Program-made: the position numbers and the translations under genes
Assembly (NCBI GenBank): GCA_902518715.1
Contig: CABYHU010000001.1
Span: forward strand, 62,001-126,000
Source of the DNA: an uncultured SAR86 cluster bacterium
GTDB lineage: Bacteria > Pseudomonadota > Gammaproteobacteria > Magnimaribacterales > D2472
Direction of reading: 5' to 3'
DNA length: 64,000 nt
In this document: positions 1-64,000 of the stretch, in pieces
Position numbering within the stretch: the stretch's first letter is position 1
Layout: each line of letters begins with the position of its first letter
The notes under the pieces: model-generated
Database searches by the model: none
What the model saw: the letters and a program-made list of their open reading frames with translations, nothing else
What the model was told of the DNA's origin: nothing

Positions 1-2180
1 AAACTAGCACAGTCCAAGATTGGCAAAATCTAAGTAAAGCTTACTATGATGCTTCACCAGTTATTGGAGACCAAATCGTTCCAATTATATGGGGGACAGA
101 TGCAGTGCATGGTCATAGTAACGTTATTGGAGCAACTGTATTCCCTCACAACATAGGTATTGGCGCGACTCAAGATACTGATCTGATTAAAAGAATTGCA
201 GGGGTTGTAGCTAAGGAAGTTCTCTCAACAGGGATTGTTTGGACTTTTGCTCCTACAATCACAGTTCCTCAGAATGATACTTGGGGAAGGACTTATGAAG
301 GTTTTTCAGAGAATCAAGATCTTGTATCTAGAATAGGGAAAGCTTTTATCGAAGGAGTTCAAGGGACTGGTGATGAATTTCTTGATTCAAATCATATTAT
401 GGCAACTGCGAAGCACTTCATTGGTGATGGCGGTACCTTTAAGGGTATTGATAAGGGTGATACAAGGATTTCTGAAGGTGGTTTAAAGAATATACATGGA
501 ACGCCATACTATTCAGCTTTTGAAGCTTGTGTTCAATCTGTTATGGCAAGCTTTAACTCCTGGAATGGTGTAAAAATGCATGGCCATAAATATCTCTTAA
601 CTGACGTTTTGAGGGATCAAATGGGCTTCAATGGGTTGGTTGTTGGAGATTGGAATGGTCATGGAGAGGTCCCAGGATGCACAAATGCGAATTGTCCTGA
701 AAGTTTTAATGCTGGCGTGGATATTTATATGGCTCCCGATGAATGGAAAGAGCTATACACAAACACCGTAAGGGCAGTTAAAGCTGGAGATATTTCAGAG
801 GATAGATTAGATGATGCAGTTAGAAAAATTCTCACTGTAAAGGATAGGCTAGGAATGCTTGATGGGCGAAAGCCACATGAGTATGAGAATTATGTTGGTA
901 AAATTGAGCATAGAAAGCTTGCAAGAGAAGCGGTATCAAAGTCACTAGTTCTCCTTAAGAATAATGATAATTTACTTCCTCTTGATTCAACAAAACATTT
1001 TTTAGTAATTGGTAATGCTGCTGTTGAAATAATGAATCAAATGGGTGGCTGGACAATCACATGGCAGGGTACTGAATTAAATAGGTCAGATTTTCCAAAT
1101 ACACTATCCATATACGAAGCTTTAGCTGAACAAGTCATTGAGAATGGAGGTTCAATAGAGTTTTCACAAAATGGAACTTACAAACAAAAACCTGACTATG
1201 TAATTTCAGTTTATGGAGAAAATCCCTATGCAGAGTTCTTTGGTGATGTGAAGGATCTATCATTTAAATCGTCCGACTTAAATTATTTAAATGCAATGAG
1301 AAAGCTTAGCAGCGAATCTATTCCCATTACTTCAATATTTTTAAGCGGAAGACCTCTGGCGGTTAATAAACAAATTAATCTTTCTTCTGCTTTTATTGCT
1401 GCATGGCTCCCTGGTCAGGCCGTTGAGGGAATAGCTGATGTTATCTTGAAAAAAGATGGAAAGATAAATAAAGATTTCACAGGAAAACTTTCATTTACTT
1501 GGCCAAAAAAATCTACACAGACTGTTTTAAATTCTAATGATCCACTGTCTGATCATTTATTTGCATTTGGGTACGGATTATCTTATTCCGACACTATTAA
1601 TATTCCTTTTCTTGAAGAGGAAGAAATAATCGAAAAGATTGATAGTAAAATAATCTTTGAAGGCTCCCCTTTGAACGCTAATGAGTTTGTAATCGAAAAT
1701 AATAAATCTCCATCAATTGTGAATGCTAATTTATACACTAGCCCTGAAAAAAATATTTCTTTGAAAAGATTTGATCTTAATCAGCAGTATGACTCTAGAA
1801 ACATTGTTTTTAATGATTCTGAGCTAATGAATGCCTGGGGCATATCATTGAATGAGAACCTTGTCATGAGTGAGCTAAGCAACCCATATGTGAGTATTAA
1901 GTTTAGAATAAACTCCAGATCTGATGACCTGCTATTTTTTGTAGCAACCTGCGGTGTAAATTGCAGTGGAGCAATTAATTTAATGGATTTCTTGAGTGAT
2001 CAAAATAATAATTCTTGGATCGAGGTTGATATTAGTTATAAATGTCTAGAGAAAAGCGGCCTAGATTTATCTAAAGTATATATTCCTGCGATGTTAATGA
2101 CTTCTGGAAAATGGGATATAGATATCAATAAGATTGTCATAAATAAAGATAGAAGTTCCAAGAGAGTTATTCAGTGCTAG
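1..2180 (+). CDS. Glycoside hydrolase family 3 exo-beta-glucosidase (ExoP-like), 5' end outside window
   Basis: The frame is open from base 3 with no start, so the N-terminus lies upstream. The visible part begins in the GH3 barrel with WGTDAVHGHSNVIGAT, followed by KHFIGDGGT and by GLVVGDWNGH, whose Asp (codon 648-650) is the expected catalytic nucleophile. The second GH3 domain with its LPGQAVEGIADV segment follows. A C-terminal region from about base 1640 looks like the galactose-binding-type domain of ExoP enzymes. The family removes glucose from the ends of beta-1,3/1,4-glucans, usually in the periplasm. Here the stop overlaps a glucokinase start, so the released glucose is probably phosphorylated by the next product. 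The exact substrate cannot be read from sequence. Confidence 0.9.
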   Translation, partial: TSTVQDWQNLSKAYYDASPVIGDQIVPIIWGTDAVHGHSNVIGATVFPHNIGIGATQDTDLIKRIAGVVAKEVLSTGIVWTFAPTITVPQNDTWGRTYEGFSENQDLVSRIGKAFIEGVQGTGDEFLDSNHIMATAKHFIGDGGTFKGIDKGDTRISEGGLKNIHGTPYYSAFEACVQSVMASFNSWNGVKMHGHKYLLTDVLRDQMGFNGLVVGDWNGHGEVPGCTNANCPESFNAGVDIYMAPDEWKELYTNTVRAVKAGDISEDRLDDAVRKILTVKDRLGMLDGRKPHEYENYVGKIEHRKLAREAVSKSLVLLKNNDNLLPLDSTKHFLVIGNAAVEIMNQMGGWTITWQGTELNRSDFPNTLSIYEALAEQVIENGGSIEFSQNGTYKQKPDYVISVYGENPYAEFFGDVKDLSFKSSDLNYLNAMRKLSSESIPITSIFLSGRPLAVNKQINLSSAFIAAWLPGQAVEGIADVILKKDGKINKDFTGKLSFTWPKKSTQTVLNSNDPLSDHLFAFGYGLSYSDTINIPFLEEEEIIEKIDSKIIFEGSPLNANEFVIENNKSPSIVNANLYTSPEKNISLKRFDLNQQYDSRNIVFNDSELMNAWGISLNENLVMSELSNPYVSIKFRINSRSDDLLFFVATCGVNCSGAINLMDFLSDQNNNSWIEVDISYKCLEKSGLDLSKVYIPAMLMTSGKWDIDINKIVINKDRSSKRVIQC

Positions 2181-3079
2181 ATAAGAATCTTCTTCTTGTC
2201 GATATTGGTGGAACAAATATTAGATACGCATATTCAAATATTGAAGATTCTGGTTTTGTTTCTGAAAACAAAGCTGAACTAGATAGTCTAAATGACTTTG
2301 ATAATTTGATGTCGGTGCTATTAGCTGAGTCAGATGTTAAACATATTGTTTTTTCTGTTGCAGGGCCTAAGGTAAATAATTCAATCAAGATGACTAATAG
2401 AAATTTTGAAATTGATGCTGATGAAATTAGAAAAAGATTTAATCTAGAATCCTGTTACTTGCTTAATGACTGGGAGTCAATTGGATATAGTATTAGAACA
2501 TTCTCTGAAAATGATTTTGATAACTTTAAAGAGGGTGAGCCTTTTAATGATACCTTTCTAGTCATTGGGCCTGGAACTGGTCTTGGTGCATCAGTGATTT
2601 CTGGTAATAATGTGATCGCAACAGAGATAGGAAACACTAATTTGGGCTTATCTGCTTTGAAATCTCTTCTAGAGATTAACAGTGATGAATTTAATGTTTT
2701 AGAGGATGTTATTTCAGGCACTGGGATTTCTAGAATGTTTGAAATAAAGACTGGAAATAAAGTTAAGTCAGAAGAGATCTTTTCTCTTTCTCTCAATGGT
2801 GACGATGATGCTATAGAGGTAATTGACATGTTTACCATAGCTTTTGCAAGAACTCTCTCAGATTTATCGCTGGCATTCTCAAGCGGTGGAGGAATTATTC
2901 TTGCAGGGTCTCTTTCTAGGTCTTTTTTGACGATAGCAAATAAAGATTTATTTAATAAGCATTTTTTAGACGGAAAAAGTGATATTCATAAGGAAATCCT
3001 TAATAAGATCGGTATCAAAGTAGCGAATAGGGGTTATACCTGTCTTTTTGGCAGTCTTAATTATATTAATAGCATTTAA
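2174..3079 (+). CDS. glk: Glucokinase
   Basis: 301 residues, near the 321 of E. coli Glk. It phosphorylates glucose with ATP in the cytoplasm. The N-terminal phosphate-binding motif LLVDIGGTNIRYAY, the sugar-contact LNDWE, the adenosine motif GPGTGLGAS and a C-terminal GGGIILAGSLSRSF mark the Glk family (PF02685) rather than the ROK kinases. The start is GTG at 2174, inside the end of the upstream glucosidase gene (7-nt overlap), which implies translational coupling. The pairing gives a short route from beta-glucan to glucose 6-phosphate. The usual EGGH glucose-contact segment appears as TEIGN, a mild divergence. Confidence 0.88.
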   Translation: MLDKNLLLVDIGGTNIRYAYSNIEDSGFVSENKAELDSLNDFDNLMSVLLAESDVKHIVFSVAGPKVNNSIKMTNRNFEIDADEIRKRFNLESCYLLNDWESIGYSIRTFSENDFDNFKEGEPFNDTFLVIGPGTGLGASVISGNNVIATEIGNTNLGLSALKSLLEINSDEFNVLEDVISGTGISRMFEIKTGNKVKSEEIFSLSLNGDDDAIEVIDMFTIAFARTLSDLSLAFSSGGGIILAGSLSRSFLTIANKDLFNKHFLDGKSDIHKEILNKIGIKVANRGYTCLFGSLNYINSI

Positions 3080-3105
3080 TCTGTTTAAAATTCCTAGTTC
3101 TTGTG

Positions 3106-3111
3106 TATAAT
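3106..3111 (+). promoter_or_regulatory. Candidate -10 box for rpmG
   Basis: A perfect TATAAT ends 10 nt before the rpmG ATG (3122), with only a weak TGTTTA (3082-3087) as a possible -35. Initiation about 7 nt after the box would leave 3-5 nt of leader, so the mRNA would be almost leaderless. No Shine-Dalgarno is present. Confidence 0.45.
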
Positions 3112-3121
3112 TCAGCACGTT

Positions 3122-3316
3122 ATGGCAGATAAAAAACAAACAAAAGTATATTTAATTCCTGAAGGTGAAACGCGTGATTCTCACACTTATCACTACACTG
3201 TAATTAAAACTAGAAAATTTATTTTAGAAAATACTAAACTTAGACTTAAGAAGTTTAATCCTGTGAAAAGAGTTCACGAATGGTTTGTTGAAGCTAAATT
3301 ACCGCCTCACAGTTAA
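3122..3316 (+). CDS. rpmG: 50S ribosomal protein L33
   Basis: 64 residues. The C-terminal part, TKLRLKKFNPVKRVHEW followed by FVEAKLP, aligns by eye with E. coli L33 (LELKKFDPVVRQH..YKEAKIK). The HTYHYTVIKTRKF segment replaces the usual HFYTTTKNKR strand. There are no zinc-binding cysteines, so this is the C-minus form. I chose ATG 3122 because a longer frame from TTG 3101 would run through a TATAAT box. Unlike most gammaproteobacteria there is no rpmB (L28) beside it. The N-terminal extension MADKKQTKVYLIPEGETRD is unusual for L33. Its stop overlaps the stop of the converging gene. Confidence 0.72.
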   Translation: MADKKQTKVYLIPEGETRDSHTYHYTVIKTRKFILENTKLRLKKFNPVKRVHEWFVEAKLPPHS

Positions 3317-4416
3317 TCCAATTCTTTTTTCCTTATTTCTGATGACGATATGTCATCTCTGAATGTATCTTCATCAAAACCAGTAAATCTAGGTTTTAAT
3401 TCCGCTGGTATATCAACATCTTCAAGAGATCTAAATTTATCAAAATCCTTTCTCCCAAATACCAGGAAGTTTATATTGAAGTCATCAAAGATCATTAGAT
3501 TTTCCTTCATGATTTTTGAGTTTTCATAATACTTTTCATTAAATAATCTTCTTAGGGTGTCATAACCAATCACAAAAGTAGCATTTTCGAACAATTTGGC
3601 TTTATCAATAAATCTGCCAGCCTTTGTTAAAACCCAGGAATCATTTTCAAACTGATTGATTGTGTTTGAGATTTCAAAGAAAGTTAATGGCGGCTTATCA
3701 ACATTATCAATACAGATTTCATAATATAGATCCATTCCAGTTTTCCTTTCCGCTACCTCTTTCATCTTAAGATGACCTTTATGAAGAGGGTTGAATGATC
3801 CGGGAAATATTAATTCAGGTTTGTTTGCTGTATTGGAGATAAAGCCGACTTTATCATTAATTAGGTCAATCCAATCTTTTTCTCCATGAACTTCGCTAAT
3901 TTCTATCTCGTCAGATATTTGAGGATATTCAAACTCTAAAGCACAAGACTTTGATATTAAGTTTAATATAAATGTTGATAATAAATTTTCTTCCTCTTCA
4001 CGAGAGCGCTTATTTTTTTCAAGAATACAGTTAATGACCACAGTTTGTTTCTCGTTTTGCAAGGCGATGTGGAATCTATGCTCACCAAGTTTATTGTAAT
4101 TACTTTTCAAAGAGGCTGTTATAGCGATACCAAATAGGTATTTTTTATCAATATCGGATATCTTTAACGCTTTCTTATATGCCAATGATGCCATATGAAG
4201 TGATGTTGCCTGTGAACAATAATGATCAGGTTTTTTATTTAAATAAATATCTAGAGATTCCCTCGAGTAGGGCACATAAGACTCTAAAATAGATTGGCTT
4301 GCACCTGGTACACCCATTAACGCAGAAATTGCATTAGTTCCTCCGCCACTGGATGAAATCACAAACTTGTAGGGCGATTCATGAATCGCTTTGATAGATG
4401 AATTATCAAAGATCAT
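3313..4416 (-). CDS. CinA-like amidase domain fused to HxGH nucleotidyltransferase domain
   Basis: 367 residues in two parts. Residues ~1-180 resemble the CinA/PncC nicotinamide-nucleotide amidase domain: ISSSGGGTNAI stands where ESCTGG usually lies, followed by VPGASQSILE and an S/T..MA helix. Residues ~195-360 are a cytidylyltransferase-like domain with GSFNPLHKGHL (HxGH) and a C-terminal ISSSEIR nucleotide-binding motif, as in NadD/CoaD. The combination suggests a role in recycling or synthesis of pyridine nucleotides, but the substrate is inference. The chosen ATG at 4416 removes 12 upstream residues that would cross the 38-bp gap to the divergent gene. No Shine-Dalgarno is visible. Confidence 0.65.
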   Translation of the reverse strand: MIFDNSSIKAIHESPYKFVISSSGGGTNAISALMGVPGASQSILESYVPYSRESLDIYLNKKPDHYCSQATSLHMASLAYKKALKISDIDKKYLFGIAITASLKSNYNKLGEHRFHIALQNEKQTVVINCILEKNKRSREEEENLLSTFILNLISKSCALEFEYPQISDEIEISEVHGEKDWIDLINDKVGFISNTANKPELIFPGSFNPLHKGHLKMKEVAERKTGMDLYYEICIDNVDKPPLTFFEISNTINQFENDSWVLTKAGRFIDKAKLFENATFVIGYDTLRRLFNEKYYENSKIMKENLMIFDDFNINFLVFGRKDFDKFRSLEDVDIPAELKPRFTGFDEDTFRDDISSSEIRKKELD

Positions 4417-4454
4417 TGTGTGTAAATAATTATTATTTGCTTTATTATGCATAT

Positions 4455-5342
4455 ATGCGCATAAAATTGTATTTTTCTATAGTTTGCTTATTTATCTCTT
4501 TTTCTTCCATGGCAGACAACTTCAATAAGTTAACGTTCTCACTTTGGTCAAAACCAGATATAGAAATCTTTTATTCGCTGCCAGAGGAGGTTAATGAGGA
4601 TACTAAAGTCCTTTTTGTTATTCATGGCGCATCAAGGACAGCCGAGTCATATTTTACAAAATGGTATGAATATACGAATAATAAAAATATTATTCTGATT
4701 GCGCCAAAGTTTGATAAAGCAGCTTTTCCATCTTATAACTCTCTTGTCGTCGATAAAAAACTTGCTCAAGGAAAAGGTTGTGAATATGAATATTCAGGAT
4801 ATTGTCTGGAACCCCAAAATAATCCTAGCAACTCTCTTAGTGATTCAATCAGTTTAATATTTGATTATTTTAGGTCTAAATTCGATATTCAGGAGAACTC
4901 ATATAGAATTTATGGTCACTCAGGAGGATCACAGTTTGTGCATAGATATCTTTTATTTGGTCAGGATGCTAGGGCTGAAAAAGCAGTTATGGCCAATGCT
5001 GGATGGTATACCTTTTTAAAAGATATTAATTATCCTTATGGTGTACAAGATATGCCTATATCTGAAGATAGACTTAAATGGTTCTTATCTGTCAAAGGAG
5101 CAATAATGCTTGGTGATGAGGATACAGACCCTAACGATGGCTCATTAAGAAATGACAAAGGAGCAAAAGAGCAGGGCAATAATAGATTTCAAAGGGGTAT
5201 TCGTTATTTTGAGAGAAATGTTCTCATTGCAGATTCTTTAGATATGCCATTTAGATGGCGGTTGCAAGTTGTCAAAAATGCAGCCCATGAGAACTCAAAA
5301 ATGATTCAAGCCGCAGCTCCATTCTTACTTGAAGATATTTAA
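4455..5342 (+). CDS. Secreted alpha/beta hydrolase
   Basis: 295 residues, with an N-terminal signal peptide (MRIKLYFSIVCLFISFSSMA). An alpha/beta-hydrolase core follows, with an oxyanion segment VIHGASRTAESYF and a nucleophile elbow YGHSGGSQF (GxSxG, Ser as nucleophile). A late AHENSK His is a candidate third member of the triad. It resembles the depolymerase/esterase branch of the fold (polyhydroxybutyrate depolymerase-like) more than lipases, but the substrate is unknown. The start at 4455 gives a clean signal peptide. A TATTAT sits 7 nt upstream and there is no Shine-Dalgarno. The gene diverges from the CinA fusion. Export followed by periplasmic or type II secretion is plausible. Confidence 0.7.
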   Translation: MRIKLYFSIVCLFISFSSMADNFNKLTFSLWSKPDIEIFYSLPEEVNEDTKVLFVIHGASRTAESYFTKWYEYTNNKNIILIAPKFDKAAFPSYNSLVVDKKLAQGKGCEYEYSGYCLEPQNNPSNSLSDSISLIFDYFRSKFDIQENSYRIYGHSGGSQFVHRYLLFGQDARAEKAVMANAGWYTFLKDINYPYGVQDMPISEDRLKWFLSVKGAIMLGDEDTDPNDGSLRNDKGAKEQGNNRFQRGIRYFERNVLIADSLDMPFRWRLQVVKNAAHENSKMIQAAAPFLLEDI

Positions 5343-5352
5343 GAGATAAAAC

Positions 5353-5380
5353 TTGACAGATTTTTTTCTGTGTCTAAAAT
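5353..5380 (+). promoter_or_regulatory. Sigma70-type promoter
   Basis: TTGACA (5353-5358) and TAAAAT (5375-5380) are separated by 16 bp, the best canonical match in the window. Initiation near 5387 would leave a leader of about 43 nt for the small exported protein at 5430. The -10 lies inside the first unit of an 11-bp repeat array. Confidence 0.6.
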
Positions 5381-5424
5381 GTGTCTTATATGTGACATTA
5401 ATGTTACATTTATATGACAGGAGA
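5370..5424 (+). repeat. Five-unit 11-bp direct-repeat array, candidate OmpR/PhoB-family operator
   Basis: Consecutive units with exact 11-bp spacing: GTGTCTAAAAT (5370), GTGTCTTATAT (5381), GTGACATTAAT (5392), GTTACATTTAT (5403) and ATGACAGGAGA (5414). Each starts with a GTGTC/GTGAC/GTTAC-like core and ends AT-rich, as in Pho boxes, where PhoB protomers bind 11 bp apart on one helix face. Units 3-4 also form the near-palindrome TGTGACATTAATGTTACA (5391-5408). The array runs from the -10 box into the ribosome-binding site, so it may bind a repressor, or PhoB may use a second promoter inside it. Confidence 0.5.
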
Positions 5425-5429
5425 GAAAC

Positions 5430-5843
5430 ATGAAAAAATTTTATTTTTTAATCACTTCATCGTTTGCTCTATTTATTAGTGCAGATACTGTTCTAGTGGA
5501 GGCTAAAAACATGCTTGATCTGGATGCAAAACCAATTGAGGTTATTTACGATAATGATCTTGTAACCTCAGTTTGTCCAAAAGGGTCGGTGGGATGTTTT
5601 ATAAATGATAAAAAAGCTTCAATTTATATTAGGGATGATATCTCTAAAGACCACCACAATGTTGTTCTCTTTGGAATGTATTCCGACTATTTGCAGTTTT
5701 CAAATAATGGACTTATAGATCCTTCATTAACCTGCGATCTAAAGGTTAATTATTTATCTGAAAATAGAAAATCACATCTAGCTAATCTCTATAGAGGTTA
5801 TTGTGATAAAACATTCAAAGGTAAAGTTATTGTTCTTAAGTAG
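5430..5843 (+). CDS. Small exported cysteine-containing protein of unknown function
   Basis: 137 residues. The signal peptide is MKKFYFLITSSFALFISA, with cleavage near ADT. The mature part is about 118 residues with four cysteines (TSVCPKGSVGCF, LTCDLK and YRGYCDK), enough for two disulfides in the periplasm or outside the cell. It is predicted to be mostly beta-strand, with no family I recognise. It has one of the few strong Shine-Dalgarno sequences here (AGGAGAG, 5419-5425), a good promoter and an 11-bp repeat operator, so it is probably strongly and conditionally expressed. A converging PhoD-like phosphatase gene lies downstream, and a hairpin separates the two. Confidence 0.6.
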   Translation: MKKFYFLITSSFALFISADTVLVEAKNMLDLDAKPIEVIYDNDLVTSVCPKGSVGCFINDKKASIYIRDDISKDHHNVVLFGMYSDYLQFSNNGLIDPSLTCDLKVNYLSENRKSHLANLYRGYCDKTFKGKVIVLK

Positions 5844-5850
5844 GGCTTTT

Positions 5851-5882
5851 ATGGTTAGTCTCTAATATTTGAGGCTAACCAT
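5851..5882. terminator. Hairpin between convergent genes, possible bidirectional terminator
   Basis: A 12-bp stem, ATGGTTAG-T-CTC paired with GAG-G-CTAACCAT (one G-U wobble), closes an 8-nt loop. It begins 7 nt after the stop at 5843 and overlaps the last codons of the converging phosphatase gene. Neither strand has a strong T tract after the stem, so termination efficiency is uncertain. Confidence 0.5.
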
Positions 5883-6818
5883 ATTTAGGGTTTTGCCATT
5901 AACATCTTTTAACAAAACGTTTATTTTATTTTCAGAAACTTCAAGCGATCCATAATTTTCTTGATTATATGTTTTACCAATAAGATTAGTATCAGTCTCA
6001 TCAAAATTTGAACCAGGCTTATTGAGTGAAGATGCAGTTATTTCATAGATTCCACTTTCTTTATAGATACCGCCCCTATGTCTATCTCCCGAAACAAATA
6101 AAGTTTTGTCATTATATTTGTTTAGCATATTAAATAGTTTTTCTTTTTCATGTGGAAAATTATTCCATTTTTCATAGGGGTGATCTTCTGCAATTATTTG
6201 AATGGAACTAAATATCATTAAGAAATCAAATTGATCTTTTAGCTCACTCTCCAACCAATTCCATTGAGAATTTCCAAGTATTGTTGCGTCAGGATCTAGG
6301 TTTTCAATATATTTTCCTTTTGGTCCTTTCAACTTAGATCTAAAAAATCTAGTATCTAGAAATATTAGTTTAAAAACTTTACCTTGTATTATTTTTTCTT
6401 CTGAAAAATAAATACCATCTCTATTATGCCTATCATCATCCAAAGGTATTCCCCAAAAATTTAGATATATCTCTTGTGATTGTCTCTTTAGAGGATATTC
6501 TGAGCCAGCATCATTTAAGCCATAATCATGATCATCCCATATAGGTAAAATTTCTACGTTTTTCATCCATTCAGGAAAATTATTCTTTTGTTTTTTATAG
6601 GCACTTACCATTTTTCTTAGAGACCCACTAGGTAAATCTCCATAGACGTTATCTCCCAAGAAAACAAAATAATCCAAGTCTTCTTTTTCAATTGCTTTCC
6701 AAATTGGCTGAGGGTAATCTTGATCAAGGCAAGAACCTAGACCAAATTTAGTAGTATCTGCATTTATAAAAGATAAACTTAAGCTAGATAAAAGATATAA
6801 TTTGATAAAATTATTCAT
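5862..6818 (-). CDS. PhoD-like metallophosphatase, exported
   Basis: 318 residues. It has a signal peptide MNNFIKLYLLSSLSLSFINA, then a calcineurin-like metallophosphatase core: FGLGSCL, FVFLGDNVYGD (metal-binding Asp/Asn), IWDDHDYGLND, YFSEEK and LFVSGDRHRGG (metal-binding His). This pattern matches the PhoD family (PF09423) of alkaline phosphatases and phosphodiesterases, which hydrolyse phosphate esters outside the cytoplasm. ATG 6818 gives a clean signal peptide; a longer frame would overlap the divergent lipoprotein gene, whose start is only 16 bp away. With PhoBR, phytase and GDPD nearby it fits an organophosphate-scavenging set, but no Pho box is visible in the short gap. Confidence 0.75.
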   Translation of the reverse strand: MNNFIKLYLLSSLSLSFINADTTKFGLGSCLDQDYPQPIWKAIEKEDLDYFVFLGDNVYGDLPSGSLRKMVSAYKKQKNNFPEWMKNVEILPIWDDHDYGLNDAGSEYPLKRQSQEIYLNFWGIPLDDDRHNRDGIYFSEEKIIQGKVFKLIFLDTRFFRSKLKGPKGKYIENLDPDATILGNSQWNWLESELKDQFDFLMIFSSIQIIAEDHPYEKWNNFPHEKEKLFNMLNKYNDKTLFVSGDRHRGGIYKESGIYEITASSLNKPGSNFDETDTNLIGKTYNQENYGSLEVSENKINVLLKDVNGKTLNMVSLKY

Positions 6819-6834
6819 GTATTGATTATAGTTG

Positions 6835-7563
6835 ATGATGCCGTATAAAAATTTTTTAATTTCTCTATTTTTTCTTGCTTCATGTAGCAAAGAAGTCTCA
6901 GATAATCAACAAAATCTCTCTGAATTAATGCAACCAAACCAAAACTACTTTATCTCTCAGTATGAATGTACTCTAAGTCAAAATAATAATTTAAATGACC
7001 TTGAGCAATATATTCCCAAACTTTCTCAACTGCTTAAGAATCATAGTTTTGAATATCAATTAGATTTTTATTTTTCAGACAGCCAAGATGATGAAATTAA
7101 AAATTTTATAATCAATGTAAAAAATAAAGAATCTATTGATCAAGAGAATCTTAGCTTATTCATCAATTCCGAAAACAATATATTTCAGTGTCTGCAAAAG
7201 AATAATAATCTTGTTGCAACTACATTAATTTCAAAGCTAGATCAGCAAGATGATATTTTCTACTTAGAAATTCTAGATTGTGAATTTGGCCCAGATTCAA
7301 ACTTTGGAACATTTAAGGTTGCTTCAGATTATTTTTATAACCTGTTGAATGAGTATAGTATTTCTTATAAAGCTGATTTTCTTAACTCAGATTCTAGTTC
7401 AAGGAACTTCTACTGGCATAACTTTTTTAATTCCTCTATAGATAGAGATAATTTTTATGCTAGCTGGATTGATAGTAAAGATTCAATTGAAATAAAAGAT
7501 CTTTTTTCTGAACAATCTGAGTGCTTCTCTTCAAATTCATACATCGGCTATAAAGTCTTTTAG
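6835..7563 (+). CDS. Lipoprotein with two ~100-residue modules, first of three tandem relatives
   Basis: About 242 residues. A lipobox (FFLASC) follows a short hydrophobic stretch, so it is probably a membrane-anchored lipoprotein. Two similar halves follow: NYFISQYECTLSQNNNLNDL (~35-54) and FYLEILDCEFGPDSNFGTF (~142-160), each continuing to a Y..KADF/YQLDFYF strand, an F..WxN-like strand and a C-terminal Cys segment (NIFQCLQ, SECFSSN). The architecture matches the next two genes, with lower identity. ATG 6835 and ATG 6838 are both possible starts. The repeat size and strand/helix rhythm suggest duplicated ferredoxin-like (dimeric alpha/beta barrel) folds, which is inference. Function unknown. 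Confidence 0.6.
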   Translation: MMPYKNFLISLFFLASCSKEVSDNQQNLSELMQPNQNYFISQYECTLSQNNNLNDLEQYIPKLSQLLKNHSFEYQLDFYFSDSQDDEIKNFIINVKNKESIDQENLSLFINSENNIFQCLQKNNNLVATTLISKLDQQDDIFYLEILDCEFGPDSNFGTFKVASDYFYNLLNEYSISYKADFLNSDSSSRNFYWHNFFNSSIDRDNFYASWIDSKDSIEIKDLFSEQSECFSSNSYIGYKVF

Positions 7564-7609
7564 TTTTTAGGTGTTTTTTTTAACTATATATTGATTTTTT
7601 CTTTTGTTC

Positions 7610-7684
7610 TTGAAACAATCTTTGTAAGAGATTTGAAACATCTAAGGGAGAGATCTTTCTCATCAAAATAATTTTTTTTGGAGG
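7610..7684 (+). promoter_or_regulatory. Leader of the 7691/8445 pair: direct repeat and strong ribosome-binding site
   Basis: TTGAAACA occurs at 7610-7617 and again at 7633-7640, 23 bp apart (about two helical turns), and could bind a regulator. A near-consensus GGAGG (7680-7684) sits 6 nt before the ATG, stronger than for most genes here. The rest of 7564-7690 is T-rich with no clear -35/-10 pair and no ORF. Confidence 0.35.
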
Positions 7685-7690
7685 ATATTT

Positions 7691-8443
7691 ATGAAATACT
7701 TAATGATTTTTTCATTAGCATTTTCTTTTAATATTTTTGCTCAAGAATCTGAAAATAAATATGAGCCTGTTTCTAATAAGGCTGAGTATTTTTTTGGAAC
7801 TTTTAACAAAGGCAAAGATCTTGAAGATTTAATGGATTGGTATGATGATTTTGCTGATTGGACTGATGATCAAGGCGATACTTGGGATTCAATGACAGTT
7901 GCAATTTTAAGGCCACAATACAGCAGTGACTTATCATCTCATGATTTTATGTGGGTTAATACTTGGCCAACTCCTACAGCTCAATTTGCTGCTTTAGAAA
8001 ATTGGGCAACGGATGATGATGCCATAGATCTATTTAGCGATATACCAATTACTAATACTGCTGTCGTTGATACATGGCAATGGACGGTATCAGAACCTGC
8101 TGCACTTGAAGCAGGTATGGTAATGTACGCTGCCTATTCTGAATGTTATCTTGAAGAGGGCGTCACCCTTAATAATGTCTACGATGGATATGTTGATTTT
8201 GCAAAATTTGCTAAAGAAAATGGTGATACTGTTGGAAGAAAGCTTATAGTTCCAACAACCGAAACAAATTCTGATGCAGACTTTCATAGACTAATGTACA
8301 CATCAAGCATTTCAGAGATGGGTGTAAATGCTGATAGATTTTGGGAGAAGCTAGCAGGAAGCGAAGCTGCTCAAAATATGCAAGGCTGGGAATGTAAAAA
8401 CACAACTTCATACATAGGGTATGGAATGAGAGTTCCTAACTAA
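7691..8443 (+). CDS. Exported two-module protein, second of three tandem relatives
   Basis: 250 residues, with a signal peptide MKYLMIFSLAFSFNIFAQ. Module 1 (~30-135) begins AEYFFGTFNKGKDLEDLMDW and carries HDFMWVNTWPTPTAQF. Module 2 (~140-250) begins YAAYSECYLEEGVTLNNVYD and carries ADFHRLMYTSSISEMG, then a Cys and TTSYIGYGMRVPN. The same blocks occur in the following gene (SEFFFCNFNEGKSYADL, YDYVMWGNWPSGQDQY). The end SYIGYGMRV also matches SYIGYKVF of the preceding lipoprotein. The length, repeated EFFF/DFMW strands and aromatic WxNxW motif suggest a duplicated alpha/beta-barrel domain. No catalytic motif is recognised. A strong Shine-Dalgarno suggests abundant product. Function unknown. 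Confidence 0.65.
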   Translation: MKYLMIFSLAFSFNIFAQESENKYEPVSNKAEYFFGTFNKGKDLEDLMDWYDDFADWTDDQGDTWDSMTVAILRPQYSSDLSSHDFMWVNTWPTPTAQFAALENWATDDDAIDLFSDIPITNTAVVDTWQWTVSEPAALEAGMVMYAAYSECYLEEGVTLNNVYDGYVDFAKFAKENGDTVGRKLIVPTTETNSDADFHRLMYTSSISEMGVNADRFWEKLAGSEAAQNMQGWECKNTTSYIGYGMRVPN

Positions 8444-8444
8444 T

Positions 8445-9227
8445 ATGAGAAATTTAGTTATTACATTTACAATTTTATTCAGTAGTGTAGCTGCATTTGC
8501 AGAAACATCTGATCAGTACATTCATAGATCTGAATTCTTTTTTTGCAATTTTAATGAAGGCAAAAGCTATGCTGATCTTTTGGAAGAGCAAGCTCCTTAT
8601 GAAGATTTTCTAAAAGAAAAAGGTCTACAGTATAACAGGATCAATTTATTACCAATTTGGGATAATGATGCTGAATATGACTACGTCATGTGGGGAAATT
8701 GGCCTAGCGGTCAAGATCAATACAAGGAATGGGGTGCATACATGAACGATTACCCAGAATGGGCAAGCAATAATGATGTACCGCCTCAGAATGTTGGAGA
8801 TTGTGCTAAGGGTGCTGTATCAATGAGATTTCATTCAGTCCTTAGACTTAGAATTCCTATGGAAGATAGGGATGAAAGACTTTTTACTGATTGGAGAAGG
8901 TGCAAGCTTACTGAGGATGCAAATGTTGCTGAATTAAAGGCTCTTTATGCTAAACAAGAAAAATTAGCTAAAGACTTTGGGCTGAATGGTTATGGAGTAA
9001 GTTTTTTTACACCATACCGAGGTAACCAGACTGGAGCTGATTGGGACTTTCTTATGATGACGCATTGGTATAATGCAGAAAGCAGAATGAATATGATTTC
9101 TTCTTGGGCAGAATTTTCTGATCTTCTTGAAGATTCTGGCATAAGAAAAGAGAGATCTAAGCATATTGAGTCATGTTCTGGTGCTGATACATATCAAGCT
9201 CATATGGTTTACAACACTCATAATTAG
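8445..9227 (+). CDS. Exported two-module protein, third of three tandem relatives
   Basis: 260 residues, with a signal peptide MRNLVITFTILFSSVAAFA. Module 1 (~23-130) has SEFFFCNFNEGKSYADL and YDYVMWGNWPSGQDQY. Module 2 (~145-260) has FTDWRRCKLTEDANVAEL and WDFLMMTHWYNAESRMN, ending with a Cys (HIESCSG). One Cys lies early in each module (FFFCNF, WRRCKL), again as in the lipoprotein (QYECTL, ILDCEF), so the positions are conserved across the family. The ATG lies one base after the stop of the previous gene, so the two are co-transcribed, and a strong terminator follows. Function unknown. Confidence 0.65.
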   Translation: MRNLVITFTILFSSVAAFAETSDQYIHRSEFFFCNFNEGKSYADLLEEQAPYEDFLKEKGLQYNRINLLPIWDNDAEYDYVMWGNWPSGQDQYKEWGAYMNDYPEWASNNDVPPQNVGDCAKGAVSMRFHSVLRLRIPMEDRDERLFTDWRRCKLTEDANVAELKALYAKQEKLAKDFGLNGYGVSFFTPYRGNQTGADWDFLMMTHWYNAESRMNMISSWAEFSDLLEDSGIRKERSKHIESCSGADTYQAHMVYNTHN

Positions 9228-9241
9228 AATTTACTTAATTT

Positions 9242-9268
9242 AAAAAAGGGGCTTATGCCCCTTTTTTA
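9242..9268 (+). terminator. Rho-independent terminator
   Basis: The stem AAAAAAGGGGC (9242-9252) pairs with GCCCCTTTTTT (9257-9267) around a TTAT loop and ends in a T tract. It closes the two-module protein operon just before the tRNA. Confidence 0.9.
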
Positions 9269-9271
9269 TTT

Positions 9272-9277
9272 TATAAT
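9272..9277 (+). promoter_or_regulatory. -10 box of tRNA-Gly
   Basis: TATAAT sits immediately after the terminator T tract and 10 nt before the mature tRNA 5' end. No good -35 is seen because that region is occupied by the terminator stem. Confidence 0.45.
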
Positions 9278-9287
9278 AGCTCTCTGT

Positions 9288-9363
9288 GCGGGTGTGGTGT
9301 TAACGGCTAGCACAATAGCCTTCCAAGCTATTGGTACGGGTTCGAATCCCGTCACCCGCTCCA
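9288..9363 (+). tRNA. tRNA-Gly (anticodon TCC)
   Basis: The acceptor stem GCGGGTG (9288-9294) pairs with CACCCGC (9353-9359), followed by T and an encoded CCA. The anticodon arm ATAGC-CTTCCAA-GCTAT places TCC at 9322-9324. The T arm ACGGG-TTCGAAT-CCCGT is canonical. Length is 76 nt. It reads GGA codons. Confidence 0.95.
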
Positions 9364-9371
9364 TTAAAAAC

Positions 9372-9395
9372 AAAAGCGGACCAAGGCCCGCTTTT
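9372..9395 (+). terminator. Hairpin after tRNA-Gly
   Basis: AAAAGCGG (9372-9379) pairs with CCGCTTTT (9388-9395) around an 8-nt loop. The T tract is part of the stem, so it may act as a terminator or as a 3' processing structure. Confidence 0.55.
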
Positions 9396-9396
9396 A

Positions 9397-9461
9397 GTTG
9401 ACCCCTGGGGAAAAAAATTAAGAGGAATCGGTCAACACTTATATAGACAGGTGTTTTTTTA
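9397..9461 (+). ncRNA. Candidate structured RNA with alternative hairpins, ending in a terminator
   Basis: GTTGACC (9397-9403) can pair with GGTCAAC (9430-9436). AACACTT (9434-9440) can pair with AGGTGTT (9449-9455), followed by TTTTTAATT, which is a terminator. The two stems share AAC 9434-9436 and so exclude each other. No ORF occupies this stretch and the next gene converges. It could be the 3' part of a tRNA-Gly read-through transcript or a separate small RNA. No clear promoter is visible. Confidence 0.3.
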
Positions 9462-9472
9462 ATTAGTTCAAT

Positions 9473-10207
9473 TTATAAAAAGAAAATCAAAGATAATGTG
9501 GCTATTCCCATCCCGGCACCAAATGGTAAAAGTTGTTTTTCTCTATTTGAAACTAAATAAATTAATAAAGAAATTAATGATGCACCAAGAACTATTGGTC
9601 CAATCAACTTGTAGCCCATTAAAGAGCAAAGAGCTGCTAGAAAAATAAAGTCACCACTACCAATTCCATCTTTAGATTTAAAAGTCTTAAAAATAAAATT
9701 AATTAGCCATAACGAGGTGTAACCTAAACAAAGACCTATAAACGAATCTATGACTGAGATCTTTGTATCCAGATATGCTAAACCTAACCCCAAAAGTATT
9801 ATCAAAATACTTACATTCGTTGAAAGCAAAAGAAATCTATAGTCTAGAAGGATTTGTATGATGATTAATAAGCAAATAATGTACTTTAAAACGCTAACCC
9901 AAGAGGCATCGAATTCAACAAAGAAAGCAACTGAAAAAATACCAATCAATATTTCATAAAATAAATAGGAGGACTTAATTGCAGACTTGCAATACCAGCA
10001 TTTACCTTTTAAAAATATATAGCTAAATATTGGTATCAGCATAATAGGCTTAAGAGTTTTTTTACATTGAGGACAAAAAGAGGGAGGACTAACAATTGAT
10101 ATATTTGCTGATTCTAGTTCAGATGATTGCCTATTGATAAAGCTGTAAATAAAGCTTCCAAAAATAGCCCCAATAAAGAAAAATATTAAGTAATCTATAA
10201 GAAACAA
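9473..10207 (-). CDS. gspO: Prepilin peptidase (type II secretion / type IV pilin leader peptidase)
   Basis: 244 residues, with seven or eight membrane segments. It has FFIGAIFGSFIYSFINR near the N-terminus, the cytoplasmic zinc cysteines CPQC and CWYC (~45-75), an aspartate after a membrane helix (LLDYRFLLLS) and the second catalytic motif GSGDF. It cleaves prepilin leaders before Phe or Met and N-methylates them. The substrates are probably the GspG-K pseudopilins encoded at 29.1-31.9 kb, since no pilus genes occur in the window. The only start that fits is TTG 10207, 1 nt after the stop of a tiny upstream ORF. It is the last gene of a minus-strand operon that is otherwise unrelated. Confidence 0.88.
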   Translation of the reverse strand: MFLIDYLIFFFIGAIFGSFIYSFINRQSSELESANISIVSPPSFCPQCKKTLKPIMLIPIFSYIFLKGKCWYCKSAIKSSYLFYEILIGIFSVAFFVEFDASWVSVLKYIICLLIIIQILLDYRFLLLSTNVSILIILLGLGLAYLDTKISVIDSFIGLCLGYTSLWLINFIFKTFKSKDGIGSGDFIFLAALCSLMGYKLIGPIVLGASLISLLIYLVSNREKQLLPFGAGMGIATLSLIFFL

Positions 10208-10208
10208 T

Positions 10209-10298
10209 TTACTTTCTTTTTGTAAAGAAATAACAAAAGACTAAAAAAAGTATTGTTGGTATGGCATATACAGAAATCACAATTAGTTTATCAATCAT
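10209..10298 (-). CDS. 29-residue single-pass membrane peptide
   Basis: A short frame starts with ATG at 10298, overlapping the end of the gamma-glutamyltransferase gene (ATGATTGA junction), and stops 1 nt before the prepilin peptidase start. It encodes MIDKLIVISVYAIPTILFLV and then CYFFTKRK: one hydrophobic helix with a basic C-terminal end, topologically plausible for the inner membrane. It fills the gap between two genes in operon style and may couple translation of the TTG-started peptidase gene. No family recognised; conservation would decide whether it is a real protein. Confidence 0.4.
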   Translation of the reverse strand: MIDKLIVISVYAIPTILFLVFCYFFTKRK

Positions 10299-11982
10299 TT
10301 TTAACTCCCAAAGCAAGAGAATCTGGTCTTCTTAAATCAGAAACTCCAATAAACTCACCATCATCAATCATAATTGATTGTGTGCATGTAGCTGTATCAA
10401 TAATATCAATCTTATAACCTAGATCCATTAATTCATTAATTTGGTTATAGGTTTCTTCTATATCTATATCATCAGGATACCATTGGTGGTGAACTCTCTT
10501 GCTATCTGTTGCCTCTTCTAAAGATTGCTCAAAATCAATAACATTTAAAATAATTTGCAAAACAGCAGTAATAATCCTTGAGCCGCCAGGAGAGCCAATC
10601 GCTAAAAATGGCTCATCATTATCAAAAACTATTGTTGGTGTCATAGAGCTTAAAGGTCTTTTGGCAGGCTCTATTTCATTTGCAACACCACCCAATAATC
10701 CAAATTGATTTGGAACACCAGGCTGTCCTGAAAAATCATCCATCTCATTATTCATTAGTATTCCAGTACCCTTAATCGTAACACCTGACCCAAAAGCTGA
10801 ATTTATGGTGTAGGTATTAGATATAACATTTCCGAACTTGTCAGCGATTGAGAAATGAGTCGTTTCATTAGACTCAGGATTTATATACATTCCTGGATTA
10901 ATTTTTGATGAGGGCAAGACGCCTAAATCTCTGATTGATGCAGAAATCTTTTTTGCATACTCCTTAGCTGTTATTTTAGAGATAGGCACTTCAAAAAAAT
11001 CTGGATCTCCAAGATATTCAGATCTGTCAGCGTAAGCGTATTTCATTGTTTCAGAAAGCAAAGACACATACTGGTAGCTATTATGTTCATAAGAGCCTAG
11101 ATCAAAATTTTCTAAAATATTAAGCATTTGAATAAGATGAATACCGCCAGAGGAAGGAGGGGGCATAGTAACTATTGTTTTTCCTCTGTAAGTTCCTTTA
11201 ATTGGATCTCTCCAAACAGATCTGTAATTTATAAGATCCTGTTCTGTAATTAATCCGCCATTTTCTCTCATATCAGAAGCAATTAGGGAAGCTGTTTCCC
11301 CTGAATAGAACCCATTTAGACCATCCTTCTGTATTCTTTTTAATGTTTTAGCTAGATCATTTTGAATTAATCTAGAATCTTTTAAATTAGGATAATTTCT
11401 TAAAAAGATATTTCTAGTTTCATCATAATATGACATTTTTTCAGCATAGTTATTGAGAGTTTGAGCCATATAATCTGACATAACAAAACCTCTTTCAGCT
11501 AAAATAATTGCTGGCTGTAATAGATCTGCCCATGGCAGAGAGCCAAATCTTTGATGAACACTCCAAAAACCATGTACTGTTCCTGGAACACCAATTGCGT
11601 TATATCCAAATGTTGATTTGAGAATATCAAATTCTCCATTCTCATCTAGATACATATCTCTAAAAGAGGCAGCAGGAGCCTTTTCACGATAATCAATAGC
11701 ATAGGTGTTGTTTGAATCTTCGTCATAAATGACCATAAATCCACCACCACCTATATTTCCAGCTCTAGGAAGAACAACTGCTAATACGAAGCCAACTGCT
11801 ATAGCTGCATCATAGGCATTGCCGCCTTGAGTTAATATATTTTCACCTATTTCAGTTGCTAGATAGTGCTGAGTTACAACCACTCCATCTGAAGAGATAT
11901 CTGATTGAGCATAAGAAGCAATCGATTGCGAAGGTATAAATATTAAAACAAACGTAAGAAATAAATTATTAATAATTTTCAT
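10291..11982 (-). CDS. ggt: Gamma-glutamyltransferase / glutathione hydrolase
   Basis: 563 residues, the usual size. A signal peptide (MKIINNLFLTFVLIFIPSQSI) is followed by the large subunit, with VLPRAGNIGGGGFM and DYREKAP. The autoproteolysis/nucleophile motif ETTHFSIAD (catalytic Thr ahead of HFS) precedes the small subunit, which has NNEMDDF, PLSSMTPTIV and GSPGGSRII. The enzyme splits gamma-glutamyl bonds of glutathione in the periplasm and frees amino acids. ATG 11982 overlaps the TGA of the upstream AlgH-like gene by one base, so I prefer it to the TTG one codon earlier. Translation is probably coupled. Confidence 0.93.
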   Translation of the reverse strand: MKIINNLFLTFVLIFIPSQSIASYAQSDISSDGVVVTQHYLATEIGENILTQGGNAYDAAIAVGFVLAVVLPRAGNIGGGGFMVIYDEDSNNTYAIDYREKAPAASFRDMYLDENGEFDILKSTFGYNAIGVPGTVHGFWSVHQRFGSLPWADLLQPAIILAERGFVMSDYMAQTLNNYAEKMSYYDETRNIFLRNYPNLKDSRLIQNDLAKTLKRIQKDGLNGFYSGETASLIASDMRENGGLITEQDLINYRSVWRDPIKGTYRGKTIVTMPPPSSGGIHLIQMLNILENFDLGSYEHNSYQYVSLLSETMKYAYADRSEYLGDPDFFEVPISKITAKEYAKKISASIRDLGVLPSSKINPGMYINPESNETTHFSIADKFGNVISNTYTINSAFGSGVTIKGTGILMNNEMDDFSGQPGVPNQFGLLGGVANEIEPAKRPLSSMTPTIVFDNDEPFLAIGSPGGSRIITAVLQIILNVIDFEQSLEEATDSKRVHHQWYPDDIDIEETYNQINELMDLGYKIDIIDTATCTQSIMIDDGEFIGVSDLRRPDSLALGVKND

Positions 11983-12542
11983 CAATGAACCTTTTTACTT
12001 TCACCGGAGATATTCGATAAGTCATACCCTAAATCTTCAGAAACTGCTGAAATAAGATTATGGGGAGGCTCATCAAATATTAAATCAGTATTTGCATCTA
12101 TGACATGCCAAGAATTATTCTTAATTTCAGACTCAAGTTGATTTGCAGACCAGCCACAATATCCAAGAAATAGTTTAAATTTATTTGGCCCAGCATTGGT
12201 ATTTACACTATTAATTACCTCTGGAGCACTTGTAAGAAAAAGCCTATCAGTTAAAGGACTGGTATTTACATTAGAGATTGATCTATCGTTATGCAGCATG
12301 AAAACCTTATCTAGATCTACTGGACCTCCTCGCATAAGTCTTTCAAAGCTAGTTATATGATTATTAGATTTACTACCTATTGATGATAAAAATTTTGAAA
12401 CAGTAAAATCAGTAGGCTGATTTACTATAAAGCCAAAAGCACCATTACTGTCGTGTTCGCATAAATATATCAATGTATTTGAAAAAAAGTCACCAGGTAC
12501 CTTCTCTATAAAATAAAGAAATTTATTTTTAAAGGATTTCAT
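11982..12542 (-). CDS. YqgE/AlgH family (UPF0301) protein
   Basis: 186 residues, full length for the family (PF02622). FFSNTLIYLCEHDSNGAFG and FIVNQPTD match the N-terminal signature, RGGPVDLDKVFMLH the middle, and LFLGYCGWSANQLESEI the C-terminal glycine/tryptophan signature. The family is cytoplasmic; its biochemical role is unknown despite an early association with alginate regulation. It overlaps the genes on both sides by one base (TAATG and TGATG), inside a five-gene minus-strand operon. It is often linked to ruvX/yqgF; that neighbour is absent here. Confidence 0.88.
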   Translation of the reverse strand: MKSFKNKFLYFIEKVPGDFFSNTLIYLCEHDSNGAFGFIVNQPTDFTVSKFLSSIGSKSNNHITSFERLMRGGPVDLDKVFMLHNDRSISNVNTSPLTDRLFLTSAPEVINSVNTNAGPNKFKLFLGYCGWSANQLESEIKNNSWHVIDANTDLIFDEPPHNLISAVSEDLGYDLSNISGESKKVH

Positions 12543-14170
12543 TAAGATAGCTTATCTATAGCTTCAGCTTTTGCCCATTTATAGTTTGCTTTTCCATTTG
12601 GAGCTCTTTTTACTTCATCAACGAATAGGATGTTTTTGGGAGCTTTATATCCAGAAATCTTAGTCTTTGTGAAATCAGTTAGATCCTGCTCCGAAATATC
12701 AGAGTTTTTATTCAGTGAAACAACTGCGACTACTCTCTGACCAAATTTTTCATCATCTAATCCAACAACTAGACAGTCATATACACTCTCGCTTAATTTA
12801 ATAGCTTCCTCAACCTCTTCTGGATAGACTTTTTCACCGGCAGTGTTAATGCAATTACTTCCTCTGCCTAAAAGATTAATAGTTCCATCTTCATTGATTG
12901 TTGCGTAATCACCAGGAAAGCTATATCGAACACCGTTGAATTCCTTAAAAGTTTCAGCTGACTTAACAGGGTCTTTATAATATCCCTCAGGAACTAATCC
13001 ACTCGTTCCAATTTTACCCATTACTCCAGAACCCGGTTCAACTTCCTCGCCATCATCAGAAACTATAACTGTCCCTGGATTTAATCTAAATTTAGCTGTT
13101 TCAGTTGGCATTGCTCTTGAAGTTATTGATGCACCCATGCCACCTTCTGTAGAACCCATAGTATCCATTAACATCATATCGTGATGCTCAAGAAGTGCTT
13201 TCTTAACTTCACTGCTCCACATAACTCCCGATGAAATTATTAACATAACAGAAGAAATATCATATGGTTTTCCGGCTTCTTTAGCTTTATTGAGAGACTC
13301 TAACATTGGCTTAGCAAAAGCATCACCAACAATTACAATACTAGAAATCTTGGATCTTTCGACCTCTTCCCACAACTTATCAGCATCAAAACTAAGATTC
13401 GGAACAGATACCACACACCCGCCAGTCAACATCGGCAGAAAAGCTCCTAACCACATCCCAGTTCCATGCATCAATGGACAGGCAACCAGAGATTTTGGGA
13501 GCATGTTTGCTTCTTTAATTTTTGCAACATATTCAGGTAGTTGATCTATATCATCAGGCATTTCAAAACCCATCGCTTTGAGAGTCTTTAACATACTTGT
13601 TACAAAACCACCTTGCTTATACATAACACCTTTGGGCATTCCGGTTGTACCACCTGTATACAACATATAAATTTCTTCTTCCGATCTATCTTGAGGTGGG
13701 AGCGGATCAAAATCTTTAATTATTTCATTAAAGAAGACAGCATTATCATTTAAAGGCTCCGTTCCATCATCAATTTGAATGTAAGCTTTAACTTGAGGAA
13801 GCTTATCTTTAATTAAATCAATTTGAGATGAGTAACAACCTTGAAAAAAAACTGCTTCAGTATCTGAGTTATCTAAAAGATAAACAAGTTCATCTTCTTT
13901 ATATCTATAGTTAACATTGATGGGGCAACCGCCCATTTTAAAAACACCAAACTGAGCAATAAGAAACTCATTACAGTTATGTAAATATATTCCAACTTTC
14001 GAATCCTGTTTAAGCCCTTTTTCTTGAAGGAAATTAGCAATCTTTGATGCTTGTGACTCATACTCTGACCATGAGACAATTTGTGAATCATTAATTAGTG
14101 CTGGAGAGTCACCAACAAGCTTTGCATTTGACTCCCAAATTTTTGCAAAATGTAATTTACCAGAACTCAT
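12542..14170 (-). CDS. Acyl-CoA synthetase (AMP-binding), FadD3/FadD19-like
   Basis: 542 residues. It carries the adenylate-forming P-loop LYTGGTTGMPKGVMYK, an A5-like STEGG segment, the GDYATINEDG motif, GRGSNCINTAGEKVYPEEVE and the C-terminal PNGKANYKW with the catalytic lysine. The MYTGGTTG..GVMY form and length resemble the mycobacterial/actinobacterial ligases for steroid side chains and other bulky acids more than E. coli FadD. It would activate a carboxylic acid to its CoA thioester in the cytoplasm; the substrate is unresolved. It is first in a minus-strand operon, divergent from a second ligase 77 bp away. Confidence 0.85.
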   Translation of the reverse strand: MSSGKLHFAKIWESNAKLVGDSPALINDSQIVSWSEYESQASKIANFLQEKGLKQDSKVGIYLHNCNEFLIAQFGVFKMGGCPINVNYRYKEDELVYLLDNSDTEAVFFQGCYSSQIDLIKDKLPQVKAYIQIDDGTEPLNDNAVFFNEIIKDFDPLPPQDRSEEEIYMLYTGGTTGMPKGVMYKQGGFVTSMLKTLKAMGFEMPDDIDQLPEYVAKIKEANMLPKSLVACPLMHGTGMWLGAFLPMLTGGCVVSVPNLSFDADKLWEEVERSKISSIVIVGDAFAKPMLESLNKAKEAGKPYDISSVMLIISSGVMWSSEVKKALLEHHDMMLMDTMGSTEGGMGASITSRAMPTETAKFRLNPGTVIVSDDGEEVEPGSGVMGKIGTSGLVPEGYYKDPVKSAETFKEFNGVRYSFPGDYATINEDGTINLLGRGSNCINTAGEKVYPEEVEEAIKLSESVYDCLVVGLDDEKFGQRVVAVVSLNKNSDISEQDLTDFTKTKISGYKAPKNILFVDEVKRAPNGKANYKWAKAEAIDKLS

Positions 14171-14247
14171 AACTTTTACTATTAAAACATAATATTATTT
14201 TCCACAAAAGCATAGTAGAATTTAAGATCATCTAAAGGGGATATTTT

Positions 14248-15924
14248 ATGACAGATGCATACTCAGAAGCAGTAAAGAAATACACAGAGCCTGGTCAAAT
14301 TTTTGAGTTTAAAGAAGTTACTAATGACAAGGGCATAACTTACCGAGAGTTTTGCAATCCAGCAATACCAGAAAATTTAAGAAAGTTTTTTGATTTTGGA
14401 TTACTACATCCTGATAAAGACTGGCTTGTATATGACGATGAGCGTTATGAATATAAAGAAATATTCGATAAATCAGCAAAACTCGCCAACGCATTAATTG
14501 CTGCTGGTATACAAAAAGGAGACAGGGTAGCAATTTGCATGGTCAATTCTCCTGAATACATCATTGCTATGATGGGAATTATTGGGATCGGAGCTGTAGC
14601 GGTACCTCTAAACTCATGGTGGGTTCCCAAAGAAGTAACATACGGTCTGCAAAATAGTGAAGCAAAGCTCTTAATTGCTGACGATAAAAGATTGGTGGGT
14701 TTGGATGATCTTGATTTAATAAAAGTTTCAGTGAGATCAGAAACTAATGACCATCAAGACTTCTATGATTTTATTAAAGATCAAAGTGATTCATGGCCAG
14801 AAGTAGAGATTTCTGGTGAAGACAATGCAACTATATTTTATACATCAGGTTCCACTGGAAACCCTAAAGGCGTTTTATTGACTCATAAAAGTATGATTTC
14901 AGGTTTCTTTTCATGGTTATGCATCTCTCAGATAAGAGTTGAGTTATATGGTGATGGATTAGATGTTAATAGTGACAAGCAACTATCAATTCTTCATTGT
15001 GTTCCCTTATTTCATGTGACCGGCAGCCATGTTGGTTTCTTTATGTCAATTCCCGTTGGCAGAAAGATTGTTATGATGAAAAAATGGGATGCAAAAGAAG
15101 CACTTGAGCTTCTTGAAAAAGAAAAAATAACAAATATCACAGGTGTGCCGACACAAACTTGGGAGCTTCTGAATCATCCCGATAGAGATAAATATGATCT
15201 AAGTAATCTGGAAGACTTGTCAGGAGGAGGTGCTGCAAGACCTCCAGAACATGTGAAACAACTTGATGAAGCTTTTAAAGCTAGGCCCTCTATTGGATAT
15301 GGATTAACTGAAACTAATGCAATCGGAACTATTGGTGGCGGTGATGAATATCTTCAAAATCCCTCAAGCTGCGGCAGAGTTGTTCCCCCGTTAACCGATA
15401 TAGATATTATTGATTCTAATTGGAATTCATTACCTGAAGGAGAAGTTGGAGAAATTGTTATTAAGAGCCCAGCAAATATGGCAGGCTATTGGAAAAATGA
15501 GGAAGCAACAAACGAAGTTTTAAATGATCAAGGATGGTTTAAGTCTGGTGATTTAGGATATTTTAATGGTCCATTTCTGCACATAGTTGATAGGGTCAAG
15601 GATCTTGTTATCAGAGGTGGAGAAAATATTTCTTGTATTGAGGTAGAGGCAGCAATTTATGAACATGAATCTGTATCGGAGGTTTGTGTTTTTGGAATTC
15701 CTGAAGAGCGACTTGGCGAAAAACTCTGTGCCGCGATTCATCTTAAAGACTCTAAAAGATTAGATGAAGATGAATTAAATTCTTTCTTAGCTGATAGATT
15801 GGCAAAGTTTAAGATCCCTGCATTTGTGGTTTTTGAAGATAATCCATTGCCGCGAGTTGGTTCAGGTAAATTTTCTAAAACTAAGTTACGTGAAATGTTT
15901 GTGAACTATGAAAAAGAGCTTTAA
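14248..15924 (+). CDS. Acyl-CoA synthetase / long-chain fatty-acid-CoA ligase family
   Basis: 558 residues. It carries the P-loop FYTSGSTGNPKGVLLTHKS, HCVPLFHVTG, GYGLTETNA, SGDLGYF, DRVKDLVIRGGENISCIEVE and the C-terminal LPRVGSGKFSKTKL with the conserved lysine. It activates a fatty or other carboxylic acid with ATP and CoA. It is only distantly related to the divergent ligase (different P-loop and C-terminus), so not a recent duplicate. A good Shine-Dalgarno (AAAGGGGA) precedes ATG 14248. The 77-bp gap to the divergent gene must hold both promoters; I see no clear operator in it. Confidence 0.85.
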   Translation: MTDAYSEAVKKYTEPGQIFEFKEVTNDKGITYREFCNPAIPENLRKFFDFGLLHPDKDWLVYDDERYEYKEIFDKSAKLANALIAAGIQKGDRVAICMVNSPEYIIAMMGIIGIGAVAVPLNSWWVPKEVTYGLQNSEAKLLIADDKRLVGLDDLDLIKVSVRSETNDHQDFYDFIKDQSDSWPEVEISGEDNATIFYTSGSTGNPKGVLLTHKSMISGFFSWLCISQIRVELYGDGLDVNSDKQLSILHCVPLFHVTGSHVGFFMSIPVGRKIVMMKKWDAKEALELLEKEKITNITGVPTQTWELLNHPDRDKYDLSNLEDLSGGGAARPPEHVKQLDEAFKARPSIGYGLTETNAIGTIGGGDEYLQNPSSCGRVVPPLTDIDIIDSNWNSLPEGEVGEIVIKSPANMAGYWKNEEATNEVLNDQGWFKSGDLGYFNGPFLHIVDRVKDLVIRGGENISCIEVEAAIYEHESVSEVCVFGIPEERLGEKLCAAIHLKDSKRLDEDELNSFLADRLAKFKIPAFVVFEDNPLPRVGSGKFSKTKLREMFVNYEKEL

Positions 15925-15955
15925 ATTATTTTTTTATAATGTGAAAATATAGCCT

Positions 15956-16654
15956 ATGTCCCACCACATACTTGTAGTAGAAGATGAACCAGATATCAAT
16001 AAAACCGTTTCATATAATATTGCTAATGAAGGTTTAAAACCCCTAAGTGCACTAAATTTAACTGAGGCCGAATCATATATTTCTTCTAAAAATATTTCTT
16101 TGATAATCCTTGATCTTATGCTCCCAGATGGATCTGGGCTAGATTTTTGTAAGAAACTCAAATCTTCAAATGCTTATAGCGATATTCCAATAATTATAGT
16201 CACTGCAAAAGATGATGAAGTAGATAAGGTTGTTGGATTTGAATTAGGTGCTGATGATTATGTAACCAAGCCTTTCAGTGTGAGGGAGCTAATGCTTCGT
16301 ATAAAAGCTATCTTAAAAAGAAATTCAAAAGATATGACTCAAAACACATCATCTAAAATCGAAACATTTGGAATTCTTTCGATAAATGAGGATTCTCATG
16401 AGGTTTTTATTAATGATGATGAAATAATTCTAACCGCATTAGAATTTAAATTACTTAAACATCTTCTCGATAGAAGAGGAAGAGTACAGACAAGGGATCA
16501 GCTTCTTTCAGATGTATGGGGTTATTCAGCTCACATCACCACCAGAACTGTTGACACTCATGTTAAAAGACTTCGTGAAAAAATGGGCGTTATGGGTAAA
16601 CATGTTCAAACCATACGGGGTGTTGGCTACAGGTTTTCAAGAAACCCCGATTAA
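15956..16654 (+). CDS. phoB: PhoB-type response regulator (OmpR family)
   Basis: 232 residues. The receiver domain (1-120) has the acidic pair VVEDEPD, phosphoacceptor Asp in IILDLMLPDGSG, VTAKDD and GADDYVTKPFSVREL. The winged-helix domain (~130-230) ends with TRTVDTHVKRLREKMG and RGVGYRF. The DEVDKVVGFELGADDYVTKPFS block is typical of PhoB. It would control phosphate-starvation genes after phosphorylation by the kinase encoded 4 nt downstream. A TATAAT (15935-15940) lies 15 nt before ATG. I see no Pho box ahead of this gene, and no pst/phoU genes follow it. Confidence 0.82.
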   Translation: MSHHILVVEDEPDINKTVSYNIANEGLKPLSALNLTEAESYISSKNISLIILDLMLPDGSGLDFCKKLKSSNAYSDIPIIIVTAKDDEVDKVVGFELGADDYVTKPFSVRELMLRIKAILKRNSKDMTQNTSSKIETFGILSINEDSHEVFINDDEIILTALEFKLLKHLLDRRGRVQTRDQLLSDVWGYSAHITTRTVDTHVKRLREKMGVMGKHVQTIRGVGYRFSRNPD

Positions 16655-16657
16655 ATA

Positions 16658-18421
16658 ATGGGTATTCGATCCCAAATCTTTTTAATCGTTTTTGGAATAT
16701 TTTTTGTAGGAATTTTCCTTTCTTATATAGTAGCCGAAAGAGATTTATCAAAAACTCTTGAAAATCAGATTGTTCTTGAATTAAGAAAACAAGCAGAATT
16801 AGCAAGTATTTCGATCGGCCCAGTCTCAAAATTAGATTCAATAGAAAAAGCTGATATGGTTGCAGACAGAATTGGAGGATCTATTGACTCTCGAGTTACA
16901 ATTATCAAAGACAGTGGTGAAGTTTTAGGAGATTCAAATCTTTCAACTAGTCAAATCAGTGTTGTAGAAAATCATTCCAATAGGCCTGAAATTATTGATG
17001 CAAAGCTCAATAATGTTGGGTGGTCGATTAGATACAGTGATACAGTTAATAAGGAATTGCTATATTTGGCTTTGAAAGGTCAAGAGGGTGTTGGTTTTAT
17101 TCGTATTGCAGTTCCTTATACCTATGTTCAAGGAGCATTCGATGGTCTATCACTTTCTGTAACTCTTATTGCAATTGTTGGACTTATTGCAGCTTTCTTT
17201 TCAAGCGCCATTGCTGCCAATTTTACATGGAATAACTTAAGAGAGCTTGAGAATGCAACTAGAGGACTATTAAAAGATCAGAAAAAAAAGAACTTGAAGG
17301 CTCTACCGACACAAAGATCTGATGAAATTGGGTCGGTTGCAAGAGATATCTCTGAGATATCTAAGAATTTAAGAACCCAAATTAGCATGATCGCTAAACA
17401 AAGAGATCAATTTGGATCAGTGTTAGATAATTTAGGTGAAGGAGTCTTTGTTACTGATAATGACGGAAAAATCACTTATGAAAACGATAGCATTCTAAGA
17501 ATCTTAGAAACTAGCTCCTCAGTAAAGAAAAATATAAGAGATTTAAATATAAAAGCACTTAAGAATATGTTTGAAAATGTTGATAAGGAAGGAAGATTCG
17601 ATTATGAGTTTCAAATAGAACTTAAAAATGGTGATGTTAAATGGATACTTGGTTCTATGAATAGAGCAAAAACTACTAACGAGTATATCCTCGTTGTTCA
17701 TGATGTTACCCAATTAAGAGAGAATGCATCAATGCGTAGAGATTTTATATCTAATCTTTCGCATGAGCTAAGAACTCCTGTAAGTGTCATATTTGCTAAT
17801 GCTGAAACATTACTAGAGGGAGCAATAGACAATAAAAAAGATGCCAAAGTTTTTTCAAAAGCAATTATGCATAATGCAGAGAGGATTTCTGGTTTGGTAA
17901 GTGATTTGATAGATTTATCAAGGATAGACTACGGTGAATTGCATTTAGATCTTAAAGAATTAGATGTTTGTGAAATAATTAACACCGTCAATAGATCTCA
18001 TTATACATCTGCTAAGAACAAAGGCATTGAGATTAGATTTGATAAATGTGATTGCCCTCATGTTTTAGGGGATAAAGCAGCAATAGAGAGAATTCTTACA
18101 AATCTTCTTGATAATGCAATTAAGTATTCAAAGGCTAATAACGGGGGTGAAGTAAAGATAACCACTAAAGTTATTGAAGATTCTATTAAAATTTCAGTTA
18201 AGGATTCAGGTAACGGTATAAGCGATGCTGACAGAGACTTAATATTTAATCGTTTTTATAGAACTCCTGAAGCCAGAGCAAGTCAAAAATCTGGAAGTGG
18301 TCTTGGTCTTGCTATTGTAAAGAATTTAGCTATTAGTTTGGGAGGCAAGTATGGTGCTAGAAATCGCAACAAAAAAAATGGCAGTATTTTTTGGTTTACT
18401 CTTCCTTTACACAGCAAATAG
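16658..18421 (+). CDS. phoR: PhoR-type sensor histidine kinase
   Basis: 587 residues, clearly longer than E. coli PhoR (431). Membrane helix ~5-25, a periplasmic region of ~130 residues (26-158), a second helix ~160-185 (LIAIVGLIAAFFSSAIAA), a HAMP-like linker with SDEIGSVARDI, a PAS domain (~250-355), HisKA with phosphoacceptor His in NLSHELRTP, and HATPase motifs N (LLDNAIKY), G1 (DSGNGI) and G2 (GSGLGLAI). The HTPV/PAS arrangement and its place directly after phoB support PhoR. The long extracytoplasmic region is like Bacillus PhoR, not the enteric form, so the signal may be read directly in the periplasm. Confidence 0.8.
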   Translation: MGIRSQIFLIVFGIFFVGIFLSYIVAERDLSKTLENQIVLELRKQAELASISIGPVSKLDSIEKADMVADRIGGSIDSRVTIIKDSGEVLGDSNLSTSQISVVENHSNRPEIIDAKLNNVGWSIRYSDTVNKELLYLALKGQEGVGFIRIAVPYTYVQGAFDGLSLSVTLIAIVGLIAAFFSSAIAANFTWNNLRELENATRGLLKDQKKKNLKALPTQRSDEIGSVARDISEISKNLRTQISMIAKQRDQFGSVLDNLGEGVFVTDNDGKITYENDSILRILETSSSVKKNIRDLNIKALKNMFENVDKEGRFDYEFQIELKNGDVKWILGSMNRAKTTNEYILVVHDVTQLRENASMRRDFISNLSHELRTPVSVIFANAETLLEGAIDNKKDAKVFSKAIMHNAERISGLVSDLIDLSRIDYGELHLDLKELDVCEIINTVNRSHYTSAKNKGIEIRFDKCDCPHVLGDKAAIERILTNLLDNAIKYSKANNGGEVKITTKVIEDSIKISVKDSGNGISDADRDLIFNRFYRTPEARASQKSGSGLGLAIVKNLAISLGGKYGARNRNKKNGSIFWFTLPLHSK

Positions 18422-18450
18422 TTAACATTCTCGTCACAAAAAATATTTAT

Positions 18451-18469
18451 TTGTCATAAAATCGTACTG
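18451..18469 (+). promoter_or_regulatory. Possible Pho box ahead of the lipoprotein/TonB receptor pair
   Basis: TTGTCATAAAATCGTACTG: the first half matches the Pho repeat CTGTCAT at 6 of 7 and the 4-bp spacer is AAAA, but the second half matches only about 3 of 7. A further CGTCACA lies 20 bp upstream (18432). The position, 103 bp before ATG 18572 and just after phoR, makes PhoB control plausible but unproven. Confidence 0.3.
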
Positions 18470-18571
18470 ATTTTGTTTCCAAAACGTAAATTAAATTTTT
18501 CATAAAACTAATCTAAAGTTCACTAAGAAATTATTAAATGTGTTCATTAATTTTTTTTAAGAGGAATTCTT

Positions 18572-21502
18572 ATGGACCTAAAATCATCTAAAAATTTATT
18601 TTTAATTTTTTCAATTTTCATTATAGCTTCGTGTGGAGGAGGCGATACTAATATTGCTTCTCCTGGTGAGCTAGGACCACTATCACCACCAAGCGATGGT
18701 GGTAACGATGGGGGCGGTAATAGTAATTTACTAACAGGAACGTGTCCTTCTTCTCCATTTATTTCTAATGATGCAACTCTTGGTGGTAATACACTATGCG
18801 CAATTGTTGGTCCAATAACTGCAGATCTTACTCTTACCACTGATGTAATGTATCGTTTATCTGGCTTAGTTGATGTTGGTGTCGATATGGGTGGAGATGG
18901 AACAAAAACTGGAGGAGTCGCTGCAACACTAACAATTCCAGCTGGCGTAACGCTTGCTCAAAAAACACCTGATGATTATCTGGTTGTTCAAAGAGGGTCA
19001 AAAATTGTTGCCAACGGAACGAGATCTAAGCCTATCAGATTTACCGCAGCTTCTGCGATTGATGGATCTTTAACTAACCCGGACAGTGCGAGTGGTCTTT
19101 GGGGTGGAATAGTAATTTTAGGTAAAGCGCCAATTAATAAGTGCAGTAATGATGTTAGAGGAACTGCTGCTTGTGAGAGAGTGGTTGAAGGTTCTACTAC
19201 TGCTATCATGGGTGGAGCTTCCCCAGATGATGACTCTGGTGTCTTAAATTTTGTTAGAGTTGAATACGCAGGTAAAGAAATTTTCCCAGGTAATGAATTA
19301 AATGGTATTACCTTTGGCGGTGTTGGTTATGGCACAAAGGTAGACTATGTTCAAGTTCATAACAACCAAGATGATTGCGTAGAGTTTTTTGGTGGAACTG
19401 TAAACGTAAAACATTTAGTTTGCACTAATGCAGGTGATGATAATCTTGATATCGATTGGGGTTATCAAGGAAAAATGCAATTTGTTGTTGTTAAACAAAA
19501 TGTGGGTGCAGGAGATCATATTGTAGAATCAGACAATACAAATTCTGATGCAGCAGTAGGTTACTTAACAGAGCCCAGATCACAACCCATGGTTGCTAAC
19601 TTTACCTTCATCGGAGGTGGAGCTGACGAACCACTCAAGTATAAAGAAGGTGTATCTGGAATTTATATCAATGGTATTGTTGTAAACCAAGCATCACAAA
19701 ATCTCGTTGAAGGTACATTTCTAGAAACTATTCAAGATGGTGCATTAACAGACAAAATTGCTCATCATTCAATATTTTTTGATTCAGGCAATGAAACAGA
19801 CTTCCCTGTAAAGTTTGATGCAGGAACAGCTGCAGAATTTGCAGCATCACTTGCATCAAGATCGACTAATTTAAACTTTGGGTCGAATACAATGGTGGAT
19901 ACATATTTCTTGGGTGATACAGAATCTGCTGTTCCCAGCGCATTCTCAATATCAGAAATTGATGCCATGTGCGCAGTTGGAACTCACGCAGCTGGAGCAT
20001 TAACAGAACTATGTCCTGGATACGATGATGGGAATTACGTTGTTAATACATGGTTTTCAGCAACTGATTATGTTGGTGCTTTTTCACCTGGATCTGATGC
20101 AGAAAATAACTGGGCCGCAGGTTGGACTGTTGGTCTATTTACCGATCCTGAGTGTCCTGCTGGAACTCTTGAATCTGAAATTCTTTTAGGTAGAAAGGTT
20201 TGTGACTTAAGTGGAGTTATAACAGATGATTTAACTCTAGTAGCAGGAAATTATTATAAGCTTGATGGTAAAGTTCAAATTGGTGTTGATGTTGGAGCAG
20301 ATGGTGCTGCTTCAGATGGCGACTCAGCTACATTAACTATTAATCCTGGTGTAACAGTTTTTGGTGAATCAGGTAATGATTATTTAGTAATTATGAGAGG
20401 ATCCGATATTAATGCTGTAGGAACAAGATCTGCTCCAATCGTTATGACTGGAAGACAAGATATTCTTGGTCAAGCAGACGTTAACTTAACACGAGGACTT
20501 TGGGGTGGCTTAGTCATTCTTGGTCAATCACCAATTAATAAGTGTTCATATGCTTCAACAGGAGTTAGAACCGTTCCATGTGAGAGAGAGGTTGAGGGAT
20601 CAGCCGGAGATGTAATGGGTGGTGAAATACCAACTGATAGCAGTGGAGCACTCAAATATTTAAGAGTTCAGTATGCAGGTTATGAGGTATTCCCAGGTAA
20701 TGAGCTCAATGGAATCACTTTTGGTGGCGTTGGCAGTGGTACTTCGGTTGAATACATTCAAGTTCATAACAATGCTGATGATTGCGTCGAGTTCTTTGGT
20801 GGAACAGTTGATGTAAAACATCTGATTTGTACAGGAGCAGATGATGATAACTTAGATATTGATTGGGGTTATCAAGGAAGACTTCAATACGTTATAGTTC
20901 AACAGGCTAATGATAAAGGTGATCATATTGTTGAATCAGATAACGTTAACAGTGATAGTGCTGTTGGTTATTTAAGTGAGCCTAGATCAAATCCAATTGT
21001 TGCTAACTTTACTTTCGTAAGTAGAGGACATGACGATATATTTAAGTTAAAAGAGGGTGTATCAGGTCAATATTATAATGGAGTTGCTGCTGTTCTTAAC
21101 GAAGTTACAGGCAAATCAACAAATTGTATAGAGACTACTAAAACAGAAACACCTCTTGATGGCGCCATAACACCTAATTTCTCTATGAACTCTGTAGCAT
21201 TTGATTGCCCAGGATTTATCAAAACTAACGACGGTGTTGCAGTATCAGCAATTGAGGCTATTGTTAAGGAATCTCCTGATACTAACTTATATGCAGCTAC
21301 ATCTGGTGGTGGTACCTATGTAAATACACTTAGTGGAGTTGTGAACGGTTCTGCAGAAAGTGGTGCTGCGGTTACAGCTGTTCCTGCAATATACAATGCC
21401 GATGGATTTTTTGAAGAAACTACATACATAGGTGCAGTTAGCGGAGCGACTGATAATTGGTACAAAGGATGGACAGTTCCTGGATCAATAAAACTCAACT
21501 AA
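18572..21502 (+). CDS. Large surface lipoprotein with two ~450-residue repeats, partner of TonB receptor
   Basis: 976 residues. Lipobox IIASCGGG at ~17-24, then a Gly/Pro/Ser linker to ~55. The rest is two related halves (~57-520 and ~528-976). Both contain ATLTI.PGVT, DYLV..RGS, LWGG.VILG..PINKCS, ELNGITFGGVG, DDCVEFFGGTV.VKHL, DDNLDIDWGYQG, GDHIVESDN and AVGYL.EPRS, suggestive of a beta-helix. I recognise this as a widespread uncharacterised family usually found as a single copy next to TonB receptors and often mis-called a multidrug transporter (memory, not search). It has a Shine-Dalgarno AAGAGG. The receptor gene follows 30 bp on, so a receptor-lipoprotein uptake pair is likely. Confidence 0.7.
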   Translation: MDLKSSKNLFLIFSIFIIASCGGGDTNIASPGELGPLSPPSDGGNDGGGNSNLLTGTCPSSPFISNDATLGGNTLCAIVGPITADLTLTTDVMYRLSGLVDVGVDMGGDGTKTGGVAATLTIPAGVTLAQKTPDDYLVVQRGSKIVANGTRSKPIRFTAASAIDGSLTNPDSASGLWGGIVILGKAPINKCSNDVRGTAACERVVEGSTTAIMGGASPDDDSGVLNFVRVEYAGKEIFPGNELNGITFGGVGYGTKVDYVQVHNNQDDCVEFFGGTVNVKHLVCTNAGDDNLDIDWGYQGKMQFVVVKQNVGAGDHIVESDNTNSDAAVGYLTEPRSQPMVANFTFIGGGADEPLKYKEGVSGIYINGIVVNQASQNLVEGTFLETIQDGALTDKIAHHSIFFDSGNETDFPVKFDAGTAAEFAASLASRSTNLNFGSNTMVDTYFLGDTESAVPSAFSISEIDAMCAVGTHAAGALTELCPGYDDGNYVVNTWFSATDYVGAFSPGSDAENNWAAGWTVGLFTDPECPAGTLESEILLGRKVCDLSGVITDDLTLVAGNYYKLDGKVQIGVDVGADGAASDGDSATLTINPGVTVFGESGNDYLVIMRGSDINAVGTRSAPIVMTGRQDILGQADVNLTRGLWGGLVILGQSPINKCSYASTGVRTVPCEREVEGSAGDVMGGEIPTDSSGALKYLRVQYAGYEVFPGNELNGITFGGVGSGTSVEYIQVHNNADDCVEFFGGTVDVKHLICTGADDDNLDIDWGYQGRLQYVIVQQANDKGDHIVESDNVNSDSAVGYLSEPRSNPIVANFTFVSRGHDDIFKLKEGVSGQYYNGVAAVLNEVTGKSTNCIETTKTETPLDGAITPNFSMNSVAFDCPGFIKTNDGVAVSAIEAIVKESPDTNLYAATSGGGTYVNTLSGVVNGSAESGAAVTAVPAIYNADGFFEETTYIGAVSGATDNWYKGWTVPGSIKLN

Positions 21503-21532
21503 AAACTTTATAAAACCTATTTGGGAGTAAAA

Positions 21533-24148
21533 ATGAAATCAACAAATAAAACAAATAAAATCTTGGTTTTTTTAAAGTTTGCTTTACCCTTCATAATAGT
21601 TTCTCCATTGTTTATCAATGCTCAGGAAATTGAAGAAGTGGTAGTAAGTGGATCTTTTATACCAGATGAGAAAAGAGATACATCTGAGATTTCAGCAATA
21701 CTAGATTCATCAGAAATTGAAAGAACTGGTGATGATAATATTGCTATCGCCCTTACAAGACTTACAGGTCTCAGTCTAGTGCGAGGTAAATATGTATATG
21801 TAAGAGGTTTAGGTGATAGATATTCATCTGCTTCACTTAATGGTCTTAATCTACCTAGTCCAGAACCACTTAGGAGAGTTGTACCTCTTGATCTTTTTCC
21901 TACAAGCATCATTGAGTCATCTGTAGTTCAAAAAACCTACTCAGCTGACATGCCTGGTGAGTTTGGAGGAGGCATGATTGAGATAAATACAAAAGCTGTT
22001 CCATTAGATAGGATCTTTGAATTTTCAGCTTCAACAGGTTACAACTCTGCTACTTCGTTAAAAGATGATGGACTAATGTATGACGGTGGTAGCGATGATA
22101 GTTTTGGCTACGATGATGGGACTAGAGCTATACCAGATACTATTAAGAGTGCTATTTATAACAATCTTAAACTTGATAGGTCTAACTTTAATTCAACGCA
22201 ATTAGCTAATTTTGGTCGAGACTTTGAAAATTCAAAGCTATGGGTTTTACAATCAGGAGATGTTCCTTTAGATCAATCTTATAGTTTGACTTATGGAGAT
22301 AGTCTTGATGGTCTAGGAATTGATGAAATTATTGATGACCCTAGTGCAACAATGGGTTTTATGTTTACTGCAGGTTTAAAAAGTTCATGGGATACACAAG
22401 AAGGAATCAGACAAACTGGTGATTTACAAAACCAAGGTGATGGAACCGTAGATGTGGTTGTTCAAAATGACAAAACTTTTAAAAGCACATCAAATGATGT
22501 TACAGCATATGCAATGGGTGTTGTTGGTGTTGAAACTGATTCATCTGAAATAAAATATACTGGGCTATACATTCATAAAGGAACAAAAGAAGCACGTATC
22601 CTCCAAGGATATGATTCAAGTGATTCAGCTGATGTCCGAGAAGATTATCTAGAATTTTATGAAAGAGAGCTAATAAATCATCAGTTTAATTATAATAAGA
22701 CTTTTGAAAATAACTGGACTTTAGATGTAAGTTTGGGTGATGGAAGGGCTGAAAGAGATTCTCCATATGAAAGAGTTGCTTTCTATGAAGATGGAGATGA
22801 AGACGGAGTCTACTTGTACGATGTTAATACAGGTAGGAACCAAACCCAATTTAGTATGGTCCAAGATCAAAATACAAATGTTGTTTTAGATTTAGAGATA
22901 CCCCTTGGTGAATCAACATTTTTGAGAACTGGAGTTGAAAACGTTGAAAATGATAGATCAGCCGAAGTTAGAAGTTTTAGATTTCTTGCTGCCGGTGGTC
23001 CATTACCTCAAGATGGCTTAGATAATAGAATAGATTATATCTTTGCTGACCAAAACTTTGATCCTAACAGGTTGCTGGTAATCGAGAATACTGCAAGTTC
23101 ATCGCCAGCTGGCTACTTAGGCTTATTGGAAATTGATTCAGCATACATTAGTGTTGAATCATCAATTGGAGATAATTTTGAATTTACTGCTGGAGTTAGA
23201 CAAGAAGAAGGTCTACAGCAAGTTAATACATATGATCTATTTTCAGGTGTTGATTCCTTAATTGATAAATCAATAGAAGAAGATTATCAGCTACCTTCAA
23301 TGACACTAACATATCTGCCTGAATTTGATGAAAATCTTCAAATCAGATTGGGTGCTTCTCAGACAATTGCTAGGCCAACCTTCAGGGAACTATCTCCAAC
23401 ACTGTTTATAGATGTTGATACTGACAGAGTAATAGCAGGCTCACTATATTTAGAAAATAGTGAGATTGACAATATTGATTTAAGACTTGAATACTACTTT
23501 GGGTTTAATCAATTTTTTACAGCTGGTATTTTCTCCAAAGATATTCTTAATCCTATAGAAGAAACTGTTAATGAGTCTGGTGATTTAATTATTACCTCTT
23601 ATCAAAACGTTCCTTTGGCTGAAATCAATGGTTTTGAAATTGAATATGAGCAAGTATTCGAAGCAATTATGGATTCACCTAACGACTTACTTGTTAAGTT
23701 TAATTATACGGAAACTGAATCTGAAGTAATTGTAAATCCTGGAGATACCTATATAAACAGTATTGGTACCGTTGTAGATGCTCAAAATCTTCTTGCGAAT
23801 GGAAGGGATACTAGATTGCAGGGTCAATCAGATACAATTGCAAACTTTCAAATCGGTTTAGATAATTTACAAAACCAAACTCAAGCAACCCTAATTGTTA
23901 ACTATGTTAGTGATAGGGTAAGAGCTAGAGGTATTGATGTTTTACCAGATATTATTGAAGAACCTCCGCTATTAGTTGATTTTGCATTTTCAAAAATTTA
24001 TTCATACCCTGAATTTGAGCTAAAACTATCCCTTGAGTTGAGAAATTTACTAGATGAGGAGTACTATGCATCAATGAGAAATGTTGCAATATATGATCAA
24101 TACGATCTTGGTACATCAGCCTCGCTAGGATTTAAAATCTCCTTTTAG
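21533..24148 (+). CDS. TonB-dependent outer membrane receptor, partner of the duplicated lipoprotein
   Basis: 871 residues. Signal peptide ending VSPLFINAQ, TonB box EIEEVVVSGSF, plug domain with YVYVRGLGDRYSSASLNGL and GEFGGGMIEINTKA, then a beta-barrel ending in LGFKISF with the C-terminal Phe used for outer-membrane insertion. The ATG at 21533 follows GGGAGT, so I discard the TTG four codons earlier. It takes up a ligand using TonB energy. Ligand unknown; the PhoBR genes upstream suggest, but do not show, a phosphorus compound. A strong terminator follows, so the lipoprotein and receptor form one unit, distinct from the gsp operon. Confidence 0.88.
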   Translation: MKSTNKTNKILVFLKFALPFIIVSPLFINAQEIEEVVVSGSFIPDEKRDTSEISAILDSSEIERTGDDNIAIALTRLTGLSLVRGKYVYVRGLGDRYSSASLNGLNLPSPEPLRRVVPLDLFPTSIIESSVVQKTYSADMPGEFGGGMIEINTKAVPLDRIFEFSASTGYNSATSLKDDGLMYDGGSDDSFGYDDGTRAIPDTIKSAIYNNLKLDRSNFNSTQLANFGRDFENSKLWVLQSGDVPLDQSYSLTYGDSLDGLGIDEIIDDPSATMGFMFTAGLKSSWDTQEGIRQTGDLQNQGDGTVDVVVQNDKTFKSTSNDVTAYAMGVVGVETDSSEIKYTGLYIHKGTKEARILQGYDSSDSADVREDYLEFYERELINHQFNYNKTFENNWTLDVSLGDGRAERDSPYERVAFYEDGDEDGVYLYDVNTGRNQTQFSMVQDQNTNVVLDLEIPLGESTFLRTGVENVENDRSAEVRSFRFLAAGGPLPQDGLDNRIDYIFADQNFDPNRLLVIENTASSSPAGYLGLLEIDSAYISVESSIGDNFEFTAGVRQEEGLQQVNTYDLFSGVDSLIDKSIEEDYQLPSMTLTYLPEFDENLQIRLGASQTIARPTFRELSPTLFIDVDTDRVIAGSLYLENSEIDNIDLRLEYYFGFNQFFTAGIFSKDILNPIEETVNESGDLIITSYQNVPLAEINGFEIEYEQVFEAIMDSPNDLLVKFNYTETESEVIVNPGDTYINSIGTVVDAQNLLANGRDTRLQGQSDTIANFQIGLDNLQNQTQATLIVNYVSDRVRARGIDVLPDIIEEPPLLVDFAFSKIYSYPEFELKLSLELRNLLDEEYYASMRNVAIYDQYDLGTSASLGFKISF

Positions 24149-24168
24149 TAAGAGGTATATTTCTACGA

Positions 24169-24198
24169 AATGAGCTACACTTAGTAGCTCATTTTTTT
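24169..24198 (+). terminator. Rho-independent terminator
   Basis: AATGAGCTAC (24169-24178) pairs perfectly with GTAGCTCATT (24184-24193) around ACTTA, followed by TTTTT. It separates the TonB receptor from the type II secretion operon, whose first ATG is 4 nt beyond the T tract. Confidence 0.92.
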
Positions 24199-24201
24199 AT
24201 T

Positions 24202-24582
24202 ATGAATAAAGTTAATCTTAAATATTTACTATATTTACTGGCTGTATCTATTGCTCTGTATCTTTTTATAAATATGTTCATGCTAATTAACTCAAGTAAG
24301 GTTCAGGCCTTTTCTATTGTAAGACCAATGGAGATAAAACAAGTTTCAACAAATCAGATTTCAAATACTCCCCCTGCAAGCTTTAATTATGAGCTTGCTG
24401 CAGTTAGATTAGGAGAAAGTAATACCTCTGTAATTGTTAAAAAAGGAGGAAAGGAATATGTTGTTCAGCTAAATGAGTTGCTCGAAAATAAATATAAGCT
24501 TGTTAAGGTGAACAATGACATAATTATTTTTGAATTTCAGGGTAAAGAATTTACAATAAATAATAAGTTTAAAAATGATTAG
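24202..24582 (+). CDS. gspC: Type II secretion protein C, short form
   Basis: 126 residues. One N-terminal membrane helix (~9-31, LLYLLAVSIALYLFINMFML), then a periplasmic homology-region-like domain (~55-126) with AAVRLGESNTSVIVKKGGKE and VVQLNELLENKYKLVKV. In GspC this region contacts the N-terminal domains of secretin GspD. The usual C-terminal PDZ or coiled-coil domain is missing, so the protein is less than half typical length (about 270-300). Its place directly ahead of gspD, which it overlaps by 8 nt, supports the assignment. The operon promoter must lie in or just after the preceding terminator. Confidence 0.7.
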   Translation: MNKVNLKYLLYLLAVSIALYLFINMFMLINSSKVQAFSIVRPMEIKQVSTNQISNTPPASFNYELAAVRLGESNTSVIVKKGGKEYVVQLNELLENKYKLVKVNNDIIIFEFQGKEFTINNKFKND

Positions 24583-26422
24583 TACTATAAAAAAAATCTT
24601 TATATTTAATTTAACTCTTATTAGCTTAAGTGCTTTTTCCCAAGAATCATTTATTCTTAATTATGAAGATGTAGATATTAAAAAAGTCACTCAAGATATT
24701 GCAAATTTTTCAAGAAAAACAATCATCCTTGATCCAAGAGTCAAAGGTAAAGTGACAATTTTTTCTAATTCATCACTCTCATCAGATGAAGTTTGGGATG
24801 TGTATTTAAGAACAATTCAAGTGAATGGATTTAGCGCTATAAATGATGATAATTTTGTAAGAATCGTTCCAGAAAATGAAGCAACTAGAGATAGTAATTC
24901 AGCTGATTCTGATGGAGAGTTTATAACAAGAATTATTGGACTTAATAACCGATCTTCAATTGAGCTATTGCCAATGCTTAAACCTATTGCTGGAAGACAA
25001 GCAAACGTCTCAAGCATTGCATCTATAAATTCTATTTTAATTGTTGATAGAGCAAGTAATGTTGAAAGAATAGCTGATTTAATATTAGCCCTTGATCAAG
25101 ATAATACCGCAGCTGTCTCCATTATAGATTTAAAAAATCTTTCATCTGTTGAGGCGGTGAGAATTTTAGAAAAACTTAAAGCTCAAAACAATCCAACAAT
25201 TAATAATTTTGTTGCAATTTCCTTTAGTGCATCAAATTCTGTAATAGTATCTGCCAACTCAATTACAACAAACATAATTAAAGAAACACTCAAGCAATTA
25301 GATGCTGATGCAATTAGTGAAGGTTCAGTTGCTGTTATATATCTTAAATATGCCAATGCTGAGGAGGTTGCTGGAATAGTTAGTTCTATAGCTTCGAGAT
25401 TTATTTCTTCAGAATCTGAAAAACCAATTGTTACACATCATTCGCCAACTAATTCTGTCGTTGTATCTAGTGATGAATCAAATATAGCAACTATAAAAAA
25501 TCTTATATCTAAACTTGATATTAGAAGGGCTCAAGTATTAGTAGAAGCTATAGTCGTTGAGCTTTCAGAAACAGCCGCAAGAAGTTTGGGTGTAGAAACT
25601 ATTTTTGCCGGTGCAGAGGATGGAGAAATACCTATTGGGATTACTAGATTTCAGAACGGAACAGGACCTGATCTACTAGGTTTAACAGGATCTGCTATTG
25701 AATCAGGTGATAATGCAAATTTTTCAAATATTGCAGCTAATTCGCTTTTAAACTCTCAAGGAATAATTGCAGGTATTGGAAGAATATCAGAGGATGATGA
25801 CAGCATGATAGCGATCATTAATGCCATAGATGCAGATAAGAATTCCAATATCTTAACTACTACATCATTATTGGCAATGGACAATGAGGAAGCTTCTACT
25901 GTTATTGGTCAAGAAATTCCCATTACAACAGGTGAAAGTTTAGGTTCAAATAATACAAATCCCTTCAGGACAACCTCAAGAGAGGAGGTTGGTATAAAAC
26001 TTTCAATAAAGCCGCAAATTAATGAAGGAAATTCAGTTATCTTAGAGATAAAACAGGAGGTTTCTGGTGTTGCTGGTCCTCTGACTGGGACTACTGATTT
26101 AATTACAAATAAAAGAACGATAGAAACAACTGTTTTAGTAGATAACAATCAAATTATTGTATTGGGTGGATTAGTTGATGAAGATATACAAGAAGATATT
26201 CAGAGAGTACCTGTCCTTGGTTCAATTCCAGTTTTAGGTAAATTATTTCAATCATCAAGCGAGTCAAAAGTTAAAAAGAATTTAATGGTTTTTTTAAGAC
26301 CTAAGATTTTAGTTGACTCGGAATCGGTTTCTCAGATATCGACTGAAAAGTATAATTTTATTAAAGCAGAACAGTTACTCAAGCAACAATCTAAGCTAAT
26401 CGACCTCACAGAAGATAAATAG
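24575..26422 (+). CDS. gspD: Type II secretion secretin GspD
   Basis: 615 residues, with a signal peptide (ISTIKKIFIFNLTLISLSAFSQ). The N0 domain is at ~25-100 (LNYEDVDIKKVTQDIANFS), then N1-N3 repeats (SIIDLKNLSSVEAVRIL, VIYLKYANAEEVAGIV) to ~320. The secretin core has VLVEAIVVELSE, VGIKLSIKPQI and the C-terminal VLGGLVDEDIQEDIQRVPVLGSIPVLG split as usual. It forms the outer membrane channel. No lipobox and only a short S-domain-like tail after FLRPKIL, so pilotin dependence is unclear. Overlaps gspC and abuts gspE. Confidence 0.95.
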   Translation: MISTIKKIFIFNLTLISLSAFSQESFILNYEDVDIKKVTQDIANFSRKTIILDPRVKGKVTIFSNSSLSSDEVWDVYLRTIQVNGFSAINDDNFVRIVPENEATRDSNSADSDGEFITRIIGLNNRSSIELLPMLKPIAGRQANVSSIASINSILIVDRASNVERIADLILALDQDNTAAVSIIDLKNLSSVEAVRILEKLKAQNNPTINNFVAISFSASNSVIVSANSITTNIIKETLKQLDADAISEGSVAVIYLKYANAEEVAGIVSSIASRFISSESEKPIVTHHSPTNSVVVSSDESNIATIKNLISKLDIRRAQVLVEAIVVELSETAARSLGVETIFAGAEDGEIPIGITRFQNGTGPDLLGLTGSAIESGDNANFSNIAANSLLNSQGIIAGIGRISEDDDSMIAIINAIDADKNSNILTTTSLLAMDNEEASTVIGQEIPITTGESLGSNNTNPFRTTSREEVGIKLSIKPQINEGNSVILEIKQEVSGVAGPLTGTTDLITNKRTIETTVLVDNNQIIVLGGLVDEDIQEDIQRVPVLGSIPVLGKLFQSSSESKVKKNLMVFLRPKILVDSESVSQISTEKYNFIKAEQLLKQQSKLIDLTEDK

Positions 26423-27928
26423 ATGTCTGATATACCTAATGATGCTATGGCTGAAACATCAAGTATTCTTCCTTACGACTTCGTAAAACAGAATAATATC
26501 TTTGGAATAGATAATAATGGTGAAATTAAGATTTATTCAACTTCAGAGCTAAGCTTTGATATACATCAGGAGCTATTCAGGTATATAGGCAAATCATTTG
26601 AAGTAGAAATTTGTAATGCTGAGGAGTTAAATAACCTTATAACGTCAAATTTTTCTGTAATTTCTCAAAACTCAGAACTTTCAGAAGAACTTAAAGATAA
26701 TTTTGATCTCAAAACTTTCGCAGGAACAATTACAGCTACAGAAGATCTGTTAAGCGGGAGCAATGATGCCCCAATCATTAAGCTTATAAATGGTATTTTA
26801 AGTCAGGCAATTAAGTTAAGAGCATCTGATATTCACTTTGAGCCTTATGAAGATTCTTTATCGGTTAGATATAGGATAGATGGAATACTGCAGGAAGTTT
26901 TATCTCAAGATCCTCGACTCACACCATTAATTATTGCCAGACTAAAGGTAATTTCAAAACTTGATATTTCTGAAAGGAGGTTGCCACAGGATGGAAGAGT
27001 TTCGTTATCTCTTGGAGATAAAAATGTTGATGTTCGTGTTTCAACTCTACCATCTACATATGGAGAAAGAATTGTATTAAGACTCTTAGATAAACAATCA
27101 GCACAAATTAATATTAATGATCTTGGTTTACCACAAATAATACTTTCAACTTATAAGAAGTCTTTAAGTGAATCCGAAGGTATTATCTTAGTTACCGGAC
27201 CAACTGGCTCTGGAAAAACTACAACTCTTTATGCTGGCCTTAGAGACCTAAGTGATTCATCTCAAAATATTCTCACTGTTGAGGATCCAATAGAATACAC
27301 CTTGAAAGGCATTGGCCAAACACAGGTTAATCAAAAAACTGGATACACTTTCGCTACGGGATTACGTGCAATGCTTAGGCAAGATCCTGATGTTGTGATG
27401 GTAGGAGAAATAAGAGACACAGAAACAGCGCAAATTGCCATACAGGCCAGTTTAACGGGCCACCTTGTACTATCAACTGTGCATACAAACAGTGCTGTTG
27501 GTGCTATTACTAGACTTAGAGACATGGGAATAGAATCATTTTTGATATCTTCTAGTTTAAAAACAGTAATTTCTCAAAGACTTGTAAGAAGGCTATGTGA
27601 TAGTTGTAAAGTTAAAACCACTATAAACAAAGATATAGCTGATTTATTTGGTTTAAAGCACAATCTTGAAGTTTATGATCATGTAGGATGTGATGATTGT
27701 AATGGAACAGGATACAAAGGAAGGATTGCTGTTGCTGAGTGCGTAAATGTTGATAAAACCATAAAAGACATGATTCATAACGAAAAGTCAGAGAATGAGA
27801 TTAATGAGTATGTGTTTGAAAATACTCCCTCAATAAATTCTTCGTGCTCGAATCTTCTTATAGAAGGTATAACATCTTGTGATGAGCTCATTAGATCTAA
27901 CAATATAAAAGAAGATGCCATCGTATAG
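26423..27928 (+). CDS. gspE: Type II secretion ATPase GspE
   Basis: 501 residues. N1E-like domain to ~110, then the ATPase: Asp box SDIHFEPYEDSLSVRYRIDG, Walker A GPTGSGKTTT, Walker B-region RQDPDVVMVGEIRD and His box TGHLVLSTVHTN. A tetracysteine zinc site follows (CDSCK and CDDC, ~390-430). It powers pseudopilus assembly from the cytoplasmic face, docked on GspL. ATG directly follows the gspD stop. Its last 14 nt overlap gspF. Confidence 0.95.
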   Translation: MSDIPNDAMAETSSILPYDFVKQNNIFGIDNNGEIKIYSTSELSFDIHQELFRYIGKSFEVEICNAEELNNLITSNFSVISQNSELSEELKDNFDLKTFAGTITATEDLLSGSNDAPIIKLINGILSQAIKLRASDIHFEPYEDSLSVRYRIDGILQEVLSQDPRLTPLIIARLKVISKLDISERRLPQDGRVSLSLGDKNVDVRVSTLPSTYGERIVLRLLDKQSAQININDLGLPQIILSTYKKSLSESEGIILVTGPTGSGKTTTLYAGLRDLSDSSQNILTVEDPIEYTLKGIGQTQVNQKTGYTFATGLRAMLRQDPDVVMVGEIRDTETAQIAIQASLTGHLVLSTVHTNSAVGAITRLRDMGIESFLISSSLKTVISQRLVRRLCDSCKVKTTINKDIADLFGLKHNLEVYDHVGCDDCNGTGYKGRIAVAECVNVDKTIKDMIHNEKSENEINEYVFENTPSINSSCSNLLIEGITSCDELIRSNNIKEDAIV

Positions 27929-29108
27929 CTATAAGGCTTTTGACTCTGAAGGTTCAATTCAATCAGGATTTATAAATGCCGATAGTGAAAGATCGGCAAG
28001 AAAAGAAATAAAAAGTCTTAATTTAATACCTCATAAACTTAAAAAAATAAAATCTCAAACTTCCAAAAGATTTAAGATCAAAAATAAAGATTTGGTCCTT
28101 GCTACCAGACAAATTGGTACACTCCTTGAGGCAGCTGCTCAAATTGATGAGGCTTTAAAGATGACTGCTGAACAAGTCAAAAATAAAGATTTAAAGAATA
28201 TATTATTTAATTTAAGAGATGAAATAATTCAGGGCAAGAGGCTAGGGGATGCAATGGAGGCTTACCCTCAAGTTTTTGACAATACATACATATCATTAAT
28301 TAAAGCTGGAGATACTTCAGGAAGACTTATTGAGATGTTTAAATCTTTATCCGATTATCTTGAAGAAAGTTTATCAATTAATCAGAAGGTTCGGACTGCT
28401 TTAACATATCCATTCATTCTTTTTTCTTTTTCAATAATAGTAGTAATTTCGTTACTAACTTTTGTTATGCCTCAGGTTGTAAATCAATTCGTTAAATCAG
28501 GCGTCGATCTGCCCTTGTTAACATCAGTATTAATGAATATATCTTCTAATATGATTTATATTATCCCATCTATCATACTGATATTAGGTGTTTCTTTTTT
28601 TTATTATAAGAAGTTACTAACTACTGAAAAGGCAACCAATATTCATAGAATGTTTCTTAAAATTCCAATTTTTGGAGGATTCTTTTTAAAATCTGAGACT
28701 GAAAGATTCAGTAGTACTATGTACTTATTGATGTCATCAGGGATAGTTCTAGATGATGCACTTCAAGAAACATCTCAAGTTGTGAACAATGCTTATCTAA
28801 AAGATCGCCTTAATAAAATAATAAAATCAGTAAAAGAAGGTTCTGATTTTTCACGTGCTCTAACGCGCGAACAAATATTCCCAGATATCTTTAACCAACT
28901 TATTTCCAGTGGTTACAGGTCTGGCAACCTTACACCAATGTTCAAAAAAGCTGCTGATTTTATGAAATCTGAGATTGAAACAACACGATCAACTGTTCTA
29001 TCTCTCATAGAGCCATTAATCATTATTATAATGGGTGGATTTATTCTTTTAATCGTTATGGCTATACTTATTCCTATAATGCAAATGAACACACTAATAT
29101 TAAATTAA
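27915..29108 (+). CDS. gspF: Type II secretion inner membrane protein GspF
   Basis: 397 residues. Starts MPSYSYKAFDSEGS, typical of GspF/PilC. Two cytoplasmic T2SSF domains (~70-190 and ~270-390) flank three membrane helices (around 170, 215 and 370). Contains LLEAAAQIDEAL, LIKAGDTSGRL and LISSGYRSGNL, the paired G..SG motifs of the family. It forms the inner membrane platform with GspL and GspM. Overlaps gspE by 14 nt. Confidence 0.94.
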   Translation: MPSYSYKAFDSEGSIQSGFINADSERSARKEIKSLNLIPHKLKKIKSQTSKRFKIKNKDLVLATRQIGTLLEAAAQIDEALKMTAEQVKNKDLKNILFNLRDEIIQGKRLGDAMEAYPQVFDNTYISLIKAGDTSGRLIEMFKSLSDYLEESLSINQKVRTALTYPFILFSFSIIVVISLLTFVMPQVVNQFVKSGVDLPLLTSVLMNISSNMIYIIPSIILILGVSFFYYKKLLTTEKATNIHRMFLKIPIFGGFFLKSETERFSSTMYLLMSSGIVLDDALQETSQVVNNAYLKDRLNKIIKSVKEGSDFSRALTREQIFPDIFNQLISSGYRSGNLTPMFKKAADFMKSEIETTRSTVLSLIEPLIIIIMGGFILLIVMAILIPIMQMNTLILN

Positions 29109-29110
29109 TT

Positions 29111-29530
29111 ATGAAAAAAGGATTTACTCTAATTGAGCTCATGGCAGTAATTGTGATACTTGGCATATTAGCAACAGTTGTTGCAGTTAATGTATCTCCT
29201 TTTCTCCAAAGAGCGAACTTAGAAAAAGTAAGAGCAGATATTTCACAAATTGAGAAAGCGCTGGAACTATATAAATTTAATGAGCTGACTTATCCCACAA
29301 CAGATCAAGGAATACAGTCATTAGTTGCTCCTCCGTCAGACCTTAAACGACCATCACTCTATCCTGAAGGAGGATACATAAAGTCTTTTCCTCAAGATCC
29401 ATGGGGCAGAGAATATCTTTATCTGTATCCTGGCTTAAAAAACTCATCCTATGATGTCTACACTTTAGGTGCTGATGGAGTGGAAGGAGGTACAGGTGAA
29501 AATGCAGACCTCGGTAATTGGCTTAAATAA
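29111..29530 (+). CDS. gspG: Major pseudopilin GspG
   Basis: 139 residues. Short leader MKKG, prepilin cleavage before Phe in GFTLIELMAVIVILGILAT with Glu at +5, then a calcium-binding C-terminal domain: YPTTDQGIQSLVAPP, DPWGREYLY and DVYTLGADG. It builds the pseudopilus shaft and is processed by the prepilin peptidase (9.5 kb). All features of GspG are present. Confidence 0.95.
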   Translation: MKKGFTLIELMAVIVILGILATVVAVNVSPFLQRANLEKVRADISQIEKALELYKFNELTYPTTDQGIQSLVAPPSDLKRPSLYPEGGYIKSFPQDPWGREYLYLYPGLKNSSYDVYTLGADGVEGGTGENADLGNWLK

Positions 29531-30002
29531 AAAACCAGGATTTACATTAATAGAATTACTTATTGTAATTGTCATTATTGGAGTAATGTCATCAATACTT
29601 CTTTTAAATACCAATATTGTTAATATTAGTAACTCACCCAGGACTTTAGAAGAAAGCTTTTCTGAAATTTCTCAAGAAAGCATAATTCGCGGAAAAGTTT
29701 TAGGATGGTATGCAAATACAAATGAACAGGCTATTTATGAAATAGCTAAAGAAGAAACTGAAATAATTTCTAAACCCATATATAGATATTCCTGGAATGA
29801 ATTTACTGAATTTGAAAAAGAAATAGAGACAAGCGATGGTCTTAAATTCAAGTTATCTAATGATGATTTAGATTTACCTTATATCTTATTCTATCCATCT
29901 GGCGAAACAACAGGGGCAAAATTCACTTTTTCCAACAATAATCAGAAATATAATTTTGTTCTTACTCATGGAGGAGAATTCTTAAGAATTGATGAATTTT
30001 AA
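29502..30002 (+). CDS. gspH: Minor pseudopilin GspH
   Basis: 166 residues from ATG 29502, which gives a short leader MQTSVIGLNKKPG before FTLIELLIVIVIIGVMSS, with Glu +5. An earlier start would lengthen the leader into gspG. The gene overlaps gspG by 29 nt. The C-terminal domain is beta-rich (ISKPIYRYSWNEF, DLPYILFYPSGETTGAKFTF), matching the GspH fold by position; sequence conservation is low, as is normal for this subunit. Confidence 0.85.
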   Translation: MQTSVIGLNKKPGFTLIELLIVIVIIGVMSSILLLNTNIVNISNSPRTLEESFSEISQESIIRGKVLGWYANTNEQAIYEIAKEETEIISKPIYRYSWNEFTEFEKEIETSDGLKFKLSNDDLDLPYILFYPSGETTGAKFTFSNNNQKYNFVLTHGGEFLRIDEF

Positions 30003-30354
30003 GAGAGGCTTTAGCTTAATAGAGGTTTCCGTTTCGCTTTTAATATTAAGCGTCGCTGTAATGTCGGTTTACCAAACATTAAGTTCAACAACCTTATCAA
30101 TCTTCTCATTAGAAAATAGAGTAATTGCTAGAGAGATAGCAAATAATAGGATTTCTTTAATTAACACTCTAGAAAAACCATTTAATCAAAAAAATAGAAG
30201 CGGTTCCTTGATGTTTTATGGAGATGAGTGGGAGTGGAAAGAAACGTTTAATGAAGCCCCAATGAAATCTTATATTGAATATCAAATAGAAATAACCAAA
30301 AAAGATAATACCCAAGTTATATATGAAACTAAGGGTTTTTTAAAAAAGAATTAA
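29992..30354 (+). CDS. gspI: Minor pseudopilin GspI
   Basis: 120 residues from ATG 29992, overlapping the gspH stop. Leader MNFKRG, then FSLIEVSVSLLILSVAVMSV with Glu +5, and a short domain containing ENRVIAREIANNRI, close to the ALxVAxNRL block seen in GspI. It forms the pseudopilus tip with GspJ and GspK. Confidence 0.88.
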   Translation: MNFKRGFSLIEVSVSLLILSVAVMSVYQTLSSTTLSIFSLENRVIAREIANNRISLINTLEKPFNQKNRSGSLMFYGDEWEWKETFNEAPMKSYIEYQIEITKKDNTQVIYETKGFLKKN

Positions 30355-30945
30355 ATGAAAAAAGGTTTTACACTAATAGAAGTATTAATATCTTTAGTTA
30401 TTCTTTCAATAATTGCGATTGTTTCTACAAACTTTCTTCAATCATCAATTGATTTAAGGAATCAAAGTAAATCAAAAGTAGATGATATAAAAGTATTTAA
30501 CTTAGGTGTGAGCACTATAAGAAGAGATCTTATGTCAGTAGTGAATTTACCCATGCGAGATAACTTTGGGAATCAGCTACCTAATTTTATAGGGAGCAAT
30601 GCCGATAAGAAAATTACTTTCCTCGGTTTTATTAATAGGATTGATAGTTCGAGATCGTCTATCTCAAGAATTGAATATTTATTCGAAGATGCAAAATTTA
30701 TTAGAAGAGTTTACTTTACAGCAGATCCTTATGATTATGATGATTATATAGATTCAGTTCTTTTCAATAATATTGACGATGTAGAAATATCGTTTCTTGT
30801 CGATAACCGATGGTTCACAGAGTGGCCTGCTGGGCAAACTGCAGCATATATGATTCCGAAACTTGTGAAAATTGAGATAAATGATAAGGACAGAGATTTT
30901 GAAATAATTATTAATCCAAATATAGATTATGTATACAGACAATAA
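30355..30945 (+). CDS. gspJ: Minor pseudopilin GspJ
   Basis: 196 residues. Leader MKKG, then FTLIEVLISLVILSIIAIVS with Glu +5. The region after it contains the family-like STIRRDLMSVVNLPMRD and a beta-rich end (VEISFLVDNRWFTEWPAG). ATG immediately follows the gspI stop. Tip-complex component. Confidence 0.9.
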   Translation: MKKGFTLIEVLISLVILSIIAIVSTNFLQSSIDLRNQSKSKVDDIKVFNLGVSTIRRDLMSVVNLPMRDNFGNQLPNFIGSNADKKITFLGFINRIDSSRSSISRIEYLFEDAKFIRRVYFTADPYDYDDYIDSVLFNNIDDVEISFLVDNRWFTEWPAGQTAAYMIPKLVKIEINDKDRDFEIIINPNIDYVYRQ

Positions 30946-31891
30946 AAGAGGAGTAGTGTTAATCTCAGTGCTACTGATTGTCCTTATACTTTCTGGAATA
31001 AGTGTATCTCTTGGCGAGATATTTTTTAAATCTATCAAAAGGTCAACATATATTGAATTTCAATCAACATCTATCCAACTTCAAAGAAATATGGAGAGTC
31101 TTGGCATAGAGCTTATCGACCAAAATTTAAGGTATAACAAAGGATATCTCACAAAAAATGATCAATTATTGAAGGATGAAATATTTTTTGAGAGTAATGG
31201 ATTCCTTATTCGCTCCAGATTAGTAGATACGTCAAATTGCTTTAACTTAAACTCGTTATTAATTTCTGTTGAAAATAATATGCTTCCTAATGATAGATCT
31301 ATAAATGTTTTAAGTGATATGTTGTTATTTCTTAATTATGAAGTTAGACAAATTGATTCATTAATTGACCAGATAATTGATTGGGTTGACTATGATGATC
31401 AGCCAAGATCAAACGGATATGAGGATTATTTTTATACAGGCCCAATCAACGAACCAAGACAATATACATCCAAAAGAACTCTTTATGATTTCTCAGAATT
31501 AAATAACTTACCAGCTTCAAGAGAGTTTGATTTAAATGAATTGAAGAAATACATATGTGTTATTCCATATTCTAAAAAAACAAATATAAATGTAAATACA
31601 CTTGAGTTAGAGGATGCTCTTGTTGTTGCATCTTATTTGGGAATTTCAATAGATGACGCAGAATATTTGATCATGAATAACCCTATTGATGGATTCAAGA
31701 CCATTGAAGAATTTAAAGACGCATTTACAAACTACTTACCTGATAAAAGTATGAATAATTTTTCAACAAATACAGAAAGTTTTTATTTAATATCTGATAC
31801 GATTTATGAAAATTATTCATTCAAAAGTAAATCTTTAATTACAATAGAGAAGGGAAGAGCTACTATTACAACAAGAACATATAATAATTAG
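30929..31891 (+). CDS. gspK: Minor pseudopilin GspK
   Basis: 320 residues. Leader MYTDNKRG, then VVLISVLLIVLILSGISVSL without Glu at +5, the hallmark of GspK, which caps the tip. The large alpha domain contains LIDQIIDWVDYDDQPRSNG (the DW.D..D block) and TNINVNTL (N-V-NT block). Overlaps gspJ by 17 nt. Length is normal for the family. Confidence 0.93.
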   Translation: MYTDNKRGVVLISVLLIVLILSGISVSLGEIFFKSIKRSTYIEFQSTSIQLQRNMESLGIELIDQNLRYNKGYLTKNDQLLKDEIFFESNGFLIRSRLVDTSNCFNLNSLLISVENNMLPNDRSINVLSDMLLFLNYEVRQIDSLIDQIIDWVDYDDQPRSNGYEDYFYTGPINEPRQYTSKRTLYDFSELNNLPASREFDLNELKKYICVIPYSKKTNINVNTLELEDALVVASYLGISIDDAEYLIMNNPIDGFKTIEEFKDAFTNYLPDKSMNNFSTNTESFYLISDTIYENYSFKSKSLITIEKGRATITTRTYNN

Positions 31892-32998
31892 ATGAAGCAA
31901 TATATTATTTCAACAATTTTTTCTTCAAAGAAGCTTAATTTAGTTTACTTTGAAGGTAATAAAAAGATTAAGGAAGAAGAAATAACTTTAAATGATTTAA
32001 GAAGTAATATAGATACTGCTTCAATAATTTATTTTCTTTTAGATAGCTCAAAGATATCAACGTTCAACTTCAAAAAAGAAGAAAGTGAAACAAAAGAGAA
32101 ATATGAAGCAAGGTTTTTTGCAGATAAGGAAGATATTCTTGTAAATGATATTTCTAACCAGAAATTTTTCTCTTTTTCAGAAAACAATAATGATTTAGTT
32201 TTTCTGATTGATAAGGAATATTATGAAAATATTCAGAATGAGCTAAGTAAACTGAATAATAAAATCTTTTTAATTCCGGAATATTTTTTACTCAGTGAGA
32301 AAGATAAAGATCTTTCAATAAAAACCAAAAATAAACTATTAATTAAGCTTTCAGATGGTAGAGGATTCTCCCTACCAAAAGAACACTCTGATTCTTTTTT
32401 AGAGTCTATAGCTATTGATCATCTTGAAGAAAAATCAGGAGATTTAGAGAACTTGCAACAACAATTTCTTGCATCAAGTGACCCTTCCATTAATTTCTTT
32501 AAATTTAGGCCTACTATTGCAAATGTTTTAAACAAATTAATGATAACTAAAAAAGATGTTGTCTTACTATCTGCATTTCTTCTAATAATTGTAAGTTTTC
32601 CATTTATTCAAAAAAATATCCTTCAAAACCAAATAGATAACTATAAAAAGGAGACCCTTATAATATTTAAAACGCTTATCCCAAATTTTAATAGAGTGAT
32701 TAATGCTCGCGCACAAATTGATCAACTCCTTGCAAATCAACAAACACAATCAATTGAAAGATATGAATTTGATAACTCTTATTTTAAGTATATTGAAAGG
32801 TTTAATTTAGATTATGTTAAATCTACTCAGATTGTAATTGAGACTCAACAACTTGTTATTGAAATTGATGATATGCCTGCTTCTCAGTTTAATCTTGCAA
32901 AAACTCTATTCACCAATTTTGGAGTTGTTTTGATTGATGAAAACATAATAAAAAATGAATCAAATATTTCTGGGGAATTAACTTTTAGATACCAATGA
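31892..32998 (+). CDS. gspL: Type II secretion protein GspL
   Basis: 368 residues. An actin-like cytoplasmic part (~1-215) of low sequence conservation, one membrane helix (~225-245, VVLLSAFLLIIVSFPFIQ), then a ferredoxin-like periplasmic part. It recruits ATPase GspE to the membrane. Assigned from position after gspK, topology and size (~370-400 usual); I do not see a diagnostic motif. Confidence 0.75.
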   Translation: MKQYIISTIFSSKKLNLVYFEGNKKIKEEEITLNDLRSNIDTASIIYFLLDSSKISTFNFKKEESETKEKYEARFFADKEDILVNDISNQKFFSFSENNNDLVFLIDKEYYENIQNELSKLNNKIFLIPEYFLLSEKDKDLSIKTKNKLLIKLSDGRGFSLPKEHSDSFLESIAIDHLEEKSGDLENLQQQFLASSDPSINFFKFRPTIANVLNKLMITKKDVVLLSAFLLIIVSFPFIQKNILQNQIDNYKKETLIIFKTLIPNFNRVINARAQIDQLLANQQTQSIERYEFDNSYFKYIERFNLDYVKSTQIVIETQQLVIEIDDMPASQFNLAKTLFTNFGVVLIDENIIKNESNISGELTFRYQ

Positions 32999-33453
32999 TA
33001 AATTTTTATAATGATCTAAGTAGTAGGGAAAAGAAGTTAGTTATTTCCACTTTAGTGTTGTTATTTATTTTATCTTTTTCTCTATTACTTAATTCTATTT
33101 TCTCAGACCTTAGAAATATCAAGAGAATCCATAATAGTGTTGAAGCAGACTATTTATATGTCCTTCAAAAAGCAAATATCATATCTAATAATGTTCTTTC
33201 CCAAAATATTAAGTTATCTGGAGTTAGCATTTATGATTTTGTTTCAACAAATGAAAAGCTTAAGTTTTTAGATTTAGATATGCTTAAACTTCAGAATATA
33301 AATGGATCAGAAAGACTCACTTTTGATATTGAAAGATTGGATTTATTGACACCAACCATTAATGAGTTTTCATTATTTTTTAACAAGAACCCATCAGATA
33401 TTAAGGTAGTTCGCCCTAATTCCTCGTCTTATCAAATAATAATTAATTTCTGA
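32995..33453 (+). CDS. gspM: Type II secretion protein GspM
   Basis: 152 residues. N-terminal cytoplasmic LSSREKKLVISTLV (the family's ...RE+.L motif before the helix), one membrane helix (~16-38), then a periplasmic ferredoxin-like domain. ATGA overlap with gspL. It is the last gsp gene: no gspN follows, and its 3' end overlaps the converging ppx by 11 nt. Confidence 0.8.
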   Translation: MINFYNDLSSREKKLVISTLVLLFILSFSLLLNSIFSDLRNIKRIHNSVEADYLYVLQKANIISNNVLSQNIKLSGVSIYDFVSTNEKLKFLDLDMLKLQNINGSERLTFDIERLDLLTPTINEFSLFFNKNPSDIKVVRPNSSSYQIIINF

Positions 33454-34303
33454 TTTTTATATTCCCGGCATAAAGCTCATGAAACAGCTTAACCGAAATT
33501 GAATCAGACACTCCCCATTTAGTTGCTTTAATCTTTTTTGGGCGAACTTTTTTTATGATTTTTGAATATATTTTCAAAGCTTCATCAATAACATCTGCGC
33601 GATCCTCAGATAAATTAAACAAATTTATTTTTTTATCTTTCTCAATAGAGCTTAGCAACTTCACTTCATTTAAAAACATATCAGCATCCATAGTCTTTGC
33701 ATCGCATAATCTAAAAAAAGATCTTATATTTCCTCCAATCCCAATTAATTTAGAATTTAGTTGATTGTCATTTAGCCAATGACTCATTCTGTCCCACTCT
33801 GATAATTTATCTTTTTTAAGCATATTTCTAACTGCTCCAAGTTGGAATGACTGAGTAAGATGTAAATTATTTTCACTGTATTGAAAGAATTCAGTACTTC
33901 CTCCACCAATATCAACAAAAAACTTATCAGATAATAAGCTTGCATCTGGATGGAATTTTATCAAGTTTGCTTCCTCAAACCCTGAAATAATTCTTACAGG
34001 TTGGCCTATTTTTTGCTCAATGAATCTTCTTGACTCCTCTGAATTATTAGTATCTCTAAATGCAGAAGTGGCAACTATTTCGTAGAGTTGGACTTCGTTT
34101 TGCTTGAAAAATTTTATATATTTGTCAATTAGGATTGATAGATCAATAAGCTTTTTTTTTGGAATTTTACCCTCCAAGAAAACTTCTGTACCTAATCTTA
34201 TGGGTGTTCGCACGCCTTCTTTGAAATCTATTGATGTAGGAGTTGTATGAAAGATTTTAGACTTAATTGCATTTGTTCCAATATCAATTGCTGCTATTTT
34301 CAT
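33443..34303 (-). CDS. Ppx/GppA family phosphatase (exopolyphosphatase-like), short form
   Basis: 286 residues, covering only the two actin-like domains. IDIGTNAIKSKIF is the first phosphate-binding loop, followed by ATSAFRDTNN, ISGFEEANL and FVDIGGGSTEFF. E. coli Ppx and GppA have about 500 residues with a C-terminal HD-like domain, absent here; actinobacterial short Ppx proteins look similar. The family removes terminal phosphate from polyphosphate or converts pppGpp. The ATGA overlap with the polyphosphate kinase gene argues for polyphosphate as substrate. Confidence 0.82.
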   Translation of the reverse strand: MKIAAIDIGTNAIKSKIFHTTPTSIDFKEGVRTPIRLGTEVFLEGKIPKKKLIDLSILIDKYIKFFKQNEVQLYEIVATSAFRDTNNSEESRRFIEQKIGQPVRIISGFEEANLIKFHPDASLLSDKFFVDIGGGSTEFFQYSENNLHLTQSFQLGAVRNMLKKDKLSEWDRMSHWLNDNQLNSKLIGIGGNIRSFFRLCDAKTMDADMFLNEVKLLSSIEKDKKINLFNLSEDRADVIDEALKIYSKIIKKVRPKKIKATKWGVSDSISVKLFHELYAGNIKIRN

Positions 34304-35145
34304 TGGGTCGTATCGTCAGTGTATTTAGTGATAAGCATATATTGTTCATATGTAAGATTCTCAAATAATACACCTTCAAGTGAAGCTTGATAATTTTGTA
34401 TTTTTTTAGACCACCTTGCAGGTTTAAGGAGTTTTTTATCTTTATAAGCTATTTTATTTAATAAAAATCTTAGAGCTGTTAATCTGGCTATCATTTTATT
34501 ATTTGCATTTATGGATACCCAAGGAGATATATTTGTTGAAGTCTTTTCAAACATTTCCTCTTTGTAAAGTGAGAAAATATCCCACTTAGTTGCAATTCCT
34601 TCATCATTTTTGGAAAGCTTCCAATACTTCAATTCGGATTTCTTTCGTGCATTCATTCTTCTTTTTTGTTGGTCTTGAGAGAGAGAAAAATAGAATTTTA
34701 TAATTTCCATTCCTTTTCCGATTTGTTTTTTTTCCCAGTGATTTACTTCTTTCATAAATTCTAGGTATTGATTTTCTGAACAATAACCCATTACTGGCTC
34801 TGTCAACGCTCTTGTATACCAAGATCTATCAAGAAAAGCTATCTCACCTTTTTTTGGTAAAACCTTGCTCCATCTTTTAAACCAATTACTTGATTCCCAC
34901 TTTGTAGGAATGCCTAAAGCTACATACTTAAAATTTTTCGGCATGAGGTATTCAGAGAAGAATTTAATTGCTGAGCTTTTCCCTGCTGTATCTCTTCCTT
35001 CAAAAACAATACAAATTCTCCTTTCATTTTTAATTACATCTTCTTGCAGTTTAAGAAGTTCAATTTGAAGCCTTCTTTTCTCTAAAGCATAAGCCTTAGG
35101 ATTAAGTCTTTTATAAGCATTAAGATCGAAAGTAATTAAAGACAT
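34300..35145 (-). CDS. ppk2: Polyphosphate kinase 2 family protein
   Basis: 281 residues. Walker A CIVFEGRDTAGKSSAI, then LGIPTKWESSNWFKRW, the Walker B/lid segment FLDRSWYTRALTEPVMG, QQKRRMNAR and ISPWVSINANNKMIARL, all PPK2 (PF03976) signatures. PPK2 transfers phosphate between polyphosphate and nucleotides, usually to make NTP from NDP. The TAGKSS loop differs slightly from the common AAGKGG form. A TATAAT lies 8 nt before ATG, so the mRNA would be leaderless. Co-transcribed with the Ppx-like gene and divergent from a phosphate transporter. Confidence 0.9.
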   Translation of the reverse strand: MSLITFDLNAYKRLNPKAYALEKRRLQIELLKLQEDVIKNERRICIVFEGRDTAGKSSAIKFFSEYLMPKNFKYVALGIPTKWESSNWFKRWSKVLPKKGEIAFLDRSWYTRALTEPVMGYCSENQYLEFMKEVNHWEKKQIGKGMEIIKFYFSLSQDQQKRRMNARKKSELKYWKLSKNDEGIATKWDIFSLYKEEMFEKTSTNISPWVSINANNKMIARLTALRFLLNKIAYKDKKLLKPARWSKKIQNYQASLEGVLFENLTYEQYMLITKYTDDTTQ

Positions 35146-35153
35146 GTTTTTGG

Positions 35154-35159
35154 ATTATA
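35154..35159 (-). promoter_or_regulatory. -10 box of the ppk2-ppx operon
   Basis: TATAAT on the minus strand, ending 8 nt before the PPK2 ATG at 35145. Initiation would fall at or within 2 nt of the start codon. Only a weak -35 (TGTGAA) lies 17 bp upstream. Confidence 0.45.
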
Positions 35160-35223
35160 CTTTTAAGTAAAGAAAATTCACAAAAGTTTCTAAATTTTAA
35201 CAAGAAAAATTATTTATCTGGTG

Positions 35224-35229
35224 TATAGT
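35224..35229 (+). promoter_or_regulatory. -10 box of the phosphate transporter gene
   Basis: TATAGT ends 8 nt before ATG 35238, again predicting a leaderless or near-leaderless message, and no Shine-Dalgarno is present. Confidence 0.35.
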
Positions 35230-35237
35230 TCTTCAAT

Positions 35238-36503
35238 ATGGATTTCTTAACAGATGCATCCTTTTTATATATAGCTCTTGCCTGCATTGCTGGACTCTTC
35301 ATGGCATGGGGTATTGGTGCTAATGATGTTGCGAACGCAATGGGTACCTCTGTTGGTAGCAAAGCATTAACAATAACTAGTGCAGTAATTCTTGCTTCAA
35401 TTTTTGAATTTTTAGGAGCATTTCTTGCCGGTGGTGAAGTTACATCTACAATACGCAAAGGTATTGTAGATCCTCAGCTTTACAATGATAACCCAGAGAT
35501 ATTTATTGTTGGAATGCTTTCGAGTCTTCTTGCGGCAGGTTCATGGTTGCTAATTGCTTCTTATAGAGGCTGGCCAGTTTCAACAACTCACTCTATAGTG
35601 GGTGCAATTGTCGGGTTTGCTTTAATTACTAAAGGCCTTAATTCAGTTTCATGGGGGGTTGTCGGTAATATTGCCGCTAGCTGGGTAACTTCTCCATTAG
35701 TGTCAGCAACTCTTGCAATATTAATATATTTCTCAGCAAAAAAACTCATTCTTGAAAAAGCTGATCAGGTTACCGCAGCTGTAAGAATAATTCCATTTTA
35801 TGCAGCACTTGTAACTTTTGTAATTTGTTTAGTAACAGCTAAAAAGGGACTAAAGTATGTGGGTTTTCAATGGACTGATCAGGAAGTATTCATCTTCTCT
35901 GCAATTCTTTCATCTTTTATTTTAATAATTTCAAGTATCACTCTTAACCTAAAAAAAGAATTACTTTTAGATAAAAATAATGATTTTGGTGGGGTTGAAG
36001 CTGCTTTTGCATTTTTGATGGTGATTACAGCTTGCAGCGTTGCTTTTGCTCATGGATCAAATGATGTTGCAAATGCTATTGGACCGGTAGCCGCTATTGT
36101 TTCGACAGTTAATTCAGAAAATCAAATTTTGACAACCTCTATGACGCCTCCATGGATTTTATTTTTAGGAGCTATAGGAATTGTTATTGGATTAGCCACA
36201 CTCGGCTATAGAGTAATGCAAACTGTAGGTGAAAAAATTACCACGTTGACACCCTCAATGGGCTTTTCTGCAGAAATGGCAACCTCAGTAACTGTAATAT
36301 TAGCCAGTTTCATTGGATTCCCGATATCTACAACCCATACTCTTGTAGGAGCTGTTATTGGAGTCGGAATTGCTAAATCAGTATCAAAAGTTGATTTCTA
36401 TCAGGTTTTAAAGATAGTTATCTCTTGGGTGGTAACAATTCCCACAGGTGCAATTTTTACAATTGCTTTTTACGTATTTCTTAGGTTTATTTTGTTCGTA
36501 TAG
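35238..36503 (+). CDS. pit: PiT family inorganic phosphate transporter
   Basis: 421 residues, about ten membrane segments. The two inverted PiT signatures are clear: WGIGANDVANAMGTSVGSKAL near residue 25 and FAHGSNDVANAIGPVAAI near 270, each followed by a GWPVSTTHSIVGA or GFPISTTHTLVGA motif. It imports phosphate by H+ or Na+ symport with low affinity. Diverges from ppk2-ppx, so imported phosphate could be stored as polyphosphate. The stop lies 1 nt from the stop of the converging TetR gene. Confidence 0.93.
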   Translation: MDFLTDASFLYIALACIAGLFMAWGIGANDVANAMGTSVGSKALTITSAVILASIFEFLGAFLAGGEVTSTIRKGIVDPQLYNDNPEIFIVGMLSSLLAAGSWLLIASYRGWPVSTTHSIVGAIVGFALITKGLNSVSWGVVGNIAASWVTSPLVSATLAILIYFSAKKLILEKADQVTAAVRIIPFYAALVTFVICLVTAKKGLKYVGFQWTDQEVFIFSAILSSFILIISSITLNLKKELLLDKNNDFGGVEAAFAFLMVITACSVAFAHGSNDVANAIGPVAAIVSTVNSENQILTTSMTPPWILFLGAIGIVIGLATLGYRVMQTVGEKITTLTPSMGFSAEMATSVTVILASFIGFPISTTHTLVGAVIGVGIAKSVSKVDFYQVLKIVISWVVTIPTGAIFTIAFYVFLRFILFV

Positions 36504-36504
36504 A

Positions 36505-37089
36505 TTATTGCTTCGCAGTGCATGCAATTAAGTAAGATAGCGATGCCCTGACTGCTTCGTTCTTTCCTATATCATTTAATTCACGATCCATTTTATAGTT
36601 AAGTGATAAAACTGAAATAATAATTTGTGTAAGCACTAAGAATACACCTTTTTCATTAAACATTGAGGGTAGTTCAATATTTGAAGAGACAAATTTATTT
36701 ATTGATTCTGATAAGATAGAGAGAGAGTTAATTTGAGATCCAAAAACTGAACTATCAAGAATAAGTTTTTTTGCTGGTGAGGATTCATTAAAATATTTAA
36801 TTAATGAAGTAACCAACTCATTTAAGATATTTTGAAGTTCATTTGATTCAGGCTTCTGGCTATTTGAATTTATAAATAATGAACTTTCTTTTATTAATTC
36901 GTTTTGCAAATATGACTTTATATGATCTGGAGTCGGAAAAAATTTATATGTAGAAGTTCTTTTAAGATTAGACATTTCGGAAATTCTAGCAATTGTTATA
37001 TCGGCAACTTCGCCATGTTCCAATATTAATTTTGCAGTTGATATGATTTTGTCAACTCTATCTTTACTTCTTTTTTGCTTTGCAATCAT
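36505..37089 (-). CDS. TetR family transcriptional regulator
   Basis: 194 residues. N-terminal helix-turn-helix (~10-60): RVDKIISTAKLILEHG, ITIARISEMSNLKRTSTYKFF, a typical TetR DNA-binding block. The ligand-binding part (~70-194) is helical and not assignable. It lies divergent from a TonB receptor-phytase unit and may regulate it or itself; I see no perfect dyad in the 131-bp gap that would confirm that. Confidence 0.8.
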   Translation of the reverse strand: MIAKQKRSKDRVDKIISTAKLILEHGEVADITIARISEMSNLKRTSTYKFFPTPDHIKSYLQNELIKESSLFINSNSQKPESNELQNILNELVTSLIKYFNESSPAKKLILDSSVFGSQINSLSILSESINKFVSSNIELPSMFNEKGVFLVLTQIIISVLSLNYKMDRELNDIGKNEAVRASLSYLIACTAKQ

Positions 37090-37158
37090 AAAAAAATAGA
37101 CAAATGTTAAATAAAATATAATTATTACAAAAAAAAACTTCTATATAAAGTCGGATTC

Positions 37159-37195
37159 TTGTAACAGTTTTGTAACATTAGAAAACTAGTATAAA
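37159..37195 (+). promoter_or_regulatory. Pho-box-like direct repeat plus -10 ahead of receptor/phytase genes
   Basis: TTGTAACAGTT (37159-37169) and TTGTAACATTA (37170-37180) form a tandem repeat with exact 11-bp spacing, the layout of PhoB sites (CTGTCAT, 4-bp spacer, CTGTCAC). TATAAA follows at 37190-37195, close to the spacing in PhoB-activated promoters where the box replaces -35. A GAGGA Shine-Dalgarno precedes ATG 37221. The core TGTAAC deviates from the enteric TGTCAT. Confidence 0.5.
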
Positions 37196-37220
37196 AATGT
37201 TTTAAATTTGAGGACATCTA

Positions 37221-39734
37221 ATGAAACATTTTTCTATTTTATTCACAATTTTATTTATACCTTTTTTAATTTCTCAAGAAGAGGTTGAAGAGGTGGTTGT
37301 TGTTGGCACAAAAGCCAGTATTATCTCAGCTATTGAAAAGCAGAGGGAATCTAATCAGATTGTATCTGTTGTTGATTCTGATGCATTGGGTGAATTTCCT
37401 GATACAACCGCGGCAGAAGCATTAAGAAGGATTTCAGGTATTTCGGTTGAAAACGATCAAGGTGAAGGCAGGTATGTAACTATCAGAGGTTTATCTGGAG
37501 ATTTAAATACAATCGCTGTTAATGGAGCATTAGTTCCAGCTCCTGAAGGAGGAAGGAAGGTAATGCTTGATGGTCTTCCAACAGAACTTCTAGACTCAAT
37601 TGAAGTTTATAAGTCTTTGACACCAGATCAAGATGCAGATTCTATTGGTGGTAGAGTTGAATTTAATACTAAAAGTGCCCTGGATTTGGATGGAGTTTAT
37701 TTTAAAGTAAAAGCTAATACATTTTGGAATGAACAAATCTCAAATAGTAATAACCCTAAATTCTCTGTGACATATGGAGATATGATCTCTGAAAATGTTG
37801 GACATATTATTGGTTTTACTTCTTCAGAAAAACAAATTGAAACTTTCAACAATGAGACAGGTTTCCCTGCTTGGGATCTATTTGATAATGGTAACTATGC
37901 AATAGCTGACGATTTTGAAAGTAGATATTATGATTTAACACGAGAGAGATTAGGCCTAACATATGATATTGATTATCGATTAAATGACGAGACTTCATTA
38001 TTCGCAAATATACTTTGGAATGAGTACGTGGACGATGAGTTAAGGTACAAAGATGAATACAGAATGAGGGATGATCAAACTGATGTCACAGCTACAGGAA
38101 GCACAATCACTGAAATAAGAAGAGATGCTGAAGTAAGGGTAAGAGAAGAAGTACGAACAATAAGAACCTTTATTCTTGGCGGAAATACTATAACCAATGG
38201 TTGGGACACAGAGTTTGCTTTTACTAGTTCATTTGCTGAAGAAGATGATACAGATAATGTCGATGCTAAGTTTAGAAGTAGCACCTTTGATGCTGATGAT
38301 TGTGGGGGCCCATGTGGATATTTTGACTATAGTGACCCAAAGAGACCTTACATGGTTTTAACTGAAGGCGCACAAGCTATTTATGATCCTTCTGAACTAG
38401 GCGTTGATGAAATTGAAGAAGAGGATTCCGTTATACAAGATACTGAATCTTCAATAAAGGTAGATTTTACTAAAGATGGTTTTGAAGTAATGAATACTCC
38501 AACAACAGTAAAATGGGGTCTCAAATACAGTACAAGAGAGAAAGAAAAAAATGTTGAGGGTTATGGATGGGAACCTGACACAACTCAAGCTGATTATAAT
38601 CCTAATTTGACTCCATTGAATTGGCCTTGGCCAACTAGATTTGGACCAATGGCTGATCCAGCAACAATCTATGCATTACAGGGAACGTTTGGACCGTATG
38701 GAACTAGCGATTTTGGGGATGATTATGTATCTGAGGAAGATATTTTTGCATTTTATGGAATGGGTACATTTGAATTTGATAATGCAATTGTAATAGCGGG
38801 TATTAGAGTCGAAGATACTAGCTTTAGCACAATTGGTTATAATGATGGAGATCCTGACGATATTATTTCAGGAAGCAATGATTACACATTTGTCTCACCA
38901 AGCATAAATGTTAAATATTTCCTTAATGACAACACCATTGTCAGAGGTGCTTTTTTTAGAGCTCTTTCAAGACCAGGTTTTGGTGAATCTGCTCCTGTAG
39001 CTGATATCGAACTTGAAGCTGACGGAACTTATGAAGGTGAAATGGGTAATCCTGATCTCGATCCTTATGAGGCTGATAATTTTGATTTAACTATCGAAAG
39101 GTATAGTGACAATGGCGCCGTTTCATTCGGACTATTTAAGAAAAATATAGACAATGCAATTTATCCCCAATTAACTCAAGGTGTTGTTGCAGGTTATAAC
39201 TTTAGTGAACTTCTAACTTATGTTAACAGCGAATCTTCAACTGTTGATGGAATGGAGTTTAACCTTTTCAGAGAGTTTGACTCTCTTCCAGATCCTTTTG
39301 ATGGTCTTTTCATATCTGTAAATATAACTGATATAGACGCTTCGAGTGACATCCCAAGCGATAATGGTGTGTTTACAGTTCCTTTTAGAAAATTAGCTGA
39401 TAGAACGAGTAATATTTCAATTGGTTACGATAAAGGAAATATAGATATGAGACTTTCAATGGCCCGAAGAAGTGACTATCTGGACTATTTAGCTGATGAT
39501 GATATTGAGACAACCGTTGAAGATTTAAATTATGATAATATTAGGTTTACTGATGATCATTCACAATTAGACTTTACAGCAAAGTACTATTTGAATGATA
39601 ATCTAACCCTTAAATTTGATCTTATAAATATAAATGATGAACCTGAATACTATTACTGGGGTAACCCATCAAGGCTTTCTCAATATGATGAATACGGTAG
39701 AAGTGCGACAGTTGGTTTCACTTACAAGTATTAA
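37221..39734 (+). CDS. TonB-dependent receptor, phytase partner
   Basis: 837 residues. Signal peptide MKHFSILFTILFIPFLISQ, TonB box EVEEVVVVGTKA, plug with TTAAEALRRISGISVEN, YVTIRGLSGDLNTIAVNG, SIEVYKSLTPDQDADSIGG, then a long barrel ending SATVGFTYKY. The plug signatures match the proteobacterial TonB receptor family common for carbohydrate uptake (TIGR01782-like). Because the phytase gene overlaps its 3' end, an inositol phosphate or a phosphorylated sugar is a plausible ligand; that is inference from context and the Pho-like box. Confidence 0.88.
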   Translation: MKHFSILFTILFIPFLISQEEVEEVVVVGTKASIISAIEKQRESNQIVSVVDSDALGEFPDTTAAEALRRISGISVENDQGEGRYVTIRGLSGDLNTIAVNGALVPAPEGGRKVMLDGLPTELLDSIEVYKSLTPDQDADSIGGRVEFNTKSALDLDGVYFKVKANTFWNEQISNSNNPKFSVTYGDMISENVGHIIGFTSSEKQIETFNNETGFPAWDLFDNGNYAIADDFESRYYDLTRERLGLTYDIDYRLNDETSLFANILWNEYVDDELRYKDEYRMRDDQTDVTATGSTITEIRRDAEVRVREEVRTIRTFILGGNTITNGWDTEFAFTSSFAEEDDTDNVDAKFRSSTFDADDCGGPCGYFDYSDPKRPYMVLTEGAQAIYDPSELGVDEIEEEDSVIQDTESSIKVDFTKDGFEVMNTPTTVKWGLKYSTREKEKNVEGYGWEPDTTQADYNPNLTPLNWPWPTRFGPMADPATIYALQGTFGPYGTSDFGDDYVSEEDIFAFYGMGTFEFDNAIVIAGIRVEDTSFSTIGYNDGDPDDIISGSNDYTFVSPSINVKYFLNDNTIVRGAFFRALSRPGFGESAPVADIELEADGTYEGEMGNPDLDPYEADNFDLTIERYSDNGAVSFGLFKKNIDNAIYPQLTQGVVAGYNFSELLTYVNSESSTVDGMEFNLFREFDSLPDPFDGLFISVNITDIDASSDIPSDNGVFTVPFRKLADRTSNISIGYDKGNIDMRLSMARRSDYLDYLADDDIETTVEDLNYDNIRFTDDHSQLDFTAKYYLNDNLTLKFDLININDEPEYYYWGNPSRLSQYDEYGRSATVGFTYKY

Positions 39735-40815
39735 AAATTATTTTTATCTTAAAAAGGCAAGTTTTATACTTGCCTTTTTCTTATCAGTTTCAATCAATTC
39801 AGAAATTGTTGAGGTTGAGGCAATTTATGAGACACCACCTGTTGTTACTAAGGGTGATGCTGCAGATGATCCTGCAATATGGGTAAATAAGAGTAATCCC
39901 TCAAATTCAATCATCTTTGGTACTGATAAAAAAAGTGGAATTTATAGTTACAACCTTCAAGGGCAAGAACTGAGCTACACAAATCTTGGTAACATTAATA
40001 ACATCGATACAAGAACTATCAATATTGGAGATGATGAGAATGTCTCGGATTTTACTTTCCTTTTTGCATCCAATAGAACATTAGGATCGGTTGATTTATG
40101 GGTATTTGAAGATAATGAAACAAGAGAAAAACTTGAAAATAACTCATGGGAAGTTCCATCAAAACCATCATTTAGAGGCAAATCAGATATTATCGTATAT
40201 GGTATATGTGCTGGAATAGATCCAAAGTATGGATTAGTTGCTTTTTTAACAGAAGATACTGGTCCACGGGTTGAGGTGTGGAACCTAACTGAGAATGGCC
40301 TTGATCTCATAACAACTTTCAATAATGGTGGAGAATCCGAAGGGTGTGTTTATGATGATTTAAATAGGACCCTTTTTATATCAGAAGAAGAGGTAAGAGG
40401 GGTTTTAAAAGCTTATAGACTCGATGATAGTTTTGATTTTTCTGAGCCCTATATTGTTGATTCTAGGGAAGGTCAAATCGGTGGTGATCCAGAGGGCGTA
40501 TCATTATATAAAACACCAAACAATTCAGGTTATTTAATTTTATCCTCTCAGGGAGATAGTAAGTTTAATCTGTATGATAGAAATTATCCTTATGATTACA
40601 TTACAAGTTTTAGAATAGGCTCTTCAAAAAATATAGACAATGTGACTGATACTGATGGTATAGAAACAATCAACTTCAATCTGAGTGAAGAGTATCCAGA
40701 AGGCATTATGATTGCCCAAGATGGTCTTAATAAAGATGGGTATAGAACTAAAAGACAAAACTTCAAAATTGTCTCATTCAAAGATGTTCTTGATGCTTTA
40801 GATGTCATTAGATAA
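39712..40815 (+). CDS. Beta-propeller 3-phytase, exported
   Basis: 367 residues from TTG 39712. Contains DDPAIWVNKSNPSNSIIFG, GTDKKSGIYSYNLQG, ESEGCVYDDLNRTLFISEE and GGDPEGVSLY, all hallmarks of beta-propeller phytase (PF02333), a calcium-dependent six-bladed enzyme that releases phosphate from phytate. The signal sequence is LKKASFILAFFLSVSINS. There is no ATG or GTG between the receptor stop and the signal peptide; TTG 39712, 23 nt inside the receptor gene, is my choice, with ATT 39730 as an outside alternative. A terminator-like hairpin lies in the signal-peptide codons (39751-39779). Confidence 0.82.
   Translation: MVSLTSIKNYFYLKKASFILAFFLSVSINSEIVEVEAIYETPPVVTKGDAADDPAIWVNKSNPSNSIIFGTDKKSGIYSYNLQGQELSYTNLGNINNIDTRTINIGDDENVSDFTFLFASNRTLGSVDLWVFEDNETREKLENNSWEVPSKPSFRGKSDIIVYGICAGIDPKYGLVAFLTEDTGPRVEVWNLTENGLDLITTFNNGGESEGCVYDDLNRTLFISEEEVRGVLKAYRLDDSFDFSEPYIVDSREGQIGGDPEGVSLYKTPNNSGYLILSSQGDSKFNLYDRNYPYDYITSFRIGSSKNIDNVTDTDGIETINFNLSEEYPEGIMIAQDGLNKDGYRTKRQNFKIVSFKDVLDALDVIR
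39751..39779 (+). terminator. Terminator-like hairpin inside the phytase coding sequence
   Basis: AAAAAGGCAAG (39751-39761) pairs perfectly with CTTGCCTTTTT (39769-39779) around TTTTATA: an 11-bp stem ending in a T tract. It sits 17 nt after the receptor stop and within the phytase signal-peptide codons. It could terminate most receptor transcripts and let translation of phytase relieve it, or fix the phytase:receptor ratio. Confidence 0.7.
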
Positions 40816-41305
40816 CATCCTAGAGTTTATATCGAATAATTTACAATACTCGTATGTATTGATTCTTGTCTTTGCTTTTGCAGAGTCTTTGGTAATCGTC
40901 GGTAGCATACTCTCTAGTGCAATTCTTTTTTCAATCTGTGTATTTCTTTATAACAACAATCTTCTTGATTTATATAGCATAGTTCCTTTAGCTATGATTG
41001 GAGCGCATGCGGGCGATGTTATCAGCTTTGTTTTAGGAAAAAGATTTGGTCCACTGATGCTTGAGACAAAGTTTTTTAAAAAAAGAGAAAGTATTATTGA
41101 GAGAGGAAATAACTTTATTGATAGATTTGGTCAACTTACAGTTGTATTAGGTAGATTTATTCCGGCAATGAGGGCTATTGTTCCATTTTTAATTGGGATG
41201 ACAGGTATGGAATTTATGAAATTCTACAGAGCATCTATTTTAGCTATTTCGATATGGGGTTTTGGCCTTATAATACTCACTACAGGATTAAGCTCAATTT
41301 TATAG
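40802..41305 (+). CDS. DedA family membrane protein
   Basis: 167 residues. Contains FAFAESLVIVGSILSSAIL, GAHAGDVISFVLGKRFG and the DedA block GRFIPAMRAIVPFLIGMTGM, with several membrane helices (SNARE-associated domain, PF09335). The family is linked to phospholipid (undecaprenyl- or other lipid-phosphate) flipping and envelope integrity. Overlaps the phytase gene by 14 nt. Shorter than E. coli DedA proteins (~220), mainly at the C-terminus. Confidence 0.8.
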   Translation: MSLDNILEFISNNLQYSYVLILVFAFAESLVIVGSILSSAILFSICVFLYNNNLLDLYSIVPLAMIGAHAGDVISFVLGKRFGPLMLETKFFKKRESIIERGNNFIDRFGQLTVVLGRFIPAMRAIVPFLIGMTGMEFMKFYRASILAISIWGFGLIILTTGLSSIL

Positions 41306-41312
41306 ATTTATT

Positions 41313-41504
41313 ATGATTCAAATATTAATACTTACCGCATCACTCTTAGCCATTACATTTTTTATAATTAATTTAGTAAAAGCTAAAAGAAATGGAAGGC
41401 TAACGGCATTCTTAAGAGATCTTTTAGTAATTTTTCTAGGTCTCGTTATGACCGCAGGAATTTTTTATATTGCTATTAGGGTTCTGCCAAGAGTCTTCAT
41501 GTAA
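41313..41504 (+). CDS. Small two-helix membrane protein
   Basis: 63 residues with two hydrophobic segments (~3-22 and ~37-57) joined by a basic loop KAKRNGRLTAFLRD. Its topology recalls the twin-transmembrane DUF2909 proteins, but I see no firm match. It lies 7 nt after the DedA gene and 2 nt before the HIT gene, so it is part of a compact operon. Confidence 0.55.
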   Translation: MIQILILTASLLAITFFIINLVKAKRNGRLTAFLRDLLVIFLGLVMTAGIFYIAIRVLPRVFM

Positions 41505-41506
41505 GT

Positions 41507-41842
41507 ATGACCATCTTTAAAAAAATTATCGATAAAGAAATACCGACAGATATTTTATATGAGGATGATTTTTGCATAGCTTTTAATGATATTAATCCTC
41601 AAGCTCCTATTCATATTTTAATAATCCCCAAAAAAGAAATTCCTCAACTATCTTTATCAGATGACAATGATAGTGAATTGTTAGGAAAGCTTCTTATTGC
41701 CGCCAATAAAATAGCGGAAGATCATGACACAAAAGATGCTTTTAGGATTGTTATCAATAATGGTGCGAAAGCCGGACAGTCAGTCTTTCATCTTCACTTA
41801 CATCTGCTGGCTGGAAGACCACTTTCGTGGCCACCGGGGTAG
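41507..41842 (+). CDS. hinT: HIT family nucleotide hydrolase (HinT-like)
   Basis: 111 residues. CIAFNDINPQAPIHILIIPK and the catalytic histidine triad QSVFHLHLHLLAGRPLSWPPG mark HinT, a purine nucleoside phosphoramidase of the cytoplasm. Length is normal. Its stop abuts the stop of a tiny converging ORF. Confidence 0.92.
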   Translation: MTIFKKIIDKEIPTDILYEDDFCIAFNDINPQAPIHILIIPKKEIPQLSLSDDNDSELLGKLLIAANKIAEDHDTKDAFRIVINNGAKAGQSVFHLHLHLLAGRPLSWPPG

Positions 41843-41950
41843 TTACATATATATACTATAAAAATATGAGCCAACACCAAGAAGAAAAACTAATAGTGCT
41901 ATGCCAACCAAAAAGAATGTTGCGAACTTCGTTGTTTCGTTATCGTTCAT
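41843..41950 (-). CDS. 35-residue single-pass membrane protein
   Basis: ATG at 41950 on the minus strand opens a frame MNDNETTKFATFFLVGIALL and then VFLLGVGSYFYSIYM: a short acidic N-terminus, one ~22-residue hydrophobic helix and an aromatic end. Its stop is directly adjacent to the stop of hinT, and it fills the otherwise empty gap before the UMF1 transporter. It resembles small respiratory or transporter accessory subunits in shape only. No homology is recognised. Confidence 0.4.
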   Translation of the reverse strand: MNDNETTKFATFFLVGIALLVFLLGVGSYFYSIYM

Positions 41951-41966
41951 ATTTAATTAAAGAATT

Positions 41967-43208
41967 ATGAAGGATTTTAACAAAGAAATTAAGTCTTGGA
42001 TATTCTATGATTTCGGTAACTCAGCCTATGCAACAACAGTTATAGCAGCATTTTTTCCACTATTTTATGCAAGCTACTGGTCTAATGGTCTTGAGTCACT
42101 TCAAGCAACTCAATATCTTGCATTTGCATTAACAATAATAAATTTAATTATTCTTGTTTCAGCTCCAATTATTGGTGCAGTAACCGACTATAAAAGACTA
42201 ACAAAGATTCTATTTATAATTTTTACTTTATTATCAATCGTATCAGTTGCCTCCTTTTACTTTATTCCGATGGGCAAATGGTTAATGGCTCTCATCCTCT
42301 ATGGCATTTCATTTTTCTCTTTTGCTTCAGCAGTTGTGCTCTATGACAAAATGCTCGTTTATGTTGCTTCAGAAGATCAGCTAACAAAAGTATCTAGCTA
42401 TGGTTATGCATTAGGATACTTGGGGGGAGGGTTGTTATTTGCCTTGAATGCATTCATGGTCCTTCAACCTGAAACCTTTGGCTTAAGCAATGAAGCTGAA
42501 GCAGTAAGATGGGCATTTATAACTGTATCAGTGTGGTGGTTTATTTTCTTACTTCCTTTAGCAATTAATTATAAAGAGCGTGAAGTTGAAAAAACTGGAA
42601 ATCTCAAAGAAGTTCTTGGCGGATTTGTAAGTACGTTTAGAGATATTCAGAAAAATAAAAATGTTCTGTTATTTTTATTTGCCTTCTTTTTGTATATTGA
42701 TGGCGTTCATACAATTATGTCGCTTGCAGCAATTTTTGCTGAAAACATTGGAATTGATCAATCGGCGATTATTGTTGCACTAATTTTAGTTCAATTTGTT
42801 GCATTCCCATCAACACTTTTTTGGTCTTATATTGGTAATAAATATGATGATAAAGTTGTTCTTTATGCAACCATCTTTATTTATATATGCGTTGTTATTT
42901 ACTCAACTGCGCTTACCAACTCTTCAGAATTTTATGTTATGGCAGTACTGATAGGTTCAGTCCAGGGCGGTATTCAAGCTGCATCGAGAAGCTTTTTCTC
43001 CAAAATAATTCCTACAAATAAATCTGGCGAGTTTTTTGGTTTTTACAATACATTTGGCAGAGCCGGATCTGTGATGGGTCCTGCATTGGTTGGAATGTTT
43101 ATAGGTATATTTAATAATCTACAAATAGCTCTTGTACCAATTATTGTGTTGTTTATTGCCGGCGGGTTTTTATTAAGATATGTGAAATATCCAAATGAAA
43201 TTATTTAG
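41967..43208 (+). CDS. UMF1/Atg22-like MFS transporter
   Basis: 413 residues, ~12 membrane helices. N-terminus KEIKSWIFYDFGNSAYATTV is the diagnostic WxxYDxANSA-type start of the UMF1 family (PF11700, Atg22-like). Later blocks include GAVTDYKRLTK, GYLGGGLLFALN and GSVQGGIQAASRSFFSKIIP. Inner membrane permease; by analogy with the vacuolar relative it may export amino acids, but the bacterial substrates are not established. Confidence 0.88.
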   Translation: MKDFNKEIKSWIFYDFGNSAYATTVIAAFFPLFYASYWSNGLESLQATQYLAFALTIINLIILVSAPIIGAVTDYKRLTKILFIIFTLLSIVSVASFYFIPMGKWLMALILYGISFFSFASAVVLYDKMLVYVASEDQLTKVSSYGYALGYLGGGLLFALNAFMVLQPETFGLSNEAEAVRWAFITVSVWWFIFLLPLAINYKEREVEKTGNLKEVLGGFVSTFRDIQKNKNVLLFLFAFFLYIDGVHTIMSLAAIFAENIGIDQSAIIVALILVQFVAFPSTLFWSYIGNKYDDKVVLYATIFIYICVVIYSTALTNSSEFYVMAVLIGSVQGGIQAASRSFFSKIIPTNKSGEFFGFYNTFGRAGSVMGPALVGMFIGIFNNLQIALVPIIVLFIAGGFLLRYVKYPNEII

Positions 43209-43392
43209 CAAGAATTCAATTATCTTTTATTCACTAATGGGCCTTGTAAGTCTATTTGTTGCAAGATATATAAGATCTCTTTTTGATTATAGTATTGGAG
43301 TAGAAATACTAATTTGCTCAATTATTATTCTCCCTATGTATTATTTTGCAAGAAAAGCTCTTGTTAAGTATTTCTTGAAGCAAGTAGATTAA
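43195..43392 (+). CDS. Small two-helix membrane protein
   Basis: 65 residues, hydrophobic segments ~8-24 and ~33-50, ending with a basic RKALVKYFLKQVD tail. The ATG overlaps the transporter's 3' end by 14 nt, and its 3' end overlaps the converging GDPD gene by 29 nt. No family recognised. Confidence 0.5.
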   Translation: MKLFSKNSIIFYSLMGLVSLFVARYIRSLFDYSIGVEILICSIIILPMYYFARKALVKYFLKQVD

Positions 43393-44107
43393 TCAAAGCT
43401 TTAGGCTTATCTGTTATTATCCCATCTACATCTAAGCCAATTAGATAGTCCATTTCTTGAACACTATTAATTGTCCAAACAGAAATCTTGATATTTTCAC
43501 GTTTACAAAAATCTACAAACCTCTGTGTAACAATCTTAATACCATATCTATAAATTGGTATTTGCAGGCAATCACCACTAATTTCACCTCTATATATTCC
43601 AAAGCTTTTAAGAAGAAGCTTAAGTACTTCATGAGGACCCATTGAATAAGTTACGTCACTAAGTTTAGATTTAATTTTTTGCAGTCTTTGACTTGAAAAA
43701 CTGGCAACACATAAATTCTTTTTAATATGTGGCAACTTATTAATTATCTCAATTGCAGGATCGACTACTTCATCTGTTTTAAAATCAATTTGAAATTTAG
43801 TATTAGGGAATTGTTTTAATGTTTCTTCAAGTGTTGGTATTTTGTAATCATCAAAAATATTTAATTCATCTATTTCAGAAGCTAAAAGCTCATTAAAATT
43901 CTTTTCTATACCAGGAATTCTTTTTAAGTCATCATCATGAAAGATATATGGAATGCCATCAGAGCTTAGTTGGATGTCTGTTTCAATGATATCTGAGCCG
44001 ATTTCTAGAGCGTATTTGAATGATTCAAGGGTATTTTCAGGAGCTTCAAGAGAGCCGCCTCGATGAGCCATAACAGCCAAACCATCATAATTTAGGTAAT
44101 CTTTCAT
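43364..44107 (-). CDS. Glycerophosphodiester phosphodiesterase (UgpQ-like)
   Basis: 247 residues, no signal peptide, so cytoplasmic like UgpQ. AHRGGSLEAPENTLESF is the GDPD signature with the catalytic His, followed by IIETDIQLSSDGIPYIFHDD (metal-binding Glu/Asp and second His), FQIDFK and DGIITDKP. Releases an alcohol and glycerol 3-phosphate, a phosphorus source. The motifs are intact. It diverges from an acyltransferase gene 37 bp away, which also works on glycerol-phosphate lipids. Confidence 0.9.
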   Translation of the reverse strand: MKDYLNYDGLAVMAHRGGSLEAPENTLESFKYALEIGSDIIETDIQLSSDGIPYIFHDDDLKRIPGIEKNFNELLASEIDELNIFDDYKIPTLEETLKQFPNTKFQIDFKTDEVVDPAIEIINKLPHIKKNLCVASFSSQRLQKIKSKLSDVTYSMGPHEVLKLLLKSFGIYRGEISGDCLQIPIYRYGIKIVTQRFVDFCKRENIKISVWTINSVQEMDYLIGLDVDGIITDKPKALINLLASRNT

Positions 44108-44144
44108 ATATTTTGTAAAATACTCTTAAAAATCATTATACAAC

Positions 44145-45227
44145 TTGGATAAATTTGAAGAAATAAGGCCTTATTATGATCACGAAGTTGAATCTAAACT
44201 TCGTGAACTTGCTTGTAATAAGAAGGTAATAAATGCCTTTTTACATTCCAGGGGTTACCACAATACTTTCTTAAATTCTTTTTTGGGATTATTTTTATCT
44301 TTTTATCTCAACAGAAGATTCAAAAAAATTAAGTCAATCCATCAATACCAAAATATGTATGAAAAGATTATGGAAAAGATCATAAAAGATACATCAAGTG
44401 GCTTTACATATAATGGACTGGAAAATCTTAAAGAAAATACTTCATATCTTTTTATTTCAAATCATAGAGACATAACTTTAGACCCTGCGTTTTTGAACCT
44501 TGCTCTTCACAAAAATGACTTTTCTACTGTAAATATAGCTGTTGGTAGTAATCTTATGGACCAAAAGTGGGCTGCAGATCTTATGCGCCTGAATAAGAGT
44601 TTTATAATACCTAGATCCGGATCATCAAAGAAGGAAATTTATCGATCACTCAATCTAGTTTCAGAATTCATAATCAATAAAGTAAAAGTTGAAAATGAAT
44701 CTATCTGGATTGCTCAACGTGAGGGAAGGGCAAAAGATGGTAAAGATATAACAGATCCAGCAATTCTAAAAATGATCCATCTTACCAAAAGAAAAGATTT
44801 AGCTATTTCTGACTTCTTTAATCAAATGAAGGTTATTCCAGTATCTATTTCATATGAGTTTGACCCAAATGATTTGAATAAAGCTAAAGAGGTTTATGAG
44901 ACCGAGGTAAACGGCTTTTATGAAAAAAAAGAAAATGAAGACCTTGAAAGTATATCTAGGGGAATATCAGGCTTTAAAGGATCGGTAGTATTGAGTATTG
45001 GAAATGTAATGAACTTCGAATCAGACTCTTATGAGATAGTTGCTGAGCAAATAACTAATGAAATATCTAATCAGTTTCATAATCATCCTACAAATAAAGA
45101 TGCTTTATCTATTTTGAATAAAGATCTTAAACTTGAAGACAATGAATACTTCTCAGAAAGGCTAAAAGACGAGCCAGATGAGGTAAAAAGCATTCTATTA
45201 AACCAGTATGCTAATTCTGCTAATTAA
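44145..45227 (+). CDS. Glycerophospholipid acyltransferase-like protein
   Basis: 360 residues. A PlsB/PlsC-like core: block I SNHRDITLDPAF, block II IPRSGSSKKEIYRSL, block III WIAQREGRAKDGKD and block IV VIPVSISYE. The first block reads HRDITLD, so the spacing to the second Asp differs from the common HX4D; I recall the same HRDI..D form in Bacteroidetes acyltransferases. It would acylate glycerol 3-phosphate or lysophosphatidate. Starts at TTG 44145; I see no ATG nearby. Its stop is directly followed by the tRNA-Arg 3' end on the other strand. Confidence 0.72.
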   Translation: MDKFEEIRPYYDHEVESKLRELACNKKVINAFLHSRGYHNTFLNSFLGLFLSFYLNRRFKKIKSIHQYQNMYEKIMEKIIKDTSSGFTYNGLENLKENTSYLFISNHRDITLDPAFLNLALHKNDFSTVNIAVGSNLMDQKWAADLMRLNKSFIIPRSGSSKKEIYRSLNLVSEFIINKVKVENESIWIAQREGRAKDGKDITDPAILKMIHLTKRKDLAISDFFNQMKVIPVSISYEFDPNDLNKAKEVYETEVNGFYEKKENEDLESISRGISGFKGSVVLSIGNVMNFESDSYEIVAEQITNEISNQFHNHPTNKDALSILNKDLKLEDNEYFSERLKDEPDEVKSILLNQYANSAN

Positions 45228-45305
45228 TGGCGCGCCTGGAAGGATTCGAACCTCCGACCTCTTGGTTCGTAGCCAAGCACTCTAATCCAACTGAGCTACA
45301 GGCGC
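45228..45305 (-). tRNA. tRNA-Arg (anticodon ACG)
   Basis: Minus strand. Acceptor GCGCCTG pairs with CAGGCGC, then G and an encoded CCA. D arm GTAGCTCAGTTGGATTAGAGT, anticodon arm CTTGG-CTACGAA-CCAAG with ACG, and T arm GGAGG-TTCGAAT-CCTTC (with one mispair). Length 78 nt. Wobble A is normally deaminated to inosine by TadA to read CGN. Confidence 0.95.
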
Positions 45306-45313
45306 ATACTTGA

Positions 45314-45319
45314 ATTATA
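45314..45319 (-). promoter_or_regulatory. -10 box of tRNA-Arg
   Basis: TATAAT on the minus strand, 8 nt upstream of the tRNA 5' end and directly after a terminator T-rich tail, the same terminator/TATAAT/tRNA order as at tRNA-Gly. Confidence 0.4.
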
Positions 45320-45324
45320 AAACA

Positions 45325-45345
45325 AAGGAGCCTATACGGCTCCTT
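45325..45345 (-). terminator. Terminator hairpin upstream of tRNA-Arg
   Basis: AAGGAGCC and GGCTCCTT form an 8-bp stem around a 5-nt loop. Read on the minus strand it is followed by TGTTTTATAAT, so it would end the transcript from the UPF0434 gene. Confidence 0.6.
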
Positions 45346-45456
45346 ATATTTTGTCGAAGTGATCAAAACAGGGGAAGTTTCTAAATCGACAATGTAATCG
45401 TAACTAAAAAGTGTTTCTACTAGGTGTAGATTCTGAAACGTATTGTAAATTTTATG
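45346..45456 (-). other. Noncoding spacer with two inverted repeats
   Basis: No ORF on either strand. TTGTCGA (45350-45356) can pair with TCGACAA (45388-45394), and TCTAC-TAGGT-GTAGA (45416-45430) forms a small hairpin that GTTTC/GAAAC can extend. It is the 3' untranslated part of the UPF0434 transcript or a small RNA. Confidence 0.3.
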
Positions 45457-45630
45457 TTACGAAATCTTACGAGCTTTTTCTCTAAGCATAGCAGGAATGC
45501 CATCAATAATTGGATAAGCTAATTTAGATTCTTCGCAGATAAGTTCATTATTTTCTTCATCATAAACTAACTTCCCTTTGGAGACAGGACAGACCAGAAT
45601 ATTTAAAAGATTTTTATTTAATTTAGTCAT
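45457..45630 (-). CDS. ycaR: UPF0434 / Trm112-like zinc-ribbon-type protein (YcaR)
   Basis: 57 residues starting at ATG 45630: NLLNILVCPVSKGKLVYDEE, then LICEESKLAYPIIDGIPAML. These are the YcaR/Trm112 blocks (LL.ILvCP..kG.L; Ca...LAYPI.dGIP.ML). Both expected cysteine positions are partly present (CPV and CEE) but the second Cys of CPxC is replaced by Ser. In many gammaproteobacteria this gene lies between lpxK and kdsB; here it stands alone. Too short to appear in long-ORF scans. Diverges from a GPH transporter. Confidence 0.82.
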   Translation of the reverse strand: MTKLNKNLLNILVCPVSKGKLVYDEENNELICEESKLAYPIIDGIPAMLREKARKIS

Positions 45631-45669
45631 TTAAAATAGATTAATTACAAGTATAGTATTCTAATCCAA

Positions 45670-47007
45670 ATGGTTATTTCAGAAAACAATAAAAAGATCA
45701 TATATTCATTGTTGGTTTTTCCATTTCCAGTAACCGGGATACCTATCCTTGTATATATTCTTCCTTTTTATGCTTCAAACTATAATCTTGGACTTTCTTT
45801 AGTGGGATTAATCTTTTTTGCTGGCAGAATTATAGACGTATTTACTGATCCCATTATGGGCGCATTAGTTGACAGATATCCTTCTAGATTTGGGAAGCAT
45901 AAACATTGGATTTTCTTATCGCTACCTGTTTTATGCCTAAGCGCATATTTTCTTTTTTTTCCTCAAGATGAATTTATTAGTGGTTGGTACTTATTTATTG
46001 CTTTATTTACTCTATACAGCGGATTTACCCTTGCCAATATAGCTCAGCTCTCGTGGGCATCATTTATCGCTCCTGAATATGATGAAAGAACTAAATTATT
46101 AACATTGAGAGAAATTATTGCGATCATCGCAACATTAATTGTAATTTCTATACCTGCAGTAATAGAGATCTATGAAGGATCATTTCTTCTAAAGATCAAT
46201 GCAATTGGTGTATTCGCTTTGGTTGGCATTCCTTTAACAATATTTCTTGGTCTATTTTTTTTAGATGATAAGAGGACTGTCTCAAATTACGATAACCCAC
46301 TAAAATCCTTCAAGAGATTTTTTAAGAATAAGACTTTAAATAGACTTGTTTTGGCAAGTGTTCTTCTTGCTTTCGCTCAAAGCTTAACTGGCGGTTTATT
46401 TGTAATCTTTATGGACTCTATTCTTGAGCTTGGTGATTACGCATCAAGGGCTATATTCGTAAACTTTACATTTGCAGTGATAGGAATATTTTTATGGAGA
46501 TATATTGGCCTAAAATTTACAAAACATTTTGCTGCATCATTATGTCTTCTATATGCAGGAATTCTATTTCTACTTCAATTTTTTGTTGTTCTTTATATAA
46601 GTGATGCAAGTGAATCAGTAAAAGCAGGAGTACTATTTTTTGTTCTGGCAATGTATGGAATATCCTTTTCAGGCGCTGCACCATTAATTATTTCTATGGT
46701 AGCTGACGTCTCGGATGCAGAGCAGGCAGAATCAGATGTCAATAAATCTGGAGCTATGTTTGCATACTACACAACAATTACCAAAGTAGGTTATACCCTT
46801 GCGGTAGCTTTTCCTTATATATTTCTTGAGAGTGTAATTGGTTTTGATATTACTTTAGGATCTGATAATTCACAATTTACCAAGAATACTCTTTTATATA
46901 TGTATCACTTTATTCCAGTAATGTGTTTTTTTCTTGCTAGCTATCTTTTATCAAAACACAATATTTCACGAGAAGCTCATTCGACTATAAAAGATAATAT
47001 TAGTTAA
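45670..47007 (+). CDS. GPH-family sugar:cation symporter (MelB-like MFS)
   Basis: 445 residues, twelve membrane helices. FAGRIIDVFTDPIMGALVDR and RFGKHKHWIFLSLP are the diagnostic D..TDP..G..sDr..s..Gr.rpwi blocks of the glycoside-pentoside-hexuronide family. The residues RFGKHKHW vary from GRRRPW. Imports a sugar or glycoside with Na+ or H+; the substrate is unknown. A TATAGT lies 12 nt upstream of the ATG, and no Shine-Dalgarno is seen. Confidence 0.85.
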   Translation: MVISENNKKIIYSLLVFPFPVTGIPILVYILPFYASNYNLGLSLVGLIFFAGRIIDVFTDPIMGALVDRYPSRFGKHKHWIFLSLPVLCLSAYFLFFPQDEFISGWYLFIALFTLYSGFTLANIAQLSWASFIAPEYDERTKLLTLREIIAIIATLIVISIPAVIEIYEGSFLLKINAIGVFALVGIPLTIFLGLFFLDDKRTVSNYDNPLKSFKRFFKNKTLNRLVLASVLLAFAQSLTGGLFVIFMDSILELGDYASRAIFVNFTFAVIGIFLWRYIGLKFTKHFAASLCLLYAGILFLLQFFVVLYISDASESVKAGVLFFVLAMYGISFSGAAPLIISMVADVSDAEQAESDVNKSGAMFAYYTTITKVGYTLAVAFPYIFLESVIGFDITLGSDNSQFTKNTLLYMYHFIPVMCFFLASYLLSKHNISREAHSTIKDNIS

Positions 47008-47022
47008 AACATAAATATTAGT

Positions 47023-47028
47023 TATAAT
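47023..47028 (+). promoter_or_regulatory. -10 box of pdxJ
   Basis: TATAAT ends 13 nt before the pdxJ ATG, giving a predicted leader of only about 7 nt. No Shine-Dalgarno is present. Confidence 0.4.
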
Positions 47029-47041
47029 TAATATAGATTTT

Positions 47042-47788
47042 ATGAATAAAACAAATTTAAGCGTTAACTTGAATAAGGTTGCACTTCTGAGAAATGCAAG
47101 AGGATCAGATTATCCATCATTAGTGAATTTTGCTAAATCCTGTATGGAGCATGATATTTGTGGCCTTACTCTTCATCCTAGATCAGATGAGAGACATGCT
47201 TTGTCATCAGATGTCATAGATTTAGCTACTTTATGTAAAGAAAATAATCTTGAATTTAACATTGAGGGTAACCCATTTAATAATGAAAAGGGTTCATTTA
47301 GAGGATACGAAAACTTAGTTAAAGATATAAAACCTTATCAAGCAACACTTGTTCCGGATGAAGACAATCAAATAACCTCAGATCATGGTTGGATAAGGGG
47401 AGATCATGATGAGGAATTAAAATTAATTATAGAAAGACTCCATGAAGATTGTTCATACGTAAGTATGTTTATTGATGCCAATCTCGAATCTGTAGATTAT
47501 GCTTTGGAAATGGGTGTAAATGCAGTAGAAATTTATACTGGACCATATGCAAAACTTAATAAAGATGAAAGAGTTTCATACATTGAAGAAATGCATGAGA
47601 TTTTCAAGTATATAAAATCAAATAATTTAAAACTCAATGCGGGTCATGACCTCAACTTAGAAAATCTTCCTGAATTAATTGATCTTAATATTATTGATGA
47701 AGTTTCAATTGGTCACGCTATAATAACTGAATCACTTATCCATGGATTGGATAATGTTCTTTCACAGTATATTAAGATAATTAAATGA
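47042..47788 (+). CDS. pdxJ: Pyridoxine 5'-phosphate synthase
   Basis: 248 residues. LSVNLNKVALLRNARGSDYP and LTLHPRSDERHALSSDV, then NIEGNP, TLVPDE, MFIDAN, AVEIYTGPYA and the end LNAGHDLNLENLPEL and VSIGHAI. It condenses 1-deoxyxylulose 5-phosphate with an aminoacetone phosphate to pyridoxine phosphate. VNLNK and HPRSDERHA are the forms I associate with Bacteroidetes PdxJ; enteric PdxJ has VNIDHIA and HLREDRRH. ATGA overlap with grxD. Confidence 0.92.
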   Translation: MNKTNLSVNLNKVALLRNARGSDYPSLVNFAKSCMEHDICGLTLHPRSDERHALSSDVIDLATLCKENNLEFNIEGNPFNNEKGSFRGYENLVKDIKPYQATLVPDEDNQITSDHGWIRGDHDEELKLIIERLHEDCSYVSMFIDANLESVDYALEMGVNAVEIYTGPYAKLNKDERVSYIEEMHEIFKYIKSNNLKLNAGHDLNLENLPELIDLNIIDEVSIGHAIITESLIHGLDNVLSQYIKIIK

Positions 47789-48099
47789 GCCTAGAAAAAA
47801 AACTTAAACAACAAATCAAAGAAAATCCTGTGCTTATTTATATGAAGGGCACGCCATATGAGCCAAGATGCGGTTTTTCATCAAAGACTGTACAAGCATT
47901 AATAGATTGTGGGGCTCAATTCTCATTTGTTGATATCCTAGAAAATCAAGAAGTAAGAGCAACACTTCCTTCTGTAACTGACTGGCCAACCTTTCCTCAG
48001 GTTTTTATTTCCGGTGAGTTAATTGGGGGTTGTGACATTGTTACGCAAATGCATGAATCAGGTGAGCTTCAAAAACTTGTTGATGATGCAGTAGGCTAA
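47785..48099 (+). CDS. grxD: Monothiol glutaredoxin Grx4
   Basis: 104 residues. Starts LEKKLKQQIKENPVLIYMKG and has the CGFS active site (PRCGFSSKTVQAL), TDWPTFPQVFISGELIGGCD and MHESGEL. Carries and delivers Fe-S clusters with glutathione. Linked to pdxJ by ATGA. Its stop overlaps the stop of converging rnt. Confidence 0.95.
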   Translation: MSLEKKLKQQIKENPVLIYMKGTPYEPRCGFSSKTVQALIDCGAQFSFVDILENQEVRATLPSVTDWPTFPQVFISGELIGGCDIVTQMHESGELQKLVDDAVG

Positions 48100-48671
48100 T
48101 CTATTTTATTTAAGATTTTACAGAAAACTTTCGCTGTTATTTCTGAATCATATGATGCTGAATGAGCCAATTCGTTTTCATAATCAAAGCCTAGCTCTTT
48201 AGCAACTCTTGCAAGGACAGTTTGACCAGTAAAAATTCCACCTATAGATACAGTATCAAAAACTGAGAAGGGGTGGAATGGGGATCTTTTAATATTATTT
48301 CTCTTAATAGACTCATTTAAAAAACCCAAATCAAAATGAGCATTATGTCCAACAAGAATAGCTCTACTGCACTCATATTTATTCTTGTGTTTATTGACGA
48401 TACTAAAAAGGTCTTTTAAAGCTTCTTTTTCATCAACTGCATTTCTTAGAGGGTGATTAAGATCAATACCGGTAAATTCGAGAGATTCCTCAGATACATT
48501 TAAACCTTCAAAAGGTATTATGTGATGCCTATGAGTGGTGCCAACTCGAAATTCTTTGTCATAATCTATAAGAGTAATAGCAATTTCCAATAGTGCATCG
48601 TTAACTGGATCAAAACCACCAGTTTCCATATCTACAACTACCGGAAGGAACTTTCTAAACTTTTCTTTCAA
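48096..48671 (-). CDS. rnt: Ribonuclease T
   Basis: 191 residues. DEDDh exonuclease motifs: VVDMETGGFDP (ExoI), LVGHNAHFDLGFL (ExoII) and AHSASYDSEITAKVF (ExoIII with His). PFHPFSVFDTVSIGG is characteristic of RNase T. It trims the 3' ends of tRNA and other stable RNAs. The only suitable start is TTG 48671, overlapping the TGA of the upstream reductase gene (TTGA), which implies coupled translation. Confidence 0.92.
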   Translation of the reverse strand: MKEKFRKFLPVVVDMETGGFDPVNDALLEIAITLIDYDKEFRVGTTHRHHIIPFEGLNVSEESLEFTGIDLNHPLRNAVDEKEALKDLFSIVNKHKNKYECSRAILVGHNAHFDLGFLNESIKRNNIKRSPFHPFSVFDTVSIGGIFTGQTVLARVAKELGFDYENELAHSASYDSEITAKVFCKILNKID

Positions 48672-49693
48672 TCAATTACGCCAAGTTTTTTTTGAAGTTT
48701 TTTATTTGAGGTTGTATATCCAAAGGGAACTCTCTCACCAGGATTTATCCTCTTAAAAGCCTCCTGGACTGCAAGTGTTGTTTCATGGAATCCACATAAA
48801 ATGAGATCAAGCTTTCCTTCGTAATGATTAATATCACCTACAGCAAATATACCTTTTTTAGATGTTTCAAAAGTAGTGGTATTTACAGATATTTTTTTAT
48901 CTTCCAAATCAATCTCCCAATCAAGAATTGGACCTAGTTTTTTATTTAAACCAAAGAGGAATAGCAGTTCATCGGCTTTATGTTCAGAAATCTCTAAAGT
49001 TTCGAAATTCTTAAGTTTAACTCCTGTTACTTTTTTGTCTCCAACTATTTCATTGATTAAGTGAGGTGTAAAAAGACTAACTTTTCCATTTTTAACTAAA
49101 TCTCTCATTTCTTGTTCAGTTTTATATGCACCTCTAAACTGATCTCTTCTATGAACCAAGCTAACATGAGAGGCGATTTTACTTAACTCCACTGTCCAAT
49201 CTAAAGCAGAGTCTCCGCCACCAAAAATGAATACTTCTTTATCTTTGTATTGATCCATATTTCTTACGGCATACGTTACTCCTTTATTAAGAAATAAATC
49301 AGGATTTTCAATATTTGCCGGTCTTCTTGGTTCAAAAGATCCAGCACCTGCTGCTATGAATATATTTTTTGTTTTAAATTTATTTCCCTCATTAGTTTCT
49401 ACAATCCAAAAGTCACCATCTTCTGAAATTGTTTGAACTCTTTGGGATAAATTTAAATCATAATCAAAAGGTTCTATTTGCTTTAATAGGGCATCAACAT
49501 GTTCTTGTGCTGTTTGAAATGGGACTCCTGGGATATCATAGATAGGTTTTTCAGGATAAAGCTCGGCGCATTGCCCGCCAGGTTTGTCTAAGTTATCGAT
49601 TAATGTGCAATTTAATCCTAATAGACCAGCTTCAAAAACTGTAAAAAGTCCTACAGGACCTGCACCAACTATTAAAATATCTGTTTCTTTCAT
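48668..49693 (-). CDS. Ferredoxin--NADP reductase, thioredoxin-reductase-like type
   Basis: 341 residues. FAD site LIVGAGPVGLFTVFEAGLLG, GGQCAELYPEKPIYDIPG, NADP site FIFGGGDSALDWTVEL with VHRRDQFRGAYKTE, and FAVGDINHYEGKLDL near the end. No CxxC redox pair in the middle domain, which separates it from thioredoxin reductase. PGGQC..LYPEK.IYDIPG matches the FNR type found in Bacillus YumC. It passes electrons between NADPH and ferredoxin. TAATG overlap with metG. Confidence 0.9.
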   Translation of the reverse strand: MKETDILIVGAGPVGLFTVFEAGLLGLNCTLIDNLDKPGGQCAELYPEKPIYDIPGVPFQTAQEHVDALLKQIEPFDYDLNLSQRVQTISEDGDFWIVETNEGNKFKTKNIFIAAGAGSFEPRRPANIENPDLFLNKGVTYAVRNMDQYKDKEVFIFGGGDSALDWTVELSKIASHVSLVHRRDQFRGAYKTEQEMRDLVKNGKVSLFTPHLINEIVGDKKVTGVKLKNFETLEISEHKADELLFLFGLNKKLGPILDWEIDLEDKKISVNTTTFETSKKGIFAVGDINHYEGKLDLILCGFHETTLAVQEAFKRINPGERVPFGYTTSNKKLQKKLGVID

Positions 49694-51642
49694 TATTTAA
49701 CTAACTGACCTGGCTTTGCACCTTCATCTGGTGATATTAAATAAATTGATCCCTCATCATTACTCGACGCTAGGACCATTCCTTCCGATACTCCAAATTT
49801 CATTTTCCTTGGCTCAAGATTTGCAACTAATACAACATGTCTTCCATTAAGACTCTCAGGATCATATGCACTTTTTATACCAGCAAAAACAGTTCTTTCA
49901 CCAAGATCACCCACATCAAGATGTAATTTTATGAGCTTATCAGCTTCTTCTATACCTTCAGCTTTAACAATTTTAGCTACGCGAAGCTCAACCTTTGCAA
50001 AATCTTTGATATTAATTAAATTTGAATCTTCCATTTCAATTTCCTCATTTATTTTAGCTTTTTCTAATCTTTTTAATAGGGGCTTATATGGATTAATTTT
50101 TGTATCTACAAGATAATCCTTAATATTATTAAAATCATTTGTAGAACTTTCATTAAATATCTCTAAAGCTTTTGATGTTAATGTTGGTAGAACAGGATTA
50201 AGTAATATTGAGATAACTCTAAAACAGTTAATTGCTGTCGATGATACCTCTACAGCCTTTTCTTCACTGGATTTCCAAGGCTCATTCTCATTAATATATT
50301 TATTAACTTCATCTGCCATCTTCATAATAATTTTTACAGATTTAGAAAGATTTAAGTCTTCATAATGCTCAATCACTTCATCAATCAGTGATAGATTTTT
50401 CTCAATAAAGCCCTCATCTAGGTTTGCAGAGAGATTATTACCATTCTTCTCAATAAATTTTGAAACTCTGCTAGCAATATTTAGATATTTACCGACGATA
50501 TCTGAGTTAATTTTTTGGATAAATTCATCTTCATTAAAATCTAGATCATCAATTGAATTATTAAACTTATCTGCAAAATAATATCTTAATAACTCACCAT
50601 CATAGTTTTCAGTAAAGTCGTCTGCATTAATAAAAGTTCCATTGGATTTTGACATCTTCTCACCATCAATAGTTAAAAACCCATGAACATTAATTGACTC
50701 AGGTAAGCGAATATTTGATGACTTCAAAAGAGCTGGCCAGAATAGGGCATGAAAATAAGCAATATCTTTTCCAATAAAATGATGAATTTCATAATCAGAG
50801 CTTTCACCCCATAAATCTTTGATATCCACATTATTGTTTTCTGCCCAATTTTTTGCAGAAGCTAAATATCCAATCGGTGCATCAAGCCAAACATAAAAAT
50901 ATTTATCTTTTTCTCCAGGTATTTCAAATCCAAAGTATGGCTTGTCTCTTGATATATCCCATGGTTTCAACCCATCCTCAATCCATTCATTTAGTTTATT
51001 TTTTATTGGATCTTGAAGAGTTAAGTCTTTGAGATAATTCTCAAGAAAATCTTTCATTTGAGGTAAATCAAAAAACACATGTTCAGTTTTTTTCTTGGTA
51101 AGCTCAGAATTCGATAATGATGATACGGGATTTACTAAATCATCAGGTGTATAAGTTGTGCCACAAACAGAACAACCATCACCATACTGATCTTCAGCGC
51201 CACATTTTGGGCATGTGCCTTTTATAAATCTATCGGATAAGAATAAACCTTCTTTTGAGTCATAAAACTGTTCAATTTCTTTTTTAAAGATGAGATTTCC
51301 TTCATTACATTTTTGATAAATATCTTCAGCATATTTTTTGTTCTCATCAGAATGCGTAGTATAAAAATTATCAAAATTAATATTAAATTTTGAATAACTT
51401 CTAATGTGTTCCTCTCTAGTACTTTTAATAAGCTCTTCAGGCTCTATTCCAAGTTCTTTGGCTTTGAGCATGACAGGCGTTCCGTGCGTATCATCTGCAC
51501 AAAAGTAGAGACATTCATTACCATTAAGATTTTGGTATCTCACCCAAATATCAGTAATTACAGATTCAAGAACATGTCCAATATGTATTGAACCATTGGC
51601 ATATGGCAATGCGCTTGTTACCAGAATCTTGCGTGATTTCAT
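49693..51642 (-). CDS. metG: Methionine--tRNA ligase
   Basis: 649 residues. HIGH-type motif SALPYANGSIHIGHVLE, zinc knuckle (CPKCGAEDQYGDGCSVCG), KMSKSNG signature in DGEKMSKSNGTF, anticodon region NKYINENEPWK, and a C-terminal tRNA-binding domain (~545-649, VELRVAKIVKAEGIEEADKL, GLRTVFAGI-type block). It charges tRNA-Met. Full-length bacterial form. Starts opposite mrp, 39 bp away. Confidence 0.96.
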   Translation of the reverse strand: MKSRKILVTSALPYANGSIHIGHVLESVITDIWVRYQNLNGNECLYFCADDTHGTPVMLKAKELGIEPEELIKSTREEHIRSYSKFNINFDNFYTTHSDENKKYAEDIYQKCNEGNLIFKKEIEQFYDSKEGLFLSDRFIKGTCPKCGAEDQYGDGCSVCGTTYTPDDLVNPVSSLSNSELTKKKTEHVFFDLPQMKDFLENYLKDLTLQDPIKNKLNEWIEDGLKPWDISRDKPYFGFEIPGEKDKYFYVWLDAPIGYLASAKNWAENNNVDIKDLWGESSDYEIHHFIGKDIAYFHALFWPALLKSSNIRLPESINVHGFLTIDGEKMSKSNGTFINADDFTENYDGELLRYYFADKFNNSIDDLDFNEDEFIQKINSDIVGKYLNIASRVSKFIEKNGNNLSANLDEGFIEKNLSLIDEVIEHYEDLNLSKSVKIIMKMADEVNKYINENEPWKSSEEKAVEVSSTAINCFRVISILLNPVLPTLTSKALEIFNESSTNDFNNIKDYLVDTKINPYKPLLKRLEKAKINEEIEMEDSNLINIKDFAKVELRVAKIVKAEGIEEADKLIKLHLDVGDLGERTVFAGIKSAYDPESLNGRHVVLVANLEPRKMKFGVSEGMVLASSNDEGSIYLISPDEGAKPGQLVK

Positions 51643-51664
51643 TTTGTGATAATTTTTAATATAT

Positions 51665-51670
51665 TATAAG
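51665..51670 (+). promoter_or_regulatory. -10 box of the mrp-mlaA unit
   Basis: TATAAG ends 11 nt before ATG 51682. It fits the window's pattern of very short leaders without Shine-Dalgarno. The gap to divergent metG is only 39 bp. Confidence 0.3.
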
Positions 51671-51681
51671 TTAATTAGATA

Positions 51682-52377
51682 ATGACTATAAAAAAAACTA
51701 TTGCAATTGCTTCAGCAAAAGGAGGAGTTGGTAAATCAACTGTTTGCTCTTTTTTAGCTACAGTTCTATCAAAGGATAGCAAAGTTGGTATTTTAGATGC
51801 AGATATTTACGGCCCTAATCAAGATATATTATTCGACATTAATGATAAAAATATCGAAGTAGATAAAAAAAATACTGACAGACCATATATACCAAAAAAA
51901 GTAGATAATATTTCACTAAACTCTTTAGGATTCTTACTCAATAAAAATGCTGCTATCTGGAGAGGGCCCATGTTGAGCTCTGCCATCAACCAGATATATG
52001 AAAAAACTAATTGGGACGAACTAGATTTTCTATTAATTGATATGCCTCCTGGAACAGGCGATGCCTATTTAACGGTATGTCAAAAAATTGTTCCTGATTT
52101 TGTAATTTTAGTATCAACTATATCTAAATTATCTATTGCAGATTTAAGGAGATCTGAACATGTTTTTGCAAGCTTAAATACTAAAGTCTTAGGCATTATC
52201 CTAAACAATATCCATCAAAGTGATGATTTCCAGAGTTTTAACTTAGAAACTGAGAATACGGTTTTAGATAGACTCGAATATGATAAAAAATTCATAGATT
52301 CAACATATCCATTTGATGATTTAAAATTAGACCCTTTATTTCTTAATGCAATACGAACAATCAAAGAGCATGAATAG
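51682..52377 (+). CDS. mrp: Mrp/ApbC-type P-loop ATPase, Fe-S cluster carrier
   Basis: 231 residues. Deviant Walker A ASAKGGVGKSTVCSFLA, GILDADIYGPNQ, WRGPMLSSAINQI and LLIDMPPGTGDAYLT are all Mrp/NBP35 signatures. Full-length Mrp (about 360) has an N-terminal MIP18 domain and a C-terminal CxxC for cluster binding; I see neither here, since the sequence has only one Cys in the conserved part (VCQKI) and ends after FLNAIRTIKEHE. Role in Fe-S transfer is therefore uncertain. MlaA follows with an 8-nt overlap. Confidence 0.82.
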   Translation: MTIKKTIAIASAKGGVGKSTVCSFLATVLSKDSKVGILDADIYGPNQDILFDINDKNIEVDKKNTDRPYIPKKVDNISLNSLGFLLNKNAAIWRGPMLSSAINQIYEKTNWDELDFLLIDMPPGTGDAYLTVCQKIVPDFVILVSTISKLSIADLRRSEHVFASLNTKVLGIILNNIHQSDDFQSFNLETENTVLDRLEYDKKFIDSTYPFDDLKLDPLFLNAIRTIKEHE

Positions 52378-53068
52378 ATTTTTACTTATTTTATTATTAT
52401 CTTTTCCAATCTTTGGCGAAGAAATAAATGATCCATTTGAGGATCTAAATAGGGACATTTTTATCTTCAATGAGAAATTAGATGAAAAACTTTTAAAGCC
52501 AGCTGCCTTAACATATAGAAAAGTTACACCACAATTTGCTAGAACAGGAGTAACAAACTTTTTTAATAATCTTGAAGAAATTGATACCACTATAAATCAA
52601 GTACTCCAGGGAGAAATTAAATATGCATTTAATGATGCAGGTAGATTTGTTATCAACTCTACTATTGGATTATTTGGTTTAATTGATGTTGCATCAAAAA
52701 TGGGTCTCGAAAAACATGAAGAAGATTTTGGACAAACTCTTGGTGTTTGGGGTTTTGATTCAGGCCCCTATATTATGATTCCCTTTTTAGGCCCTAGTAA
52801 TCCAAGAGATTTATTGAGCAGACCAATTTCAAGCTTCCTTTCCGGTACATTCGCAATGGAAGATAATGATGTAAAGATAACATTGGTTGGTATTGATGCT
52901 CTCGAGACTAGAGAGCGCCTTCTGGATGCTGAAACACTTATCATTGGAGATAAGTATATTTTTGTTAAAGATGCTTATATACAGTCTAGAGAATATGAAA
53001 TTAATAATGGTTCGACTGAGGATGATGAATTTCTAGATGATATGGATGATATATTTGGAGATGACTAA
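52370..53068 (+). CDS. mlaA: MlaA/VacJ family phospholipid-transport protein, without lipobox
   Basis: 232 residues. Contains DPFEDLNRDIFIFNEKLDE, RTGVTNFFNNLEE, AGRFVINSTIGLFGLIDVAS, HEEDFGQTLGVWGFDSGPYI and PFLGPSNPRDL, all VacJ (PF04333) blocks. MlaA is normally a lipoprotein that extracts misplaced phospholipid from the outer leaflet. Here the signal MNRFLLILLLSFPIFG has no cysteine, so it should be a soluble or signal-anchored form. ATG 52370 overlaps the mrp stop. No mlaBCDEF genes are visible. Its stop overlaps that of dusA. Confidence 0.9.
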   Translation: MNRFLLILLLSFPIFGEEINDPFEDLNRDIFIFNEKLDEKLLKPAALTYRKVTPQFARTGVTNFFNNLEEIDTTINQVLQGEIKYAFNDAGRFVINSTIGLFGLIDVASKMGLEKHEEDFGQTLGVWGFDSGPYIMIPFLGPSNPRDLLSRPISSFLSGTFAMEDNDVKITLVGIDALETRERLLDAETLIIGDKYIFVKDAYIQSREYEINNGSTEDDEFLDDMDDIFGDD

Positions 53069-54024
53069 ACCATTGATAGTAACTCATCTTTGTTTTCAAC
53101 CAGACTCGATGAGTTCATAATCTCAGCTACTTTTACCCTAAATCTTTTAGCATCTTTTTCACCTTTCTTAAGTCCAAATACATGTTTCAACATAATTTTA
53201 GGGTCATAACCTTTTTTAGTCATTACGTGTACATAATCTAAATATTCTGTGAGAAGATCTTTTCTGCTTATCTCTACCTTGGTATTTGAGTAAATTTCAG
53301 AATCTATATCACTGAGCATAAAAGGATCATCGTAAGCTGCTCTTCCCAACATAACTCCATCAACAAAATTAAGATGTTTTTTTGCTTCACTAATATTTTT
53401 GATGCCGCCGTTAATAATAATTTCTAAATCTGGGAAGTCATCTTTGATTGAATAAACCTTTTGATAGTTTAAAGGTGGGATGTTTCTATTTTGTCTTGGG
53501 CTTAAACCTTTTAAAATTCCTTTCCTTGCATGGATTATAAAAGTTTTAACACCAGAATCTTTTACGGTACTTATAAATGATTTCAAAAACTCGTAATCAT
53601 CATTATCATCAACACCAGTTCTGCATTTAACAGTAACAGGAATATCTACGGAATTACTCATTTTTCTTGTACATTCTGCAACCAAGTCAGGTTCAAGCAT
53701 TAAACATACTCCAAAATTACCTTTTTGCACTCTTTCAGATGGGCAACCTATATTCAGGTTAATTTCATCATATCCGTTTTTTTCAGCCTTTATTGAGCAT
53801 TGAGATAACTCTTGAGGCGAAGAACCACCAAATTGAACAGCTACAGGATGTTCTTCTTTATTAAAATCTAACTGATAATCGCAATTTCCATGTATTAGGG
53901 CTCCTGTGGAAATCATTTCTGTATATAGGACTGCTTTTTTAGATATGAGTCTTAAAAAGAATCTTTCATGCATGTCTGTGTATCTCATCATAGGAGCTAC
54001 GCAGAACCTTCGATCAAGTGACAT
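53065..54024 (-). CDS. dusA: tRNA-dihydrouridine synthase A
   Basis: 319 residues. FCVAPMMRYTDMHERFF, LYTEMISTGALIHG, NLNIGCPSERVQKGNFGVCL (catalytic Cys region), KCRTGVDD and NGGIKN, then GVMLGRAAYDDPF. The MMRYTD and LSPRQNR features are DusA-specific. Reduces uridines 20/20a in the tRNA D loop using FMN and NADPH. Full length. Start directly follows the nhaB stop. Confidence 0.95.
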   Translation of the reverse strand: MSLDRRFCVAPMMRYTDMHERFFLRLISKKAVLYTEMISTGALIHGNCDYQLDFNKEEHPVAVQFGGSSPQELSQCSIKAEKNGYDEINLNIGCPSERVQKGNFGVCLMLEPDLVAECTRKMSNSVDIPVTVKCRTGVDDNDDYEFLKSFISTVKDSGVKTFIIHARKGILKGLSPRQNRNIPPLNYQKVYSIKDDFPDLEIIINGGIKNISEAKKHLNFVDGVMLGRAAYDDPFMLSDIDSEIYSNTKVEISRKDLLTEYLDYVHVMTKKGYDPKIMLKHVFGLKKGEKDAKRFRVKVAEIMNSSSLVENKDELLSMV

Positions 54025-55545
54025 CTAGATGAATAAATAAACTGAAATTAGGGCTACTATCGTGAGAACAATTGTATATGGTAGCGCCATTAAAACCATT
54101 CTGAAATAAGATAAGTTAATTAATGGAGCAAGCGATGAGGTAAGCAAGAAAAGAAATGCTGCCTGACCATTTGGAGTAGCTATACTCGGTATATTCGTTC
54201 CTGTATTAATAGCAATTGTGAGATTATTAAAATGCTCTAAAGTAATCTTACCAGCATCAAGGAGAGCCTTAACTTCATTTATATAAATTGTAGCTACAAA
54301 AACATTATCACTAATTGCAGATAGAACTCCGTTCGCAATAAAGAAGATACTGGTCTGACTTTCAATACTAAAAGTAAGAACATAATTGATAACAGGGGTA
54401 AATAAGTGTTGCTCATGTATAACGCTAACAATAGCAAAGAAGACACAAAGTAAAGCAGTGAAAGGTAAAGCCTCTTTAAAAGCATCTCCTAAATAATGCT
54501 CATGAGTAATACCTTTAAAAGAAGTTAAGAGAATTATAACGCCAAGACCAATAATCCCAACTTCAGCAATATGGAAAGCAAGGGCAAAGATCAGTAAGAC
54601 TAAAACAAATAATTCAACTGCAAGTTCAGCTTTTTTCTTGTCGTCATTTTTGCTAATTTCATCTTCGTATGCTGCATATTCAGCAAAAATAGTTCTTATA
54701 TTTCCTGATAACTCTGATCCAAAACCTGCTAACTTAAATCGCTCTAAGCAAAAACAAACCAATAATCCGGCTACAAAAACCGGCATCGTAACTGGCGCCA
54801 TATATAAGAAAAATTCAATAAAATCCCAGCCAGCAATATTTGCAATTAATAAATTTTGAGGCTCACCAACAATTGTGCATACACCTCCAAGAGCAGTACC
54901 TACAGCACCATGCATAATTAACTGTCTTAAGAAACCTTTAAAGTCATCTAGTTCCTCAACTTTAATAGAATCAATAGATGCATCATTATGAATATCATGA
55001 GAGGTATCATCAAAATATTTATTCGAAATTATTAAATGATAAATTCTATAAAATCCAACTGTAACTCCAATTAAAACTGCTGTAACTGTAAGAGCATCTA
55101 GAAAAGCTGATAGAAAAGCTGCGGTAAAACAGTAGAGTAGAGAAAGCCAAACTTTTGATTTAACATTTAGAAGTAGTTTAGTGAATATAGTAAGCATTAG
55201 ATTTTTCATAAAGAAAATTCCAGCCACCATAAAAACAAGTAATAGAATTACCTCTATATTTGCCTCTATTTCATGCATCATTGAATATGGATTTGAAAGA
55301 TCCATTACTAATGCTTCAATTGCAAGAAGACCACCTGGCTGAAGAGGGTAACATTTAAGTGCTAGCGCTAAGGTAAAAATGAACTGTAACAGAATTATCC
55401 AGCCCATTATGAATCCACCATTTAAACCAAGTGAATTAAAGACGATGAGCAGTATTGGATTGATTATCAGAAAGCTAAGAATTGCTTGTTTATACCATCT
55501 AGGTGAATCACCTAAAAACATACTATACATTAAGGATATATTCAT
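54025..55545 (-). CDS. nhaB: Na+/H+ antiporter NhaB
   Basis: 506 residues, ~12 membrane helices. [10 protein letters not shown] near the start, [63 protein letters not shown] and [20 protein letters not shown] are NhaB landmarks (ArsB/NhaD superfamily). It exports Na+ in exchange for protons, suited to seawater. The N-terminus is slightly shorter than in E. coli. The ATG is only 14 bp from the divergent nudC ATG, so their promoters lie inside opposite genes. Confidence 0.94.
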
Positions 55546-55559
55546 TATGATTACTACTT

Positions 55560-56375
55560 ATGTCTGGATCTCGTTTTAAAAATTTTTCTGAATCAAATAA
55601 CAATAAATATATTTTTATTTCAGAAAATAAGATTTTATACGATAAATCAGAAAAGTCTTATAAATTTGATCCAAATTATTTAATTTTAGAGGGTGATATT
55701 GATATGGCAAGAATAGGTATTTATCACGATGATGATGAATACTTCTATGCGGTAAACTTGAAAGACATAACTTTAGTAAATAAACCTGAAGATGCAGAAT
55801 TAATTGAAATAAGAACTTTAGCGAACTTTAATCCAGAAAATGATGGAGTTGTTTTTACTGCTAAGCAGTTGGTGCATTGGATTGATGAAACTAAATACTG
55901 TTCTCGATGTTCGGGAAAATTATCCTTTCAAGAAAAAGAAGGTGCTTTTGTTAGACCTTGCAATCAAGAATTTATTTATCCAAAGATCTCGCCTTGCATA
56001 ATAACGTTAGTTACCAGAGGAGATGAGGTTTTGTTAGCAAGAAACAAATTTTTCCCTGAAAACTGGTACAGCACATTAGCTGGCTTTATTGAAGCTGGTG
56101 AAACAGCAGAAGAGGCTCTTAGAAGAGAGGTTATGGAAGAAGTAAATGTTTCTGTTAAAAATATTACATATTTTGGAAGTCAGCCATGGCCATTTCCTAG
56201 TCAGCTAATGCTTGGATATTTTTGTGAATACGAATCAGGTGAAATAAAAATAGAAGAAGCTGAACTAGAGGATGCCAGATGGTTCAAAATAGATGACCTT
56301 CCGAATGTGCCACCTAAATTATCAATCTCTGGACAGCTTATATCTAGTTATCTCGAGGGTCGTTCAAAGCTCTAG
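55560..56375 (+). CDS. nudC: NAD+/NADH pyrophosphatase NudC (RNA decapping)
   Basis: 271 residues. N-terminal domain (~1-105), zinc ribbon (~110-140), Nudix box GFIEAGETAEEALRREVMEEV and the NudC-specific SQPWPFPSQLML. It hydrolyses NAD(H) and removes NAD caps from RNA. The zinc ribbon reads CSRC....RPCNQE: only three cysteines are visible where E. coli has four. The 3' end overlaps the converging RNase E gene by 32 nt. Confidence 0.92.
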   Translation: MSGSRFKNFSESNNNKYIFISENKILYDKSEKSYKFDPNYLILEGDIDMARIGIYHDDDEYFYAVNLKDITLVNKPEDAELIEIRTLANFNPENDGVVFTAKQLVHWIDETKYCSRCSGKLSFQEKEGAFVRPCNQEFIYPKISPCIITLVTRGDEVLLARNKFFPENWYSTLAGFIEAGETAEEALRREVMEEVNVSVKNITYFGSQPWPFPSQLMLGYFCEYESGEIKIEEAELEDARWFKIDDLPNVPPKLSISGQLISSYLEGRSKL

Positions 56376-58320
56376 TTGGAGGCTCAGGCTTCTTTTTTGC
56401 TTCCTTAACAATATCTTGTCTACCAGTTATTTTTTTGGAAGCGTCTTTTTCTTCCCTAGGTTTTCTTGATGGAGCTTTTTTTCTCATATCTTTTGTTCTA
56501 GAGTCAGTTTTTGGCTTCCTATCTGTAGATTTTGAAGGCCTTCCTGTACTCTTAGTTGAAGAGGATCTTCTTGTATTTTTAGATGAAGAAGGTTTTCTGT
56601 TTGGCCTAGATTTAGAGCTATTAGCATTCTTTTTCTTATAATTTCCCTTGCGAGGACGTCTTTTTTGAGGAGATTTTTTCTTTGTTGTTTTTTTTGGTTG
56701 CGGTGAAGCAGTTAAACTTTTTATCCAGCTTAAAATACCACCACCAGATTTGTGATTCTTTTTATGGTCAGTGGCATCTACCAGCGGGTTAAGCTTTGAT
56801 TCAGATTTTTCATCTCTCCAATCAGTATCTGGTTTGGGACTATCAGGCGTTAAGTTATATGAAAATTTTTTCTTTACTTCTGAATCTTTAATTCTTACTA
56901 CCTTGTAATATGGCCTAGATTTATAAGGATCGGCAATAATTAAGATTTTTACACCTGTGGAATCCTCAATACTAAGAATATCTCTTCTTTTCTCATTTAA
57001 TAAGTAGCTTGCAACATCTGCAGGAACATAAACCTGTATCTCTGCAGTATTATCTTTAGCTACATCTTCGCCAATAATTCTTAAAATCGATTGTCCTATT
57101 GATCTGGGTCCTCTAACTAAAACATGTTCTATGTCATATGTCTCGTTTAATGAGGGTTTAAGTCTTTGCCTAGAAATTTCAAGTAGTCCAAATCTTGAAA
57201 TGCTCGCTATTTGAATTCTAGCTCTATCAGACGATACAGCTCTTCTAAAAGCATTCTCAACTTTATTTTGTGAATCTTCATTTTGCATATCAATAAAATC
57301 TATAACTATTAATCCACCGACATCTCTTAACCTTAATTGTCTTGCAATTTCTTTTGCTGCCTCTAGGTTTGTCTTAAGAGCTGTTTCTTCAATATCTTTG
57401 CCTTTAGTTGATCGAGCTGAATTAATATCAATTGTTGTCATTGCCTCAGTGGGGTCTATAACTATAGATCCTCCTGATGGAAGAGAAATTTCTCTTTGGA
57501 AAGCTAATTCAATCTGTGATTCTATTTGATATCTATTAAAAAGAGGGATTTCTTCATCATATAGTTTTACTTTGTCTTTTTGGTCAGGAATAACTAATTC
57601 AGCAAAGTTTTTAGCTTCTTCAAATACAGATTTATCATCTACTAAAATTTCTTCTATATCATCTCGAAAAATATCCCTAAAAACTCGAACTATTAGCTTA
57701 TCGTCTTTGTAAATCAATTGAGGCGAATCTGCTGAAGCTTGCGTAGCATTGATATCATCCCACAGAGAAATGAGATAATTTAGATCATTTTGAAGCTCTT
57801 CAAATGATCTATCTATACCAGCAGTCCGAATAATCACACTCATACCCTCAGGTATATCTAGTTTTGAGATTTGATTTTTAAGATCTTCTCTCTCATCTCC
57901 TGTAATTCTTCTTGAAATACCACCTGATTTATCAGAATTAGCTATTAAAACCATAAAACGACCAGCTATGGATATCTGAGTTGATAAAGTTGCACCTTTA
58001 GTACCTCTTTCCTCTTTATTTATTTGAACCAGTATCTCCTGACCCTCTTTTAGTGTGCACTCTGACTTACCTTGCGAATTTTTTTTGTAAAAATTTCTTG
58101 AAAGCTCTTTAAGTGGTAGGAATCCATGTCTAGTTGATCCAAAATCCACAAAAGCCGCATTTAAGCTTTGCTCAATCCTAGAAACTTTTGCCTTGAAAAT
58201 ACTACCTTTATAAAGAACTCTATCAGTAACTTCTGTATCTAAATCAAATAATTTTGCACCGTCAACAAGCGCAACACGCAATTCGTCGTTATAAGAACTA
58301 TTTATTAATATTCTTTTCAT
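56344..58320 (-). CDS. rne: Ribonuclease E
   Basis: 658 residues from ATG 58320 (MKRILINSSYNDELRVALVD); an upstream in-frame extension of 12 residues crosses the hairpin that holds the Shine-Dalgarno, so I reject it. S1 domain ~35-120, RNase H-like/5'-sensor part, catalytic Asp in TTIDINSARS and DFIDMQNED. Where other RNase E/G have the zinc-link CPRC, this protein reads EHVLVRGPRSIGQSILRI, without cysteines. C-terminus (~515-658) is a Lys/Arg/Ser-rich disordered tail, with no recognisable degradosome motifs. Endonuclease of mRNA turnover and tRNA/rRNA processing. Confidence 0.93.
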   Translation of the reverse strand: MKRILINSSYNDELRVALVDGAKLFDLDTEVTDRVLYKGSIFKAKVSRIEQSLNAAFVDFGSTRHGFLPLKELSRNFYKKNSQGKSECTLKEGQEILVQINKEERGTKGATLSTQISIAGRFMVLIANSDKSGGISRRITGDEREDLKNQISKLDIPEGMSVIIRTAGIDRSFEELQNDLNYLISLWDDINATQASADSPQLIYKDDKLIVRVFRDIFRDDIEEILVDDKSVFEEAKNFAELVIPDQKDKVKLYDEEIPLFNRYQIESQIELAFQREISLPSGGSIVIDPTEAMTTIDINSARSTKGKDIEETALKTNLEAAKEIARQLRLRDVGGLIVIDFIDMQNEDSQNKVENAFRRAVSSDRARIQIASISRFGLLEISRQRLKPSLNETYDIEHVLVRGPRSIGQSILRIIGEDVAKDNTAEIQVYVPADVASYLLNEKRRDILSIEDSTGVKILIIADPYKSRPYYKVVRIKDSEVKKKFSYNLTPDSPKPDTDWRDEKSESKLNPLVDATDHKKNHKSGGGILSWIKSLTASPQPKKTTKKKSPQKRRPRKGNYKKKNANSSKSRPNRKPSSSKNTRRSSSTKSTGRPSKSTDRKPKTDSRTKDMRKKAPSRKPREEKDASKKITGRQDIVKEAKKKPEPPTRALNDPRDN

Positions 58321-58347
58321 ACTAACTCCTTTAGTTAAGGAGATAGT
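58321..58347 (-). promoter_or_regulatory. rne ribosome-binding site sequestered in a hairpin
   Basis: Minus strand, 5' to 3': ACTA-T-CTCCTT, loop AACTA, AAGGAG-T-TAGT, then ATG. The 6-bp CTCCTT/AAGGAG stem plus 4 outer pairs buries the Shine-Dalgarno (AAGGAG), which lies 5 nt from the start. Translation would require melting of the stem. Confidence 0.65.
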
Positions 58348-58370
58348 TAATACCATTTAGGTTATTTTTA

Positions 58371-58424
58371 GAAAGTCTTACTCTTATTGCTTTCTAAACA
58401 GCTCGGGATGGAGAGCTGAAAGTA
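58371..58424 (-). promoter_or_regulatory. Structured 5' untranslated region of rne
   Basis: On the minus strand CAGCTC/GAGCTG (58399-58418) closes an 8-nt loop. CTTTC just upstream can extend it by pairing with GAAAG downstream, and the same GAAAG can instead pair with a second CTTTC (58371-58375). The alternatives are mutually exclusive. E. coli rne also has a hairpin leader through which RNase E cuts its own mRNA. Confidence 0.45.
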
Positions 58425-58447
58425 AAATTAGTATTTTTCTATCTCTA

Positions 58448-58470
58448 TTATGTTGAACTATTCAACATAA
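58448..58470. promoter_or_regulatory. Perfect inverted repeat between rne and rluC
   Basis: TTATGTTGAA-CTA-TTCAACATAA: 10-bp arms, 3-bp centre. It lies 2 bp upstream of a plus-strand TATAAT (58473-58478) and about 130 bp upstream of the rne start, so it may be an operator for either gene. Confidence 0.45.
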
Positions 58471-58506
58471 ACTATAATTATTGTGCTTATCGTATATATA
58501 TAATTT

Positions 58507-59421
58507 ATGTCTGTCAAAAATATAACCGTAGATCATGACAATGAAGGAAGAAGGATAGATAACTTCCTTTTTTCTAATTTTAAAAATATTCCTAAATCAA
58601 AAATCTACAAAGTTATTAGAAAAGGAGAAGTTAGAGTTAATTCAAAAAGAGTTAAACCTGATACTAAACTTTCAAAAAATGATTTAATAAGAATACCGCC
58701 TAATCTAATTAATCAAGAGAAGACTCTCGAAATCAATATAAGCAAATATGCCTTTCTGAAAGATAGAGTGATATACGATGATGAAGATTTCCTCATCTTC
58801 AATAAACCATCTAATTATGCTGTTCATAGCGGTACAAAGAATGATCATGGCCTAATTGACATATTGCGTGCAGTTTTAAAGAATAATTCATTAAATCTAT
58901 GTCATAGGCTTGATAAGGGCACATCTGGCTGCTTGGTAATTGCTAAAAATCAAAAGTTCCTAAGTTCTTTTAATAATCAATTAAAACAGAGAAAAGTTAA
59001 AAAGATTTATCACGCCATAGTAAAAGACTTTATTTCTGAAGAAATGGTTATAGAAGATAGCATTGATACAAACACCAAGGGCTCATTCAATAAAGTTTCA
59101 ATCAATAAAAATGGTAAAGAGGCAAAATCAATCTTAAAACCTCTAAAAAAGCTTTATTGTAGTTCTTTGATAGAAATAGAGATTCTCACAGGAAGGACGC
59201 ATCAAATAAGGGCTCAATGTGAAAAAATTAACAAAAATATTGCCAATGACAAAAAGTATGGATGTAAAGACTTCAACACTCGCTTAAAACATTCAGGTAT
59301 TAAAAGATTAGGCCTTCATTCGTCTGAAATATCCTTTTTAGATCTTGAGAATAAAATAAATACTTTTGTTGCAGATTACGACGACCAGTTTGAAAAAATG
59401 TTAAATTATTTGAATACTTAA
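58507..59421 (+). CDS. rluC: 23S rRNA pseudouridine synthase RluC
   Basis: 304 residues. S4 RNA-binding domain (~10-65: [33 protein letters not shown]), then the RluA-type catalytic domain with [15 protein letters not shown] (catalytic Asp) and GRTHQIRAQ. It makes pseudouridines in 23S rRNA. It lies next to rne as in E. coli, which favours RluC over RluD. Starts at ATG 58507. Confidence 0.9.
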
Positions 59422-59470
59422 TTACTATTCATTTAAGGATATATTTGTTAGGATACGCTTTTTTATAATT

Positions 59471-59674
59471 ATGGCTGTACAAAAGAGTAAAAAAACACGT
59501 TCAAGAATTGGCATGAGAAGATCTCATGACAAGCTAAAGAACCTGACTTTATCCACTGATCAAGTATCTGGTGAGAAACATTTGAGGCATCAAATGACTA
59601 AGGATGGCTTTTACAAGGGTAGACTTGTAAAAGACTTAAGAAAGCCACTTAAAGAAGATCAAGATCAAGAGTAA
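59471..59674 (+). CDS. rpmF: 50S ribosomal protein L32
   Basis: 67 residues. [20 protein letters not shown] matches L32 of E. coli ([20 protein letters not shown]). The C-terminal part [20 protein letters not shown] lacks the zinc-binding cysteines, as in other gammaproteobacteria. First gene of the fatty-acid cluster. A TATAAT abuts the ATG with one base between and is too close to serve it. Confidence 0.95.
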
Positions 59675-59677
59675 GAA

Positions 59678-60595
59678 ATGAGCTCAATAGCTTGTGTATT
59701 CCCTGGTCAGGGCTCACAACATGCTGAAATGCTTAAAACTGATCTGGTTGATCAATCTTTCATAAATGAAAAGATACAAACTGTATCGGAAATACTAAGT
59801 TCTGATGTTCAAAGCATTTTAGAGGATGAGTCTAAATTAAATTTAACCTCTTTTACTCAACCGCTTTTGGTCTTATCATCAGCCATTTTTTCAGAAGCAT
59901 ATAAGAATTTATCTTTACCAGATCCAAAAGTTATAGCCGGTCATTCACTTGGAGAATACTCAGCTTTAATGTTTGCAGAATCAATAACTTTTGAAGATGC
60001 AATAAAAATAACTCATCTCAGAGGTAACTTAATGCAAAGCTCTGAAGAGGGAAAAATGATGGCTATACTTGGCCTTGATTCAAAAAGTATCGATGAAGTT
60101 TGTTCACAAATTAATGAATCTAATGAAAAAGCTTACGTAGCTTCTGCAAATTATAATTCTATGAAGCAAACTGTAATTGCTGGAAATATTGAAGGTATAG
60201 AAATAGCTAGTAATTTACTTCCAGGAATTGGTGCAAAAAGATGCATAGAATTAAACGTAAGTATTGCATCTCATACCATATTAATGGCTGATGCTGCAGA
60301 CGAATTTAATGAGTCTCTCGAAAAAATTATTTTTTCTCCACCGAGATATCCAATCATCCAAAACCATACTGGTGAGATTGAGAGTGATTTATCTTCAATT
60401 AAACAAAATCTCTTAAATCAATTAACTGAACCAGTTCTCTGGACTAAAACTATGGAAAAAATTTCTAATTCCGCATCATGCTTAATAGAAATTGGTCCAA
60501 AAAATATTTTATGTGGTTTATCAAAGGGTTATGATTTACAAAGTATTCTTTATACGTCTGATTTAAGTTTTAAAGATAAGGTGCAAAATATATGA
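59678..60595 (+). CDS. fabD: Malonyl-CoA:ACP transacylase
   Basis: 305 residues. ACVFPGQGSQHAEM at the N-terminus, nucleophile GHSLGEYSALM (Ser), and SIASHTILM with the catalytic His. It loads malonyl units onto ACP. Follows rpmF by 3 nt: plsX and fabH, which usually lie between these genes, are absent. ATGA overlap with fabG. Confidence 0.95.
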   Translation: MSSIACVFPGQGSQHAEMLKTDLVDQSFINEKIQTVSEILSSDVQSILEDESKLNLTSFTQPLLVLSSAIFSEAYKNLSLPDPKVIAGHSLGEYSALMFAESITFEDAIKITHLRGNLMQSSEEGKMMAILGLDSKSIDEVCSQINESNEKAYVASANYNSMKQTVIAGNIEGIEIASNLLPGIGAKRCIELNVSIASHTILMADAADEFNESLEKIIFSPPRYPIIQNHTGEIESDLSSIKQNLLNQLTEPVLWTKTMEKISNSASCLIEIGPKNILCGLSKGYDLQSILYTSDLSFKDKVQNI

Positions 60596-61311
60596 GTAAG
60601 ATTGTTCTAGTCACAGGAGCTTCAAGAGGAATCGGTCTAGAAGCTGCTAAACACTTCTCCAAAGAGGGGTATAAGGTAATTGGTTCATCACGAGGTGATT
60701 TTAATTTGGGTGAACTTATAGGGGACGAAAGTGCAATCTCTGTTCAGTTAGACCTAATGTCAAAAGAAAGCATAAAAAACTTGTTTGCGGATCTTAAATC
60801 TGAAGATCTCCTACCATCAGTGCTCGTCAATAATGCAGGAATTACAAAAGATCAATTATTTTTGAGAATGAAAGATGAAGATTGGGATGATGTTATAGAG
60901 ACAAATTTAAATGGCTTATTCAGAGTTACTAAGGCTTTTATAAAACCCATGGTAAAAAATAAATTTGGAAGGGTTATCAATATTTCATCAGTTGCTGGCC
61001 TTATGGGTAACTCTGGCCAAGTAAATTACTCTTCATCAAAATCAGCAATGGTTGGCTTCTCAAGATCTTTAGCTAAAGAGCTTGGGTCTAGGAATATTAC
61101 TTCAAATGTTGTTGCGCCTGGTTTTATTGAGACAGATATGACAACCTTTTTAAATGTTAATGAAAAAGTTGAGGTAAGTAAGAATATACCAATGAAAAGA
61201 TTTGGTACTGTTCAAGATGTAGCCAAATGTATTGTGTTTCTTGCATCTGATGAAGCAAATTACATAACTGGCCAAACCATTTCTGTAGATGGAGGCTTAT
61301 TTATGTATTAG
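60592..61311 (+). CDS. fabG: 3-oxoacyl-[ACP] reductase
   Basis: 239 residues. NADPH site VTGASRGIGLEAAKHF, NNAGITKDQLFLRMK, Ser-Tyr-Lys in NISSVAGLMGNSGQVNYSSSK, and C-terminal GQTISVDGGLFMY. It reduces beta-ketoacyl-ACP in fatty acid elongation. Full length. Confidence 0.96.
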   Translation: MSKIVLVTGASRGIGLEAAKHFSKEGYKVIGSSRGDFNLGELIGDESAISVQLDLMSKESIKNLFADLKSEDLLPSVLVNNAGITKDQLFLRMKDEDWDDVIETNLNGLFRVTKAFIKPMVKNKFGRVINISSVAGLMGNSGQVNYSSSKSAMVGFSRSLAKELGSRNITSNVVAPGFIETDMTTFLNVNEKVEVSKNIPMKRFGTVQDVAKCIVFLASDEANYITGQTISVDGGLFMY

Positions 61312-61346
61312 TTGGTATTTTTTAACTTGCACGTTAAAATAACCAA
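61312..61346 (+). promoter_or_regulatory. acpP promoter overlaid by an inverted repeat
   Basis: TTGGTA (61312-61317) and TAAAAT (61335-61340) are 17 bp apart, a good sigma70 pair, with initiation near 61347. The same bases form a dyad: TTGGT/ACCAA outside and TTTTAAC/GTTAAAA inside, around TTGCAC. A GAGG Shine-Dalgarno precedes ATG 61368. The dyad could be an operator for lipid control or a hairpin ending fabG transcripts. Confidence 0.5.
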
Positions 61347-61367
61347 ACTTTCAATTGAGGTACTATT

Positions 61368-61607
61368 ATGGAAAGAAGTGAAATTGAAAAAACTGTTACT
61401 GGAATTGTTTGCGAACAACTCGGTGTTGCTGAGTCAGAAGTAAACACTGATTCATCATTTGTCGATGATCTTGGTGCTGATTCTCTTGATACTGTAGAGC
61501 TAGTGATGGCTTTGGAAGAAGAATTCGATCTTGAAATTGCTGATGAAGATGCTGAAAAAATTTCAACGGTTCAAGAAGCTGTAGATTATATAGTCGAAAA
61601 CTCATAA
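61368..61607 (+). CDS. acpP: Acyl carrier protein
   Basis: 79 residues, acidic. Phosphopantetheine attachment Ser in [18 protein letters not shown], with the typical IVCEQLGV start and AVDYIVEN end. It carries growing acyl chains. It is the only gene of the cluster with its own intergenic promoter, consistent with need for high levels. Confidence 0.97.
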
Positions 61608-61615
61608 TATCTTAA

Positions 61616-62839
61616 ATGCAACTTCCTCGAAGAGTTGTAGTTACTGGAATGGGATTAATTTCTCCCCTAGGTAACTCTGTTAATGAATCATGGTCTAACT
61701 GCATAAAAGGATGCTCAGGCATCTCTGATAATGTTGTTGATCTTGAAGATATGCCAATTAAGGTTGGTGGAAGAATTCATGATTTTGATCCAACCCAGTA
61801 TATAGATTCTAAAGATATAAGACGTTTAGATACATTTGTTCAATATGGTGTATCTGCAGGTATTCAGGCTATAGAAGATGCTGGTTTAGATAATAATGTA
61901 GATAAAGATAGAGTTGGTTTAAATATAGGGTCAGGCATAGGGGGCTTGGATAGCATAGAGAGAAATAAAGATATTCTTAACAAAAAATCATTCAAGAGAG
62001 TATCTCCATTTTTTGTTCCAGGATCGATAATTAATATGACACCTGGATACTTAAGTATTATTAAAGGATATACAGGTCCAAATTTATCTATCGTGACTGC
62101 GTGCGCATCAAGTAATCATGCTATTGGAACTAGTGCAAGATTAATAGCTTATGGAGATGCAGATGTTATGGTTACAGGAGGTTCTGAAATGGCAACTACA
62201 CCGTTGGGGGTTTCAGGTTTTCTTGCATCAAGAGCTTTAAGTAAATCCGATGATCCAAAAACAGCAAGTAGGCCATGGGACAAAGATCGTGATGGTTTTG
62301 TATTGTCAGATGGAGCCGCAATTCTAATATTAGAAGAATATGAACATGCAAAAAAAAGATCAGCGAATATTTATGCAGAAGTTATTGGTTTTGGCATGAG
62401 TTCGGATGCTTATCATATGACTGCACCATCAGAAGATGGAACCGGAGCTTCATTATCAATTTCTAGGGCAATATCAGATGCAGGCATTTCAACAAATGAT
62501 ATTGATTATATAAATGCTCATGCAACATCAACACCTCTGGGTGATCTTGCAGAATGTAATGCAGTTAAATCTATTTTTGATTCACCTCCGCCCATTAGTT
62601 CAACTAAATCGATGACGGGCCACACCCTGGGTGCTGCTGGAGCAGTAGAATCAATATTTTCAATTTTATCTATTGTTAATAATATTTCTCCACCAACAAT
62701 TAATTTAAATAATCCTGATGATGGCTGTGATTTAGATTTCATTCCAAAAGAAGCCAGAGATATGAAAATAGATGTTTCGTTAAATAATTCATTTGGTTTT
62801 GGTGGAACTAACTCAACTCTTATTTTTAAGTCCGTCTAA
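61616..62839 (+). CDS. fabF: 3-oxoacyl-[ACP] synthase II
   Basis: 407 residues. VVVTGMGLISPLGNSV, active-site Cys in SIVTACASSNHAIG, first His in INAHATSTPLGD and second in STKSMTGHTLGAAGAVE, ending NNSFGFGGTNSTL. It condenses malonyl-ACP with acyl-ACP for chain elongation. 8 nt after acpP. Confidence 0.96.
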   Translation: MQLPRRVVVTGMGLISPLGNSVNESWSNCIKGCSGISDNVVDLEDMPIKVGGRIHDFDPTQYIDSKDIRRLDTFVQYGVSAGIQAIEDAGLDNNVDKDRVGLNIGSGIGGLDSIERNKDILNKKSFKRVSPFFVPGSIINMTPGYLSIIKGYTGPNLSIVTACASSNHAIGTSARLIAYGDADVMVTGGSEMATTPLGVSGFLASRALSKSDDPKTASRPWDKDRDGFVLSDGAAILILEEYEHAKKRSANIYAEVIGFGMSSDAYHMTAPSEDGTGASLSISRAISDAGISTNDIDYINAHATSTPLGDLAECNAVKSIFDSPPPISSTKSMTGHTLGAAGAVESIFSILSIVNNISPPTINLNNPDDGCDLDFIPKEARDMKIDVSLNNSFGFGGTNSTLIFKSV

Positions 62840-63799
62840 TTGATAAAATATCTACCAAGATTATCCGCTATTTTTCTCATAGCATTATTTACACTCTATG
62901 GATCATTAAAAAGCTTTTATAACAATAAAATAACAATTGAATCATTCACATATGAAGTAAAACCTAACTCCTCGGTATTAGATTTGTATAACGGAATATA
63001 TGATCCTAATAATTTCTTTGAAAAATCATTATTTTTAATTGGAATTTACTTATTTGATTTACGTACTATTCAGGCTGGAGAATATCTAATAGATGATAGT
63101 CTCTACAAGGTACTTACTAAGATGAAGTTAGGCGAAACCATTACTTATAAATTTGTTATAAGTGATGGGACGAACAAGTTTGATTTAGGTTCATATATAA
63201 ATACCTTAAAACTAAATAATGATTGTAAAGATTTTTCATGCATTGATTTAATTAATAATTCAATTGAAGGTCTTCTTTTACCAGATACATATTTTTATAA
63301 AAAGAATACAAATTTATCTTTGCTACTGAATAAATCATCAGCAGAATTAAAAAATTATGTAGACATTATCTGGAAAGATAAACCAATAGATAATCCCCTA
63401 AAGACTAAATATGAAGGAATCATCCTTGCATCAATCATTGAAAAAGAATCATCAAGCTTAGAAGAAAAAATGAAAATTGGAGGAGTGTTTTTAAATAGAC
63501 TTAAAATAAAAATGAAACTTCAGGCTGATCCAACAATAATTTATGGATTAATGCCAGATTTTAATGGTGATATAACAAAAAAGGACCTTAGGGATAAGAG
63601 TAATTTATACAACACCTATGTAATCAAAAGCCTTCCACCAACACCCATCTCAATGCCAACAAAATCATCACTTGATGCAGCAATAATGAATTCTCCAAAT
63701 GAATACTTATTTTTTGTGGCAGATGGAGAAGGTAAACATATTTTTACCAAAACTTACAATGAGCATTTAGAATATGTAAATCTTTATCAAAAAAAATGA
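62840..63799 (+). CDS. mltG: Endolytic murein transglycosylase MltG
   Basis: 319 residues. One N-terminal membrane helix (~6-24), a LysM-like region, and the YceG core: IILASIIEKESSS (catalytic Glu), VFLNRLKIKMKLQADPTIIY, LPPTPISMPTKSSLDAAIM and FFVADGEGKHIFTKTYNEH. It cuts nascent glycan strands in the periplasm. Starts at TTG directly after the fabF stop. pabC, often between fabF and mltG, is missing. ATGA overlap with tmk. Confidence 0.93.
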   Translation: MIKYLPRLSAIFLIALFTLYGSLKSFYNNKITIESFTYEVKPNSSVLDLYNGIYDPNNFFEKSLFLIGIYLFDLRTIQAGEYLIDDSLYKVLTKMKLGETITYKFVISDGTNKFDLGSYINTLKLNNDCKDFSCIDLINNSIEGLLLPDTYFYKKNTNLSLLLNKSSAELKNYVDIIWKDKPIDNPLKTKYEGIILASIIEKESSSLEEKMKIGGVFLNRLKIKMKLQADPTIIYGLMPDFNGDITKKDLRDKSNLYNTYVIKSLPPTPISMPTKSSLDAAIMNSPNEYLFFVADGEGKHIFTKTYNEHLEYVNLYQKK

Positions 63800-64000
63800 A
63801 AATTATTAGCTTTGAAGGTATTGAAGGAGTAGGGAAGTCTACACAAATAGATTTACTTCATGATTATCTATTGAAAGAAGGAAAAAGTGTTAAAAAGTTC
63901 CGTGAACCTGGATCCACTATTCCAAGTGAGAGAATTAGAAATATTTTACTTGATGCCAATCTAACTTTAACGAGCCAAACTGAGCTGCTGTTAATGTATG
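63796..64000 (+). CDS. tmk: Thymidylate kinase, cut by window end
   Basis: Starts ATG 63796, overlapping the mltG stop. Visible: ISFEGIEGVGKSTQIDLL (P-loop) and FREPGSTIPSERIRNILLD (the DR/REPGGT-type motif, here REPGST), then TELLLMY. It phosphorylates dTMP to dTDP. About 68 residues are visible; the rest lies beyond the window. Confidence 0.93.
   Translation, partial: MKIISFEGIEGVGKSTQIDLLHDYLLKEGKSVKKFREPGSTIPSERIRNILLDANLTLTSQTELLLMY

Follow-up and report, generated by a model that had tools for sequence, protein, structure and literature searches.

An unnamed family of old exported paralogues with a predicted dimeric alpha+beta-barrel fold in a SAR86 cluster bacterium

Three consecutive genes of an uncultured SAR86 cluster bacterium encode exported proteins built from two similar halves, which raises the questions of what family they belong to, how three of them came to lie side by side, and what they might do once exported. 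We analysed them within a window of 64,000 nucleotides, the whole stretch of DNA studied, and refer to them as P1, P2 and P3. Model-based comparisons indicate that they very probably belong to an unnamed exported family with a dimeric alpha+beta-barrel fold. The complete explanation, in which old exported paralogues form a fused barrel that binds small molecules, is one that we favour with moderate confidence. The features of the locus are as follows.

5862..6818, minus strand: PhoD-like phosphatase, divergent neighbour of P1, within general synteny
6835..7563, plus strand: P1, two-module lipoprotein (lipobox Cys17; cysteine pairs C45/C119 and C149/C230)
7680..7684, plus strand: Shine-Dalgarno sequence GGAGG of P2
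7691..8443, plus strand: P2, two-module exported protein (signal peptide ending FNIFA-QE); module 1, about residues 27-134, without cysteines; module 2, about residues 144-247, with C152/C235
8445..9227, plus strand: P3, two-module exported protein (signal peptide ending AAFA-ET), with a cysteine pair in each module
9241..9268, plus strand: hairpin with T tail resembling an intrinsic terminator, 3' of P3
9288..9363, plus strand: tRNA-Gly (TCC), at the edge of a slot occupied by family members in several species

Gene layout, export signals and neighbours

The three genes lie where the initial annotation placed them, and each has the export signal it described, a lipobox in P1 and signal peptides in P2 and P3. 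P1 starts at ATG 6835, and the cysteine of its lipobox (LASC), Cys17, is unchanged across 27 orthologues. Under a simple rule, 137 of 140 family members carry an export signal, 92 of them as a signal-like start and 45 as a lipobox; two of the remaining three are frames cut by a locus edge or given a late start. One base separates the P2 stop from the P3 start, and these two proteins are homologous by BLASTP (1e-9), while P1 is joined to them by profiles only. The strong Shine-Dalgarno sequence ascribed to P2 is real, its GGAGG being among the three longest matches in the 46 starts checked. The codon index of P2, the highest of the 55 genes in the window, was set aside as a sign of abundance, being non-discriminating because high values are not seen even in the ribosomal reference set. 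A promoter scan of the locus gave signals at background level only.

The divergent PhoD-like phosphatase adjoins P1 in 26 of 30 P1 loci, a frequency that would suit P1 as an accessory of this enzyme in phosphorus scavenging. However, the whole P1 region is syntenic, including an esterase-like gene, a 498-aa protein, prepilin peptidase and gamma-glutamyltranspeptidase, and P1 occurs without an adjacent PhoD gene in 6 of 23 loci. The functional link is therefore weak, a strong link based on the 26 loci being undone by the synteny control, and we regard the accessory role as improbable. An exported 137-aa protein without a Pfam match (5430-5843) adjoins the phosphatase and is kept in some related genomes.

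The repeated module, its history and its distribution

The initial annotation proposed that each protein consists of two similar halves descended from an internally duplicated module, and the profile test on which it had staked this proposal found the halves to be related. When an alignment of 32 relatives was split into first and second modules, the two profiles matched in HH comparisons at P 1.8e-15 over 102 columns, or 7e-16 with signal peptides removed; 12 unrelated neighbour families used as controls gave P 0.02 or worse. The second half of P1 matched the module profile at P about 2e-7, and its first half, for which the sequence link is weak (P 5e-5 to 6e-4), nevertheless matches the module in predicted topology and cysteine pair. 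A profile in which 18 of the 19 rows came from single-module proteins of other genomes recovered, in this genome, P2, P3 and P1's second half. On the module tree, first and second modules separate with 3 changes, where shuffles give 46, and the single modules fall in one group with weak support. This separation argues, at the level of sequence, that one or a few old internal duplications came before the paralogues, in agreement with the half-against-half profiles.

The single-module exported relatives (L161-L176), found in Woeseiales-like genomes and in one further genome, G914, have the same module, two cysteines and a signal peptide; unlike P1-P3 they consist of one module and are presumably homodimers, and they likewise lack a Pfam or NCBIfam name. 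One other candidate single-module protein, L123:31-432, was rejected as a cut two-module gene.

Among 140 non-identical members, a set in which shared ancestry inflates co-occurrence, both module-1 cysteines were present in 81, neither in about 55 and exactly one in 2, and the module-2 cysteines were present in 98-99%. One cysteine pair per module thus appears to be normal, with the two residues gained or lost together. P2 belongs to the members without the first pair, Gly36 and Thr121 occupying its positions, so that the recurrent motifs of the initial annotation stand only in part, its claim of a cysteine in every module failing there. The W/NWP strand that it described is present as DFMWVNTWP in P2 and DYVMWGNWP in P3, but P1 has FYWHN at this site. 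The SYIGY motif near the end does occur in both P1 and P2; because most P1 orthologues carry YRQYK or YKSYK there, the likeness appears to be largely a local coincidence.

Expansion of the gene in tandem, also proposed for this locus, did not hold. P1, P2 and P3 fall in three well-supported, separate deep clades whose relatives are spread over the order, and trees constrained to hold all three together were rejected (p 0.008), as were those holding P2 and P3 together (p 0.03), values that are indicative because the groups were named after the tree was seen. These clades and constrained trees argue against local tandem duplication as the origin of the three genes, which on phylogenetic evidence are three old paralogues. 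In 16 genomes P1 is followed by a P2 relative, encoded on the same strand and no more than 520 bases away, and the interval between P1 and prepilin peptidase, at tRNA-Gly (TCC), holds from none to three further members whose clades vary by species. The local cluster resembles a slot whose content changes rather than a fresh tandem array. In genome G084, a different exported protein, 232 residues long and without a Pfam match (L191:9740-10435), occupies the slot after P1.

The checks of profile matches, copy number and co-location suggested by the initial annotation revealed a family that is widespread in this lineage. This genome holds at least six two-module members, and P2 relatives were detected in 127 of 203 genomes of its order and P1 relatives in 79 of 107 genomes of its family. 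In a class-wide sample the profile matched one genome outside the order, and a search around that genome detected family members in 46 of 119 genomes. A named scan placed the family in Woeseiaceae, and it also occurs in allied families. A phylum sample added one further genome, G914, with a single-module protein. The family is nearly absent from the other proteobacteria sampled, an absence that is only approximate because the samples are partial, and no P2 relatives were found in viral contigs or phage records. Four loci of Woeseiaceae type (L107-L110) share a gene order of ECF sigma factor, small membrane protein, small protein, class-V aminotransferase, family member and TerB, and this order suggests that the family gene is controlled there by an envelope or stress signal.

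Some loci with family members also encode exported proteins of about 235 residues without cysteine pairs (L052:7526-8233, L041:9755-10456, L038:21-713 and L037:1853-2602), which matched the two-module profile at P 2.6e-7 over 196 columns in HH comparisons and probably form a sister family. Small proteins of ligand-binding type occur in the same set of loci, namely SnoaL-like, lumazine-binding-like and DUF1330 proteins and an unnamed exported 142-aa protein (L052:9337-9765, L044:9832-10299, L072:9252-9617 and L035:6561-6848).

Predicted fold and comparison with named families

That these proteins match no named family, as first noted, was borne out by Pfam and NCBIfam scans of P1-P3 and their relatives, which gave no family above the curated cut-off and only sub-threshold chance matches such as Imm75. 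Family profiles found no relative among PDB sequences up to E 10, 2PGC included, and literature searches returned no description of this family. The initial guess of a dimeric alpha/beta-barrel pseudo-dimer was supported by AlphaFold2 models covering P1 (pLDDT 82.9, pTM 0.77) and P2 (pLDDT 91.9, pTM 0.85), in both of which a beta-alpha-beta-beta-alpha-beta unit occurs twice per protein. Two such ferredoxin-like units per barrel, as read here from the predicted secondary structure, are a mark of the dimeric alpha+beta-barrel superfamily (Pfam clan CL0032). The superfamily is thus a known one, and the family within it is unnamed, clade-restricted and exported.

Among solved structures, P2 comes closest to 2pgc, an uncharacterised protein from a marine metagenome (JCVI_PEP_1096685590403), with a Foldseek value of 2e-8 and a TM-score of 0.63, which is the maximum found and only moderate, at about 9% identity. 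The two align over 196 residues spanning both modules at 3.1 A (Z 16.4), a full-length match suggesting that the two sheets of P2 would lie face to face as an eight-stranded barrel. P1 drew the same set of matches, with 2pgc and sulfur oxygenase reductase tied best (Z 14.1); for P2, 2pgc was followed by sulfur oxygenase reductase, putative monooxygenases and heme barrels. Over the two proteins, the matches to sulfur oxygenase reductase had Z 13-14. Solved two-module members of the dimeric alpha+beta-barrel superfamily align over both modules of P1 and P2. Strands 1 and 4 are neighbours in the ferredoxin-like dimeric-barrel fold, and because they adjoin, each cysteine pair is likely to form a disulfide tying strand 1 of its module to strand 4.

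These matches raise the question of catalysis. Sulfur oxygenase reductase is a non-heme iron enzyme, and although both of its modules align with those of this family, it has about 300 residues against about 230 in the mature proteins here, and its iron site is made of His and Glu beside an active-site cysteine, whereas this family has no family-wide histidine and its cysteines come in co-varying pairs. Chlorite dismutase, coproheme decarboxylase and DyP peroxidase have two ferredoxin-like folds per subunit (PMC7611857). They figure prominently in the structural comparison (Z 8-10.7) and would be the models for exported heme or porphyrin proteins serving heme or iron use, a reading also favoured by histidines conserved within single clades, at P2-numbering 203 in the P3 clade and at 124 in the Woeseiaceae set. 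However, their Z scores lie below those of 2pgc and sulfur oxygenase reductase, and they bind porphyrin in the C-terminal module, whereas this family has no family-wide conserved axial residue or counterpart of their proximal histidine; conservation of any histidine stays at or below 65% within the P2 clade and 60% within that of P1. We consider such a heme role very unlikely.

Cofactor-free exported enzymes of oxygenase, isomerase or lyase type, ABM-like and with active sites differing per clade, are a possible though less probable reading. The structural matches include the putative monooxygenases 3f44, 3mcs, 9kdp and 5f9p; Q130, R183, K184 and D197 form a polar set fixed in the P2 clade; and most clades other than that of P1 conserve E32 in module 1. 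Against this, E32 is missing in most P1 orthologues, the ABM Pfam profile matched none of 40 diverse members, and what is conserved family-wide is cysteines and structural residues, mostly C, P, G, D, W, F and Y, the D sitting before strand 3. Since the structural residues are family-wide and the P2 clade has polar residues of its own, the conservation pattern fits a common scaffold with clade-specific pockets.

Proposed role and its meaning

Binding is our first choice, followed by cofactor-free catalysis, with heme or iron chemistry unlikely. In the proposed mechanism, the two facing sheets would form an intramolecular eight-stranded barrel, a fused version of the homodimer of the single-module relatives, whose most likely function would be to bind a small organic molecule, for P2 and P3 in the periplasm and for P1 at the outer membrane. 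The pocket would differ clade by clade, and the proteins would act in binding or buffering rather than as heme or iron enzymes; for this ligand-binding, non-heme and mainly non-catalytic role we judge the chances about even. That fused half-barrels gave rise to a distinct class of exported binding proteins, restricted to certain clades and capturing or buffering dissolved organics, is a doubtful further step.

If this is true, the streamlined marine bacteria of this order, whose sampled genomes are mostly 0.9-1.7 Mb, would capture or buffer organics with paralogues that are each specialised for one class of compound. For a genome of about 1 Mb, six or more copies of a single exported family represent a large investment, and the identity of the ligands would tell which compounds the cells import or defend themselves against. 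A route by which a single-module dimer becomes a fused pseudo-dimer is also visible in this family, which is a possible addition to Pfam.
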